From contig JACRKF010000027.1 in assembly GCA_016219865.1 (NCBI GenBank), positions 1 through 53,958 of the forward strand: a stretch of DNA of 53,958 nt. The letters are read 5' to 3'. Shown here in pieces: positions 1-53,958 of this stretch (the first letter of the stretch is position 1; each line of letters starts with the position of its first letter). The stretch comes from Candidatus Woesearchaeota archaeon (lineage in GTDB: Archaea > Nanobdellota > Nanobdellia > Woesearchaeales > DSVV01). The position numbers and the translations under genes are program-made. The notes below the pieces were generated by a model. The model worked only from the letters and a program-made list of their open reading frames with translations, ran no database searches and had not been told where the DNA came from.

Positions 1-12
1 CAATTGAGAGAA

Positions 13-92
13 GCAACTCAGTTGCCTTTGTCAATAGAACTCGATTACGAATCGAGTCTATTTGTGGGTTGAGCCGAATATTCGGCTTACCC
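13..92. repeat. Three consecutive hairpins (13-25, 39-57, 66-92)
   Basis: GCAAC-tca-GTTGC; ACTCGAT-tacga-ATCGAGT; GGGTtgAGCCGAATATTCGGCTtACCC. Confidence 0.6.
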
Positions 93-218
93 ATATTTTT
101 ATATTAGAATTAACTGGTTAATCTATTTATTGGATGAAGCCCCAATTACACAAAAGTTTATAAACAATTTATTATCCCTTGCATATTATACATATTTAGC
201 ACATGTGAGGATGATATT

Positions 219-716
219 ATGAAATTAATAAAAACAGCAGTTATTTTATTTATGTTATTATTTGTTGCAATCTCTGCAAGCTGCGCAAACAGCGCAACAG
301 AAACAACTCAAGCAACACAACCAGCTCCTGCAGCTCAACCTATTCAAACTGTAGAAGTACCGACAGCGCAAGCAGAAAAAACAACTCAGGATATTGAAGA
401 ATCTATTCCAATAAAAACAGATGAAAGTAAGAAAACAGGAGAATTAAAAGAGTTCCAAGTTTCAGCATTTCGTTATGGTTTTTCCCCAGATCCGATTGTT
501 GTAAACAAAGGAGACAAAGTAAGATTAGTAGTAAAATCTGAGGATGTTAAACATGGTTTAGCAATACCTGACTTTGGCGTAGATGCAGAAATAATTCCAG
601 GAAAAACAACAACAGTTGAATTCCTTGCAGACAAACAAGGTGAATTTACAATATTTTGCTCAGTATTCTGCGGTACAGGACATTCAACAATGAAAGGCAG
701 CATAGTTGTAAAATAA
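219..716 (+). CDS. Membrane/lipoprotein-anchored CuA-type cupredoxin (COX2-like C-terminal domain)
   Basis: N-terminal signal followed by Cys (SASCAN), low-complexity linker, then DVKHGLAIPDFGVDAEIIPGK and CSVFCGTGHSTM (C-x3-C-x3-H-x2-M CuA ligand pattern). Confidence 0.8.
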   Translation: MKLIKTAVILFMLLFVAISASCANSATETTQATQPAPAAQPIQTVEVPTAQAEKTTQDIEESIPIKTDESKKTGELKEFQVSAFRYGFSPDPIVVNKGDKVRLVVKSEDVKHGLAIPDFGVDAEIIPGKTTTVEFLADKQGEFTIFCSVFCGTGHSTMKGSIVVK

Positions 717-745
717 TTCGCCTTTAGCGAATTATTTTATAATAC
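712..745 (+). terminator. Hairpin after cupredoxin gene
   Basis: AATAATTCGC-cttta-GCGAATTATT followed by T-rich tract. Confidence 0.5.
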
Positions 746-779
746 TTTTATATACTTCTTGATTAAATGATAAAGAATC

Positions 780-2459
780 ATGATTTATAAAACTGTTAAC
801 TCACTTAAAAAAAAGACAGCTGTCTTTTTTTTAAAGAGAAAACAAAAAAAACAAATAAAATCATCATACAAAAAAAAACTTGCTATTATTCAAATTGATG
901 GACTATCATATGATGACCTTATATATTGTATGAACAATGGCTATGCTCCATTTCTAAAAAAACTTACCATGGATAATGAACAGCAATACTTCTTAAAACA
1001 ATATCATCCTGGATTAGCAAGCACAACTCCTGTAATACAAGCTGGCATTTTCTATGGCAATAATGATATTGTTGCTGGCTTTCGTTTTGTAGATAAAGAA
1101 AAAAAGAAGGCAATAAGCTTTGGAAAACCATTAGATGCTTTTTATATAGAAAATACTTATTATAAAGACAAAAAAGGCTTATTAGCAGATTATGGCAGCA
1201 GTTATTTTAATCATTTCTCTGGCTCTGCTGAAAGATCAATGTTTACAATGTCAACATTATGGAAGCAAAACAAACTGCAAAAATTAAAACAGACAGATTT
1301 ACTGCTTATTTTTCTGGCAAATCCACTGCGTGTTGTAAAAGTGGCATATCTCGCGGCATACGAAATAATTATTGAACACCTTGAAGGAGTATGGCAGAGT
1401 ATTGTTGCGTTTTTTCGATGGAGACGAACAAGAATTCCTTTTGTCTATTCATTAGTGCGAATGAATCTCAATGTAATTTCCAGAGAATTAGCAGCGCTTG
1501 GCACAATAATTGATATGAAAAGAAACACTCCAATTATCTATACTAATTTCATTGGTTATGATGAAGTATCGCATCATCGAGGACCAAATAATAAAAGCGT
1601 TTATCGTATAATAAGAGCAATTGACAGAAACATTAAAAGAATATGGGAAAGAAAACCGGCTGAATACGAAATGATTATTCTTTCAGACCATGGACAAATA
1701 GATGCGCTCCCATTCAAATGCGCATATAAACAATCACTTGGTAATTTTATACAGCAATTAGCGCGTGTTTCTGTTTCTTGTGATGAAGAAATAGATGCAA
1801 AAGATGTTACGCTTGACTATGTAAAAAAAGACATCGAAGAAGCAAGCAAAAAAAACAAGATAGGTAAATTACTAACAATATTTGAAAGCAAAAAGCTATC
1901 AAAAGAAAAAAAGAACAAGCTTGCTGCAATCAATATTGCCACATCTTGCAATTTGGCGCAGATTTACTTTTTGATTGAGAAAAAGAAATTAACAAAAACA
2001 GATATTAATAAATATTATCCAAAGTTCATAGAAAAATTGATCAAACATCCAGGAATAGGAGCAGTATTTGGGAGAGAGAAAAATCAGTTTTTCATCTTAA
2101 CAAAAACAGGAGAAATAATATTTTCAATAAAAGGAGAAATAAAGACAAATGAAAATAATAAAAGATTAACTGAATTGCTCAATAATTATAAAATGAAGAT
2201 TTCTCAGGAAATCTTCATAAAACAGATTATAAAAATGTTAGATAAACCATTTGCAGGAGATCTCATCATAATTGGCTCAATGATTAATGACAAGAAAAAT
2301 AACAGCAAAATGATAAGCTTTGTTGACCACTTTGGCAGTCATGGAGCATTTGGAGGAAAGCAAACAAATGCATTTATCATCACAAAAGATGAGATCAAAG
2401 AAGAAATCTATGATGCTACGCAGATTCATAAAGTGATTAAGGAGAGGTATTGCAGATAA
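780..2459 (+). CDS. Alkaline phosphatase superfamily / phosphodiesterase-nucleotide pyrophosphatase-like protein
   Basis: LAIIQIDGLSYDDLIYCMNNGYAPFLKKL, IYTNFIGYDEVSHHRGP, IILSDHGQ motifs. Confidence 0.7.
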   Translation: MIYKTVNSLKKKTAVFFLKRKQKKQIKSSYKKKLAIIQIDGLSYDDLIYCMNNGYAPFLKKLTMDNEQQYFLKQYHPGLASTTPVIQAGIFYGNNDIVAGFRFVDKEKKKAISFGKPLDAFYIENTYYKDKKGLLADYGSSYFNHFSGSAERSMFTMSTLWKQNKLQKLKQTDLLLIFLANPLRVVKVAYLAAYEIIIEHLEGVWQSIVAFFRWRRTRIPFVYSLVRMNLNVISRELAALGTIIDMKRNTPIIYTNFIGYDEVSHHRGPNNKSVYRIIRAIDRNIKRIWERKPAEYEMIILSDHGQIDALPFKCAYKQSLGNFIQQLARVSVSCDEEIDAKDVTLDYVKKDIEEASKKNKIGKLLTIFESKKLSKEKKNKLAAINIATSCNLAQIYFLIEKKKLTKTDINKYYPKFIEKLIKHPGIGAVFGREKNQFFILTKTGEIIFSIKGEIKTNENNKRLTELLNNYKMKISQEIFIKQIIKMLDKPFAGDLIIIGSMINDKKNNSKMISFVDHFGSHGAFGGKQTNAFIITKDEIKEEIYDATQIHKVIKERYCR

Positions 2460-2460
2460 T

Positions 2461-3546
2461 CTAAAAACTCCTCATTCTCTCAAATTCCTTATACCTCGCA
2501 TCAATCTCTTTCAAAGTTAATCGCTTCATCCTTTCCAACGAGAAATCTTCTGCATTAAACGAAGCAATTGTTGAGCCATACACAACTGCTTTTTTTATAT
2601 TTGCAAATGACAGATTATCTGTTGCAGCTAAATATCCTATAAATCCGCCTGCAAAACAATCCCCGCAGCCAGTTGGATCTTTGATTACTTCTAATGGATA
2701 GCCAGGAGCATTAAAATGAAGCTCATTGCCATTATTATTTTGATTATGATTCTCATTGTCCGGATTGCATGGTTTTGAGAATTTTGCGGCTGTGCCGCAA
2801 AATTCTCTCGCAAATAGTAAAGCCCCATGCTCTCCTTTTTTGATGATGCAATACTGCACCCCTAATGCTAATGCTTTTTTAGCAGCCTGCGCAAGATTAA
2901 CTGTATCAAACAACATTCTTGCTTCAGCATCATTAATGACTAATACATTTACCTTTTTTATTATTTCAATCAATTTTTCTTTTGCAATCTGTATCCATAA
3001 GTTCATAGAGTCAAGCACAATAAACTTTGGATCACGCAATTGTTCAATCACCTTCAATTGCAGTTCAGGTGGATTATTTGCAAGAAGAATATATTTTGCA
3101 TCTTTATATTCCGCAGGAATATCTGCTGTAAAATCAGCTAATGAATTAAGCTCTGTCTTTAATGTATGCGCTTGATTCATATCAAATTCATATTTTCCTG
3201 ACCAACGAAAGTTCTTGCCATGTATTGTTACGCCTTGAAGATCAATATTTCTTTGGCGTAACAATTCAAAATGTTCTTTTGGAAGATCTTCGCCAGCAAT
3301 TGCAACTAAACCTATACTACTCTTATTTTCTGTAACTTTCATATTGTGCGGATTGCCTGATGAGGAGAATTCTGGGTGAATTAATTTGCTTTGCAAATTA
3401 TGGCTTTTATCATTGCAGAATTCTCCAAAGAATGAAGCAGCATAGCTTGCATATATTGCAGAGCCTCCTAAAGCATTCTTTATTTCACCAAACGGAGTAG
3501 AGATATCATCTAATCCAATGCTGCCAATAATTATCATTTGCGCCAT
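2461..3546 (-). CDS. PfkB-family sugar kinase with two unusual insertions
   Basis: N-terminal IIGSIGLDDI...LGGSAIYAS; C-terminal DPTGCGDCFAGGFIGYL. Confidence 0.85.
   Translation of the reverse strand: MAQMIIIGSIGLDDISTPFGEIKNALGGSAIYASYAASFFGEFCNDKSHNLQSKLIHPEFSSSGNPHNMKVTENKSSIGLVAIAGEDLPKEHFELLRQRNIDLQGVTIHGKNFRWSGKYEFDMNQAHTLKTELNSLADFTADIPAEYKDAKYILLANNPPELQLKVIEQLRDPKFIVLDSMNLWIQIAKEKLIEIIKKVNVLVINDAEARMLFDTVNLAQAAKKALALGVQYCIIKKGEHGALLFAREFCGTAAKFSKPCNPDNENHNQNNNGNELHFNAPGYPLEVIKDPTGCGDCFAGGFIGYLAATDNLSFANIKKAVVYGSTIASFNAEDFSLERMKRLTLKEIDARYKEFERMRSF
2755..2807. repeat. Palindromic element copy inside PfkB CDS
   Basis: ATTGTCCGGATTGC then GAGAATTTTGCGGC-tgt-GCCGCAAAATTCTC (perfect 14-bp stem). 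Confidence 0.8.
3343..3426. repeat. Second palindromic element copy inside PfkB CDS
   Basis: ATTGTGCGGATTGCC then GGAGAATTCTG ... CAGAATTCTCC, with nested TAATTTGC-ttt-GCAAATTA. Confidence 0.75.
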
Positions 3547-3621
3547 ATAGTTCTAGAATTGTATTTAATTTAAAAAGTTAATCAAAAAACATTTATATGA
3601 TTTGCAATTTTTACTTTTTAC

Positions 3622-4071
3622 ATGGCATTAAAAATAATGGATAAAAACTGCTGCGATATTTATGAAAAGTTTGAAAAGAAAAATCTTCTGCTCAAAAGCT
3701 ACTATTATTGGGATGTAATTGTAAGAAACAAACAAGTTACTCTTGGTTCATGTGTGATTATCCTTAAACGCCATGTTGAAAACTTTGGACAAGTTGAACC
3801 TGATGAACTTACAGAGTTTTCTGATGCTGTCCAAGAACTAGAAAAAGCATTGAAAAACATTTTTTCATATGACAAAATTAATTATCTCATGCTGATGATG
3901 GTAGATAATCATGTCCATTTTCATGTTATTCCTCGTTATCAGAAAGAAAAAGAATTTGATAAGAACAAGTTCCAAGACAAATGCTGGCCAAAGATTTCAG
4001 ATATGCAGCCGCAAGAGATTTCTAAAGAAACAATTATAAAAATAAAAGAAAAAATACTTTCCAATTACTAA
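3622..4071 (+). CDS. HIT-family protein
   Basis: CVIILKRHVENFGQV and DNHVHFHVIPRY (HxHxH-like HIT motif). Confidence 0.8.
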   Translation: MALKIMDKNCCDIYEKFEKKNLLLKSYYYWDVIVRNKQVTLGSCVIILKRHVENFGQVEPDELTEFSDAVQELEKALKNIFSYDKINYLMLMMVDNHVHFHVIPRYQKEKEFDKNKFQDKCWPKISDMQPQEISKETIIKIKEKILSNY

Positions 4072-4093
4072 AGAGAATTTTGCAAAGTTTTCT
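4072..4093. repeat. Short palindromic repeat core
   Basis: AGAGAATTTTGCAAAGTTTTCT directly after the stop codon of the HIT gene. Confidence 0.65.
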
Positions 4094-4277
4094 AAACCGC
4101 AGATAATCGTCATTTTAACAAAAAGAGTGCTATTTTGGCTTATTTAATCATAATGAGCTTAAATAAATAATTATAAAGTATTAAAAAAGAGCATAAAGCT
4201 TTACACTGAATTCTTTAGAAAGTATGTTTATAAACAAGATAGACCTACTATACACATCACAAAAAGAAATAATGTTT

Positions 4278-4317
4278 AGAGAATTTTGCAAAAATAGCAA
4301 TTTTTGCAAAGTTCTCT
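4278..4317. repeat. Palindromic repeat copy (long-stem version)
   Basis: AGAGAATTTTGCAAAAAT-agca-ATTTTTGCAAAGTTCTCT; near-identical to 33792-33830. Confidence 0.8.
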
Positions 4318-4527
4318 CTAACAAATAAAATAAATGAGGTGATAAGATTAATAAGGAGATGATAACCATGAACACAACCAAAAGCATAAACAGAAGCAAT
4401 TTTTTGCTGCAGATCTTTTTGCTGCATAATACAGCATACAAAAATGCAAAGAATTATAGCATTATACTCAATTGAGAATGTCAAGAACAAAATGAAAGAT
4501 TAAATTAGAAAATAAGAAAGCATATGG

Positions 4528-6141
4528 ATGGTGAGAAAAATGAAATTAAAAAATATTGGTAATAAATTATTTACATTATTTGTGTTATTAGTTTTTGTTG
4601 CAGGCACAATACCTTTAGCCTTTGCAAAAGAGGATAATGAAGACAAAGATAAATTAGGATTAGGAGCAATTGCTAACGCAGAAGCTTCTGCTGAAGTAAA
4701 CACAGAATTAACAGCAGATGCAACTGATTCTCAGATTGAAACAACTGCAAAAGCAGAAGTTGCAGCTGAAACAACTGCAGATGTTGCTTCGCCATTTGAA
4801 GCAAGAGTAAAAAGATGCATTGAAAGAGTAACTAAGAATCATCCAAAAGCAGATGAAAAAAGAATTGAGAAATTCTGCAGAAAACACATTGAATTAAAGA
4901 TGAAGATCAATGAAAAAATAAGTGAAAAAAAAGAAAAATTCAAGCAAAAAATGGCTGAGAAAAATAAAAATCTTGATGAATTTCGTCTACGAGCATTAGC
5001 AAAGATGTCTGAAAATAATGAAGATATTGCAAAATTCGCAGAAAGCCTTAATGAAAAAGGATTAGATGTATATGCGCATTTGAGCGTAAAAGCAAGACAA
5101 TGGTGCAATGAGCATCCAAGAGAATGTGAAAAAAGAATAGAAAACTGGAAAATTGAAAAAGTAAAAGACAAGAAAAAAGTATTAAAAGATAAATTAGACA
5201 AGATCGAAGAAAAATATCTTAAAGCAAAAGATAACTTTGAAAAAGCTGAAAAAAATTACAAAGAACAAAGAAACCAATTTTCTGAAGTAAAAGAAAAATT
5301 AAAAACATGCAAAGAAGATAACCAGACTGAACAATGCAACCAATTAAGGCAATCAGCAATAGATAAAGCAAAAAGAATGGCGCAGCATTCAATTGAATTG
5401 TTAACTAACCATTTAGAAAAGATAAAAGAAAGAATAAATGAGAATGAAAATATTGCTGATGATGAAACAACGCAAGTATCAACAGAGATTGATGAACAGA
5501 TTAAATTACTGAGTGATATTTCTCTAAGAGTTGAAGCAGCAAAAACAAAAGATGAGATAAAATTTCTTGCAAAAAAAGTGCAAAACTTATGGAGAAAATA
5601 TAAGTTCAAAGCTGAGTCACATGCATTGCATGTAGCAAACGCTAGAATCCAGGGTGTTGTTGAACGAAGTGAAAAAGTCGAGGATAAATTTCAATGTGTA
5701 TTAAATCAGCTTGAATCAGAAGGAAAAGATACAGCTGAAATCGATGCATTGATTGAAAGATACAATGCAAAAATTGCAGATGCCAGAGAGAATTTCACAA
5801 AAGCAAAAGCTTCATTCAACAGCGCAGTTGAACTTCGAACAAGCAAAAATCTGACAGAAACTGAGATTCAAACAGTAATCAAGTTAAACAAAGAAGGAAA
5901 AGCATACACAGATGCAGCAAAAACAGCAATTAAAGACAGCCATGAGATTGTAAAACAAATAATGAAAGCTATCAAAGAAAATGGCGGAAATGTGGATAGC
6001 TGCAGTAAAAACATTGACAAAGAACAAGAAAATGAGGAAGAGCAAGAAGTTATAACAGAGAATAATGTAACACTTGATCAAGAGATAACATTAGACAACG
6101 CAAGCGCTGAGACAAATGCTGAAACATCAGCTTCTAATTAA
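4528..6141 (+). CDS. Secreted/surface coiled-coil protein
   Basis: Signal peptide (LFTLFVLLVFVAGTIPLAFA), long Lys/Glu-rich helical region. Confidence 0.7.
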   Translation: MVRKMKLKNIGNKLFTLFVLLVFVAGTIPLAFAKEDNEDKDKLGLGAIANAEASAEVNTELTADATDSQIETTAKAEVAAETTADVASPFEARVKRCIERVTKNHPKADEKRIEKFCRKHIELKMKINEKISEKKEKFKQKMAEKNKNLDEFRLRALAKMSENNEDIAKFAESLNEKGLDVYAHLSVKARQWCNEHPRECEKRIENWKIEKVKDKKKVLKDKLDKIEEKYLKAKDNFEKAEKNYKEQRNQFSEVKEKLKTCKEDNQTEQCNQLRQSAIDKAKRMAQHSIELLTNHLEKIKERINENENIADDETTQVSTEIDEQIKLLSDISLRVEAAKTKDEIKFLAKKVQNLWRKYKFKAESHALHVANARIQGVVERSEKVEDKFQCVLNQLESEGKDTAEIDALIERYNAKIADARENFTKAKASFNSAVELRTSKNLTETEIQTVIKLNKEGKAYTDAAKTAIKDSHEIVKQIMKAIKENGGNVDSCSKNIDKEQENEEEQEVITENNVTLDQEITLDNASAETNAETSASN

Positions 6142-6156
6142 AGCAGGTGATTGAAA

Positions 6157-6372
6157 ATGAAAAAGATTATTGCAATTAGTATAATGATGTTATTAGCAGC
6201 ATTAATTATTTCAGCCTGCGCAAAGACAACGCCTGCTGCGCCGCAGCAGCCAGCAGCAACTGCGCAAAACTCTGATATAACAACAGCGCAAGATTTGCCT
6301 GATGAAAATGAATTTTCTCAGCCATCTGTTGATAAATTAGATTCAGATTTTGATGCATTTAGCGACTGGTAA
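6157..6372 (+). CDS. Small putative lipoprotein
   Basis: MKKIIAISIMMLLAALIISACA lipobox-like signal; Ala/Pro-rich tail. Confidence 0.6.
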   Translation: MKKIIAISIMMLLAALIISACAKTTPAAPQQPAATAQNSDITTAQDLPDENEFSQPSVDKLDSDFDAFSDW

Positions 6373-6406
6373 AAAAATCTGCTTTAGCAGATTTTTTATT
6401 TTTTTT
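6373..6406 (+). terminator. Hairpin plus T-tract
   Basis: AAAAATCTGC-ttta-GCAGATTTTT followed by ATTTTTTTT. Confidence 0.65.
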
Positions 6407-6488
6407 AATTTATTTTTCAATTATAACAAACATAGTTATGTTATTCAACAACAAGTTTTTTATACAGTAACTTATCTAGATAATTATT

Positions 6489-7766
6489 ATGAAAACAAAT
6501 ACTATTGCAAACGTAAATGAAATCCTCAAACAAATATTAAAACAATATGAAATCTCAGATAAAGACAGAAAGCAAACAAGTAAAAGAATAGATGAATTCA
6601 TAGCTCAATTAAAACAACAATTAAAAAACAAAAGAATAAATGCAAAAGTTATGCTTGGCGGCAGCGCAGCTAAATCAACTTACATTAAAAATGATTTTGA
6701 TTGCGACATATTTGTGCGATTTAATTATAATAAATACGCAAAAGAAGAACAGAATCTAAGCAAATATCTGCAAAAAGCGCTTCAAAATTATAAGTTTGCA
6801 ACAATTCATGGTTCTAGAGATTACTATCATGTAAAAATAGATGATATCAATTATGAGATAGTGCCGGTATTAGACATAAAAGATCCAAGAAAAGCAATAA
6901 ATGTGACAGATATGTCGCCATTGCATGTAGAATGGGTGAAAAAGCGCATAAATAATCATCTTAGAGATCAAATAATACTCACAAAAGTATTTTTCAAAGC
7001 AAATGATTTATATGGCGCTGAATCATATGTAAAAGCTTTTTCTGGCCATGTTGTTGACATCTTGCTGGCGCAATATAAAACATTTCTAAATCTGCTTAAA
7101 CAATCGCAAAAATGGAAATTATTTGAAGTAATTGATGTTGAGAAATATAATACTGCTCGCTGGTTAAATGAATCAAAAATTTCTCCATTAATTGTAATTG
7201 ATCCATTGCTGCCAAGCAGAAATGCCTGCGCAGCATTAAGCAAAGAAAAGTTTATTTCATTTAAAGAAATAGCCAGAAAATTCTTAGACAATCCAAATAA
7301 AGAATTTTTCACAAGAAAAACAACCACTGCAGAACAAGCAGAACAACAATTAAATAAGAATCATAAGAACAAAAATATAATCATTATTAAAGTTACTCCA
7401 TTGCATGGAAAAGAAGACATAGTTTTGACAAAAGCATTGAAAGCATTTGAATACTTAAGAAAAATCATTCTTGAAAATGATTTTTCTCTGTTTGGCTCAG
7501 GAATAGACTTTAGCAATAAGAAAGAAATACTCTATTTTTTTGTCAGTGACAAAAAAATATTAGAAGATAAAAAACTCATTAAAGGACCAGCAATCGAGTT
7601 TACAGATGGCTGCAAAGCATTTACTGCAAAACATACATCTGCATTTTTAAAAAGAAAGCAGTGGTTTGCGTATGAAAAAAGAACGTATGCAAATCTTACA
7701 CAGCTGATTAAAACAGAGTTAAATAATCAATATATTGCTGAAAGGATAAAATCTGCAGAATTGTAG
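6489..7766 (+). CDS. cca: CCA tRNA nucleotidyltransferase, archaeal class I
   Basis: MLGGSAAKSTYIKNDFDCDIFVRF nucleotidyltransferase motif and overall archaeal CCA-adding enzyme layout. Confidence 0.8.
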   Translation: MKTNTIANVNEILKQILKQYEISDKDRKQTSKRIDEFIAQLKQQLKNKRINAKVMLGGSAAKSTYIKNDFDCDIFVRFNYNKYAKEEQNLSKYLQKALQNYKFATIHGSRDYYHVKIDDINYEIVPVLDIKDPRKAINVTDMSPLHVEWVKKRINNHLRDQIILTKVFFKANDLYGAESYVKAFSGHVVDILLAQYKTFLNLLKQSQKWKLFEVIDVEKYNTARWLNESKISPLIVIDPLLPSRNACAALSKEKFISFKEIARKFLDNPNKEFFTRKTTTAEQAEQQLNKNHKNKNIIIIKVTPLHGKEDIVLTKALKAFEYLRKIILENDFSLFGSGIDFSNKKEILYFFVSDKKILEDKKLIKGPAIEFTDGCKAFTAKHTSAFLKRKQWFAYEKRTYANLTQLIKTELNNQYIAERIKSAEL

Positions 7767-7815
7767 AAGACAAAGTTGTAGAAGAGATTGTATCAATAAT
7801 AGTTAATCGCTTTGA

Positions 7816-8046
7816 TTATACATTATTCCACCGTTCATCTGCTTCATTATTCCAATCTTTCTTGAGAACATGCTCCGAAGCAAGCATTGTCATAATTGAT
7901 TCAGCATCTGGATGTTTTTCTAATCTTTCAAGCTCATCTAATTTCTTTTTAATAATTCTTCTAACATATTCACTCCATTTGATTTCAGTATGATTTCTCA
8001 TTCGTTTATATACAGAATCCTCAATTGATAAAGTTATATTTGTCAT
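7816..8046 (-). CDS. RHH/VapB-like antitoxin, no adjacent toxin
   Basis: MTNITLSIEDSVYKRMRNHTEIKWSEYVRRIIKKKLDELE. Confidence 0.65.
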   Translation of the reverse strand: MTNITLSIEDSVYKRMRNHTEIKWSEYVRRIIKKKLDELERLEKHPDAESIMTMLASEHVLKKDWNNEADERWNNV

Positions 8047-8052
8047 AGATTA

Positions 8053-8076
8053 TATATAAGTGAGCGCACTTATATA
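8053..8076. promoter_or_regulatory. Palindromic operator overlapping TATA element of the RHH gene
   Basis: TATATAAGTG-agcg-CACTTATATA, perfect 10-bp arms just upstream of 8046. Confidence 0.55.
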
Positions 8077-8129
8077 AATCTTTTGAAAAATATAAACACT
8101 TTTATATTAAGAGATATGATAATAACATT

Positions 8130-8738
8130 ATGCCATTCAAATTCCACAAAAAACGATTTATTGAAGAACAAAAGCTTCCTTTGTTTATCATCAGCATAGG
8201 CATTATTATATTATTTGCAAGCATATTTCTAGACAATATTATTATGCAGTTTGCAAAAACAAACAGCAATGTTTATACAGCATATTTCTTTCATTGGATA
8301 AGTGATTTTTCGCTGATATTTGCAATAATTGTTATTTTTATATCAATAATCTTTTTCTATGAAGAAAAAAAAGAAAATATCTATCAACTATGGATAATTT
8401 TATTACTCACCTTAGTTGTAACGGTAATTATTAAAGTTGCAGTTGCAAGAACACGTCCATCAGAAGTTATTTTTGGTTTTTCAGGATTAGATTATTCATT
8501 CCCATCGCAGCACGCTGCATTTGTGTTTGCTGCGCTTCCTTTAATCTTCAAAAGATTGAAAGAATTAAAATGGTATTTTTTAGCATTTGCCATTATTGTT
8601 AGCATCAGTAGAATCTACCTCAATGCGCATTATTTGAGTGATGTGCTTGCTGGCGCATTAGTTGGTTATATAATTGGTTGGTGTGTTGTTTCATTTAGAG
8701 AGAAATACAGGTATTTGCAAGATTACACAATCAATTAG
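8130..8738 (+). CDS. PAP2-family membrane phosphatase
   Basis: KVAVARTRPSE, SFPSQHAAFVFA, SRIYLNAHYLSDVLAGALVG (three-part phosphatase signature). Confidence 0.9.
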   Translation: MPFKFHKKRFIEEQKLPLFIISIGIIILFASIFLDNIIMQFAKTNSNVYTAYFFHWISDFSLIFAIIVIFISIIFFYEEKKENIYQLWIILLLTLVVTVIIKVAVARTRPSEVIFGFSGLDYSFPSQHAAFVFAALPLIFKRLKELKWYFLAFAIIVSISRIYLNAHYLSDVLAGALVGYIIGWCVVSFREKYRYLQDYTIN

Positions 8739-8795
8739 ATTCACCTCATAATAATATATAATAAAAAATTATCTTTAACACAAAAAGGTATAAAA

Positions 8796-9374
8796 ATGAA
8801 CCAATATTTTGAAATAAAACGTAAACTGCTGCACATTCTCTTAGGCATTGTTTTAATGACATTATTCTATTATAATCTGCTTACAGTAATAATTCTTATT
8901 GCGATAATTATTATTGGATTAATTATTGCATATAGCATAAAATATTATAAATTGCCGATAATTTCATGGTGTCTAAATAATTTTGAACGAAAAAATACAT
9001 TTCCTGGCAAAGGTGTTTTTACATTCTTGATTGGAGCAACAATAGTAACAGCTGCATTTCAAAAAGATATTGCATTAGCAGCTATTGCAATCCTTGCATT
9101 TGGTGATGCGTTTTCTCATCTGATTGGAAGATACTATGGAAATATAAAACATCCATTAAACAATGAAAAATTATTAGAAGGCACAATTGCTGGCATTGTT
9201 GTTGGTTTTATAGCAGCGCTTTTCTTTGTTTCACCATTGGAAGCATTTTTAGCATCATTATTTGCAATTACGTTTGAATCATTCGAAATAAAGATAAAAC
9301 AATACATCATTGATGATAATATAAGCATTCCAGTTATTGCCGGCTGTGTTGTGTTTGTGTTACGATTATTGTAG
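8796..9374 (+). CDS. Dolichol kinase / CTP-transferase-like membrane protein
   Basis: RKLLHILLGIVL, AFGDAFSHLIGRYYG, EGTIAGIVVGF motifs. Confidence 0.75.
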   Translation: MNQYFEIKRKLLHILLGIVLMTLFYYNLLTVIILIAIIIIGLIIAYSIKYYKLPIISWCLNNFERKNTFPGKGVFTFLIGATIVTAAFQKDIALAAIAILAFGDAFSHLIGRYYGNIKHPLNNEKLLEGTIAGIVVGFIAALFFVSPLEAFLASLFAITFESFEIKIKQYIIDDNISIPVIAGCVVFVLRLL

Positions 9375-10442
9375 AGAATTTTGTTTTGCAAAACTATCTG
9401 TAATTAAATATTTTGCTAAATCAAAATACCTTATATCTGGAAAATCAGTGAATGTTTGCGCTTCAACAACTTTAATTTTATCTGGTGAGCCATCGAACAT
9501 AAGATCAATGCCAATAAATGTTGATTTTAATGCGTTTGAAGCTTTTACTGCTATATCCATGGCTGCATCAATATATTCTCTTGACAATCCTATATGAGGA
9601 CTATGCATAATTCTTGCGCCTTGAGAAAAATTAGTTACAACATTATTTTTATTATTAATCCTTGCAAAAAAGTGAGGAACTTTACCATCTATAGAGTATG
9701 CGCGAATATCAAATTTTTCATTTGGAAATATATCTGGAGAGATAATTTCTTTTTCAACAATAACTTCTTGATCTAACAACTGCTCTAATAAATCAACTCT
9801 TTCAGTAATATCCGAAAATATCCACTTATCATAAACACCATAATTTACAAGATAAGCATTTCCTGCTATATTTTTCACTTTATAATTAGTTACCCATTTA
9901 TTATGTTTTAATAAAGTAATGCCTTTTCCTTCTGCGCCATATCTGCATTTTATAAATATGCCTTTTTCAGGAGTTATATCATTTAAGAGATCTATTAGAT
10001 TTCTTGATGTAATAATATCTGTGGTTGGAACATTGTTTGCCTTCAACAAATTCAGTGTTGCAACTTTATCTCTATCTAAAGCAGCTGTTTCCGGGTTGAT
10101 GATATATTTCAATTGATAATGATTGCTAAATTTCTGTTCTAGTTGATGTTTTACATCAAGAAAAAAGTTATTGAACATTTCATAAACCATTTTTGATGTC
10201 CCATATAATAGATTATCACTTGGTATTTCACAATGTTCATTCCAAAAAGAATACGGAAAAAATAACATCACATAAATTGTTTCATTTCTAAATCCTTTAA
10301 TCAAATTTATTTCAGAATAATCTGATTTTATAACATCAAAATCAACTTTATTTGCATATGTAAAGAGTCTTGCTGCATTTCTATCGTTATATTCTTTATC
10401 TCCCTTTCCAAGAATAAGCAAACTTTTGTTGTCTTTTTCCAT
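9366..10442 (-). CDS. ATP-grasp protein (RimK/glutathione synthetase-like)
   Basis: DRDKVATLNLLKANNVPTTD, GIFIKCRYGAEGKGITLL, FPNEKFDIRAYSIDGKVPHFFARI, FIGIDLMFDGSPDKIKVVEAQTFTDFPDI. Confidence 0.7.
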   Translation of the reverse strand: MEKDNKSLLILGKGDKEYNDRNAARLFTYANKVDFDVIKSDYSEINLIKGFRNETIYVMLFFPYSFWNEHCEIPSDNLLYGTSKMVYEMFNNFFLDVKHQLEQKFSNHYQLKYIINPETAALDRDKVATLNLLKANNVPTTDIITSRNLIDLLNDITPEKGIFIKCRYGAEGKGITLLKHNKWVTNYKVKNIAGNAYLVNYGVYDKWIFSDITERVDLLEQLLDQEVIVEKEIISPDIFPNEKFDIRAYSIDGKVPHFFARINNKNNVVTNFSQGARIMHSPHIGLSREYIDAAMDIAVKASNALKSTFIGIDLMFDGSPDKIKVVEAQTFTDFPDIRYFDLAKYLITDSFAKQNSLQ

Positions 10443-10462
10443 GGTAAGCCTTTACTCAAATT

Positions 10463-11507
10463 TTATTCAATCCTGCTACCTTGTTGAATATCAGATGGTT
10501 TATATTGTTCAAAATTCATTTTTCTAGGCTCAAGAATTGCTTTTTTAATTGCTGCGCCTAAATCTCCCCTATTGCCAATTCCCTTAAGTCCATTGTTATC
10601 AGCAATTAATAAAATAAGCGGTTCAACCTGCTCACTATATATTCTTGAAGATGTTACTGGAAATAATCCCGGATAGCCATAAATGCTTATATGCACCCTT
10701 CCTTCTTCAAGATAATAAGGTTGAGAATAATCTGTTGGTCTTATTGTTTCTATTGGATTTGGAAAATCAACTGAAAGATCCAAAACAATCAGTGTTTTGG
10801 AAGAATTCTTTATATCATCCCTACTAACTATATATTCTCTTTTTAATCTTGCATTCTCAGGCCAGGCAATTCCATTTATTAACAGATCAGCATTTTTTAA
10901 ATACCAGCTTATAAATTTATATTCTGATTTTCTTAAGATTTTAGTATTTATTCCTAATCTATAGCATGTATTTAATGCTCCGCTTGAAACATTGCCATAT
11001 CCTAAAACAACAGCAAACATATCTGACGGCATTTTCTGGCTATGCCTTAAAGCATAATAAACTCCTGCTTCGCCAGTAATATCTGTTTGATTAACTAATC
11101 TATAATTTTTAGCATCTCTAATTTGCTCCATTTCCACGATAACAAGATCTTGCAACCCAGCATAATAAATGTTCTGTTTATTCTGTTCACTATGAAACAT
11201 ACAAAAAAGAATAGATGGTTGCATCAATGAAAATTCAGCAGGCAATGGCGCTCTAACCTTAACAATTACTTCAGCCATTCCATAAAGATCTTTTACTTCT
11301 GAGATTATCTTTGCACCAGCAGCTGTATATTCATCATTACTGATAACCAGCAGCTGTATATTCATCATTACTGATATTAACTCCTTCTCCAGCATTTGCT
11401 TCAATTAAGATTTCATGTCCCATTTCAACAATTTTTCTTACAGTACTAGGAAGAACAATTACTCTTTTTTCAAGAGGATATCTTTCTTTTGGAATACTTA
11501 TTCTCAT
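10463..11507 (-). pseudogene. AlaDH/PNT-superfamily dehydrogenase (possibly carboxyethylornithine synthase-like), frameshifted by a 31-bp tandem duplication
   Basis: N-part MRISIPKERYPLEKRVIVLPSTVRKIVEMGHEILIEANAGEGVNISNDEYTAAG (start 11507) and C-part AKIISEVKDLYGMAEVIVKVRAPLP...VVLGYGNVSSGAL are in different frames; removing one repeat joins them. Confidence 0.7.
11315..11376. repeat. Perfect 31-bp tandem duplication
   Basis: (ACCAGCAGCTGTATATTCATCATTACTGATA) x2. Confidence 0.95.
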
Positions 11508-11639
11508 ACTAAAACCACCATAATCACTTTGTTCAACAGCGATGTATGTTTGAATTTATAAATTTATTTCCCAAAAGCTTTATATATCAGTATAACCAAA
11601 ATTGTATAAATTAAATTAAAATCCAAAGGAGTGGTCTTC

Positions 11640-12494
11640 ATGAACAAAAAAGGTGTTTATTCTTTATTGATTGTAGTACTTGTTGTAGTAGTAGGCGCAT
11701 TAGCTTTGCTAAGCATAAACAATACTGATAACATATTAACAGGAAGTGTTGTATTAGATATTGACGAAAAAACTTTTTCTGACTGCATGAATATAGAAGC
11801 ACAAAAATTAGGAGAATATAATAATGTTGAAACATACTGTAAATGCAAAGCAGAAGAAAAAAAAGGCTGTGATTTATACTTAAAACAGAAAAACAGCAAT
11901 AATTGCGAAGCTGGTTATTTGCCTGAGTTTCAATGCGAAAAGAATTCACGACAAAAAGATATCCAATATCAGAAATATCAATTTGCAGATTGTAAGACTA
12001 AATCAGTGCCTGTCAAAGAATGCAACTCTGGCTGCGCAGGAGATGTCTGCGCAAACCAAGCATGCACTGATACAGACGGTGGGAACAAACCATATATTGG
12101 CGGAACTGTTAAAGGAAACAATAAGTTTGACCAGATTAAAGAACTAAGTGATATTTGCACATCTGCTGATACATTGAGAGAATTCTATTGTAAGAATGAT
12201 GTTATTTCAGATATGTACACAGCATGTTCTTTTGGCTGCGACAAAGCAAAAGCAGAATGCATAGTTGCTCCTTGCACTGATACTGATGATGGCCAAGCAA
12301 TCTACAAAGCAGGCACAACAACAGGCGCAGTATTTGGCGAGTCAATTGATGTAAAAACAGTAAAAGATGATGTTTGCGCAAATAGCAAACAATTGAAAGA
12401 ATATTACTGCCATCTAACTGGAGCTGTTTCAGCAGTAACAGTAGATTGCACATATGGCTGCAGTGAAGGAAAGTGCACTGCTCCGACTGGATAA
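11640..12494 (+). CDS. Cys-rich secreted/membrane-anchored protein (2 repeats of C-x-D-x-D module)
   Basis: N-terminal TM; repeats CTDTDGG...CSFGC...C and CTDTDDG...CTYGC...C. Confidence 0.7.
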   Translation: MNKKGVYSLLIVVLVVVVGALALLSINNTDNILTGSVVLDIDEKTFSDCMNIEAQKLGEYNNVETYCKCKAEEKKGCDLYLKQKNSNNCEAGYLPEFQCEKNSRQKDIQYQKYQFADCKTKSVPVKECNSGCAGDVCANQACTDTDGGNKPYIGGTVKGNNKFDQIKELSDICTSADTLREFYCKNDVISDMYTACSFGCDKAKAECIVAPCTDTDDGQAIYKAGTTTGAVFGESIDVKTVKDDVCANSKQLKEYYCHLTGAVSAVTVDCTYGCSEGKCTAPTG

Positions 12495-12534
12495 GATAAT
12501 AAAGAATATTATTAAAAAAAAGAGGTGTATTAAT

Positions 12535-14442
12535 ATGTTAAAAAAAGGAAGTAATTATAATTTAATTTTAGTAATGATTGTTGCAATTGTTGCGATTATA
12601 GCATTATATTTAATGTCAACCAACAGCAAAAGTTCTTCAATAAATACAGCAACTATTACAGGAAATGGTGTTCTTGGTGGACCTAATTTAGGTGCAAGTG
12701 GAGTTCTAAAATGCGGTGTAAACACTTGCACTGGTGGCACAACCTGCAATGTAGTAACAAACAAGTGTGAAAAAATGGCAGACGCTAAAGTAAAATGCGC
12801 AAAAGACAGTGAATGTGTTTATGCAGGCTATTTCTGTGAGAAAACAGGCACACTTCAAAATATAGGAAATAAAATGGAAATCATAAAATACTGTGTAAAA
12901 GGTTGTAATGTAAATAATGATTGCGCAAATGGAATGCAGTGTAATACAAAAACAAACAAATGTGTAGAAGAATGTAAAGATCCAGATGGAGAAGATATTA
13001 CTAAGAAAAGCACTACAAAAGGACTCATCACACCATCTTTTGATAAACATATTGAACTAACAGATGAATGCCTAAGTGAAAATACAGTAGACGAAAGAAT
13101 ATGTTCTATTGCAGTAACAGATAATAATTTAAAAAGTGTATCAACAAAACCATTAAAATGCCCAACAGGAACAACCTGCAGTAATGGCGCATGTGTAGAA
13201 TCATGCACAGATGCAGATAATGGAAAAGATTATTTCAAGGCATCAACTGCAAAATTAGGCAAGAATGGCGCTAAAAACACAGATAGTTGTAATGAGAAAG
13301 GTGAATTAACTGAATCATACTGTGAAAACAACAAAATAAAAACAGAATTAAAAAAATGTCCAGCTGGTTGTAAAGATGGAGCTTGTGTAATACCTAAATG
13401 TACTGATAGTGATGTAACAACTAAAAACGATCCATACTCTGATGGAGAAACATATGGATTAGATGATCTGTACTATATAAATTATGGTTTAGGTGGTGGA
13501 GTTACAATGTTAAATAAAGAATTATTAACATTACAAACTATATCTGATAAGTGTGATACAGTCAATAACAAAATTACTGAATACTTTTGCAATGGAAAAA
13601 TCAATTATGGTGATATGATAACAGTATCATGTCCTACAAACACACTTTGTTTAAAAGAAGCAAATGCATGTATACCAAAATGTTCTGAAACAGATACAAA
13701 AGATCAGAATGTAGCAGGAACAGCAATTGGTTATTTTTTATCATCTAACAAAACAGAAACAAAATCAGATGTATGTGATGGAAATAAATTAATAGAATAC
13801 ACATGTTTAGCAGATGGATCAAAAATGGAACAAAAACCAGCTGTAACTTGTCCTTATGGCTGTAAAAATGGCGCATGTTTACCTATATGTAAAGACACTG
13901 ATAATACAGGAAGAGGAGAAAATGATTGGATTAATGAAGAATTCTTATTATACAGTGAAGCAACATATATTAACTTATTCAAAGCTGGTACAGCATCAGG
14001 TCCAAACCAAATAGGTAAGATAATAACAACAACAGACAAATGCGTAGGAACTACATTAACAGAAGCATATTGTGATGTAAAAACAAATACTGTAAAAACA
14101 AAGACAACAACATGTGAAAAAGGATGCGCTTCAGACGGTTCATGTAAACCATTGCCTGTAGAACCAAAATGTTTAGATAGTGATAAAGCAGCTAAAAACG
14201 AAAAAGTTGGTAATGTTGAGTATACACTAAACCAAGCAACATATATAAATTCAAAAACAGCAGGTTCAGCAAAGGAATATGGCATTGATGGAAAAGTAAC
14301 AAAGGAAGAGAAAGATGCATGCGATGGGACAAAGATTAAAGAAGCATACTGTGACATTGCTACAAAGAAAACAAAAACAATTACATATGCATGTTCAACT
14401 GGAACATGTAAAGTTATTGATGGAAAAGGGGTATGCGCATAA
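12535..14442 (+). CDS. Cys-rich secreted/membrane-anchored protein (about 6 repeats of C-x-D-x-D module)
   Basis: N-terminal TM (ILVMIVAIVAIIALYLM); repeats starting CKDPD, CTDAD, CTDSD, CSETD, CKDTD, CLDSD; start reassigned to 12535 with upstream AGAGGTG. Confidence 0.7.
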   Translation: MLKKGSNYNLILVMIVAIVAIIALYLMSTNSKSSSINTATITGNGVLGGPNLGASGVLKCGVNTCTGGTTCNVVTNKCEKMADAKVKCAKDSECVYAGYFCEKTGTLQNIGNKMEIIKYCVKGCNVNNDCANGMQCNTKTNKCVEECKDPDGEDITKKSTTKGLITPSFDKHIELTDECLSENTVDERICSIAVTDNNLKSVSTKPLKCPTGTTCSNGACVESCTDADNGKDYFKASTAKLGKNGAKNTDSCNEKGELTESYCENNKIKTELKKCPAGCKDGACVIPKCTDSDVTTKNDPYSDGETYGLDDLYYINYGLGGGVTMLNKELLTLQTISDKCDTVNNKITEYFCNGKINYGDMITVSCPTNTLCLKEANACIPKCSETDTKDQNVAGTAIGYFLSSNKTETKSDVCDGNKLIEYTCLADGSKMEQKPAVTCPYGCKNGACLPICKDTDNTGRGENDWINEEFLLYSEATYINLFKAGTASGPNQIGKIITTTDKCVGTTLTEAYCDVKTNTVKTKTTTCEKGCASDGSCKPLPVEPKCLDSDKAAKNEKVGNVEYTLNQATYINSKTAGSAKEYGIDGKVTKEEKDACDGTKIKEAYCDIATKKTKTITYACSTGTCKVIDGKGVCA

Positions 14443-14564
14443 AAAAACTTTCTTTTTTTGTTTTTTTCTTTATTCAAAAAAAATGAGTTAATACTCCGCA
14501 GCTTGCTGTGTGGATTTTTACTTTTCTACAACCTAAAATAAGATTTTTGTGCATGCAATAACTT

Positions 14565-15101
14565 CTACGGCAATCTATCCAATTGCTTCACTTGATAATT
14601 CTCTTCTTCAATAGTAATCACTTCTTCTTCCTGCTTTTTGTGTTCTTCTTCTTTCTTCGGCTCTTTTTTTTCTTTTTCATGATGCTCTGCCATGAATGCT
14701 TTATCTCTAATTTTACTTTGAACAGCATCCATCTCTTCAGGCTGCAATTGTTTAGGTTTCCATTGAAAGTTAATGCCGTCATTTTCTCTTCTGGATAATA
14801 TCATGCAGACAAGATGAGGATAAGGATTATTAGTATTATCGCCATTAAACATAACAATATTTGTGCCTTGCGCTCCAGATGCTTCAAACAATGCAGATGC
14901 AGTTGTGTTTGCTACAGTAAACAACTGCTGGACAACAATATCCTGCAATGCTTCAATTGTATCAACATGCTGTTTAGGAAATATTTCAACATGGCCAAGA
15001 GCAGCAGGATTATCGCTTAACATAGCTATAACTATTGCATCTTCATAAACAATCTTAGCTTTCAACTTTCCTTCTTTTATTTTGCATAGTTTACAATCCA
15101 A
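14565..15101 (-). CDS. HIT-family protein with N-terminal CxxC and charged C-terminal tail
   Basis: MDCKLCKIKEGKLKAKIVYED, AALGHVEIFPKQHVDTI. Confidence 0.7.
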   Translation of the reverse strand: MDCKLCKIKEGKLKAKIVYEDAIVIAMLSDNPAALGHVEIFPKQHVDTIEALQDIVVQQLFTVANTTASALFEASGAQGTNIVMFNGDNTNNPYPHLVCMILSRRENDGINFQWKPKQLQPEEMDAVQSKIRDKAFMAEHHEKEKKEPKKEEEHKKQEEEVITIEEENYQVKQLDRLP

Positions 15102-15136
15102 AAAAATTCACTTCGTTCATTTTTTTGCTATTTTTT

Positions 15137-15158
15137 AGAGAACTTTGCAAAATTCTCT
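15137..15158. repeat. Short palindromic repeat core
   Basis: AGAGAACTTTGCAAAATTCTCT directly downstream of the minus-strand gene ending at 15162. Confidence 0.7.
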
Positions 15159-15161
15159 TTA

Positions 15162-16319
15162 TTATCCTATCCTCGAAATCAAATTATTTTCATCATCATT
15201 TGTTGCAGTATCATTATTTTCATTATTCTTTTGATTATTATCTTCTGCTTCCTTCTTCTCAACATACTCTTTTAATTTAGCTAAATCAACATCCTTAAAG
15301 ATATCCTGCAATTCTGCAATCTTTGCAATCTTCTCCTTAAGCAATGGCATATCATACAATAAAAGATACTTAAGTTTTGGATTAATAGCAAGCACTTCCA
15401 TAAAATCCTCATACACTTTCTCTTCAGCTTCTTGTTCAGATAATTGTTTTTTCTTGAAATTCTCTTCTAATTCCTTGAAGACATCCATTTGCGCAGGTTT
15501 TTGCGATATAATCGATGGTTGTATTGGTGATTGTGAGAACTGTGACTGCTGCTGTTCTTGCACTATTTCTGCTTCTTTTATTATTGGTTTTGATTGTTTT
15601 TGCACATCTTTAACTTCTTTCTTTTGTATAATTGCTATAATTTCATCAAGAACAACATTTTTGAGAAGCATTTGCAATTGCGGATTTGTCTGCGCTAATG
15701 CTTTAAACTGCTCTGAATTCTCAACAATAAGTCGTTTTAATGGAATATTTTTATCAATTATTGCAAGAACTTCTTCTTTTGCATAAGATGTTGGCGGCAA
15801 TGAACTTGTTTTCTGCTGTTGTTGCTGCAATGGAAATTTAGCATAAGTTGTTTTCAACATTAATGGAAGATTATTTTTTAACACTTTATACAATTCTTCC
15901 TCTTTGACAGCATCAATTTCTCCTTTTTTAAGTTCAAAGACATCAATATCATCATTCTTTTCTCTAGGAATAATATGCAATAAAAAATGCTGGCTTTGCT
16001 GGCCTGCAACAACGCCATTTGCAACAAATATCATATCGCCAAATACCAAAACACCTTCTTTGACTGCTTTGGAAATCTCTTTTATCTTCACAGCCAAATG
16101 CTGAAATGTTTCTTGCGGCAACAATGGAAGAATAGGATAATGTTCTTTCGGCATCACTAATGTATGTCCTTTAAATGCAGGATTAATATCAAGAACAGCA
16201 ATTATCTTGTCATCTTCATAGATCTTTTTTGAAGGAATCTCTCCTTTAATTATCTTGCAAAAAGGACAATTTGCTTTTTGCGCTTCTAATGCTTGCTGTT
16301 GTTCTGGAGTGAACTGCAT
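15162..16319 (-). CDS. HIT-family protein with long Gln/Lys-rich C-terminal extension
   Basis: CPFCKIIKGEIPSKKIYEDDKIIAVLDINPAFKGHTLVMPKEHY, QHFLLHIIPR. Confidence 0.8.
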   Translation of the reverse strand: MQFTPEQQQALEAQKANCPFCKIIKGEIPSKKIYEDDKIIAVLDINPAFKGHTLVMPKEHYPILPLLPQETFQHLAVKIKEISKAVKEGVLVFGDMIFVANGVVAGQQSQHFLLHIIPREKNDDIDVFELKKGEIDAVKEEELYKVLKNNLPLMLKTTYAKFPLQQQQQKTSSLPPTSYAKEEVLAIIDKNIPLKRLIVENSEQFKALAQTNPQLQMLLKNVVLDEIIAIIQKKEVKDVQKQSKPIIKEAEIVQEQQQSQFSQSPIQPSIISQKPAQMDVFKELEENFKKKQLSEQEAEEKVYEDFMEVLAINPKLKYLLLYDMPLLKEKIAKIAELQDIFKDVDLAKLKEYVEKKEAEDNNQKNNENNDTATNDDENNLISRIG

Positions 16320-16606
16320 ATAATCATAACCTCATATGATATCCTTTGGTTCTAAGTGGCATTCGAATTGTGTAAAACTACTGAATCGATATTAACATAT
16401 TTAATCAAACCTTGTAGTTTATCTGTTGGAGATATAATTGTTTTGTACTTAAGAACTTCATTGAATTGAATTCTTAGTTTTTTTACCATTTGTCATATAA
16501 CAATGTACATGCTTATAAAGATTTTCAAAATAATTACCGGGTAACACATAAAATAATTACTAGATGAAAAAACATATAAATATGATAATCATACTCATAT
16601 GGACAG

Positions 16607-16876
16607 GTGATCTATATGGGATTAGAAATAGCAACAATTGGAGAGAGAGGACAGATAGTTATTCCGCAATCGTTACGAGATGACTTACATATTGACAAAG
16701 GAGATAAATTTATGATTATCAAAAAAGGAGATATAATTATCTTTAAGAAATTACGAGAACCTACAAAACAAGAGTTTGCGCAAATGCTTAAAAAAGCGCA
16801 TGAATCTGCAGAAAAACACAGTCTAACAGAAAAAGACTTGGAAAATGCTCTCAATAAAGTAATGTCTCGAAAATGA
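16607..16876 (+). CDS. AbrB/SpoVT-type antitoxin (VapB-like)
   Basis: ATIGERGQIVIPQSLRDDLHIDKGDKFMIIKKGDIIIFKKL. Confidence 0.85.
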   Translation: MIYMGLEIATIGERGQIVIPQSLRDDLHIDKGDKFMIIKKGDIIIFKKLREPTKQEFAQMLKKAHESAEKHSLTEKDLENALNKVMSRK

Positions 16877-17121
16877 AAGTAGTTTTAGATACAAATATCC
16901 TCATATCTGGCATTTATTGGAAAGGAGCTTCAGAAAGGATTCTTAATTATTGGGTTGAGAAAAGAATTGAACTAATAATTACAATTGAGATTAATTGAGA
17001 ACTCTACAGTTGTTTATCCAAAAGAAAAGATAATGATCTATTAAGATTAAAGAACTATGAGAATATCAAATTCATACAACCGCATGAGTTTATAGCTATT
17101 TTTGAAGGGATTAATAAGTAA
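16873..17121 (+). pseudogene. PIN-domain toxin remnant
   Basis: MKVVLDTNILISGIYWKGASERILNYWVEKRIELIITIEIN* then ELYSCLSKRKDNDLL...IKFIQPHEFIAIFEGINK*; ATGA overlap with antitoxin. Confidence 0.75.
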
Positions 17122-17154
17122 ATCGTAGTTATGAAGAAGAATGTTATCTTACGA

Positions 17155-17493
17155 TTATTTCACTTCCTCAGCAATAATAGAATAACCATCATTTGTCTTT
17201 ACAACTTTTCCAGTAACTGTAATATTCTGCCCTTCAATTAAAGAGAGATTTTCAGCGCCAAAAAGCGAGACATTGATAAAACATTGCTGCGCTATTGTCA
17301 GAAAATAGTTATTGCCTGCTTTTTGCGCAGCAACAATTCTTCCATTGAGAGCAATTGTCTTATCAATATCTTTATCAGAAATTGTTGTTATGCTTCTTTC
17401 ATCTAACTTTGCAGTTTTCAAAAAAGCAAATAATAAAATAATCCCTACAAAGAAAGTAACAAGAGCAATTTTAGTGATTGTTGATTCCTGCAT
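17155..17493 (-). CDS. Membrane-anchored OB-fold-like protein
   Basis: N-terminal TM, then IALNGRIVAAQKAGNNYFLTIAQQ...GQNITVTGKVVKTNDGYSIIAEEV. Confidence 0.55.
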   Translation of the reverse strand: MQESTITKIALVTFFVGIILLFAFLKTAKLDERSITTISDKDIDKTIALNGRIVAAQKAGNNYFLTIAQQCFINVSLFGAENLSLIEGQNITVTGKVVKTNDGYSIIAEEVK

Positions 17494-17563
17494 GAGATTG
17501 CTGATGGTTGAGGATATAAATAGTTATTTATTTTTAGCAGATTTTATTACTGAGAATAGATAA

Positions 17564-18826
17564 TCACAAAATTTCACCATACAACGAATATTCATCAACT
17601 CGAACAATCTTCACATGCAGCATCTCTCCAAGTGCAAAATCTCCTTTTACAACGACTTGTTTATAGGTATGAGTTCTAGCAAGCATTGTCTGCGTTCCTT
17701 CTTTACCATAATCATCGATAATAACAATGCCTTGCCAACCAATCCATTTCTTATTGATTTCTGGCAATTGTGATTCAAACAATTCTGTTATCTTCCGAGA
17801 ACGTTCTGCAATAACCCCGCCTGCTAATTGCGGCAATGTTGCTGCAAAAGTTTTTGGTCGCGCTGAATAACGAGAAATATTAATAACATCAAATTTTAGT
17901 TGTTCAATAATTTTTAATGTTTCATTAAACTGCTCATCAGTTTCTTCTGGAAATCCGCAGATAATATCAGTTGCAATTGTAATCTCTGGTATTTTCTCTC
18001 GTAATCTTTGAACAATCTCAGAAAACTCTTCCCTAGTATAATCTCTTTTCATTGCTTTTAATACATCATTATCTCCTGCTTGCATAGGTATATGTAAAAA
18101 CTTAAACATTTTTGGATGCAAAAATATCTGCGTTAATTCGTCAATATAAAGTTTAAAATGATCAGGATTGCCCATTCCTAATCGAACCATAAATGCCCCA
18201 TCCAAAGCAAGTATTTCTCGCAATAATGCAGGCAATGCCAAACCAATATCTAATCCATACACAGCTGTATCCTGCGATGTTAGCCAGATCTCTTTAATAC
18301 TTTGACTAATTGCTGTTTTCACCTGCTGAAGAATAGCTTCCTTTTCAAACGATTGGAGGTTAAATCGCGCTGCTTTTGTCTTGCAAAAAGTACAATTGCC
18401 TAAACAGCCGCGATTGATAGGGATAATCTCAACAACTGGATTCTTTCTAATCTTAGGCAGATTAAGCCGTTGGTTATTTTCTTTTTTGATCAGCACAACT
18501 TTATTGCCATCAAGCGTTTGTTCAACAACATCAGTAATGTTATTTATCTGTGTTGTGCCAAGCAATGATAATCCTGCTAATTTTTCTGGATCAGTTTGCG
18601 CAATACAACCAGCAATAACAAGAGGTTTTTTTGGCAATGTTTTCAAATATCGAAAGAAATCCTTTTCAGTTGCATTTTTTACAGTGCATGAATTGATGAC
18701 AAACAGATCTGCTTGCTCTGCTGTTTTCACTATCTCATAACCGTCTTGTTGCAATATTCCTTGCATTGTTTCAGTATCTGCAACATTATTTGAACAACCT
18801 TGTGTGAAAAAGAATATTTTGTGCAT
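17564..18826 (-). CDS. tRNA-t6A methylthiotransferase (MiaB/e-MtaB family radical SAM)
   Basis: FTQGCSNNVADTE, NRGCLGNCTFCKTKAAR (CxxxCxxC), TDIICGFPEETDEQF. Confidence 0.9.
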   Translation of the reverse strand: MHKIFFFTQGCSNNVADTETMQGILQQDGYEIVKTAEQADLFVINSCTVKNATEKDFFRYLKTLPKKPLVIAGCIAQTDPEKLAGLSLLGTTQINNITDVVEQTLDGNKVVLIKKENNQRLNLPKIRKNPVVEIIPINRGCLGNCTFCKTKAARFNLQSFEKEAILQQVKTAISQSIKEIWLTSQDTAVYGLDIGLALPALLREILALDGAFMVRLGMGNPDHFKLYIDELTQIFLHPKMFKFLHIPMQAGDNDVLKAMKRDYTREEFSEIVQRLREKIPEITIATDIICGFPEETDEQFNETLKIIEQLKFDVINISRYSARPKTFAATLPQLAGGVIAERSRKITELFESQLPEINKKWIGWQGIVIIDDYGKEGTQTMLARTHTYKQVVVKGDFALGEMLHVKIVRVDEYSLYGEIL

Positions 18827-18915
18827 AATAAGTAGTAAATCTGATTGTTTTTTAAATCTTTTGGATAGTGATATAATAAGAAAAATGTTAAATAAAAAAT
18901 AAGAAAAATATTTAA

Positions 18916-19107
18916 TTATTCTTTCTTTACATTAACTGCTTTTGGACCTCTGTCCCCTTGCTCTACATCAAATGTAACTGAATCATTATCACTTAAAGTT
19001 ACGCCTTCTGCTAAAGCTGTTTGATGCACAAAAACTTCTTTTCCGTCTTCGCCAGCAATAAATCCAAATCCTTTCATCTGGTTAAAAAATTTTACTGTTC
19101 CTTTCAT
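18916..19107 (-). CDS. Cold-shock domain protein
   Basis: MKGTVKFFNQMKGFGFIAGEDGKEVFVHQTAL. Confidence 0.95.
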   Translation of the reverse strand: MKGTVKFFNQMKGFGFIAGEDGKEVFVHQTALAEGVTLSDNDSVTFDVEQGDRGPKAVNVKKE

Positions 19108-19271
19108 GTTTAATCCCCATATTTAATTTATTTTATATTTAATCTTCAGAAACAAACTAACTTATGTTAAAAAGCTCTGATAGAGCATAGAAAAGAGTGA
19201 TCCTTTTTAAATGTTTGCCCAATATTTATAAATAGATAAATAATCCCTAACAAATATTCGGAGTTGATATT

Positions 19272-19697
19272 ATGGCAGTAAAACAAGGAGATACTGTAAA
19301 AGTAGAATACACTGGAACATTTGATAATGGAGAAATGTTTGATTCTTCAGAAGACAAAGGACCATTGCAATTTAAAGTTGGCGGACATGAAGTAATCAAG
19401 GGGTTTGATAATGCTGTTGTTGATATGGAAGTAAACCAAGAAAAAAGTATAACAGTTGAACCAAAAGACGGTTACGGCGAACCAAGAGAAGAATTAAAGC
19501 ACAAAGTGCCAAAAGATAAAATTCCAGCAGATGTTACTCCGCAAGTTGGCCAAACACTTGGCTTGCAAGATCCGCAAGGAAGAGTATTTCCAATAAAGAT
19601 TATCACAGTTGATGCAGATTCAATCACAATTGATGCAAACCATCCATTAGCTGGCAAAACATTACACTTTAAGATTAAATTGTTGGAAATTTTATAA
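19272..19697 (+). CDS. FKBP-type peptidyl-prolyl isomerase (SlyD-like)
   Basis: VKVEYTGTFDNGEMFDSS...VIKGFDNAVVDMEVNQEKSITVEPKDGYGE...HPLAGKTLHFKIKLLEI. Confidence 0.95.
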   Translation: MAVKQGDTVKVEYTGTFDNGEMFDSSEDKGPLQFKVGGHEVIKGFDNAVVDMEVNQEKSITVEPKDGYGEPREELKHKVPKDKIPADVTPQVGQTLGLQDPQGRVFPIKIITVDADSITIDANHPLAGKTLHFKIKLLEIL

Positions 19698-19719
19698 AAA
19701 TATATATGGGGGATGAATT

Positions 19720-20094
19720 ATGCAAACACAACAACTTTCAGAGATAGTAAGAGTTTCAGTTAATAAAAATAAAGGTCTTTCACAAGCAGAAAAAACTATG
19801 TATTTAGACCAATCGGTGTTAGATGGACTAAGAGATAATCCAGAAATAATTAGAGGCTTGCGCTGCACTGTAACTTTAAATCCAACAGATGAAATAGGAT
19901 ATAGATTTCAATATGCTTTTGATATATCATTCTTAGATGCTATTGGAGCTAAAATATATACTATTTCTGGATTAAATAGCACCAAATATATTCTTAATAT
20001 AAACAATAACGAATTTAGCTGCAATATAATTGGTTATCCTAGATATATATCAACTTATGAAAACTTAATCATGAGACTAAAACTATATCCGTAA
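19720..20094 (+). CDS. Hypothetical protein, possibly frameshifted (C-terminal part to about 20269)
   Basis: Open -1 frame 20061-20269 continues as KLNHETKTISVTKEKEIINDDDKPQIPQLELAFFIFNNIRKD...TPTK*. Confidence 0.45.
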   Translation: MQTQQLSEIVRVSVNKNKGLSQAEKTMYLDQSVLDGLRDNPEIIRGLRCTVTLNPTDEIGYRFQYAFDISFLDAIGAKIYTISGLNSTKYILNINNNEFSCNIIGYPRYISTYENLIMRLKLYP

Positions 20095-20290
20095 CTAAAG
20101 AAAAAGAAATAATAAATGATGATGATAAACCACAAATACCACAATTAGAACTCGCATTTTTTATATTTAACAATATAAGAAAAGATGTTGCATATAAAAC
20201 ATTATTAAGATATAGTAAAAATTATCAAAGAATAGCAGATGCTTTTACTGGTTTAACTCCGACAAAATAAAAATCCCAACCACCCCAAGG

Positions 20291-20633
20291 GCAATGTCAT
20301 TAAGTTAAGGAATTTTCTTGCTTAATTTATCTAATCTTTCTAAATCTGTCAATAGTTTCTCTGCTGTTCCTAAATATCTGATGTTTTTAGTAATATATTT
20401 TCCACCTATCTTTACTCTGTCTTCAATAATGAACAAAATATGATACCAATGGCTAGAATCTCAACAATGTATGATCTATTAAATGGAATAATCTTTAGTA
20501 GCTCTCTTGGTCCTCATAAATTACATGAATTTGATTTGGGAATAGAACTTATTCAAGAAAAGAACAGCGTCACAAAAGAAAAAACTTCATGAATCAAAGA
20601 AGGTGTTTATAATGCTTAACTTAATGACATTGC
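20291..20633. mobile_element. Transposon remnant / MITE-like element with 19-bp perfect TIRs
   Basis: GCAATGTCATTAAGTTAAG (20291-20309) and CTTAACTTAATGACATTGC (20615-20633); interior minus-strand reading IEDRVKIGGKYITKNIRYLGTAEKLLTDLERLDKLSKKIP* resembles a transposase fragment. Confidence 0.7.
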
Positions 20634-20731
20634 ATCGCAAGCGATGGGGTATCCTCCAACAAATGAGTAAAACAAAAGCTTTCGTATGTGTTTGGACAAA
20701 ATTTATATAGCTGAAAGTTCTATTTATAACC

Positions 20732-21025
20732 ATGACTAACAATAAACAACTAATCATAAACCTAAAAAGAAAAATACTTCCTATTCTAAAGAAACATCAT
20801 ATAAAGAAAGCAGGCATCTTTGGAAGTTATGCAAGGGGAGAGCAAACTAAAAAGAGTGATATTGATATTTTAGTTGAACTTCCTAGTGGGATTGGTTTTG
20901 GTTTTGCAGGAATAGAATTAGAATTAGAAAAAAAACTTAGAAAAAAGGTTGATTTATTAACATACAATGGAATTAATAAGAGACTTAAAACTAGCATATT
21001 AGATGATGAGATCAGGATATTATGA
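20732..21025 (+). CDS. MNT-type minimal nucleotidyltransferase (antitoxin)
   Basis: IKKAGIFGSYARGEQTKKSDIDILVEL. Confidence 0.9.
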   Translation: MTNNKQLIINLKRKILPILKKHHIKKAGIFGSYARGEQTKKSDIDILVELPSGIGFGFAGIELELEKKLRKKVDLLTYNGINKRLKTSILDDEIRIL

Positions 21026-21366
21026 AAAAACAACCATTAATCTATATAGAGCATATCTATGAATCAATTCAGAATATAGAAGAATTTATGGAAAATTTAA
21101 GTGAAGAAGATTTAAGATCAAAAAAACTTTATCAAAATGCAATTGTTCGTGAATTAGAAATTATTGGCGAGGCAACAAAGAATATTCATTCTGGATTCAC
21201 CAATAAATATCCTAATGTTCCTTGGAGTGAAATAGCAAAGACAAGAGATAAACTAATACACTATTACTTTGAAGTTGATCTAAAAATATTATGGGATATA
21301 ATTCATGTTGATATTCCATCTCTAAAAAAACAGATTATTGAAATTCTCAAACAAGAAAAGAAATAA
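21022..21366 (+). CDS. HEPN-domain protein (DUF86-like toxin)
   Basis: VRELEIIGEATKNI...PWSEIAKTRDKLIHYYFEVD; overlaps the MNT gene by 4 nt. Confidence 0.9.
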   Translation: MKKQPLIYIEHIYESIQNIEEFMENLSEEDLRSKKLYQNAIVRELEIIGEATKNIHSGFTNKYPNVPWSEIAKTRDKLIHYYFEVDLKILWDIIHVDIPSLKKQIIEILKQEKK

Positions 21367-21372
21367 TAAATG

Positions 21373-21846
21373 TTAACTATAGAATAATCTCTTTTTTATT
21401 ATTGTATTCTTCATTTTATCCTTATTCTCTTTAGCTCTCTTCCCAATCTCCAGCAACGGAACAACAACAAAATCTCTCTCAAAGATTCTAGGATGCGGCA
21501 CAACTAGATTCTTTCGATTAATTCTCTGATTGCCATAAAACAAAATATCAACATCAATTGTTCGTGGACCATTTCTAATAGTCTTTCTCCGTTTTAATTT
21601 CTTCTCAACAATTCTTGCAAAATATAATAATTGATTAGCACTCAGAACAGTTCTAGCTTTTAGCGCGCAATTATAGAAGTTCCTCTGATTAAAATAACCA
21701 ACAGGTTTTGTTTCATAAATAGAAGATATTTTATTGACTATAATCTTTTCTCTAAGCAATTCAATTGCTTTTAATAGATTTCCTTTTCTATTGCCAACAT
21801 TTGAACCAAGCGCAAGATAAATTATTGCCATTTTATTCACATTCAT
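21373..21846 (-). CDS. folK: 2-amino-4-hydroxy-6-hydroxymethyldihydropteridine pyrophosphokinase
   Basis: IYLALGSNVGNRKGNL, SSIYETKPVGY, NFYNCAL, GPRTIDVDILFYG, VPHPRIFERDFVVVPLLEI. Confidence 0.9.
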   Translation of the reverse strand: MNVNKMAIIYLALGSNVGNRKGNLLKAIELLREKIIVNKISSIYETKPVGYFNQRNFYNCALKARTVLSANQLLYFARIVEKKLKRRKTIRNGPRTIDVDILFYGNQRINRKNLVVPHPRIFERDFVVVPLLEIGKRAKENKDKMKNTIIKKRLFYS

Positions 21847-21871
21847 TATTCAGATTTGTTATTCAAATTTA

Positions 21872-22711
21872 TTATAGCTCTTCAACTATCTGCGCAACTT
21901 GTTTATGTTCCTTTACATCATGCACTCGCAGATAAGAAACTCCTTGCAGCAAAGCTATCGTATTCATTGCAATTGTTCCAGCTAATCTTTCCTGCGCATC
22001 TGCTCCTGTTATTTTGCCAATAAACGATTTTCTTGATACTCCTAGCAATACTGGATAACCAAGAGAAACAAACACATCAAGATTACGGATAATCTCAAGA
22101 TTATGCTCAACTGTTTTCCCAAATCCTATTCCAGGATCAAGAATAATATTTTGCTGTTTTATTCCAGCTTTTTTTGCAAGCATTGCTCGCTCTGCTAAAA
22201 AACGTTTAATTTCTGCAACTATATCTTCATATTTTGGATTAACCTGCATTGTCTGCGGAGTTCCCTGCATATGCATTATTACAACACTTGCATCATATTT
22301 TGCAATTATTTTTGCCATTGCTGAGTCAGATAATCCTGCAATATCATTGATAATATCTGCTCCAATCTTCAAACATTCTTCAGCAACAATTGTTTTGCAG
22401 GTATCAACAGAGATTAAGACAGGCAATTGATTGTCGACAATATATTGTTTTATTGCTTTTATCACAGGCAATAATCTTTCTAATTCTTGTTCTGCAGTTA
22501 TTGAAACAGCTCCTGGTCTTGAACTTTCTGCGCCAAAATCAAGAATATCAGCTCCATCTTCAATTAATTGAATTGCATGTTCTATAGCGCTTTCTACTGG
22601 GATATATTTTCCGCCGTCATAGAAAGAATCAGCAGTTAGATTAACAATACCCATCAACTTAACTTTTCTTTCTTTTTTATTTTTATCTTTATTTCTTAGA
22701 ATTACTGCCAT
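21872..22711 (-). CDS. folP: Dihydropteroate synthase (start probably 22711, MAVILRNK)
   Basis: LMGIVNLTADSFYDGGK, DILDFGAESSRPGA, DIINDIAGL, ILDPGIGFGKT, GVSRKSFIGKI. Confidence 0.92.
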   Translation of the reverse strand: MAVILRNKDKNKKERKVKLMGIVNLTADSFYDGGKYIPVESAIEHAIQLIEDGADILDFGAESSRPGAVSITAEQELERLLPVIKAIKQYIVDNQLPVLISVDTCKTIVAEECLKIGADIINDIAGLSDSAMAKIIAKYDASVVIMHMQGTPQTMQVNPKYEDIVAEIKRFLAERAMLAKKAGIKQQNIILDPGIGFGKTVEHNLEIIRNLDVFVSLGYPVLLGVSRKSFIGKITGADAQERLAGTIAMNTIALLQGVSYLRVHDVKEHKQVAQIVEEL

Positions 22712-23525
22712 AATATCCCTGAACAAATGCTTTAAAATCAACATGCAACTGCTTTGTAATCTCACCAGCTTTGCCTTTGCCAATAATCATTGCATCAATT
22801 TTTACAACAGGAACTATTTCCATAGTGGTGTTAGTTAAAAAACATTCATCACAATTAACAAGATCATTTTTCATAAGTTTTCTTATCTCAACTTTAAGAT
22901 ACTTTTCTGCAAGCTTAAGAACAATGGCTCTAGTAATACCATCTAATACATTAGGTGAAGTCAATAATCTTCCATTTTTAATAATATAAAAATTACTTGT
23001 TGTGCATTCTGTAATCTCATCACCATGTGAAAACAACGCATCAAATACATTCTTCTGCTTTGCCTCTCGCGCTGCAAGGATATTAGCTAAAAAGTTGATT
23101 GATTTAATTTTTGGCAATGTTCTGGAATATTTTGAAATAATTAAATTGACACCATCATAAAGATTTTTATCATAAACAACAAATTCTTTTGCAATAATAA
23201 AGAATTGCGGTTTGCAATCTTTAACTAATCCCATCTCGCCAATGCCGCGAGTAACAGTTAATCTAATATATGCTTCATCAAGCTTATTCTTCTTGATTGT
23301 TTTCTCAATTTCTATTTTCATCTGCTGTTTTGTTATTGGGATAACTAATTGCATCTGTTTTGCAGAAAGATATAATCTATTAAGATGTTGATCAGCCATA
23401 AAAAGTTTGCCGTTATACGTCCTTAATGTCTCAAATACGCCATCGCCATACAATAAACCATGATCAAATACAGAAATGCATGCTTTCTCTCTAGGAATCA
23501 ACTTACCATTGATATTTATGAGCAT
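22689..23525 (-). CDS. Class IV PLP aminotransferase (PabC/IlvE/DAAT-like)
   Basis: VFDHGLLYGDGVFETLRTY, VTRGIG, SINFLANILAAREAK, ITECTTSNFYIIKNG. Confidence 0.85.
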   Translation of the reverse strand: MLININGKLIPREKACISVFDHGLLYGDGVFETLRTYNGKLFMADQHLNRLYLSAKQMQLVIPITKQQMKIEIEKTIKKNKLDEAYIRLTVTRGIGEMGLVKDCKPQFFIIAKEFVVYDKNLYDGVNLIISKYSRTLPKIKSINFLANILAAREAKQKNVFDALFSHGDEITECTTSNFYIIKNGRLLTSPNVLDGITRAIVLKLAEKYLKVEIRKLMKNDLVNCDECFLTNTTMEIVPVVKIDAMIIGKGKAGEITKQLHVDFKAFVQGYYGSNSKK

Positions 23526-23576
23526 AGTTTAAAAGAAGAATTAGTGGATATATAAATTTTTGTGATTAGCAAAAAT

Positions 23577-24023
23577 TTATCCAACAAACTCTGACTTAAA
23601 CTGCTTCAAAGAAGTCATAGAAACTGCTTTAATTATGCTGTAATTGTTAATAATATATTGTATAAACTGATAATATTCATCGCTATCTTTAACGCGCAGC
23701 TTAACCAATACTTCAAAATCTCCTGTGACAATGTCAACACTTTCAACCTCATTATGTTTTGCAAGCTTCTCACACACATCATCAATTTTTCCGTATTTAT
23801 CCTGACTAACACGTATCAATAAATAAGCGCAATATCCCAAACCAATCTTTTTATAGTCAAAAACAGCTTTGTATGCCTTGATAGCTCCTTCTTTTTCCAT
23901 CTTTTTGATATTATAATGGATTGTCGTTGATGGTTCTTTCATTTTTTTAGCAAGCTGAGTTATCTGCGGTGTGCAAAAACCATGTTTAAAAAGTTCAATT
24001 AGTCTTGGAGTGATGTTTTTCAT
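23577..24023 (-). CDS. Lrp/AsnC-family transcriptional regulator
   Basis: N-terminal HTH followed by DYKKIGLGYCAYLLIRVS ... VESVDIVTGDFEVLVKLRVKD. Confidence 0.85.
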   Translation of the reverse strand: MKNITPRLIELFKHGFCTPQITQLAKKMKEPSTTIHYNIKKMEKEGAIKAYKAVFDYKKIGLGYCAYLLIRVSQDKYGKIDDVCEKLAKHNEVESVDIVTGDFEVLVKLRVKDSDEYYQFIQYIINNYSIIKAVSMTSLKQFKSEFVG

Positions 24024-24121
24024 CTTATTTTTGTATAATATTCAACTATTTATATTATTTTCGATATTTTTCCGAATATTATTCAGTTATATATATTATG
24101 ATAAATGAATAACATATATTC

Positions 24122-24862
24122 ATGGCAAAAATAACAGAATCAAGAATACCAAAGAAACATGGAAAACGTCTCGGCATTATTGGCGGTATTGGCGCAGAAA
24201 CAAGTTCCAAGCTTTGTTTAGCTATAAATCAAAGAATAAGAAAAGCAACAGCAATACAACCAGATATTCTGCTGGAGAATGTGCCAATGCCTGATAAAGA
24301 AATGCTTAAATTAATGCAAGGAAAGAAAACAGAGCTGGCAGTTGAAATACTAAAAACAGCAGTAGTAAATTTAAACAAGACAAATGTTGATTTTATTATA
24401 ATCCCATGCAATACTGTGCATATATTTATTGATAAATTACGAGCAGTTTCAGTTGCGCCAATAGTAAGTATAATAGAAGAAACAGCAAAAAAATGCAAAG
24501 AATTACAGTTGCAGAAAATTGGATTGCTTGCATCACAGACGACAATTGACAATCATTTGTTTGAAAACGTATTTAAAAAAAGAGAAATGAACATAATTAC
24601 ACCTGACGACAAAGATCAAGAGATAATAAATAAGACAATTGTAAGGATACTTGATAAAAAAACAGAAAATAACGATAAAACACAGATAAAAGAAATAATC
24701 AAAAGATTACAAAGAAAAGGCGCAGAAGCAATCATCCTCGGCTGCACAGATCTGCAACTGCTAGTAGATACTACGAATATTGCACAAGAAACAGAAGTTC
24801 CATTGATTGACACCTGTAAAGTGCTGGAAGATGTTGCTGTTAAGAGATTGATGGGAAAATAG
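24122..24862 (+). CDS. Aspartate/glutamate racemase family protein
   Basis: GIIGGIGAETSSKL, VDFIIIPCNTVH, AEAIILGCTDLQLL. Confidence 0.88.
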   Translation: MAKITESRIPKKHGKRLGIIGGIGAETSSKLCLAINQRIRKATAIQPDILLENVPMPDKEMLKLMQGKKTELAVEILKTAVVNLNKTNVDFIIIPCNTVHIFIDKLRAVSVAPIVSIIEETAKKCKELQLQKIGLLASQTTIDNHLFENVFKKREMNIITPDDKDQEIINKTIVRILDKKTENNDKTQIKEIIKRLQRKGAEAIILGCTDLQLLVDTTNIAQETEVPLIDTCKVLEDVAVKRLMGK

Positions 24863-24933
24863 CAACACCAGAATCACACAATACAATCCTATTCCATAAC
24901 TTTTATTAACACAAAAATAACAGCAACTAACAA

Positions 24934-26082
24934 ATGTACGAGCAACTCATCTGGATAAGGAACAAATGCATAAAAACAATCTACAAAAGACTCTGCAAAC
25001 CTATCTTTTTCCGCATTGATCCTGAAGTGATCCATGATACAATGACCAAAAGAGGAAAGTTTCTAGGAAACAATCTATTAACAAGAAAAGCAACACAATT
25101 ATTTTTCTGTTATAAAAACAGAAAAATAGAGCAGACAATCGCTGGCATTAAATTCTCAAATCCAATTGGTTTAGCTGCTGGCTTTGACAAAAATGCTGAA
25201 CTCACGCAAATTCTTCCTCATATAAGTTTTGGTTACATCGAAGTTGGTTCTATTACTGGAGAACTATGTGGGGGTAATCCAAAACCAAGACTATGGAGAT
25301 TACCGAAATCACAATCGCTTATTGTTTATTATGGATTAAAAAACAACGGCGCAGAAGCAATCGCAAAAGAACTAGAATTGCTAAAACAAAAAAATAAAAT
25401 GCTGATTCCATTAGGAATCAGCATTGCAAAAACAAACTGCAAAGAAACAGCTGAAACTTCTGCAGCAATCGCTGACTATTGCAAAGCATATTCTTTATTA
25501 GAATCATACGCTGATTACATAACAATAAACATCAGCTGCCCAAATGCATTTGGCGGTCAGCCATTTACAAATGCAGAAGATTTAAACAAACTTTTGAAAG
25601 AGATAAATAAAATAAAAACAAACAAACAACTGCCTATCTTCTTAAAACTCTCTCCAGACATTATAACAGAAGAATTAGATAAAATAATTGAAGTTTCCAG
25701 AAAATACAACATCACTGGATTTATCTGTTCAAACTTAACAAAAAACAGAGACAATCACAAAATAATTGAGAAAGATATCCAAACAGTTGGCGGATTATCT
25801 GGCAAAGTAGTTGAGGACTTAACAAACAAGCAGATAAGCTACATCTGCAAAAAGACAAAGAAAGAATTCATAATAATTGGTTGCGGCGGAGTATTTTCAG
25901 CAGAAGATGCATATAAAAAGATCAAACTTGGAGCTTCATTAATTCAATTAATTACAGGTATGATCTATGAAGGTCCTCAAGCAATCAGCGAGATCAATCA
26001 AGGTTTAGTAAAATTATTAGAGAAAGATGGATACAATAATATTTCTGAGGCTGTTGGTAAGGAGAATTCTATATGTATTTAA
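24934..26082 (+). CDS. pyrD: Dihydroorotate dehydrogenase, class 2-like
   Basis: DPEVIHDTM, IKFSNPIGLAAGFDKNAEL, ITINISCPNAFGGQPF, GCGGVFSAEDAYKKIKLGASLIQLITGMIYEGP. Confidence 0.9.
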   Translation: MYEQLIWIRNKCIKTIYKRLCKPIFFRIDPEVIHDTMTKRGKFLGNNLLTRKATQLFFCYKNRKIEQTIAGIKFSNPIGLAAGFDKNAELTQILPHISFGYIEVGSITGELCGGNPKPRLWRLPKSQSLIVYYGLKNNGAEAIAKELELLKQKNKMLIPLGISIAKTNCKETAETSAAIADYCKAYSLLESYADYITINISCPNAFGGQPFTNAEDLNKLLKEINKIKTNKQLPIFLKLSPDIITEELDKIIEVSRKYNITGFICSNLTKNRDNHKIIEKDIQTVGGLSGKVVEDLTNKQISYICKKTKKEFIIIGCGGVFSAEDAYKKIKLGASLIQLITGMIYEGPQAISEINQGLVKLLEKDGYNNISEAVGKENSICI

Positions 26083-26471
26083 TAAGATTCTAATTCAATT
26101 CCTTTAACTTTGGAAAAATCTCTTATATTCCGCGTTAATAATTTTTCCTTTTTAGTTAGTGTAATTCCAGCAATAAGAATATCAATTGGATCTACCATCT
26201 TTCCTTCCTTAATAAGAGTTCCATCTATTTCTCCTGCTTTTTGAGCAGAATCATTATCAAGCGCCAAAATAACTTGTCCATTAAGAACTTTCATAATCTT
26301 ATTTTTTTCTCCTTCTGGTTTATTACTCTTTGTCATTCCACTAAATAATTCATAAATTGTTACTGCTGTGACGAGCTGAGGTTCATCACTTTTGATAAGT
26401 TCATGTAACTTTGCAACTGCATCTGTATCATTATTCATTAAGTCAATAATAAAACAAGTATCAAATATCAT
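26079..26471 (-). CDS. PIN-domain toxin (VapC-like)
   Basis: MIFDTCFIIDLMNND...TAVTIYELFSG...DPIDILIAGI...LLTRNIRDFSKVKGIELE. Confidence 0.85.
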   Translation of the reverse strand: MIFDTCFIIDLMNNDTDAVAKLHELIKSDEPQLVTAVTIYELFSGMTKSNKPEGEKNKIMKVLNGQVILALDNDSAQKAGEIDGTLIKEGKMVDPIDILIAGITLTKKEKLLTRNIRDFSKVKGIELESY

Positions 26472-26722
26472 GCTAATCGTCTCGCTGTAATCTCAACGCG
26501 TTTTCTCATTCTTTTCCGTAAATCAGCAACATTCTTTTTTAATTCATTTGCTTCCTCATTCGTAAGAACTCCGATAAGATCAAGAAGAGAATGTTTACTC
26601 ATGATTCTATTAATAACATCACTAAAACTTTCTGTTGATTCTTTATATGCTGCTAATTTCTCATACGCACCATGAGTTATCGTTATTGTTTTTGTTGCCA
26701 TAACAACTAAGTGTATGTACAT
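26468..26722 (-). CDS. VapB-like antitoxin (DUF217-like)
   Basis: TKTITITHGAYEKLAAYKESTESFSDVINRIM; 4-nt overlap with PIN gene. Confidence 0.8.
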   Translation of the reverse strand: MYIHLVVMATKTITITHGAYEKLAAYKESTESFSDVINRIMSKHSLLDLIGVLTNEEANELKKNVADLRKRMRKRVEITARRLA

Positions 26723-26775
26723 GTATTTAAACTTTACGATAATCTTTATTAACCGAGAGATATATTCTTTAAGCT

Positions 26776-29085
26776 ATGCGAGGCTTCGTCGTCTATCCAA
26801 CGTATAGAATTATTGAGAATAAAGCATATGTTTATCTATTTGGAAAACTGGAAAATGGAGAAAGTTTTCTGACAATCAATTATTTTCAGCCATATTTCTA
26901 CATAAGGAAGTCAGATCAGAAAAAAGCAGAAGACATACAAAAAAGTGAAAAGTTTACAATAAAAGAAACAGATTTTTTTAATTTCAAGAAAGAACATGCA
27001 TTGAAGATAATTGTTGACCTTCCAAATCAAGTGCCTCCATTAAGAAAATTATTCGAAGATAGCAATATTATAACTTACGAAGCTGATATTCGCTTTACAT
27101 CTAGATTTATGATTGATCACAACATAAAAGGTTCATTGACAATCAAAGGAGAACATAAAAAAGGAAACTTTGTTGATAGAATCTATGAAAATCCAGAATT
27201 ATCAGCAGCAGATATCTATGAAGCAGAGCTTAAAGTAGCATCATTAGATATTGAAACAAACGGCAATGCAACTGAGATTTATTGTATTTCATTATCAACA
27301 GATAATCATACAGAAGCATACATCACAAGTGAAAAAGAAGTAGAGTCTGAACATGCAAAAACATTCAAAGATGAAAAAGCAATGCTTGAACATTTTAAAG
27401 AAAGAATCCAAACAATAGATCCTGATATAATTACAGGCTGGAATGTAATTGATTTTGATTTGCACGTCTTAAAAGAAAGAATGAAACACCACAAGATACC
27501 ATTTGTTATTGGCAGAGCAGATTGGGAATGCAAAATAAGAATTGAATCAGATTTTATGCGAGAATCATCTGCAGATATTGCAGGAAGACAAGTATTAGAT
27601 GGTATAGCATTATTAAAAAATAATTTTGTAAAACTTAATGATTACAAACTTGATACAGCTAGCCAAGAAATACTTGGTAAGAAAAAATCATTAGAATTCA
27701 ATGATAAAAGAGCAGAAATAGAAGCATTATACAAGAATAACAAAAAAGCATTGGTTAAATACAACATTTTAGATACAAAATTAGCGCAACAAATTCTTCA
27801 AAAGAAAAATCTTATTAATATTACTATTCAACGTTCAATGCTTACAGGGATGCAATTAGAACGAGTTTCTTCATCGATTGCTTCTTTAGACTCATTATAC
27901 TTAAGAGAAACAAAAAAAAGAAAAATAGTCTGCCCAACAGCGCATATTGATGATTCAACAGAAAGAATAAAAGGCGGCTATGTTCGTGATTCCTCTCCAG
28001 GTATTTACGATTATGTATTAGTGCTTGATTTCAAAAGCCTATATCCCAGCATAATCCGCACATTCAACATTGATCCAATTACTTTTGATAAAGATGGCGA
28101 GATAGAAGCGCCTAATGGAGCGCGATTTAGAAATGAACCTGCAATTTTGCCGGAATTAATTCAACATCTTTGGCAGATGCGAGATGCTGCAAAGAAAAAA
28201 AAAGATGATGTTGCAAGTTATGCAATTAAGATTACAATGAATAGTTTCTTTGGAGTTCTCGCAAACCCAACTTGCAGATTTTATAGTTTAGATGTCGCAA
28301 ATGCAATAACATCTTCTGGAAGACAAATTGTGCAGGAAACAGCTGAAATGATTGAAAAGAAAGGTTTTCCTGTTATTTATGGCGATACAGATTCAACTTT
28401 TGTCTTATCAGGAAAGAAAAGTGAAAAAGAAACAGAACTATTAGGTGAACAACTGCAGAAAGAAATAAACAATTATTATACAAAACTAATCAAAGAAAAA
28501 TACAATAGGGCATCTTGTTTAGAGCTTGAATTTGATAAAGTCTACAAAAAATTTATTCTTCCGAAAATCAGAGGACAAGAAACAGGAGCAAAAAAAAGAT
28601 ATGCAGGTATGGTAATAGAAAATGGAAAAGAAGAAGTTAACATAGTTGGCTTAGAATTTGTGCGTAGGGACTGGACAGAGCTTGCAAAAGTATTTCAGCT
28701 GGAATTGCTCAACAGAATATTCAATGATAGAGAAGTGCAGGAATACATCAAACAATTTACAGAAGAAGTATTATCTGGAAAACATGATGATCTCTTAGTT
28801 TATCGAAAAGCAATCAGAAAAGAAGTTGCAGAATACACAAAAACAACTCCGCCTCATGTAAAAGCAGCAAGATTGCTTGGCAATGAATTAGATTCAAATG
28901 TGATAGAATATGTAATCACAACAGAAGGTCCAGAACCAATCCAGAAAAAGAGTCATAAGATTGATTATGAACATTACATCGATAAACAGATGAAACCAAT
29001 TGCAGATTCTATACTTTGTTTCTTTAATACGTCATTTGATGAATTAACATCTTCAAAAAAACAGAAGACTTTGTTTAATTATTAA
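26776..29085 (+). CDS. Family B DNA polymerase
   Basis: SLDIETNG (ExoI), DFKSLYPSIIRTFNIDP, KITMNSFFGVLA, YGDTDSTFV. Confidence 0.95.
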   Translation: MRGFVVYPTYRIIENKAYVYLFGKLENGESFLTINYFQPYFYIRKSDQKKAEDIQKSEKFTIKETDFFNFKKEHALKIIVDLPNQVPPLRKLFEDSNIITYEADIRFTSRFMIDHNIKGSLTIKGEHKKGNFVDRIYENPELSAADIYEAELKVASLDIETNGNATEIYCISLSTDNHTEAYITSEKEVESEHAKTFKDEKAMLEHFKERIQTIDPDIITGWNVIDFDLHVLKERMKHHKIPFVIGRADWECKIRIESDFMRESSADIAGRQVLDGIALLKNNFVKLNDYKLDTASQEILGKKKSLEFNDKRAEIEALYKNNKKALVKYNILDTKLAQQILQKKNLINITIQRSMLTGMQLERVSSSIASLDSLYLRETKKRKIVCPTAHIDDSTERIKGGYVRDSSPGIYDYVLVLDFKSLYPSIIRTFNIDPITFDKDGEIEAPNGARFRNEPAILPELIQHLWQMRDAAKKKKDDVASYAIKITMNSFFGVLANPTCRFYSLDVANAITSSGRQIVQETAEMIEKKGFPVIYGDTDSTFVLSGKKSEKETELLGEQLQKEINNYYTKLIKEKYNRASCLELEFDKVYKKFILPKIRGQETGAKKRYAGMVIENGKEEVNIVGLEFVRRDWTELAKVFQLELLNRIFNDREVQEYIKQFTEEVLSGKHDDLLVYRKAIRKEVAEYTKTTPPHVKAARLLGNELDSNVIEYVITTEGPEPIQKKSHKIDYEHYIDKQMKPIADSILCFFNTSFDELTSSKKQKTLFNY

Positions 29086-29325
29086 ACTTTATTCTTAAAA
29101 AGAAAAAATAAATTATTTACTCAATCCAATTGCAATAGCAGTGCTTACTATGCGAATAGAAAGTATTTCCAGATGTTGTGGGGGATTGCTAAGAAGAAAA
29201 AGGTTAAAAAATAGTTTTTCCTTATTCTCACAAATATTATCTACTCTTTCTCGCTTACATACACTAGTAAGCTTTATATAGTAAAACATCCTAAAAGAGA
29301 ATTAGATATAAAAGTAGGTGATTAT

Positions 29326-29586
29326 ATGAAAAAAGAAATTTGGTTCAAAGCAAAAGATTATGGTATTGGTTGGTATCCAGCAACAAAAAAAGGGTGGTTA
29401 GTTCTATTAGCATATCTTGTGTTATTTATTGGAGGAATTGCATACTTTAGATATAATTCAACATTAGGAAACACAACAACAATTATTAAAGAAATAACAT
29501 ATATTGTAATAATTACATTAATTTTAGTATACATCTGTATGAAAAAAGGAGAACCTATGCAATGGCAATGGGGTAAAAAAAGATAA
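29326..29586 (+). CDS. Small membrane protein
   Basis: Two hydrophobic segments; recognisable upstream TATA-like CTTTATATAG and GTGAT near start. Confidence 0.6.
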   Translation: MKKEIWFKAKDYGIGWYPATKKGWLVLLAYLVLFIGGIAYFRYNSTLGNTTTIIKEITYIVIITLILVYICMKKGEPMQWQWGKKR

Positions 29587-29637
29587 TTATTTTATTTTTT
29601 TTCTTAAATCTTAGTTCACAAACAATCTCTGCTGTTT

Positions 29638-30792
29638 TTAGCTTCTGTAATTAGCATTTATTTTAATATAACCTTCTGTTAAATCGCAAGTATATGCAGT
29701 AAACTTCCCAGCTCCAGAACCAACATTGACAACTATCTTGATTTCTTTTGAATTCAGATATTTCTTTGCATGATCTTCATTAAAACTAATTGGCTCGCCA
29801 TTTTTGAAGACAAGTATTTCTCCAAATAGTATTGATGTTTTTTCTTGTTCTATCCCGCATCTTCCTGCAGCAGCTATTATCCTTCCCCAATTAGCATCAT
29901 TGCCATAAACTGCTGTTTTTACTAGTGGCGAATTAGCTATCGTCATTGCTATTAATCTTGCTTTTGTTTCACTTTCAGCTCCATGTGCTTCAACAATGAT
30001 AAGCTTGTTTGCTCCTTCTCCATCAGCAGCTATTTTCTTAGCAAGATCTAAACATAATTCCAAAATTTTATCAGAGAATTTGCTGATTATTGTATCTATT
30101 TTCTTATTATCTGCTGCCCCATTTGCCAATATAATTGCAGTATCATTGGTGCTGCCATCTCCATCAACAGTGATTGCATTAAAAGTTTTGTCGCATGATA
30201 TCTTCCATATTTCTTCCAGTATCTTTTTTTCAATATTAGCATCTGTTACAACAAATGCAAGCATTGTAGCCATATTTGGAGCTATCATTCCAGATCCTTT
30301 GACAGCTCCATAGATTGTTACTTCTGTCCCATCTATCTCTATTTTTGCTGATGTGGTTTTCATTGCCAAATCAGTCGTCATAATTGCTTTGGCAAAATCA
30401 TCTGGATTAGCTTCAAGAGATGACACAACTTTGCTGATTCCAATGGTTATTTTTTCCATTGGCAGTTGCTGTCCTATTACTCCTGTTGAGCATATAAAAA
30501 TTTCTGATGGTTTGATTGATAATTTTTCTGCTGTTATTTTCTGCATTTCTTCTGCATTTTTCATGCCCTGAATTCCTGTGCAAGCATTGGCATTTCCACT
30601 ATTTACTAAAATAGCTTTTTTTGGCGACCTTAAAATCTGCATATCCAATACCACTGGAGCAGCCTTAACAGAATTTTTAGTGAAAACTGCTGCAGCTGCG
30701 CATTCCTTTTCAGAATAAATTAATCCTATATCCTTCCCTTTCTTTTTGATTCCTGCCTCACATCCAGCAAATTTAAATCCCTTTGGAATCAT
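29638..30792 (-). CDS. argJ: Glutamate N-acetyltransferase / ornithine acetyltransferase
   Basis: GFKFAGCEAGIKKKGKDIGLIYSE, VNSGNANACTG, KGSGMIAPNMATMLAF, DGDGSTNDTAIILANG. Confidence 0.93.
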   Translation of the reverse strand: MIPKGFKFAGCEAGIKKKGKDIGLIYSEKECAAAAVFTKNSVKAAPVVLDMQILRSPKKAILVNSGNANACTGIQGMKNAEEMQKITAEKLSIKPSEIFICSTGVIGQQLPMEKITIGISKVVSSLEANPDDFAKAIMTTDLAMKTTSAKIEIDGTEVTIYGAVKGSGMIAPNMATMLAFVVTDANIEKKILEEIWKISCDKTFNAITVDGDGSTNDTAIILANGAADNKKIDTIISKFSDKILELCLDLAKKIAADGEGANKLIIVEAHGAESETKARLIAMTIANSPLVKTAVYGNDANWGRIIAAAGRCGIEQEKTSILFGEILVFKNGEPISFNEDHAKKYLNSKEIKIVVNVGSGAGKFTAYTCDLTEGYIKINANYRS

Positions 30793-31703
30793 TTTAATCC
30801 CTCTGTTTCTTTTAATCCAAACATTAGGTTCATATTTTGAACTGCTTGGCTGCTTGCTCCCTTTAACATATTATCAATAGCGCTGATTATTACCAAACGA
30901 TTGTTTTTATCTATTTCAAATCCCCCAATTGCGCAGTAATTTGTATTTTGGACATCGTGAAGAGTTGGGATTGCATCCATTATTTTTACAAACTCAGCAT
31001 TTTTGTAATATTCCTTATAAATTTTTTTTATTTCATCGTTGCTTGTTGATTTACTGAGCAAAATGTGGGTTGTGCAGAGTAATCCTCTAAAATGCGATAA
31101 AACATGCGGTGTAAAGGATATTTTCATTCCAGATATCTTTTCCATTTCTGCTACATGTTTATGTTGAGATAAAGCATAAGCCACTACATTATTCTTTAGT
31201 TTTTCTGCGGAATTTCTATCATTTGGTGTTTTACCAGCTCCACTGCATCCTGATTTCCCATCTATAATAATATATTTTACTATTTTATTTTCTCGCAGAG
31301 GCAGCAATGAAAGCAAAGCTGCTGTTGCATAACATCCAGGATTGGCAACTAACTTTGCTGTTTTAATTTCAGTTTTATTTAATTCAGATAGTCCATAAAT
31401 TGCAGTTAATCTGTGATCTGCGCTTAGATCTATAATTCTTATTTTTAGTTTTGGCGCAATTTCTTTGGCAGTTCCGTCAGAAGTGGCAAGAAAAACAATA
31501 TCTGCTGCATTATTAAGTTGTTCAATGCTTAAATTAGTATATTTAGCATTTCCTTTGTATTCAGGGTAAATATCTTTAACTTTCGACCCTGCATTGTGCT
31601 CAGAGTTTAATGCTGCTATTTTTACTTCAGGATGCTTTTCTAATAACTTAAATAGTTCAAATCCTATATAACCAGATGCTCCGATTATTGCTGCTTTTAT
31701 CAT
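30789..31703 (-). CDS. argC: N-acetyl-gamma-glutamyl-phosphate reductase
   Basis: AAIIGASGYIGFEL, LVANPGCYATAALLSLLPL, GKSGCSGAGK, FTPHVLSHFRGLLCTTHI. Confidence 0.93.
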   Translation of the reverse strand: MIKAAIIGASGYIGFELFKLLEKHPEVKIAALNSEHNAGSKVKDIYPEYKGNAKYTNLSIEQLNNAADIVFLATSDGTAKEIAPKLKIRIIDLSADHRLTAIYGLSELNKTEIKTAKLVANPGCYATAALLSLLPLRENKIVKYIIIDGKSGCSGAGKTPNDRNSAEKLKNNVVAYALSQHKHVAEMEKISGMKISFTPHVLSHFRGLLCTTHILLSKSTSNDEIKKIYKEYYKNAEFVKIMDAIPTLHDVQNTNYCAIGGFEIDKNNRLVIISAIDNMLKGASSQAVQNMNLMFGLKETEGLK

Positions 31704-32845
31704 TTTAGTGCTTCCCCTAATATATTGATCCCTTTTTTTAGTTCGTCTTCAGTTATAGTCAATGCAGGCAGCATCCGTAATACATTATCTGCGCATTTAT
31801 TGACTATAAGTTTTTTCTCTAAACATTTCTCGACTATAATAGATGCATCTTCCTCAATCTGCGCGCCAATCATCAATCCTTTTCCTCGAACTTCTTGCAC
31901 TTTGTTTAGTTCTTGAAGTAATCTCATTGCGTTTTTTCCATTTTTTTCTGCATTTTCCATAAGATTATTTTTTTCAATATAATTTATTGTAGTCAAAGCT
32001 GCTTGACATGCCAAAGGATTGCCTCCAAATGTGCTTGCATGATCGCCTTTTTCAAATGAATTCGCAACTTCGCATTTTGCTAATGTTGCTCCGATGGGAA
32101 TTCCATTAGCTAATCCTTTGGCTGTAGTCAAAATATCAGGCAAGATTTTATTATGCTGATAACAAAAATATTTTCCAGTTCGTCCATTGCCTGTTTGCAC
32201 TTCATCTAAAATCAATAATATGTCTTTTTGATCGCATATTTCTCTTACTTTGTTAAGGTAATCATGTTCCGGAACTATTATTCCTGATTCGCCTTGGATA
32301 GGTTCAACTATAAAAGCAGCAGTGTCGTTTGTTATTTCTCTTTTAAGCGCATCAGCATTTCCAAATGGAATGTGGCTAAATCCTTGAATTAATGGTTTGA
32401 ATGGTTCAGTGTATCTTGGTTTTCCAGTTGCTGAAAGAGCTCCTAATGTTCTCCCATGAAATCCTCCTATTGTTGAGATTATGCCTTTTTTCTTTGTATG
32501 TTTTCGTGCTAATTTTATCGCAGTTTCATTTGCTTCTGCGCCAGAATTAGTAAAAAACGATTGGTCAAGTTTTGTTATTTGGTTAAGCTTTTCAGCAAGT
32601 TCTATTTGTGGTTCAGTATAGAATAGATTTGTTGTTGTTATTATTCTATCTGCTTGTTCTTTAATTGCAGCATTTACTTCTGGATTTGCATATCCTACAC
32701 TGCAAGTTGCAATTGATCCAACTAAATCAAGATAACTGTTTCCTTCATTATCATAAAGGATGCTCCCTTTTCCTTTTGCAATTAATAATTTGTTTCTGTT
32801 ATAAGTCTGCATAATTAATTTTTTTTCTTTTTCTATGTAAGTCAT
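31700..32845 (-). CDS. argD: Acetylornithine aminotransferase
   Basis: FFTNSGAEANETAIKLARK, GGFHGRTLGALSATG, LLILDEVQTGNGRTGKYF, ASTFGGNPLACQAAL. Confidence 0.92.
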   Translation of the reverse strand: MTYIEKEKKLIMQTYNRNKLLIAKGKGSILYDNEGNSYLDLVGSIATCSVGYANPEVNAAIKEQADRIITTTNLFYTEPQIELAEKLNQITKLDQSFFTNSGAEANETAIKLARKHTKKKGIISTIGGFHGRTLGALSATGKPRYTEPFKPLIQGFSHIPFGNADALKREITNDTAAFIVEPIQGESGIIVPEHDYLNKVREICDQKDILLILDEVQTGNGRTGKYFCYQHNKILPDILTTAKGLANGIPIGATLAKCEVANSFEKGDHASTFGGNPLACQAALTTINYIEKNNLMENAEKNGKNAMRLLQELNKVQEVRGKGLMIGAQIEEDASIIVEKCLEKKLIVNKCADNVLRMLPALTITEDELKKGINILGEALK

Positions 32846-32863
32846 TCTGCAAAAATCGCCTCC

Positions 32864-33700
32864 TTATTTAACACATATTTTCTTTACAATTGTTCCAGCT
32901 CCATGGAGAGTGAATAACTCTGTAAACAAGTTCTTTGGCGCTACAATATGAACTAATAGCTGTTCTTCTGTTTCTTCTAATAGTTTTTTAGCTTCGTTTA
33001 CTTTAAAAAGCATTCCTCCATTTATTTGTCCACTTTCAACAAGCGGCTTATAGTCTGTATCTATAATAATTTCGCTGATAATTGCTCCTTCAGAGTTAAA
33101 TACTCCTCCTGTTTCAGTCACAAGTATAAATCTTTTGGACCCAAATTGTTTAACTAAATCTTTTGCAGCAGTATCAGCATTTATATTGTATTGTTGTCCT
33201 TTTGAATCAATTCCAATAGGCGCTATAATGGGGATTATTCCTTTCTTAATTGCAAGCAGTATTTTACTTTGTTCAATCTCCTCAATAATCCCAACAAACC
33301 CAGGATCTTGGTTTTCAAATGGTTCATGTTTTCTAACTAAAAATGCATCATTAATAACTGTAGCTTGCCCGCCCTGTTTTTTAACTGCTTCTGCAAGTTG
33401 CCTGCTTGTTTGCATTAATTGTTCTACAACTATTTTAAGTTGAGTTGCGTCAGTAACTCTTAACCCATTGACCTTTTTGTTATCTAAATTTCTGGATTTT
33501 AATTCTTCATCAATTTGAGGTCCTGCTCCGCATACTATAATTGGATAAATCTCAAATTGGCAGAAATACTGGAGAGCAGAAGCAACAACAATAAGTTGAT
33601 CTCGAATTATTGCGCCTCCTATTTTGATTACTGCAAAACTTTCCTTAGGTATTTGTTTGAACACTTTTGCATATAGCATTGTTTCTTGATTTATTTCCAC
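32864..33700 (-). CDS. argB: Acetylglutamate kinase-like amino acid kinase
   Basis: AVIKIGGAII, IIVCGAGPQIDEEL, NGLRVTDATQL, NINADTAAKDLVKQF; operon context. Confidence 0.85.
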   Translation of the reverse strand: MEINQETMLYAKVFKQIPKESFAVIKIGGAIIRDQLIVVASALQYFCQFEIYPIIVCGAGPQIDEELKSRNLDNKKVNGLRVTDATQLKIVVEQLMQTSRQLAEAVKKQGGQATVINDAFLVRKHEPFENQDPGFVGIIEEIEQSKILLAIKKGIIPIIAPIGIDSKGQQYNINADTAAKDLVKQFGSKRFILVTETGGVFNSEGAIISEIIIDTDYKPLVESGQINGGMLFKVNEAKKLLEETEEQLLVHIVAPKNLFTELFTLHGAGTIVKKICVK

Positions 33701-33791
33701 AATGATTATTTTATTAAGTTTACTTTTAAGCTTGACGTTTAATGTATAACAAAATCAGACTTAATTGTCTTAAATAGAACATTTATAGTAA

Positions 33792-33903
33792 AGAGAATTT
33801 TGCAAAAATAGCAATTTTTGCAAAATTCTCCTCAGCAGGCCAAAGATAATGCCGACTTCTTCGACATTATCAAGCGTTGCTTACAGCAACAAATCCGGAC
33901 AAT
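33792..33903. repeat. Palindromic element copy with downstream hairpins and AATCCGGACAAT box
   Basis: GAGAATTTTGCAAAAAT-agca-ATTTTTGCAAAATTCTC (17-bp perfect stem) ... AATCCGGACAAT. Confidence 0.8.
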
Positions 33904-33921
33904 AGGGAATTAATAACATAA

Positions 33922-33953
33922 AGAACTTTGCAAAGAATTTTGCAAAGTTCTCT
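33922..33953. repeat. Short palindromic repeat, 32-nt exact inverted match to 53821-53852
   Basis: AGAACTTTGCAAAGAATTTTGCAAAGTTCTCT. Confidence 0.85.
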
Positions 33954-33982
33954 AAACGTACCAAATAATCGATATTTCTTAG

Positions 33983-34078
33983 GTATGTAATAAATATGTA
34001 GTTGGTAGTTAGTAGTATTGCAGCAAATTTGCAGTTTGCCACTAACTACTTACTACTAACCACTAACTTATTACATAC
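33983..34078. repeat. Long imperfect inverted repeat between argB and alaS
   Basis: GTATGTAATAA...GTTGGTAGTTAGTAGTA ... TTACTACTAACCACTAACTTATTACATAC. Confidence 0.7.
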
Positions 34079-34088
34079 TAATTTATCT

Positions 34089-36608
34089 CTATTTTTTATA
34101 TTCATCCAACTCCTTCAGAAACCTTTCAATAGTCTTAATCAGATGTTCTGGCTGTGTCCGTAAAATAATAGCAGCCTTCGCAACAACATCTCCTTCAAAT
34201 TTCTCAGTAGATTTCAATAGTAATTCAACAGCATCAATCTTCTGCTGTTTTTCAACTGCTTTTTTTGCTTTTTTCCAATTATCAAACAGTTCCTGCGCTC
34301 TCGCTGGAATTTGCTGTACATCACATTGCAAAAGCTTTGCAATCACCTCTGCAACCTTACTTTCATCAGCTGATTCATTAATAGCTGCATTTCCTGCAGT
34401 AAATGTTATCCGCGCAATTCCATCTTGAATCTTTGCAGTTTTGATTATTTTTATTTTTCCAGCTTCACTAGTATTGTCCAGATGCGTTCCACCGCAGCAT
34501 TCAACATCAGTATTGATAATATTTACAATGCGAAGCTCTTTTCCAGGCACAACTCCGCCTTGATAAATATTTAAGCCAAATAATTTTTCAGCTTCATCAC
34601 GAGGATAAAATTTCTTGATAACAGGAATCCTTGCTTCAACTATCCTATTCGCCTCCAACTCTATTTTTCTAACTTCATCTTCAGTAAGACTTTGAAAATG
34701 AGTAATATCAATATGCGCTTTTTCCAATGTTTTTTTTGCGCCTGCTTGATTGATATGATTTCCTAAAACAGTTCTTGCAGCTGCGTTCATTATATGCGTA
34801 GCAGTATGATGTTGCGTTAATTGCATTCTTCGCGCAAAATCAATAACGCAAACAACAGCTTCTCCTTCAAGAATCTTATGTTCAGCAGTTAATTCATGAA
34901 CAATAACATGTTTATACTTAAAAACATTAACTACTTGCTCATTCTGAATAGTTCCACGATCATTTATTTGCCCGCCAGAAGTAGGATAAAAATATGTTTG
35001 ATCAAGAATAACATATTTGCCAATAATCTTGACGATATGCGCTTTAAACTCTGCTTTTTTCCAATCATCAAAGTACAATACTTTTGTTTCTGGAACATTA
35101 GCAATATCAAGAACAATATCTGCTTTTGTTTCATGTTCTTGTTTTTCTTTATCATGTTTGCTGGCAACAAGAGCATAAAAATTATCAGGAACTTGAACAT
35201 TTTTCCCAAGTTTTTTAGCTTCATCAGCAATAAGTTCTGGAGCTATTCCATTGCTGTCATATAATTTAACAAGAATTTCCGGAGTTATTTCTTCTTTGAC
35301 AATTCTTTGTGTTATTGCGCGTGATTTATCAACAGTTTGAATATATTTATGCCTTTCAACTTCTAATATTTTTTTTACATTTGCAATATTTTCATGTAAT
35401 TCTGGGAATAATGGTTTCAAATATTGAGCATGTTCTTCTGCAATAGCGCCAAGATCAAGATTCCAATTATATTTATCATTAAAATACAACGCTCTTCTTA
35501 ATATTACCCTTAAATTATATCCGCCGCCAACATTGCTTGGCAATCCTCCGTCTGCTAATGCAAACAGCAGAGAACGTGTATGTTCGGCAACAGAAAATAA
35601 TGCAGACAATGGAACGACATTTGATTTCAGATAAGAAACATCAACCTTTAATTGATCTGCAATCTTTTGCCACATCTTTTGAAGATCATCTACTTCATCA
35701 GCATTAAGATATGAACTAAATGGCAAAAATCTTTGCATAAGATGTTTATCAACCTTTATTCCAGTTTGATGAAATAATTTCTTACATACTGTAGGAAATG
35801 TTGTTTCATAACTTGTTGCAGTTGCCTGCGTAAACCAAGCATTTCTTTCATGCCCCATACCCATATCAAGCACTTTGAGATTAAGCTCTTTATTTCCATG
35901 TGGAGTAACCTCATAAAGCATATACACCTGATTCCCTAACTCAAGACCTCGAGAAAAATATTCCATGCATGGTCCAAAATTACCTCCTCCAGCCCATGCA
36001 TCTTCATGGAATGTTATTTCTTCATTAGGCAATCCTAAACCTTTATTTAACCAAGAATGAATATCCTCAAAATATTTTCGCTGATTGAATTCTTTTGGAG
36101 GAGTAAAAGCATGCTGTCCTATCATGACAAAGCCAGTATAATGCGCGCCAGTAATGCCAACATTATCAATATCATTAAACCTAAGACAAAACTGCGGCAC
36201 AACTAATGGATTTGCTGGAGGTTTTACTTCTCCTGAGACAACATATGGCTGAAAATCATAGATGCTTGCTTGAACAAACTCAGTATCATCTCTCCAACGC
36301 GCTATGACTGGATATCTTTTAATTGGTGTATACCCTAATTTCTGAAAATGTTTAGAAAATTCCTGCCATACTTCTATATAATCCAGCTTTTTCTTTGCAG
36401 GCGGATTATCAAAAAAACGAAATCCTCCAGAACATGCAGGATCGCCGCAATTATGCTGACCATTATTGACTGTCCAGAAAGATATTCCGCAAGTTTTACA
36501 TTGCTTGCGAACAAAACCCTGTTCTTTTAGTACTGATGCAGCATAATACTTCTCAGGATTCTTGCTTGCAATTGCTTTGAACTCTTTTTTGATTTGTTTA
36601 GTATCCAT
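34089..36608 (-). CDS. alaS: Alanyl-tRNA synthetase, archaeal type (start probably 36608)
   Basis: MDTKQIKKEFKAIASKNPEKYYAASVLKEQGF, CKTCG zinc motif, HHTATHIMNAA, CCGGTHLDNTSE. Confidence 0.95.
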   Translation of the reverse strand: MDTKQIKKEFKAIASKNPEKYYAASVLKEQGFVRKQCKTCGISFWTVNNGQHNCGDPACSGGFRFFDNPPAKKKLDYIEVWQEFSKHFQKLGYTPIKRYPVIARWRDDTEFVQASIYDFQPYVVSGEVKPPANPLVVPQFCLRFNDIDNVGITGAHYTGFVMIGQHAFTPPKEFNQRKYFEDIHSWLNKGLGLPNEEITFHEDAWAGGGNFGPCMEYFSRGLELGNQVYMLYEVTPHGNKELNLKVLDMGMGHERNAWFTQATATSYETTFPTVCKKLFHQTGIKVDKHLMQRFLPFSSYLNADEVDDLQKMWQKIADQLKVDVSYLKSNVVPLSALFSVAEHTRSLLFALADGGLPSNVGGGYNLRVILRRALYFNDKYNWNLDLGAIAEEHAQYLKPLFPELHENIANVKKILEVERHKYIQTVDKSRAITQRIVKEEITPEILVKLYDSNGIAPELIADEAKKLGKNVQVPDNFYALVASKHDKEKQEHETKADIVLDIANVPETKVLYFDDWKKAEFKAHIVKIIGKYVILDQTYFYPTSGGQINDRGTIQNEQVVNVFKYKHVIVHELTAEHKILEGEAVVCVIDFARRMQLTQHHTATHIMNAAARTVLGNHINQAGAKKTLEKAHIDITHFQSLTEDEVRKIELEANRIVEARIPVIKKFYPRDEAEKLFGLNIYQGGVVPGKELRIVNIINTDVECCGGTHLDNTSEAGKIKIIKTAKIQDGIARITFTAGNAAINESADESKVAEVIAKLLQCDVQQIPARAQELFDNWKKAKKAVEKQQKIDAVELLLKSTEKFEGDVVAKAAIILRTQPEHLIKTIERFLKELDEYKK

Positions 36609-36646
36609 AAAAAAAGAAGTATAAGAAAGACTATATAAAATTATTC

Positions 36647-36688
36647 TTTGAATTGTGAATTTTACAACAGTAAAATCCACAATTCAAA
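36647..36688. promoter_or_regulatory. 19-bp-arm palindrome centred between divergent TATA boxes
   Basis: TTTGAATTGTGAATTTTAC-aaca-GTAAAATCCACAATTCAAA (18/19 paired). Confidence 0.6.
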
Positions 36689-36721
36689 AACTTTATATAA
36701 CACCTCAGCATATATTTTATC

Positions 36722-37144
36722 ATGGAAGAAACAACACCAGAACAAGAAATCTCATTTGAAGAATCAACTGAAATCATCCAATATGTTGGATTACATGAAC
36801 TTGATGATAAAGAAAAAGATATACTTAACAAACTCACAGCAGAATATCATCCTAAAGTAAAACGCTTATTGCATAACAATACTTCTTTGACAGTGCATAT
36901 AAAAAAATTACGTAACAACTCAAAAAACGAAAAGAAACAGCATAAATACAGCATTACAGTAAAAACAATATCTCCAACAAAACCATTCAGGGCAGCATCT
37001 AATGATTGGAACTTAAACACAGCAATACATGATGCATTTATGAATCTGGAAAAAGAGCTCGAAAGAGTATACAGAAAGAATGACATCCATAAGAATCATG
37101 TAAAGTTCTCAACAAATAATAAAACTAAAAAGAAGAAAAAATAA
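36722..37144 (+). CDS. Small basic protein, possibly HPF/RaiA-like ribosome-associated
   Basis: SLTVHIKKLRNN...KYSITVKTISPTKPFRAASNDWNLNTAIHDAFMNLEKELERV; weak family recognition. Confidence 0.45.
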   Translation: MEETTPEQEISFEESTEIIQYVGLHELDDKEKDILNKLTAEYHPKVKRLLHNNTSLTVHIKKLRNNSKNEKKQHKYSITVKTISPTKPFRAASNDWNLNTAIHDAFMNLEKELERVYRKNDIHKNHVKFSTNNKTKKKKK

Positions 37145-37185
37145 ATACAGTTAATTATTTAAATACTGAAATATATCCATTTTCT

Positions 37186-38442
37186 ATGGAAAGTTTTTAT
37201 TTTGCAAAATCAGGGCAAGTTTATACATTATCTGCAGAAGCAGCAATTGTAGATAAACTTCTCCATTCACAATTAATTCTAGATCAACTTAAAGCACAAA
37301 ATCTTTATGAAAATGGAAAGATAACAGAAAAAGGTAAAAAAGCATTAGAACCAGATATTTTATCTAATATTGTTCCTAATGCTATAGCTCGTTATCATAA
37401 CGAACCTGAGGATCATTCAATCATACCAACTACAGAACAGGCAATGCTTGTGGCAGCTGATGAAGCGCATTCATTTTTCGAAGTAACTAGATCAACTGCT
37501 GCTAGAAAAACTCTTGCAGACTTTACCATATCTGGAGAATTAATGCTGGCAAATGCTGGTCATAATGGTTATTCATGGAAAGGAGAAAAAATAAATCCAC
37601 ATATTCCTAGCAAGATTGATGAAATAAATGGAGGACGTAAAGAACTGCCTTTAGAAGATTTGCTTCTTGGCTCTCCTATTGTTGGTTCTTCTGCAAATCT
37701 TTGGGTTCCTGTATTAACAGCGCAAGAAATAAAAAAACAAATAAGTCCAAAGCATTCACAAATGCCTAAGAATTTAATGAAGATACTAATGTATCATGAG
37801 GGTAAGATAACTCCAGCGCAATTTAATGTTGAAACAGCAACATTTCAACCATTTACATCTTTAGCAGATTCATTTTCTCCTGAAGAAGTTGAATTGATTG
37901 ATTCACCAAAAGTTCATTCAGAGTACGCAAAGAAATTTCATGCAACAAAATTATCTTCAAAGCCAGAAATTTTCAGAAAGATAGAGTATCTTCATTTGAG
38001 ATTGACACGTATGCCAATACCAAATAATGTTGAGTTTTTTACGTATAAAGCTATGGAAACAGCAGGTGCGATGCTTTCAAGAGTTACTCATCATAGAGAA
38101 TATGATTCATGTATGAATGCCAGCCAATTTCTAGTTAATTATTATAGTTCAGATGTAAGTTTTCGATGGAATATTGCAAGAAAGTTTTTACATAAAGAAC
38201 CAAGTGAAGAAGCTATAGCAGAATATTGTTTTGCTACAAAAAATGAAGTACGAGAAGTATTACAAAATACTCTTGCAAGAATTCCAAGAAATCTTCAATT
38301 AAGGCATTTTAACAGATTTCTGCTATACAAAGCATTTGAAAGAACAGTTGTAGACAACAGTGGACATTATATTGTTGGGCAGATTACAGGAGACTCCCAA
38401 AAAATACATATGCCTTACATAAAAATTGATTTAAGAAAATAA
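37186..38442 (+). CDS. Hypothetical protein, 418 aa
   Basis: Long ORF with TATA-like AAATACTGAAATATA upstream; family not recognised. Confidence 0.6.
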   Translation: MESFYFAKSGQVYTLSAEAAIVDKLLHSQLILDQLKAQNLYENGKITEKGKKALEPDILSNIVPNAIARYHNEPEDHSIIPTTEQAMLVAADEAHSFFEVTRSTAARKTLADFTISGELMLANAGHNGYSWKGEKINPHIPSKIDEINGGRKELPLEDLLLGSPIVGSSANLWVPVLTAQEIKKQISPKHSQMPKNLMKILMYHEGKITPAQFNVETATFQPFTSLADSFSPEEVELIDSPKVHSEYAKKFHATKLSSKPEIFRKIEYLHLRLTRMPIPNNVEFFTYKAMETAGAMLSRVTHHREYDSCMNASQFLVNYYSSDVSFRWNIARKFLHKEPSEEAIAEYCFATKNEVREVLQNTLARIPRNLQLRHFNRFLLYKAFERTVVDNSGHYIVGQITGDSQKIHMPYIKIDLRK

Positions 38443-38485
38443 AAATCCCAATCACCGCAAGTGGTGGGGTATCCTCCAACAAATA
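38443..38485. repeat. Dispersed hairpin repeat (AAAATCCCAA..CACC-gcaagt-GGTG-GGGTATCCTCCAACAAA)
   Basis: Both halves recur at 20267-20288 and 20634-20666 around the transposon remnant. Confidence 0.7.
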
Positions 38486-38500
38486 AAAAAATAAGAAAAA

Positions 38501-40882
38501 CTAATTATTTTCTTCTTTAGATCCCTGTTCTTGAGAATCATCTCCACTATTATCCTTATTCTCACTATCATTTTGATTATCTTGTTGTTCATTATTTTCT
38601 GAATTATCTTGATCCTCTTTTTCTTGTTGATTATATCCTCTTTGTTCATCATTATCTTGATAATCTCTTCTCATATCACGATTATCTTTTTCCCTTCCAC
38701 TATCAATATATTCTCGATCCCGCTCAAGTTTCTCTATTTCCTTTTGCAATCGCTGAACATCAGTAAAATCAGCTGCTTCTTTGCTTCCTTGCTCTGCATC
38801 ATGGAGCAATTGTTTTATTTCTTCAGGGCTTAAGCTTTCAAAAGAACGATCACCTATGTTAATTCTTCCTTCTTTTTGCATTCTTTGTAGATCACCAATA
38901 AAATTAAATCGTTGCTGTTCATGTTGTTGCTGGCCGTAGTTTTCTCCTATTGGAAATCCTTGCGGCATTGTAGGAATATCAACTTTTCTTATGACGCCGC
39001 CAACTGCTTCTTCTCTTTTTTCTTCATACATTTCTTGATATTTTCCTTGTCCAATTTCTTCTGTTATCTTTTGCGTGCTCATTTCTTTGCATGCTTCCAT
39101 TCCAATAAACTCGCCGTCTTTTATGCATTCTTGCGGAGCCCCGCCTTTGTTATCTGGACCTCCATTTTTCATATCAGGGAAATCACCTTCGCTAAATTCT
39201 CCTTCGGAAAATCCTTGTCCATATCCTTCTCCTTGCTGGTATTTCTCTTTCATAATTGTTTCACATTCTTCTTTGCCTATAAATTCGTTATCTTTCATGC
39301 ATTCCTGCGGAGCTTTGCCTTCTCCTCTTTCACCCTGCATCTGGTTCTTGAATTTTTCTTCACATGCTTCCCTTCCAATAAAATCGTCACCGTCAAAGCA
39401 TTCTTTTGGTATCTTTCCAGCATCGCGCATTTTTGCAGTGCATTCTTTTTCGCTGATTGGTCTTCCACCTTCAATGCATTCTTCTGGAATATTTCCTTCA
39501 GCCATCATCTTCTCCTCACATGCTTCCCTGCCGATAAAATCGTCACCGTCGAAGCATTCTTTTGGTATTTTTCCTGCTTCTTTCATTTTTTCCAGACACG
39601 CGTTTTCACCAATTGGTCTTCCATCTTCTATGCATTCTTCTGGAATATCTCCGGAATCCATCATTTTCTGTTCACATTCTTCTCGTCCGATAAATTTATC
39701 GCCATCAAAACATTGTTCAGGTATTTTTCCTGCTTCTTTCATTTTTTGAATGCACTGTTCTTCTCCTATGAACCTGTCGTCAGCAACACACTCATCAGGC
39801 ATTTTTCCAGATTCAATCATCTTCTTTGTGCATTTCTTTTCTCCGATAAATCGTCCATTTTCCATGCATTCTTCAGGAGGTTCGCCATGTTTTTCAATCA
39901 TTATCTTTTTACAATCTTCTTTTGTCTTTGCTCCTGCTTCGATGCATTCTTTTGGCGCAAATTTCTCAAACATTTGTTCTTCTTCCTCATCCATAATCTG
40001 CCTGAATTTCTCTCTCATGAACTCTGGCAGCAATTCTTCTCCTGCATATTGTCCTTCAGAATCAAGTTCTTGGCATGCCTCTTCATTATCTTCAAGTTCG
40101 CAGAGTATAACTAATTTCTTATCCTTTTCGCAGTATGTTTTCATTTTCTGTATAGGAATATCTTGACACTGGCAATTCTGTATATCTCCAATGCATGACT
40201 TTAATACTTCTGCAAGTTTATTCGTTGCTTCCTCTTGCAATTTTCTAATGTCAGTTTCAATATAATCTTTTAACCAAGCAGGAGCTGTATCTGGATTGCA
40301 TTTTTCTTCTTGCTCCATCAATGCATAATCGATTCTTGCCAGTTGTTCACATAAGTTTACAATTTTATCAGCAAGTTCTCCTGCAAGCTTGTTTTTCTCA
40401 ACTTGATTGGAAAGAGAATTGTACAATTGCTGAATCTTTTCTTCATCTGGCAATTGTTCTTGCAATTGTTTAAGAATATCTTGTATCTCTTTACTGTCTG
40501 CTTCAACTTGTTTTTTTAAATCTGGAGAAATCTCCTCTTCAATTAACGCTGAGATATTTTTTGCATTTACTAATGCAATTGTTAAAGCAGCTGTATTGTT
40601 CTCAGCAGCCATCTGTTGCGCTTCAGCTGCTTTTTCCTTAGCAATCTCTAATGCATATTCTACTTTTTCATCCCCTTCTTTTGTTGCGAGTTTAACTTCT
40701 TCAACAATCTCATCAATAAAATAAAAAGGACTGTCTGGAGTAATTCCTGCTTTTGGCGCTTCGATAACAACTTCCTCTTCTTCATCCTCTTCAGCAGCAG
40801 CGACAAGAATACCAAACATAAAAATACTTACTAATAACAAAAATAATAAACTAAATATCCGCTTTAATCTTTCTTCTTGCAT
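38501..40882 (-). CDS. Secreted/surface protein with about ten 26-aa C-x11-C repeats
   Basis: N-terminal signal; repeats such as CFDGDDFIGREACEEKMMAEGNIPEE; acidic/Gln-rich tail. Confidence 0.75.
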   Translation of the reverse strand: MQEERLKRIFSLLFLLLVSIFMFGILVAAAEEDEEEEVVIEAPKAGITPDSPFYFIDEIVEEVKLATKEGDEKVEYALEIAKEKAAEAQQMAAENNTAALTIALVNAKNISALIEEEISPDLKKQVEADSKEIQDILKQLQEQLPDEEKIQQLYNSLSNQVEKNKLAGELADKIVNLCEQLARIDYALMEQEEKCNPDTAPAWLKDYIETDIRKLQEEATNKLAEVLKSCIGDIQNCQCQDIPIQKMKTYCEKDKKLVILCELEDNEEACQELDSEGQYAGEELLPEFMREKFRQIMDEEEEQMFEKFAPKECIEAGAKTKEDCKKIMIEKHGEPPEECMENGRFIGEKKCTKKMIESGKMPDECVADDRFIGEEQCIQKMKEAGKIPEQCFDGDKFIGREECEQKMMDSGDIPEECIEDGRPIGENACLEKMKEAGKIPKECFDGDDFIGREACEEKMMAEGNIPEECIEGGRPISEKECTAKMRDAGKIPKECFDGDDFIGREACEEKFKNQMQGERGEGKAPQECMKDNEFIGKEECETIMKEKYQQGEGYGQGFSEGEFSEGDFPDMKNGGPDNKGGAPQECIKDGEFIGMEACKEMSTQKITEEIGQGKYQEMYEEKREEAVGGVIRKVDIPTMPQGFPIGENYGQQQHEQQRFNFIGDLQRMQKEGRINIGDRSFESLSPEEIKQLLHDAEQGSKEAADFTDVQRLQKEIEKLERDREYIDSGREKDNRDMRRDYQDNDEQRGYNQQEKEDQDNSENNEQQDNQNDSENKDNSGDDSQEQGSKEENN

Positions 40883-40927
40883 GAAAATCCCTCTTTTTAA
40901 GATTATAAAGCTTATAGCTTTATAATT

Positions 40928-42181
40928 TTATTCTTTTAATATTATATCCTCTTTCTTAAGCTTATACTGTTGATACCATGTATAACAATCATGATCATAT
41001 ACTTTTTCATACCACTTGCACTGCAGAGCAATGCATTGATGATCTTCAAGTTTTTCGTTTTCTTTGCAGACAATCTTTTCGCAGATGTGATTCTTAACAG
41101 TCTCATCAAACTCACATTCAAGTTTCTGGCAGCTATGATTAACTGTGATCTCATCATCCATGCAATTCAGAATATCACAGGAATGATCCTTAATAATTTC
41201 ATTATCTAAACATTCAAGTTTCTGACAGCTATGATCAATGCAGACTTCATCAGTAACACATTCACTATCAGCACAGCACTGGTATTTTTTGCATTGATGA
41301 GGTTCAAGAGGATAAATATATTCACAAGTATTGCAGTCTAATTTCTGGCAGATGCTGTTTTCACAGATCTCATCAGCCATGCATTCATTGTCTTTTTCAC
41401 ACAATGGAAGTTCACTGCATTCTTTAGCAATTGAAAACCCTGATTTCTCGCATTGGTGATAAACCATAAACTCCTTGATCTTCTTGTCAGTATCCCATTT
41501 CAGCGTAAACCTATTGCCTTCATTCTTTCGTTTCATGGTAATTGTGAAATTTTCAAACCCTTCGCTTGTAACTACAGGGGTGTGCCGTATCACTTTATTT
41601 GTATCTAGCTTTGCATTGAAACTCAGTGAATAAGGATTGGCAAAACGAAACTCTTTCTTTTTGCTTATTGAAAGATCATTGATCAAAAACTTGCCGACAA
41701 ATGTGTCATTTCTCATATAACAAGATTCAACAAAAGATTGGTTCAACATTCTGCAGCTAAAACTAAACACAGGACATTTGACTGTATGCCTTTTTTTCCC
41801 AATCTTGATATAATATGATGTTGGTTCTCCTGCAACAAAAATGCCATCTTGTGATTCATAAGTGTAATATGTTACTTTCTTCTTACCTTCTGCTTTTACT
41901 TTGCTGCTCCATGCGCCTTTGACTGGAAAATAATTATCCTCTGCTTTAACAGGTCGAGCAGTGACATCGTTTCGTATCAAAGAATCATCTATCTTTAAAG
42001 AACCATCGTCTTTGCATTCGATCTTGGTTGCTGAAACAAACGAGAGGAAAATAAAGATACAACAGAACAAAAGCAACAAAGATCTATACCAGCATACTCT
42101 GAATGATGCCATTTTATTATTTTCTATCTTTGAAGAATATAAATGTTTAGTATTTGCTTGTTCACTTCGTTCACAATACAA
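40928..42181 (-). CDS. Secreted Cys-rich repeat protein (start probably at an internal Met, MASFRVCWY)
   Basis: Signal-like LLLLFCCIFIFLSFVSA; repeats NEIIKDHSCDILNC, DEITVNHSCQKLEC, DETVKNHICEKIVC, EKLEDHQCIALQC. Confidence 0.65.
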   Translation of the reverse strand: MYCERSEQANTKHLYSSKIENNKMASFRVCWYRSLLLLFCCIFIFLSFVSATKIECKDDGSLKIDDSLIRNDVTARPVKAEDNYFPVKGAWSSKVKAEGKKKVTYYTYESQDGIFVAGEPTSYYIKIGKKRHTVKCPVFSFSCRMLNQSFVESCYMRNDTFVGKFLINDLSISKKKEFRFANPYSLSFNAKLDTNKVIRHTPVVTSEGFENFTITMKRKNEGNRFTLKWDTDKKIKEFMVYHQCEKSGFSIAKECSELPLCEKDNECMADEICENSICQKLDCNTCEYIYPLEPHQCKKYQCCADSECVTDEVCIDHSCQKLECLDNEIIKDHSCDILNCMDDEITVNHSCQKLECEFDETVKNHICEKIVCKENEKLEDHQCIALQCKWYEKVYDHDCYTWYQQYKLKKEDIILKE

Positions 42182-42232
42182 ATATCACAGTGATTAGTAA
42201 AGTTTATATATAATAACGTATTATTACGTACT

Positions 42233-43036
42233 ATGGAAATAATCTCAAAGATAAGCAAGGGGTCAAAGATGGATCAGATATATATACCAAGAAATAGATA
42301 TGGAATGCAGATAGGAAGTTATGTAGTGATACGTCCATTTATTGAACAAAAAATAAAGAAAAAACCGTATTTATACAATATTTCTTCCATTGAGCCCATA
42401 AAGATGAAAATAATCGAAGAATTATTTGACTTTGTTGATAGGAAAATAAATAAATATGATAATATTATAATTACAGGCAGTTTTCTGGACAAAGGGTTTA
42501 CTTTCAATGATATTGATATTATAGTTATTTCTGATGAAAATGTAAATACCGCCAATATGAAAAAAGAGGTCGAAAAATTATTAGGTATTAAAGCAGATAT
42601 TCTGTCATTAGATAATAGATCATTAATTGCAGGATTATCTACTGACCCATTATACCAGACAATGCTGAGTAAATGCGTTGCAAAGAGAAGATTTATTTAT
42701 AAAATACAAAAGAAAATAAATTATAAACTATTAGATTTACATCTGTTAAAGAGTGAGATTGTTATTGATAACTTTGATACGCTTACAGGAAGAGAAAAAT
42801 ATTATTATACGCGGAATATGATTGCAATTTATTTATTTCTTCACTTTAAGAAAATAACAAGAGAATTAATAGATAATGAGATTAAGAGGATGTTTAATAT
42901 TGATGATATTTCGTTAATAAAAGAGAATTTAGTTAATAAAAAGAGATTCTTGTATAAATATAAAAATATATATGGTTGTATATTTAAAAGAATTATGAAG
43001 CGTATTAGGGAGAATGCCAGTAATGGATCAAAATAG
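42233..43036 (+). CDS. AbrB-like domain fused to a nucleotidyltransferase-like domain
   Basis: N-term ISKISKGSKMDQIYIPRNRYGMQIGSYVVIRP; then IIITGSFLDKGFTFNDIDIIVIS (GS..DxD). Confidence 0.55.
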   Translation: MEIISKISKGSKMDQIYIPRNRYGMQIGSYVVIRPFIEQKIKKKPYLYNISSIEPIKMKIIEELFDFVDRKINKYDNIIITGSFLDKGFTFNDIDIIVISDENVNTANMKKEVEKLLGIKADILSLDNRSLIAGLSTDPLYQTMLSKCVAKRRFIYKIQKKINYKLLDLHLLKSEIVIDNFDTLTGREKYYYTRNMIAIYLFLHFKKITRELIDNEIKRMFNIDDISLIKENLVNKKRFLYKYKNIYGCIFKRIMKRIRENASNGSK

Positions 43037-43382
43037 AAACAAGTTAATAAATTTGCTTATCGGGAATCTAAGCAATGCAATTGTCCATAGAATTCTTGTA
43101 AAAGCAATTGATGATGAACTAATAATAAGTAGATATGGCAAAGAGATAAGAAATAGCATAGATCTAGCCAATAGATATAGAGAGAAAATAAATCCGAATA
43201 ATAGACAATTGCCTGATAAAGATATTGATTATATCCTGAAATCATTACAATTGAAAGTAAAAGCAAAATTAGAAAAAAGAATTTCAGATGGCTACGAAGG
43301 GATTAATTTCAGTCTTGTAGAACCATTTGTAGTTGATGCCTTAAAAGAGTTAAAAGTGCTGATAAAACCAGAATTAATATAA
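43014..43382 (+). CDS. Small helical protein, overlapping partner of the AbrB-NTase gene
   Basis: Overlaps upstream CDS by 23 nt; helical composition. Confidence 0.5.
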   Translation: MPVMDQNRNKLINLLIGNLSNAIVHRILVKAIDDELIISRYGKEIRNSIDLANRYREKINPNNRQLPDKDIDYILKSLQLKVKAKLEKRISDGYEGINFSLVEPFVVDALKELKVLIKPELI

Positions 43383-43405
43383 ACCCAAACAATTCTAAAT
43401 AGTTT

Positions 43406-43930
43406 ATGCCAACAAAAAAACCATCTATACACCTAATTCTCACAGGTGGAACAATTGATTCCTATTGGAATGGAATAATAGATACAGCTGTTCCTTTAAA
43501 AGAATCTTGTATTCCTCAATTTATCCAATTGTTAAAACTCTATGAAGAAGTATTGTACACAACTATCTGCATGAAAGACAGCAGACAATTAGAGCAGACT
43601 GACAGAAAAAAGATTCTTGCTGCTCTTGAAAAAGGCAAATGCAAAAAGATAATTATTACCCATGGAACATATACAATGCCAGATACTGCTAAATATCTGC
43701 AAGCGAACTTGCAACAAAAAGACCAAACCATCATCTTGACTGGCTCAATAATTCCATTAACTGGATTTTCTCCATCAGATGCTCCTTTTAACTTAGGTTT
43801 TTCTTTTGCAAAAGTGCAAGAATTGGCAGCTGGCGTATACATCTCTATGAACGGCAGAATATTCACACCAAATGAGATTATCAAACTCTTATCAGAAGGA
43901 AGGTTTGCGTCTGTGTTTGGAGAGAAATAA
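43406..43930 (+). CDS. Asparaginase-like N-terminal-domain protein (short form)
   Basis: ILTGGTIDSYW and IITHGTYTMPDTAKYL active-site motifs; ends at 174 aa. Confidence 0.8.
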   Translation: MPTKKPSIHLILTGGTIDSYWNGIIDTAVPLKESCIPQFIQLLKLYEEVLYTTICMKDSRQLEQTDRKKILAALEKGKCKKIIITHGTYTMPDTAKYLQANLQQKDQTIILTGSIIPLTGFSPSDAPFNLGFSFAKVQELAAGVYISMNGRIFTPNEIIKLLSEGRFASVFGEK

Positions 43931-43945
43931 TCTGCAATAATCCTC

Positions 43946-45328
43946 TTAAGTTTTCATCATCTTTTCAATATCCTTCAAATCAACGCATATTATTTTCTTA
44001 TCTGCATAAGTAGTTATCTTCTTTTTAAATGATTGCGCAAAGATAACAAACTCTTCTTTGCGTGATCCCATTTTCCATGAGATATATTCAGACTTCTTTA
44101 TTAGTTCCATTATGATTTCATCTGCATCAACGTTGTTTTGCCATTTGCATTCTCCAATGAGCAGTTTATTATCTTTTTCGCAAAATCCAAGAATATCTAT
44201 CTCATAGCAGTTTCTTCCTCTTTTTCCATCAAACTTGCCCCATTGCGCGCCTATCTTATCAAAATGTTTATCTTTAAAGATAATATTATTTTTGATTAAT
44301 AGCAATAGAAACTTTTCAAATTTCCTGCCGACATATGCGTTGAAATTATCATCAAATTTACTCTCAACTTCCTCAAACCTTTCTTGTTCCATCAAACTTT
44401 TCTGTCTGTCTATTGCAAAAAACCAAAAAGAAAGAAAATTATCAATTAATTCATATCTTCCTTCCCTCGATTTTTCTGGATTCTCTGTTATAGGAGTTAT
44501 CTTTTTAACAAAATTAAAATCTTTTCTGAGTATATCTAAATATTTTATTGCTTCATTTTTCTTATCGCTAAATAAACTTGCTATTTCATTAAGTTTAGTT
44601 TTGCCCTCAGCTATTGCTGAGATGATAGTATTATATGTTTTTGAATCTTTTCCAAATTCAACAGAAAGAATTATCTTGCCTTCTTCTTTTAATTGCGCTG
44701 CTTTCAATACAACTAATCGCTTTATATTCTCCCTTGGAGAAACCTTTCTGTTTATAAATTCATAATAATAGGGAACGCCCTCAAAGACAGACCATAGCTC
44801 TATAAATTCTTTCAGCGAAAAACCCAGTTCATGATACAAATCAAGCATTGGTAAGTTTTCAAGAACAATCTCATTTGTTCTTCTCCCATATAATGGAGAA
44901 GCAGCATCATTGAATACCTTATTCATCAATGAATAGCTTGAACCAGCAACAGCAACTTTAAATGTTTTATCTGTTAACTTCCGCTCATCGATTATCTTTT
45001 GTATCTCTCCATAGATCGATTTATCAATGGAAAAGAAGTTTTGAAATTCATCAAGAATTATCACTTTATTCTTATCTAATAGGTACTCTAAGATATCTTT
45101 AAAATTCTTAAATGCAGGGAGATTATTCTCTTTGCAAATCTCTTCACAGATCCAATCCATAGACTTATCTGGCCATATAAATAGATAGGTTGCTTCAGGA
45201 AAAGCTTTCCTCAAAAGCAATGTCTTGCCAATCCTTCTTCTTCCTTTTACAACGAGGAAGAAATTTCCTTTCAAATTCGCTAATTCCTTAATCTCCTTAT
45301 CTCTGCCAATAAACTTTATGTTTGCCAT
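43946..45328 (-). CDS. Archaeal AAA ATPase (DUF234-like C-terminal domain)
   Basis: KFIGRDKEIKEL, LVVKGRRRIGKTLLLRKAF, VIILDEFQNFF, VAGSSYSLMNKVF, C-terminal nuclease-like EIDILGFCEKDNKLLIGECKW. Confidence 0.85.
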   Translation of the reverse strand: MANIKFIGRDKEIKELANLKGNFFLVVKGRRRIGKTLLLRKAFPEATYLFIWPDKSMDWICEEICKENNLPAFKNFKDILEYLLDKNKVIILDEFQNFFSIDKSIYGEIQKIIDERKLTDKTFKVAVAGSSYSLMNKVFNDAASPLYGRRTNEIVLENLPMLDLYHELGFSLKEFIELWSVFEGVPYYYEFINRKVSPRENIKRLVVLKAAQLKEEGKIILSVEFGKDSKTYNTIISAIAEGKTKLNEIASLFSDKKNEAIKYLDILRKDFNFVKKITPITENPEKSREGRYELIDNFLSFWFFAIDRQKSLMEQERFEEVESKFDDNFNAYVGRKFEKFLLLLIKNNIIFKDKHFDKIGAQWGKFDGKRGRNCYEIDILGFCEKDNKLLIGECKWQNNVDADEIIMELIKKSEYISWKMGSRKEEFVIFAQSFKKKITTYADKKIICVDLKDIEKMMKT

Positions 45329-45518
45329 ACATTATGTATTGCATACATACTATTTAAATGTTTCTATTTTTTATAGTATTTGCTTATTCCTAACGTAAAC
45401 AAATCTAATAAAAATGTAACTAGGAATATAATACAAAATAGATTTTATAATATAAAATACATTAAATCCATAAAATAGGATAAAATATATAAATAACAAC
45501 CGCATTTATCATCAATCC

Positions 45519-45659
45519 ATGAAGAAACCGATCTCCGCAACAATTGATGAAGAACTGATTAAATGGATAGATAAAAAGCTCAAAGATTCTACAACATATC
45601 GCAATAAATCACATCTGATAGAAATAGCGCTGCAAAAGATGAAGAAAGAGGATAAATAA
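45519..45659 (+). CDS. 46-aa ribbon-helix-helix protein overlapping the secretion ATPase start
   Basis: MKKPISATIDEELIKWIDKKLKDSTTYRNKSHLIEIALQKMKKEDK*; TAATG overlap; not in the supplied ORF track. Confidence 0.75.
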   Translation: MKKPISATIDEELIKWIDKKLKDSTTYRNKSHLIEIALQKMKKEDK

Positions 45660-48600
45660 TGCCAATTACACAAAAGAAGGACTGGGACTTTGAAGTGATA
45701 AAAGAAGGAGAAGAGAACATATTATACATCTATTGCGAAGGAGTAAGCATATCGCCATTGGTTGAAGATTCTAGTGTAGTTATGACCAGAACAATTGATA
45801 TTCTTTCTCAAGTCTCCGGCATTAGTAAAATAATCTTTAACCAAAAAAGAGATTATGAATATGATTTCAAACAAACACAGATTCTGGCAGAAATTTCAGA
45901 ACTCTACAAAAAATTAGTCAAAGAAAAGAATTATTTCAATTATCCCTCTGCAGGGAATTATGATAATAGACTTATTAACCAAAAATACAATGAATTGCGA
46001 GAAGTTATCTTTAAACATATGAAAGGAGATCCTATTGGCGCATATATTGAATTGACAAGGATAATAAGAAGAGAAAAGATAGATATTGAGAAATTAACAG
46101 AGCCAATATTGTTAGATATTACTAAGAGATATATCTCAATAATAAGCTATGTCATTAGTCTTCTTGAAAAAACAAGAATGTTGATTGCAGCAAAACCATA
46201 TATTGCAGGCTATAAGATAGGAGACAGAAGCGTCTACAAATATATCTTCACCCCTTCAATAAAGCCGGATTTTATGTTTACAAAATTGATGGCAAATTTT
46301 CCAAGCAATGCTGAAGAGATTGATTCATACACAATTGCAGAAGACACAGATGTTACAGTTTTTCGCCTGCCTAATTCAACATTAATACTTTATCACATTG
46401 TGCCGCCTGAGTTTAAATTGCCTGAAGAAAAATATGAATTATTGGATATGGCGCGAAAAATTCTTGCAGAACATAAACCAAAACAAGAAGAATTTACAGA
46501 TCCAGAAAGAATGCGGGAAGTTTTCTCCAGCATAGGCAAGGATTTATTAGAAGAAATTGCAACATCAAAGAATATCATGCTGCGAGAAAAAGAGCTGCAG
46601 AAATTAACACAAATTCTGGTAAGATACACAATAGGTTTTGGTTTGATTGAAGTATTGCTGCAAGACGATGATATGCAGGATATCTCAATTAATAGTCCAT
46701 TGGGAAAACTGCCAATATTTATTGTTCATGGAAAATATGGTGATTGCACAACAAATATTATTCCAACTAAATCAGAATCTGAAAGTTGGGCATCAAAATT
46801 AAGATTAATCTCAGCTCGTCCATTAGACGAAGCAAATCCAATTTTAGATACAGAATTGGAATTGCCTGGCGCATCTACGAGAGTTTCAGTTATCACACAG
46901 CCATTAAATCCAACAGGATTGGCATTTTCATTCAGAAAACACAGAGATAAGCCATGGACACTGCCATTGTTTATCAAATTCAAAATGTTAAGCCCAATTG
47001 CTGCAGGATTAATCAGTTTTCTAGTTGATGGAACGCGAACAATCTTAATTGCAGGAACAAGAAGCGCAGGAAAATCCTCTTTTTTAACAGGAGTGCTTGT
47101 TGAGATTATGAGAAAGTATAGAATAATAACTGTTGAAGATAGTGTTACAGGTGATTCTGAAATACTCATCAAAAATAACAACAGATGGCAAAGAACAACA
47201 ATAGGAAATCTTATTGACAAGCAGTTAGAAAAACAAGTTTCACTGCAAACATTTTCTGGACATGAGATTGCAGAAAATACAGATTATATTGAAATCTTTG
47301 CAATGAACAAAAAAGGAAAGATTGTAGTTGCAAAACCTTCTGTATTTATTCGACACAAAATAACAAAACCAATATATAAAATAAAAACAAGAACAGGAAA
47401 GATATTGAAAGTAACTGGTGATCATTCTCTATTTGCAATTGGAGAAAACGCAGAAATTTCAGAGACAAAAGTAAATAATCTGATTCTTGGAAATAAAATA
47501 GCTGTAGCAAGAAAATTGCCATTAGTCAATAAAGAAAAAGAATATATGGAAATATTGTGCGATGTAATTGAAAGGACAGATTCATTTATTAGAGGTTTAA
47601 CAACAAACTATTGTTTAGAACATCATTTTAATGATATAGCGTCATTTGGTTCAGCAAGAAATGTTAGTTATGCAACAATAAAAAGTTGGAGAAGAAACAA
47701 AATTCTTCCAGGATATATTGCAAAAGATCTTATAACACTTCATCAAACGCTTGACTTTTCAACAGATAGATTCAGAATAAATAATTCACAGATATTGATG
47801 CCATTAAAAATACAATTAACAGAAGATTTTATGACATGTATTGGTTTATGGATTGCAGACGGTTGTTATGACAAAAAATCAATTATCATATCCTGCAATG
47901 ATCCAGAAGATAGGGCAGTTGTAGAAAGAGTTGGAAAGAGTTTAGGAATACAATACAAAATGCATAGTGATGGCATTTCCTATATGCTCAATTCTAAAAC
48001 ATTAAAGGTGGTATTGCAAGACTTCCTTTTATGCACTGGAAATTCATACACAAAAAGAGTTCCTGAATGGATCTGCACCCTCTCGCCGCAGCAGATTGCT
48101 GCATTCTTACGAGGAGTATTCACAGGTGATGGCTGCGCAACAGACAAAGAAATAGCAATTAATCTCTGCAGCAAGCATCTTTTATATGATCTGCAGACAT
48201 TGCTTTTACTTTTTAATTGTAATCTTAGAATTGGAAATGTTAGAGTAAGAAATAAAACAACACGAGCTGCAATTTCTGGAAATGAATCTCTAACCAATTT
48301 TGCAAAATATATTGGATTTCTGCAACCATATAAAAACAATGTGCTTTCAAGACTTTGTGAGAAAAAGGTAATTCATGATACAACTGATACATTTGATTTA
48401 AGTTTATCAATAAAAAAACAACTTTCATATATTTTTAGAAATAAATTCAATACAAATGATTATATCAATAAAAATAATTGCATAGGAAGAAAAAAACTTG
48501 CATCTTTATTGCAAATAGAATCGCAAAAACAAACGCTAGAGTTGCAGCATCAAATACTGGGAAATCTAAAGCAATTGCTTGAATCAGACATATATTGGGA

Positions 48601-49510
48601 TGAAATTGTTGAAATTACGCCAATTCATGAATTTGAAGGATATGTCTATGATCTTTCTGTGCCTGAGTGTGAAAGCTTTATCTGCGGAAATATTATAGCG
48701 CACAATACTTTAGAATTGCCAAACAAAGCTTTCCGTGATCTTGGATTTAATATACAATCAATGAAAGTAGCAAGCGCATTAGCTCATGATTCAACAGAAG
48801 TTTCTGCTGAAACTGGAATTAGAACAACACTTCGTCTAGGAGATTCAGCATTGATTGTAGGAGAAGTAAGAAGTAAGGAAGCAGTTGCATTATACGAAGC
48901 AATGCGTGTTGGCGCTGCTGCAAACGTTGTTGCAGGAACAATCCACGGTGATTCACCTTATGGTGTATACGACAGAGTTGTAAATGACATAGGTATTCCT
49001 AAAACATCTTTCAAAGCAACAGATATTATTATTGTTACAAATCCAATAAAATCTGCAGATGGTATGCATAAATACAAAAGAGTTACACAAATAACAGAAG
49101 TTAGAAAACGTTGGGAAAATGATCCAATGCAGGAAAAAGCATTTGTTGATCTGATGAAATACGAGCCAAAAACAGATGAATTATTGATTACACCTGATTT
49201 AAAGAACGGAGATTCAGAAATCCTTAAAGCAATTGCAGGAAATGTAAAAGAATTTGCAGGCAGCTGGGATGCAGTATGGGATAATATTCTCTTAAGAGGA
49301 ACTATAAAAGAAAACATTGTAAAGATGGCTGAACAAATGAAGAATGACGAATTATTAGAGGCCCCATTTGTCATAAAAGCAAATGATATGTTTCACATAA
49401 TCTCTGAAAAAGTAAAAGAAGAAGTTGGATTTTTAGACAGTAAAAAAATACTTTTTCAATGGAATGATTGGTTAAGCAGAGAAGTAAAGAAAACTCAAAA
49501 AATCGAATAG
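45659..49510 (+). CDS. Type II/IV secretion (FlaI/TadA-like) ATPase containing an intein
   Basis: LIAGTRSAGKSSFL Walker A; IITVED/TLELPNKAFRDLGFNIQSMK Asp box split by intein; RLGDSALIVGEVRSKEAVALYEAMRVGAAANVVAGTIHGDSPYGVYDRV. Confidence 0.93.
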   Translation: MPITQKKDWDFEVIKEGEENILYIYCEGVSISPLVEDSSVVMTRTIDILSQVSGISKIIFNQKRDYEYDFKQTQILAEISELYKKLVKEKNYFNYPSAGNYDNRLINQKYNELREVIFKHMKGDPIGAYIELTRIIRREKIDIEKLTEPILLDITKRYISIISYVISLLEKTRMLIAAKPYIAGYKIGDRSVYKYIFTPSIKPDFMFTKLMANFPSNAEEIDSYTIAEDTDVTVFRLPNSTLILYHIVPPEFKLPEEKYELLDMARKILAEHKPKQEEFTDPERMREVFSSIGKDLLEEIATSKNIMLREKELQKLTQILVRYTIGFGLIEVLLQDDDMQDISINSPLGKLPIFIVHGKYGDCTTNIIPTKSESESWASKLRLISARPLDEANPILDTELELPGASTRVSVITQPLNPTGLAFSFRKHRDKPWTLPLFIKFKMLSPIAAGLISFLVDGTRTILIAGTRSAGKSSFLTGVLVEIMRKYRIITVEDSVTGDSEILIKNNNRWQRTTIGNLIDKQLEKQVSLQTFSGHEIAENTDYIEIFAMNKKGKIVVAKPSVFIRHKITKPIYKIKTRTGKILKVTGDHSLFAIGENAEISETKVNNLILGNKIAVARKLPLVNKEKEYMEILCDVIERTDSFIRGLTTNYCLEHHFNDIASFGSARNVSYATIKSWRRNKILPGYIAKDLITLHQTLDFSTDRFRINNSQILMPLKIQLTEDFMTCIGLWIADGCYDKKSIIISCNDPEDRAVVERVGKSLGIQYKMHSDGISYMLNSKTLKVVLQDFLLCTGNSYTKRVPEWICTLSPQQIAAFLRGVFTGDGCATDKEIAINLCSKHLLYDLQTLLLLFNCNLRIGNVRVRNKTTRAAISGNESLTNFAKYIGFLQPYKNNVLSRLCEKKVIHDTTDTFDLSLSIKKQLSYIFRNKFNTNDYINKNNCIGRKKLASLLQIESQKQTLELQHQILGNLKQLLESDIYWDEIVEITPIHEFEGYVYDLSVPECESFICGNIIAHNTLELPNKAFRDLGFNIQSMKVASALAHDSTEVSAETGIRTTLRLGDSALIVGEVRSKEAVALYEAMRVGAAANVVAGTIHGDSPYGVYDRVVNDIGIPKTSFKATDIIIVTNPIKSADGMHKYKRVTQITEVRKRWENDPMQEKAFVDLMKYEPKTDELLITPDLKNGDSEILKAIAGNVKEFAGSWDAVWDNILLRGTIKENIVKMAEQMKNDELLEAPFVIKANDMFHIISEKVKEEVGFLDSKKILFQWNDWLSREVKKTQKIE
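47141..48706 (+). other. Intein (522 aa) with LAGLIDADG homing endonuclease
   Basis: Starts SVTGDSEILIKNN; block B KVTGDHSLFAI; CIGLWIADGCYD and FLRGVFTGDGCA; ends YVYDLSVPECESFICGNIIAHN followed by +1 Thr. Confidence 0.93.
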
Positions 49511-49522
49511 AGGAAGTTTTTT

Positions 49523-51730
49523 ATGACAGATAAAGACGAAGAAATGAAAAGATTAATGGAAAAATATAATCAAAAGATGAATCAGCAGTTTGGAGAATCT
49601 TCGTTTGAAGAATATAACCAAAAACCAATAACAAGTATTGAATATGAAAAATTCAAAAAAGAGCGTATGCCTAAAATATTAACATTGTATGAAAAAACAT
49701 GTAATTTTTGCGGTAATATTTTAAAATTAAAACCTGGAAAAGAAGATGAAGCAGACATAATTGAATCATTAAGAGTTGCGCATATTGAAACAACACCTGA
49801 AGGCGTAACTAGTTTTTCTATATTTATTCCATTCTTAATTGTTATAACAGGCGTATTATTAAGTATTGTAATACCTGGAATCTTTGGTAAACCGCCTAGC
49901 ACATTTTTTATAATAATATTTATCTTCGTTGGACTAGTAATGATGTTTACTCTGAAATCATTGCCGCGATTTTTCGCAGACCATTACAGATTAGAAGCAA
50001 GCAATGAGATGGTATTATCTATTTTCTACATTGTAACCTACATGAGGCACACATCAAATTTAGAGCTTGCAATTCGTTTTGCATCTGATCATTTAACAGG
50101 ACAATTAGCATTAGATTTAAAGAAAGTACTATGGGATGTTGAAACAGAGAAATATGGTAATATCAAAGAATCAATTGACAATTACTTAGAAACTTGGAGA
50201 AAATGGAACATGGAATATATTGAAGCATTCCATCTAATTGAATCTTCATTATACGAAACTTCTGAACCTAGAAGAATTGAGATGTTAGAAAAAAGCCTTA
50301 ACTTAATTCTCAGTGAAACATATGAAAAGATGTTGCATTATGCTCATAATTTAAAATCACCAATTACCATGCTCCACATGTTAGGAATAATACTGCCAGT
50401 TTTAGGATTAGTTATGTTGCCATTGATTGTAAGCTTTATGGGAAATGTAAAATGGTATTATATTGCAACACTGTATAATGTTATACTTCCAATCGGTGTA
50501 TATTATATGGGAAAAAACATACTTTCACAGCGTCCAACAGGTTATGGTGATACTGATGTCAGCGATGAAGTGCCAAGTTTAAAAAAATACAAGAATATCA
50601 ATTTTAAATTAGGAGTTGTTGAATATTCCATTAATCCTGTGTATCTGTGCATTGGTATCGGCGTGCTTTTTTTTCTCATCGCATTATTGCCTGTAATGTT
50701 GCATGGAGTAGGTTTTCCTGATCTTGGTTTCGGTGAAGAAGATAAAGGCACAGGTTGCATGAAAACATTTTGTTTATTAGATTACAGAGAAGTAAAAACT
50801 GAAGAAGAAACATTTGTTGTTGGTCCATTTGGATTTATTGCCTCTATTTTGAGCTTATTCTTTCCATTAGCAATTGCTTTCTCATTAGGTTTGTACTATA
50901 AGATGAGCAGCCAGAATATTATCAAAATTCGAGAAGACACAAAAAAGCTTGAAAACGAATTTGCTTCAGGTTTATTTCAACTAGGCAACAGATTAGGTGA
51001 TGGAATCCCAGCTGAAAGCGCATTTGGAAAAGTTGCAGAAATTATGCAGAACAATGAAGCTGGCAGATTTTTTTCAATTGTCAATCAAAATATCATAAAA
51101 TTAGGAATGGATGTAGAAAGCGCAATATTCAACAGCAAAACAGGCGCAATTGTCTCATTCCCATCACAGATGATCAATAGTTCTATGAAAGTACTGATCC
51201 AATCAGTGGAAAAAGGCCCAAAGATTGCTGCGCAATCTCTAGTAAATGTTTCTCGTTATATTAAAGAGATGCATCGTGTTAATGAACGATTAAAAGATTT
51301 ATTAGCAGATGTTATTTCTTCAATGAAATCTCAGATAAGCATGATGGCGCCAGCAATTGCAGGAATTGTTGTAGGCATTACATCAATGATTGTTAACATT
51401 CTCGGAAAGCTTGGTCCTATGTTGCAGGCAAAACAAGCAGAATCATCAGGAGTAGCAGGAGCATTTCAAGGAGTTGATTTCTTTAATGTTGGCATACCAG
51501 TATATTACTTTCAACTTGTTGTAGGAATTTATGTTGTGCAAATAATTTATATTCTGACTATTTTAGTAAATGGAATAGAGAACGGCACTGACAAACTGCA
51601 AGAGAATTATTTGCTAGGAAAAAATCTTATCAGAAGCACAATGATTTATGTAGGAATATCATTAGTAGTAATGATTGCATTCAACCTTATAGCAAATGCT
51701 GTTATCGGCGGAGTTCTAGGTGCAGGATAG
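49523..51730 (+). CDS. Type II secretion F / TadC-FlaJ-like membrane protein
   Basis: Multiple TMs, directly downstream of the ATPase; FASGLFQLGNRLGDGIPAESAFGKVAE. Confidence 0.8.
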   Translation: MTDKDEEMKRLMEKYNQKMNQQFGESSFEEYNQKPITSIEYEKFKKERMPKILTLYEKTCNFCGNILKLKPGKEDEADIIESLRVAHIETTPEGVTSFSIFIPFLIVITGVLLSIVIPGIFGKPPSTFFIIIFIFVGLVMMFTLKSLPRFFADHYRLEASNEMVLSIFYIVTYMRHTSNLELAIRFASDHLTGQLALDLKKVLWDVETEKYGNIKESIDNYLETWRKWNMEYIEAFHLIESSLYETSEPRRIEMLEKSLNLILSETYEKMLHYAHNLKSPITMLHMLGIILPVLGLVMLPLIVSFMGNVKWYYIATLYNVILPIGVYYMGKNILSQRPTGYGDTDVSDEVPSLKKYKNINFKLGVVEYSINPVYLCIGIGVLFFLIALLPVMLHGVGFPDLGFGEEDKGTGCMKTFCLLDYREVKTEEETFVVGPFGFIASILSLFFPLAIAFSLGLYYKMSSQNIIKIREDTKKLENEFASGLFQLGNRLGDGIPAESAFGKVAEIMQNNEAGRFFSIVNQNIIKLGMDVESAIFNSKTGAIVSFPSQMINSSMKVLIQSVEKGPKIAAQSLVNVSRYIKEMHRVNERLKDLLADVISSMKSQISMMAPAIAGIVVGITSMIVNILGKLGPMLQAKQAESSGVAGAFQGVDFFNVGIPVYYFQLVVGIYVVQIIYILTILVNGIENGTDKLQENYLLGKNLIRSTMIYVGISLVVMIAFNLIANAVIGGVLGAG

Positions 51731-51791
51731 AGAAAAAGAAAAGAGCAAAGCTCCTCTAGTTCGTACAACTGAAACGAAGTGGAAGTTGTGC

Positions 51792-52511
51792 TTAACGTGT
51801 TTTTCTTTTCATATAATACTTCTTCTTCTCATCATCAAATCTTTCAATTGCATACCGCAGCATTGTTCGTGGCATTGTTTTATGATATTTTTCAAGAAAA
51901 TCTTCTTCAACTAACTGATTTCTTTTCCCAACCTCACGTAACATCCAACCAATTGCTTTGTGAATTAAGTCATGCGCATCGTTTACTAAAAGCTCTGCAA
52001 TTTGCAAAGTCTGTTCATATTGATTTTGTTTGATATAATAGAATGTTGATATAATTGCAATTCTCCTTTCCCAAAGATTTTTAGAAAGTACCAATTTTTT
52101 TAATAGTTTACATTCATCATCTTTTGATCTGTATAAATGCCTTCCAATTATCTTATCAGCTGACAAGTCAACCAAATCCCAATTGTTAACATAATTGGTG
52201 TTTTGCAGGTAGAAATCAAATATCAACTTTCTTTGGTCTGCATATTTATCATATCTCTCAACAAGAATTAATAATGCAACCAATCGTTCTTCATGATATC
52301 TTGATTGCAACAATTGTGTAATCTCTTCAAAAGAGATATTAAGATATTTCTTTGCAATCTTTCTTGATTCTGGCACAGTTATACCAAGAAATAGATCACC
52401 TTCACCATATTCACCTTTGCCTGTCTTGAAAAAGCAAGCATTGATCAGAGCTCTTTGTTTATCTGCGATGTTTTGCAGTTCCTTATGGATTTTATCTGAG
52501 TTTTCAATCAT
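51792..52511 (-). CDS. DNA alkylation repair (AlkD-like HEAT-repeat) protein
   Basis: FFKTGKGEYGEGDLFLGITVPESRKIAKKY, NNWDLVDLSADKIIG, LWERRIAIISTFYYI, LIHKAIGWMLREVGKR, MPRTMLRYAIE. Confidence 0.92.
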   Translation of the reverse strand: MIENSDKIHKELQNIADKQRALINACFFKTGKGEYGEGDLFLGITVPESRKIAKKYLNISFEEITQLLQSRYHEERLVALLILVERYDKYADQRKLIFDFYLQNTNYVNNWDLVDLSADKIIGRHLYRSKDDECKLLKKLVLSKNLWERRIAIISTFYYIKQNQYEQTLQIAELLVNDAHDLIHKAIGWMLREVGKRNQLVEEDFLEKYHKTMPRTMLRYAIERFDDEKKKYYMKRKTR

Positions 52512-52840
52512 AATTCTGCCTGTAAACTTATTTCAATAATCTATTTTTCTTCTTTTCTTCTAGATGTAGATAATTCTCACCTGAAACAAGAAACTTCCCT
52601 ATTTTTTGTTCTAGTTCTTTTCTTGTATTCTTAGCAATATTGCCATGTTGTAGGACTATCTGTTAATATCTCTATAACATCAGTTAGACTTAAATAATTG
52701 TTATAAGTATAAATAATTTATTATCTAGTCAGACTTCCCCAACTTTATTATAATCAGAAGAAACAAAAAAAATTCGTTCTTCATCATTGTAATTATTGTA
52801 ATTATTCATTATGAAACTGCTAAATGCCATTCTAATCACC

Positions 52841-53140
52841 TCATTGCTCTTCAGTTGCTTCATCAAGATAGCCTTGCATAAAACTTTCTTCCCAAGCTTT
52901 TAATTCATCATTCACACAGAACTCTTCAAGAAACTCTTTTGAATAGATATCAACATCATTAGTATCTGCAAGAAACTCTTGTTCAAGCTCTTCAAAAGCA
53001 ATTTTTGCTGAGATCATTCTTCTTTTATTTCTGTTTCTTTTTGCTTCTTGATTAAAATCCTGAAAATCAAGATAAATATAGTCATCATTTTCTTGTTCAT
53101 AGCTTTGATTTACTAATTGCATTGTATTCATACTGTTCAC
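52841..53140 (-). CDS. Small acidic hypothetical protein
   Basis: 99-aa ORF with AGAGGTG-like site upstream of the start; no recognised family. Confidence 0.45.
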   Translation of the reverse strand: MNSMNTMQLVNQSYEQENDDYIYLDFQDFNQEAKRNRNKRRMISAKIAFEELEQEFLADTNDVDIYSKEFLEEFCVNDELKAWEESFMQGYLDEATEEQ

Positions 53141-53302
53141 CTCTTAACTACATTATAGTTCTTACTGCTTTTTTTGAAAGCAGTGTTATTTTTTCAATAA
53201 ATAAGCCATGAATTGTATCATAACTCATATCATTGCAAGTATATTGTTCATCAAGCCTATACATAATAATCACCTCAGTTTTTTGATCCTTATCAAATTC
53301 TT

Positions 53303-53351
53303 TTGTCCGAATTGCCTAGTTGTGATAATTTTGCATTTTCGCAAAATTATC
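53303..53351. repeat. Palindromic element copy
   Basis: TTGTCCGAATTGCC then GATAATTTTGC-attttc-GCAAAATTATC. Confidence 0.75.
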
Positions 53352-53595
53352 AATAAAAATAATAAGACAAAGGGCTTTAGGGGGTTGAATCGCCCTTGTC
53401 AAAGTCAAACAAAATAGAATTATACTACGCTAAGTCCTTTATATACCTCACAGCTCCATGTCCAGTGACCAGTGCAGAGTGTTTATAGTGGCCAGTGGGT
53501 ATATCTGCCATATGGAATTTATACTCTATTTATCTATTACATTTGTATAATGAATAAGTGTTAAGTAAAATAAAATAACGGCACTAAACTGAATA

Positions 53596-53811
53596 GGGAG
53601 GGGCAAATTAGTCTCTTCCTATATTTACCAATTCAAGAACTTGAGAATGTAATATTGGATTAGCAGAAACTATTGTTTTTGATTCCAAGCTATGTGGTCT
53701 CCCTTGATAGTCTGTTACTTTTGCTCCTGCTTCTCTTACAGCCTGTGTTATAACATCAATTAACATATTATTTATTGAATTGATTAGTTATTTATAAAGA
53801 TTTGCCCCTCC
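53596..53811. repeat. Gene fragment flanked by 12-bp inverted repeats
   Basis: GGAGGGGCAAAT (53597-53608) and ATTTGCCCCTCC (53800-53811). Confidence 0.55.
53608..53766 (-). pseudogene. C-terminal fragment resembling inositol monophosphatase family
   Basis: MLIDVITQAVREAGAKVTDYQGRPHSLESKTIVSANPILHSQVLELVNIGRD*. Confidence 0.6.
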
Positions 53812-53820
53812 TTTATGTTT

Positions 53821-53852
53821 AGAGAACTTTGCAAAATTCTTTGCAAAGTTCT
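53821..53852. repeat. Short palindromic repeat, inverted exact copy of 33922-33953
   Basis: AGAGAACTTTGCAAAATTCTTTGCAAAGTTCT. Confidence 0.85.
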
Positions 53853-53929
53853 TAATTAATTTAATTAGAAAAGCAAAAGTATAAATACTATTTCTCGTCT
53901 AAAAATGATATATTTTAGAGGTGATAAAT

Positions 53930-53958
53930 ATGAATAATTTAATTGATTTTGCTTTGAA
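53930..53958 (+). CDS. Start of a gene truncated by window end
   Basis: AGAGGTGATAAAT ATG AAT AAT TTA ATT GAT TTT GCT TTG. Confidence 0.5.

Follow-up and report, generated by a model that had tools for sequence, protein, structure and literature searches.

Palindromic repeats lying in frame within genes and directly behind stop codons in a Woesearchaeota genus, with two copies in a PfkB-family kinase gene

The window, that is, the whole stretch of 53,958 bp of Candidatus Woesearchaeota DNA that was analysed, carries a PfkB-family carbohydrate kinase gene containing two copies of a repeat, the unit of which consists of a TTGTCCGGATTGCC tag and a GAGAATTTTGC/GCAAAATTCTC hairpin (Table 1). A preliminary description of this DNA had reported both copies (tag plus hairpin, at 2755-2807 and 3343-3426), in a common orientation and a common reading frame. 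All of these points were borne out; in addition, the gene was found to lie on the minus strand, which had not been stated. Relative to the direction of the gene, the hairpin of each copy comes first and is followed by the tag. Read from the minus strand, copy A gives REFCGTAAKFSKPCNPDN, placed between the ALLFA and APGYPLE segments, and copy B gives GEFCNDKSHNLQSKLIHPEFSSSGNPHN, which precedes IGLVAIAGED; the one frame common to both reads REFC..KFS..NPDN and GEFC..EFS..GNPHN. Two other features of the window were also noted. An archaeal secretion-type ATPase (45659-49510, plus strand) has its ITVED/TLELP motif split by a long segment, SVTGDSEIL...GNIIAHN, which looks like an intein from its sequence, and a secreted protein of 793 aa (38501-40882, minus strand) has many repeats of the form PECIEDGRPIGENACLEKMKEAGKIPKECFDGDDFIG.

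Table 1. Coordinates in the window of the PfkB gene and of the copies of the repeat.
Feature	Position	Strand	Evidence
PfkB-family carbohydrate kinase CDS, 361 aa, two in-frame elements	2461..3546	-	PF00294 E 6e-14; 3kd6_A E 3.8e-80
Element copy A: tag 2755-2768 (ATTGTCCGGATTGC), perfect 14-bp hairpin 2777-2807	2746..2812	+	covariance model E 4.8e-12 (copy A among the sequences used to build the model)
Element copy B, the long variant, in which an inner hairpin is nested: tag 3343-3356 (ATTGTGCGGATTGC), outer hairpin about 3364-3426	3334..3430	+	covariance model E 1.3e-8
Copy B outer hairpin GGAGAATTCTG / CAGAATTCTCC with inner 8-bp hairpin	3364..3426	.	folding
Degenerate palindrome copy directly behind HIT-family gene 3622-4071	4073..4094	.	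near-match to palindrome
Hairpin-only copy, 38-nt class, intergenic	4278..4317	.	palindrome pattern
20-nt palindrome GAGAACTTTGCAAAATTCTC between two genes, left-end type	15138..15157	.	near-match to palindrome
Full-length composite: 38-nt hairpin, tag split by second palindromic unit, left-end palindrome 33919-33954	33793..33954	-	
P2, the second palindromic unit of about 51 bp, inside the tag of the copy at 33793	33839..33892	-	
Tagged copy in which an arm change is compensated (GATAATTTTGC/GCAAAATTATC); not within a long ORF	53293..53356	+	covariance model E 1.0e-12
Left-end-type palindrome, intergenic	53822..53852	.	

A covariance model (R1) was built on 24 tagged copies, with PfkB copy A included and copy B excluded. 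Copy A, itself one of the training sequences, was matched at E 4.8e-12, and copy B, from outside the training set, was still found at E = 1.3e-8, which shows that the two copies are homologous. These matches, and the recurrence of this DNA at about 80 further places in the genome, refute the reading of the two segments as ordinary variable loops of PfkB instead of repeat insertions; that reading could draw on the small extra residues present at both loops in the same-genus genome G001, but it has next to no probability.

Alignment of PfkB from 13 relatives, including G001 (79-89% identical), showed that both inserts were absent from all 13; both G001 loops were longer than those of the outgroups. 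At the two sites, where the protein of the present genome (G000) has 36 and 31 residues, the solved homologue 3kd6 has only 3 and 4. Judged from these short stretches, which are read as turns, both inserts appear to sit in surface loops, as had been proposed; PfkB is the one host protein on which loop placement was mapped. At site 2, the G001 loop contains TCAGCAGGCAAT, which matches 12 nt of the element tag exactly and may be left over from an earlier insertion there.

The repeat was found to belong to a family that is spread over the 1.34-Mb genome. The pattern GARAAYTYTGC-N0-45-GCARARTTYTC occurred 43 times, compared to 0 for the reversed control, and within the window there were 20 near-matches to GAGAATTTTGC where 4.0 were expected; chance does not account for the repeat. 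The covariance model gave 149 strand-wise matches, corresponding to about 80 distinct places. Tagged copies have in common the sequence (t)tcccTATTGTCCGRATTGCCTGATGAG, followed by the hairpin. In the fullest young form, of about 112 bp, the core AATTCCCTATTGTCCGGATTGCCTGCTGAG is flanked on the left by the palindrome GAGAACTTTGCAAARAATTTTGCAAAGTTCTC and on the right by the hairpin GAGAATTTTGC-loop-GCAAAATTCTC; this form has terminal inverted repeats (GAGAAYTTTGC at the left end, GCAAAATTCTC at the right end). Near-identical young copies of this length were present at unrelated sites on contigs C6, C24 and C32, with related copies on C9 and C17. Besides PfkB copy B, the long variant, which has an additional inner hairpin, was found at C50:8183, C17:19095, C18:97462 and C34:18312. 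A second palindromic unit, P2 (GATAATGYCGA...GTCGGCATTATC, preceded by GTTGCTGTAAGCAAC), was present at the identical tag position in three dispersed copies, at 33839-33892 in the window, at C13:17683 and at C26:2453-2489. One possibility is a single insertion of P2 followed by spread of the composite; the other is that the longer form came first and gave rise to the common tag by internal deletion. Since P2 lies at the same internal position in all three copies, the composites spread as units under either history.

Secondary structure was conserved across the family. In the 53 tagged hairpins compared, pairing was intact at 559 of 583 arm positions, against a shuffle mean of 473 (sd 4.7) and a maximum of 496 in 2000 shuffles. 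In the same hairpins, 48 of the 56 left-arm deviations were compensated on the other arm, and therefore the hairpin itself is conserved. Two orthologous pairs give direct examples. The pair at C34:6722 reads TTCTGC..GCAGAA here and TTTTGC..GCAAAA in G001. Compensation of this kind reflects either selection for the fold or repair in which one arm serves as the template for its partner. In the other pair, located behind a stop codon at C26:3783, the loop is AAA in G000 and TTT, the inverted form, in G001, and the tag has been lost in G000.

Genome-wide, about 24 tagged copies, nearly half of all tagged copies, read through open reading frames in frame. Their hosts, as assigned by Pfam and NCBIfam, were PfkB (two copies), TYW3, LeuRS, IleRS, PheRS-alpha, a DMRL-synthase family protein, a hexapeptide transferase, phosphate acetyltransferase (at the C-terminus), a PLP-dependent enzyme, a signal-peptide peptidase (SPP), an AMP-forming ligase, NDH2, a radical SAM protein, a PUA protein, a MoxR-like AAA protein, a carbon-nitrogen hydrolase, a phosphomevalonate decarboxylase family protein (MvaD), a GNAT protein (two copies) and proteins without an assigned family. 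Hairpin-only copies in genes were found in a PPDK-like protein and at one C-terminus. From the tag to the end of the hairpin, most genic copies spanned about 45-81 nt, and every one analysed had an in-frame length and no stops. The frame preference that had been anticipated was confirmed in that three frames accounted for 20 of the 21 analysed genic copies (ENFAkLQNSPhQAIRT in 10, SLLSGLPdEENFA in 6 and EFC..KFS..SGNPDN in 4, both PfkB copies among the last), and not in the sense of one single frame. Two of the remaining three consensus frames contain stops and the third is cysteine-rich and hydrophobic; the one other copy, in the carbon-nitrogen hydrolase, uses a stop-containing frame in which the stops have been lost.

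Of the 21 genic copies, 20 had a hairpin length of 1 mod 3, compared to 16 of the 31 copies outside genes (Fisher p = 0.0007). Judged from the conservation of the frame, the inserts are probably translated and retained in the mature proteins. The RNA hairpins of the two PfkB copies are strong (-22 kcal/mol, z -3.5 to -4.8), as might be expected if the inserts never reached the protein, being either excised from the mRNA in the manner of an intron or passed over during translation in the manner of a bypassing element. However, in-frame length, the lack of stops and the excess of 1 mod 3 hairpins in genes are expected only under translation, and no out-of-frame copy that splits a gene was recognised in a non-exhaustive examination of flanking ORFs; removal or bypassing is thus exceedingly improbable.

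Nearly all of the in-frame copies were lacking in the same-genus genome G001. When joined flanks were used as queries (n = 26), the G001 genes continued across most junctions. In residue alignments of 20 genes (19 with G001 and one with G004), the insert was missing, or a loop that was shorter or unrelated stood in its place, apart from two sites that G000 and G001 have in common, in the GNAT gene at C18:98169 and the SPP gene at C34:6722. An NMD3-like protein provided the reverse case, with an insert in G001 and none in G000 or the outgroups. Polymorphic, lineage-specific presence, together with the composites, established that the repeat had spread by insertion. At several empty sites, PfkB included, the G001 loop was still longer than in the outgroups, and for this reason some insertions may have occurred before the two species separated and have since degenerated in G001; alternatively, these loops may be generally variable.

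The many copies outside genes, which the preliminary description had missed, lay mostly directly behind a stop codon, mostly in one orientation and with the hairpin side facing the gene. TAA or TAG often abutted GAGAATTTTGC. In about 16 tagged copies the hairpin faced the gene and lay within roughly 11 nt of the stop or overlapped it, and in about 3 the tag side was near the gene end. The G001 orthologues of the preceding genes mostly ended at the same residue, usually without the element. Where the gene ends match those of the orthologues, as in most of these genes, they are true 3' ends, and on this basis gene splitting by out-of-frame copies was rejected. This location fits either low-cost insertion sites or a TAA-like target.

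It would also be accounted for if the hairpin acted in the 3' untranslated region, in mRNA end formation or stability, and were selected there, the in-frame copies being tolerated by-products. The stop position is conserved in G001 where the element usually is not, some 3' copies are common to both genomes, the copy at C26:3783 has kept its hairpin after loss of the tag, and compensatory change has conserved the hairpin. On the other hand, most G001 orthologues carry no element, nearly half of the tagged copies are within genes, and cheap insertion behind stops explains the location equally well. The tagged hairpins also have no T-run after them, an observation on which an intrinsic terminator was rejected. 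A primary 3' role was therefore considered unlikely.

Among 60 related genomes, full tagged copies were found only in G001. A search of 85,462 species genomes with the exact tag-hairpin pattern returned two Woesearchaeota records; in the genomes searched, full tagged elements were confined to this genus. Three further genomes of the same family, G002, G009 and G010, have the bare hairpin, in which the loops and tails are different. Loops of ATAAATA or AGTATTT were seen in these other genera (G009: L134, L145, L148, L151; G010: L139, L143; G002: L136, L140), and some G009 and G010 hairpins carry a ACTTTGCATCG..CGAGC tail in place of the tag. The exact tagged pattern was absent from 2.9 million viral contigs, and a viral carrier was rejected.

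The abundance of short hairpins, mostly at gene ends, is also what would be seen if these were REP sequences mobilised by a tyrosine (Y1) transposase of the REP-associated type. However, a search of this genome (91% complete) found no Y1 transposase (Y1_Tnp, PF01797), and no conserved GTAG/CGTC-type tetranucleotide was seen at the foot of the hairpin in the aligned copies. G001 contains only a decayed Y1 fragment, an 87-aa frame beside an IS5-like ORF remnant (contig C38, about 62846-63073, L182). Spread by such an enzyme is very improbable. A GAGAACTTTGC palindrome is present at L182:2160-2191, adjacent to this decayed region; the region was rejected as the parent insertion sequence, as it lacks a pair of ends that match. 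Searches that covered Y1 genome-wide, as the only family, the matches to the element ends that were listed, and the IS5-like remnant of G001 by inspection yielded no parent element whose ends match. There was no clear target-site duplication; both ends are A+T-rich (TTA/TAA/TTTA), and the empty sites were compared at about 80% identity.

Very probably, then, the family is a non-autonomous, MITE-like palindrome that spread by insertion in one Woesearchaeota genus and survived behind stops or in frame at loops. The repeat, with no transposase of its own, would insert across the genome, its hairpin termini presumably recognised by a host or lost transposase. Most of the element is open in several frames, and purifying selection would retain within genes only in-frame, stop-free, loop-located copies, each adding a hydrophilic peptide of roughly 15-33 residues and leaving the protein unbroken; the other survivors would be those directly behind stop codons. 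A further reading, judged rather improbable, is that the element has its own damage control: a non-Y1 enzyme would steer insertion to TAA/TTTA-like targets, with the hairpin end on or behind stops and elsewhere in frame at loops, and the palindromes would be actively kept perfect, as suggested by the loop inversion and the compensated arms in orthologous copies. If true, a DPANN archaeon would possess a DNA hairpin system whose mode of insertion costs little and creates loops.

The preliminary description had likened the PfkB copies to Rickettsia palindromic elements (RPEs), that is, mobile palindromes that keep the host ORF open and add a peptide, and the tests that were run supported this reading. 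According to accounts of RPEs (Ogata et al. 2000, 2002) and their Wolbachia counterparts in PMC10969869, PMC3767692 and PMC2229807, these are palindromes of about 100-150 bp, present in tens of copies, both intergenic and in frame in housekeeping genes, to which they add a peptide; insertions are common to orthologues of different species and fall in surface or unstructured segments. A host protein was shown to be expressed with its insert in the case of Rickettsia gmk (PMC2229807). Like RPEs, the present repeat is a multi-copy palindromic family with conserved secondary structure, and its in-frame copies lie in phylogenetically conserved genes and are mostly absent from those of relatives. 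Unlike RPEs, it has an archaeal host, what appears to be its own consensus (no shared cross-domain origin being claimed), a full young form of about 112 bp and non-genic copies concentrated directly behind stop codons.

The statement that no named archaeal equivalent existed did not hold, in that PMC2229807 and PMC2996958 cite a study of palindromic repeats with coding potential in genes of M. jannaschii (Suyama, Lathe and Bork 2005). They too are archaeal palindromic repeats inside protein-coding genes that are not destroyed. They belong to another phylum, and their likeness to the present family is one of description. Only three coding insertions have reportedly been recorded in M. jannaschii, compared to about 24 here. 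Bacterial and archaeal MITEs (PMC10969869) are likewise short, non-coding, A+T-rich and present in many copies, with inverted-repeat ends and no transposase of their own; the present element differs in having a hairpin at one end, not only terminal inverted repeats, and in that no parent transposon or target-site duplication was identified. REP/RAYT palindromes are also short hairpins in many copies at gene ends, but here no Y1 transposase was found in the genome and many copies are in frame in genes. Coding palindromes were thus already known, one archaeal case included; as far as the searched literature shows, the present family is new for DPANN and unusually dense in genes.

These findings place selfish protein-coding palindromes in DPANN archaea, at about two dozen in-frame insertions in one 1.34-Mb genome, with three aminoacyl-tRNA synthetases among the hosts and one kinase hit twice. 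For annotation, they caution that lineage-specific loops in such genomes can be repeat-derived. Since the G001 sites are mostly empty and only a few are shared, the two genomes offer natural before/after pairs for the effect of a hairpin peptide on an enzyme. The same pairs also bear on how hairpins stay palindromic amid sequence drift, and on movement without a recognisable transposase.

Follow-up and report, generated by a model that had tools for sequence, protein, structure and literature searches.

Positions 47141–48706 of the window, the whole 53,958-nucleotide contig of a Candidatus Woesearchaeota archaeon analysed here, very probably encode a class 1 LAGLIDADG intein, a self-splicing and homing mobile element inserted at the catalytic Asp box in a motor ATPase of the type II/IV-secretion (pilus-type) kind. 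Judged from sequence, it is most likely a selfish intein which removes itself from a core motor by splicing and relies on homing to spread.

Precursor gene and intein domains

The open frame 45659–49510 (+) codes for a precursor of 1283 amino acids (aa) in a single frame. At the 5′ junction, GTT GAA GAT (GAT at 47138–47140) is followed by AGT GTT ACA (AGT at 47141–47143); at the 3′ junction, GCG CAC AAT (CAC AAT ending at 48706, AAT at 48704–48706) is followed by ACT TTA GAA (ACT at 48707–48709). The intein thus comprises 1566 nt, or 522 codons, and the limits and junction given in the preliminary description are exact to the base. Its in-frame removal leaves an ATPase of 761 aa in which ITVED/TLELP (the slash marks the junction here and below) is rejoined as ITVEDTLELP, the restored motif that had been proposed; this product can be aligned over its whole length with orthologues that have no intein, as is characteristic of precise class 1 splicing. 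The features of the region are as follows.

45659–47140 (+), N-extein, 494 aa, ending ITVED; N-terminal domain plus the first half of the RecA-like core (alignable with 2oap and CpaF)
47054–47080 (+), Walker A/P-loop GTRSAGKSS, unoccupied here; some relatives carry an intein after the lysine (GTRSSGK/C)
47141–48706 (+), intein, 522 aa, Ser1 to Asn522, between extein residues Asp494 and Thr495
47141–47515 (+), N-terminal Hint splicing half, aa 1–125, block A SVTGD (intein_Nterm and Intein_splicing; limits approximate)
47414–47425 (+), block B TGDH (T92, H95); T, D and H invariant in 27 of 27 alleles
47516–47812 (+), fast-evolving region, aa 126–224, between Hint half and endonuclease, identified by allele identity; position of a putative accessory (DNA-recognition) domain
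47813–48370 (+), LAGLIDADG homing endonuclease core, aa 225–410 (LAGLIDADG_3; limits approximate)
47837–47863 (+), block C CIGLWIADG, catalytic Asp240; acidic in 27 alleles (26 D, 1 E)
48104–48133 (+), block E FLRGVFTGDG, catalytic Asp330; acidic in 27 alleles (26 D, 1 E)
48575–48706 (+), C-terminal Hint half, aa 479–522, block F YVYDLSVPECESF and block G NIIAHN (Intein_splicing and intein_Cterm)
48707–49510 (+), C-extein, 267 aa plus stop, starting TLELP; holds Walker B GEVRS and the His box
49523–51730 (+), 735-aa hydrophobic protein, 12 bp downstream of the ATPase; candidate membrane partner, by position

On these matches the identity of the insert as an intein is far beyond chance. It scores well over the Pfam cut-offs for Intein_splicing (E 2.6e-25; 89 bits, cut-off 35.8) and LAGLIDADG_3 (2.6e-15), and over the NCBIfam cut-offs for intein_Nterm (51.6 bits, cut-off 24.5) and intein_Cterm (16.0, cut-off 15.6). 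Its best PDB sequence match is PI-PkoII (1e-18). Ser1, Thr92, His95, Asp504, His521 and Asn522 are invariant across all 27 site-equivalent alleles. All 27 end in HN, and the +1 residue is Thr in every allele except that of G416, which has Ser. Block F reads VYDLSVP, with YD, and the C-terminus AHN; both LAGLIDADG acids are Asp or Glu throughout. The DNA, Pfam and the allele alignment therefore bear out the Ser1 and Thr+1, the block B TGDH and the two LAGLIDADG motifs of the preliminary description. Ser1, block B TxxH, a penultimate His with a terminal Asn, and Thr+1 together are the sequence features of class 1.

Residues 126–224 are the least conserved among the 27 alleles (mean identity 23%, versus 48% for the neighbouring domains) and have no family match above cut-off. 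In related inteins this position holds accessory domains, for which a role in changing the DNA target has been proposed (PMC8966425). A structure prediction of the intein from a three-row alignment reached a mean pLDDT of 35 and a pTM of 0.21, too low for a fold to be read from it.

In the proposed mechanism, the precursor would be translated as one chain, and the Hint domain would excise the intein by an acyl shift at Ser1, aided by the Thr and His of block B, then by attack of Thr+1 and cyclization of Asn522 with His521. The exteins would thereby be joined into the 761-aa ATPase. The excised intein, acting as an endonuclease, would cut the corresponding DNA site of alleles that lack it, and repair of the break would insert a copy of the intein, at times together with a short stretch of the adjoining DNA. 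We infer splicing itself, endonuclease activity, inactivity of the ATPase before splicing, and the kind of machine that the ATPase drives.

Host ATPase and source genome

The host had initially been described as a FlaI/TadA-like secretion ATPase. The spliced protein scores 52.4 bits against Pfam T2SSE (cut-off 24.9), and the description stands at superfamily level. It does not stand at family level: the protein reaches 127.7 bits against FlaI (NF058587), under the equivalog cut-off of 550, and 110.9 bits against TadA (TIGR03819), under the cut-off of 373. Its nearest PDB sequences are the type II secretion protein 2oap, followed by CpaF and FlaI. Since neither cut-off is reached, we call it a GspE/CpaF/FlaI-superfamily motor, and ‘pilus’ or ‘secretion’ is for the same reason a family-level guess.

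By our reading of the alignment, the junction Asp494/Thr495 lies two residues before Glu497, which is aligned with the ASP-box Glu312 of CpaF; this correspondence is supported by Walker B Glu547, which aligns with CpaF Glu357 at the same offset. Glu312 of CpaF is near the water-activating Mg2+ of the active site (PMC11300603). A homologue of the ATPase is present in 98 of the 99 relatives searched. One T2SSE-family ATPase was detected in the window genome itself (1.34 Mb), a 91% complete draft in 55 contigs in which a second copy could be missed. Because the active site is split and one copy was detected, the machine would depend on splicing, and the motor can presumably be made solely in that way. 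The earlier suggestion that secretion or adhesion depends on splicing is retained to this extent, as a dependence argued from the single T2SSE-family ATPase, and not in its naming of the process, where the family-level caution applies.

The 735-aa protein downstream is 94% identical in the public record L055, where it also adjoins the ATPase. It has no Pfam or NCBIfam match, so that its candidacy as a partner derives from its position. Divergent to the motor operon, at 43946–45328 (−), is a 460-aa protein that by eye resembles archaeal AAA ATPases and has a nuclease-like C-terminal part.

An N-terminal intein model finds six inteins in the window genome, this one included. Their hosts, assigned by reading the translations, are the motor ATPase, SMC, CDC48, a HerA-like ATPase, a MoxR-like ATPase and GyrB. 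The other five are at L002, L003, L004, L005 and L058; the SMC intein follows the P-loop lysine, and the GyrB intein is short and has no obvious endonuclease.

Distribution, mobility and selection

Alleles at the same site were searched for with a profile of four alleles, near-full-length matches with E <= 1e-40 being required. The ED/T site of the orthologous ATPase is occupied by the intein in 17 of the order's 353 genomes, and the class contributes at least 7 further ones; the other 336 genomes of the order have no full-length site-equivalent allele, a count in which endonuclease-less mini-inteins at the Asp box would escape because of the length requirement. The closest public record with an allele is L055, from a Candidatus Woesearchaeota archaeon (84% intein identity). 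A draft in 55 contigs might in principle join an unrelated intein to an ATPase gene, but such an artefact or chimera is hardly credible here and is refuted by independent alleles: besides the congener G001 (L055), more than 20 other genomes have the same junction. G170 (L164, L165) was considered as a split intein and rejected, as its contig break with identical overlap is an assembly break within an Asp-box allele.

An intein-free ATPase gene is present in most relatives, and the check for such alleles proposed in the preliminary description found them in many orthologues, 53–73% identical over their full length. In G357, G441, G446, G466 and G469 the Asp-box intein is found in a paralogous ATPase, approximately 28% identical to that of the window, again at the homologous position; the inteins of these five form one strongly supported branch of the intein tree. 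A search of a viral collection gave one distant match, in an unrelated protein. This is a GATase/QueC-type deazaguanine enzyme-like protein on a viral contig (L100:4501-7326), with an intein about 32% identical over the endonuclease part.

Presence and absence of the intein on a tree of 78 ATPases require 16 changes, of which at least 11 are forced by well-supported branches. In the intein tree, G282 groups with the window's family in a single clade (support 100/100), which the exteins reject (p-AU 0.0035, for groups chosen, as in all the AU tests, after the trees were seen). As the intein and extein trees conflict, the evidence says, at the level of phylogeny, that the Asp-box intein has moved horizontally between lineages. 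Against monophyly of the inteins, the rejection is weak both for family f38 (p-AU 0.038) and for the order (p-AU 0.043). The group G061, G173 and G195 is not counted as a transfer, the extein clade implied by the intein tree not being rejected (p-AU 0.163).

Within one genus, the intein is present in G298 and absent from G297, whose ATPases are 96% identical. Left of the site, 10 of 27 bases differ between the two, versus 62 of 1173 further out (Fisher p 1.2e-6); right of the site, 4 of 15 differ, versus approximately 8% further out (p 0.03). This tract is co-conversion-like and would match a short co-conversion from a diverged donor. Together with the conflict between the trees, it lends indirect support to cleavage of intein-free alleles by the endonuclease. 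A gain in G298 is favoured over a loss in G297, since the other congeners are intein-free. The insertion site is among the top 5% most DNA-conserved windows of the ATPase gene, and this conservation suits a homing target.

Between G000 and G001, dN/dS is approximately 0.17 for the intein (0.12 in the LAGLIDADG region) and approximately 0.02 for the N- and C-exteins; by this measure the intein is under purifying selection. These values bear on whether the intein is decaying or dead, without splicing, and the ATPase a pseudogene in the window genome. Decay does occur in a related allele, the frameshifted and truncated Walker-B-site intein of G522, but the window allele has an open frame, lacks none of the catalytic residues and shows a dN/dS far below 1 for intein and extein alike, and the extein values are not a pseudogene pattern; we regard a dead intein as very improbable. 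The dS between the same two genomes is 0.47 for the intein, 1.20 for the N-extein and 0.58 for the adjacent 735-aa gene. A recent exchange of the intein between them, considered on the basis of its low dS, was set aside as not convincing because the adjacent gene has a similar value.

The motor as an intein target and comparison with known systems

Orthologues of the ATPase carry inteins at two further catalytic motifs: directly after the Walker A lysine in G355, G527, G535 and G536, and at Walker B, after GE(V/I)RS, for example in G007, G071, G437, G531 and G533. Some hold two, at the Asp box and Walker B (G437 and G522) or at Walker A and Walker B (G355 and G527). The paralogue has another site, GMA/S...HN/SG, occupied in G047 and G446. 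We give even odds to the wider proposal that in DPANN archaea the type IV filament/secretion motor serves as a target with several sites, like haloarchaeal MCM, with separate inteins, sometimes two, at Walker A, the Asp box and Walker B, and that a jump of the Asp-box intein to the approximately 28% identical paralogue was aided by its fast-evolving accessory region.

Several of these alleles are unusual in size or state. In G527 (L158) and G355 (L159), the gene is a single open frame of approximately 1960 aa in which the two inteins jointly outweigh the host protein. The Walker-A inteins of G535 (L156) and G536 (L157) are very large, roughly 670–700 aa, and, in common with those of G527 and G355, have a long additional stretch ahead of the C-terminal Hint half. 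The Walker-B intein of G522 (L160, about nt 3350–3420) lacks its N-terminal part and is frameshifted; the frameshift would break the ATPase and is either real decay or an assembly error.

The three separate sites, all in catalytic motifs, together with the split active site of a motor detected in a single copy, could be taken to mean that the intein is a conditional switch, its slow or environment-dependent splicing controlling pilus or secretion activity and hence its retention by the host. Some inteins of ATPases, that of mycobacterial DnaB for one, are documented to splice conditionally (PMC6195587, PMC7360933). We nevertheless consider a switch unlikely, given the patchy presence of the intein (the 16 changes on the host tree and the 336 genomes of the order without a full-length allele) and the evidence for mobility, which already accounts for its persistence. 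If splicing were conditional, the assembly of a surface structure would be linked to an intein. The selfish, homing intein remains our preferred reading.

Inteins have hardly been surveyed in DPANN archaea, a 2023 survey having included two DPANN genomes (PMC10643990). In the open literature, we found no paper that joins inteins and Woesearchaeota secretion ATPases, and an earlier listing in InBase or in the 2016 MBE survey is possible. With the present data, the range of intein targets comes to include a cell-surface filament/secretion motor, from a group of uncultured archaea. The occupied, empty and doubly occupied alleles of close relatives amount to a natural experiment in which homing, co-conversion and the interference of adjacent inteins can be studied, and approximately 20 full-length inteins with Ser1/Thr+1 junctions are available for splicing work.

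Among solved structures, the best sequence match is PI-PkoII, the Pol-2 intein of Thermococcus kodakarensis (PDB 2cw7/2cw8), whose host is a DNA polymerase. It has in common with the window intein a Hint domain with an inserted LAGLIDADG endonuclease and a similar total length; by sequence, the two can be aligned only at the Hint ends and over the second of the LAGLIDADG repeats. The KlbA intein of Methanocaldococcus jannaschii MJ0781 (PDB 2jmz) likewise has a host that we take to be an archaeal secretion-ATPase-like protein; it is not among the PDB matches of the window intein at E <= 0.1, and MJ0781 is named in no paper found in the open literature. KlbA-type inteins are of class 2, with Ala1, Ser replacing the penultimate His before the terminal Asn, and Cys+1 (PMC4031507), whereas the window intein has Ser1, His521 and Thr+1; a class 2 assignment was rejected on these residues.

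Several intein sites per gene are known in haloarchaeal MCM and PolB (PMC10643990). Mycobacteriophage TerL, a phage packaging motor, has inteins at several independent sites, including Walker A and Walker B, which cluster in one ATPase domain as do those of the motor described here; the Asp-box site is not described among them in the available part of that paper (PMC5050341). Because multi-site targets such as haloarchaeal MCM and TerL are known, the motor is a new case and not a new principle. The chemistry and mobility, too, are of an already known kind, that of class 1 LAGLIDADG inteins; as far as searched, what is new is the insertion site in the Asp box, and that in DPANN archaea inteins target this motor at several sites. 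VMA-b, MCM-a and other archaeal Walker-motif inteins likewise occupy the nucleotide-binding site of oligomeric ATPases, but the VMA-b and MCM-a sites are in the P-loop of replication or ATP-synthase proteins, whereas the window intein has a type IV filament/secretion motor as its host and lies in the Asp box.
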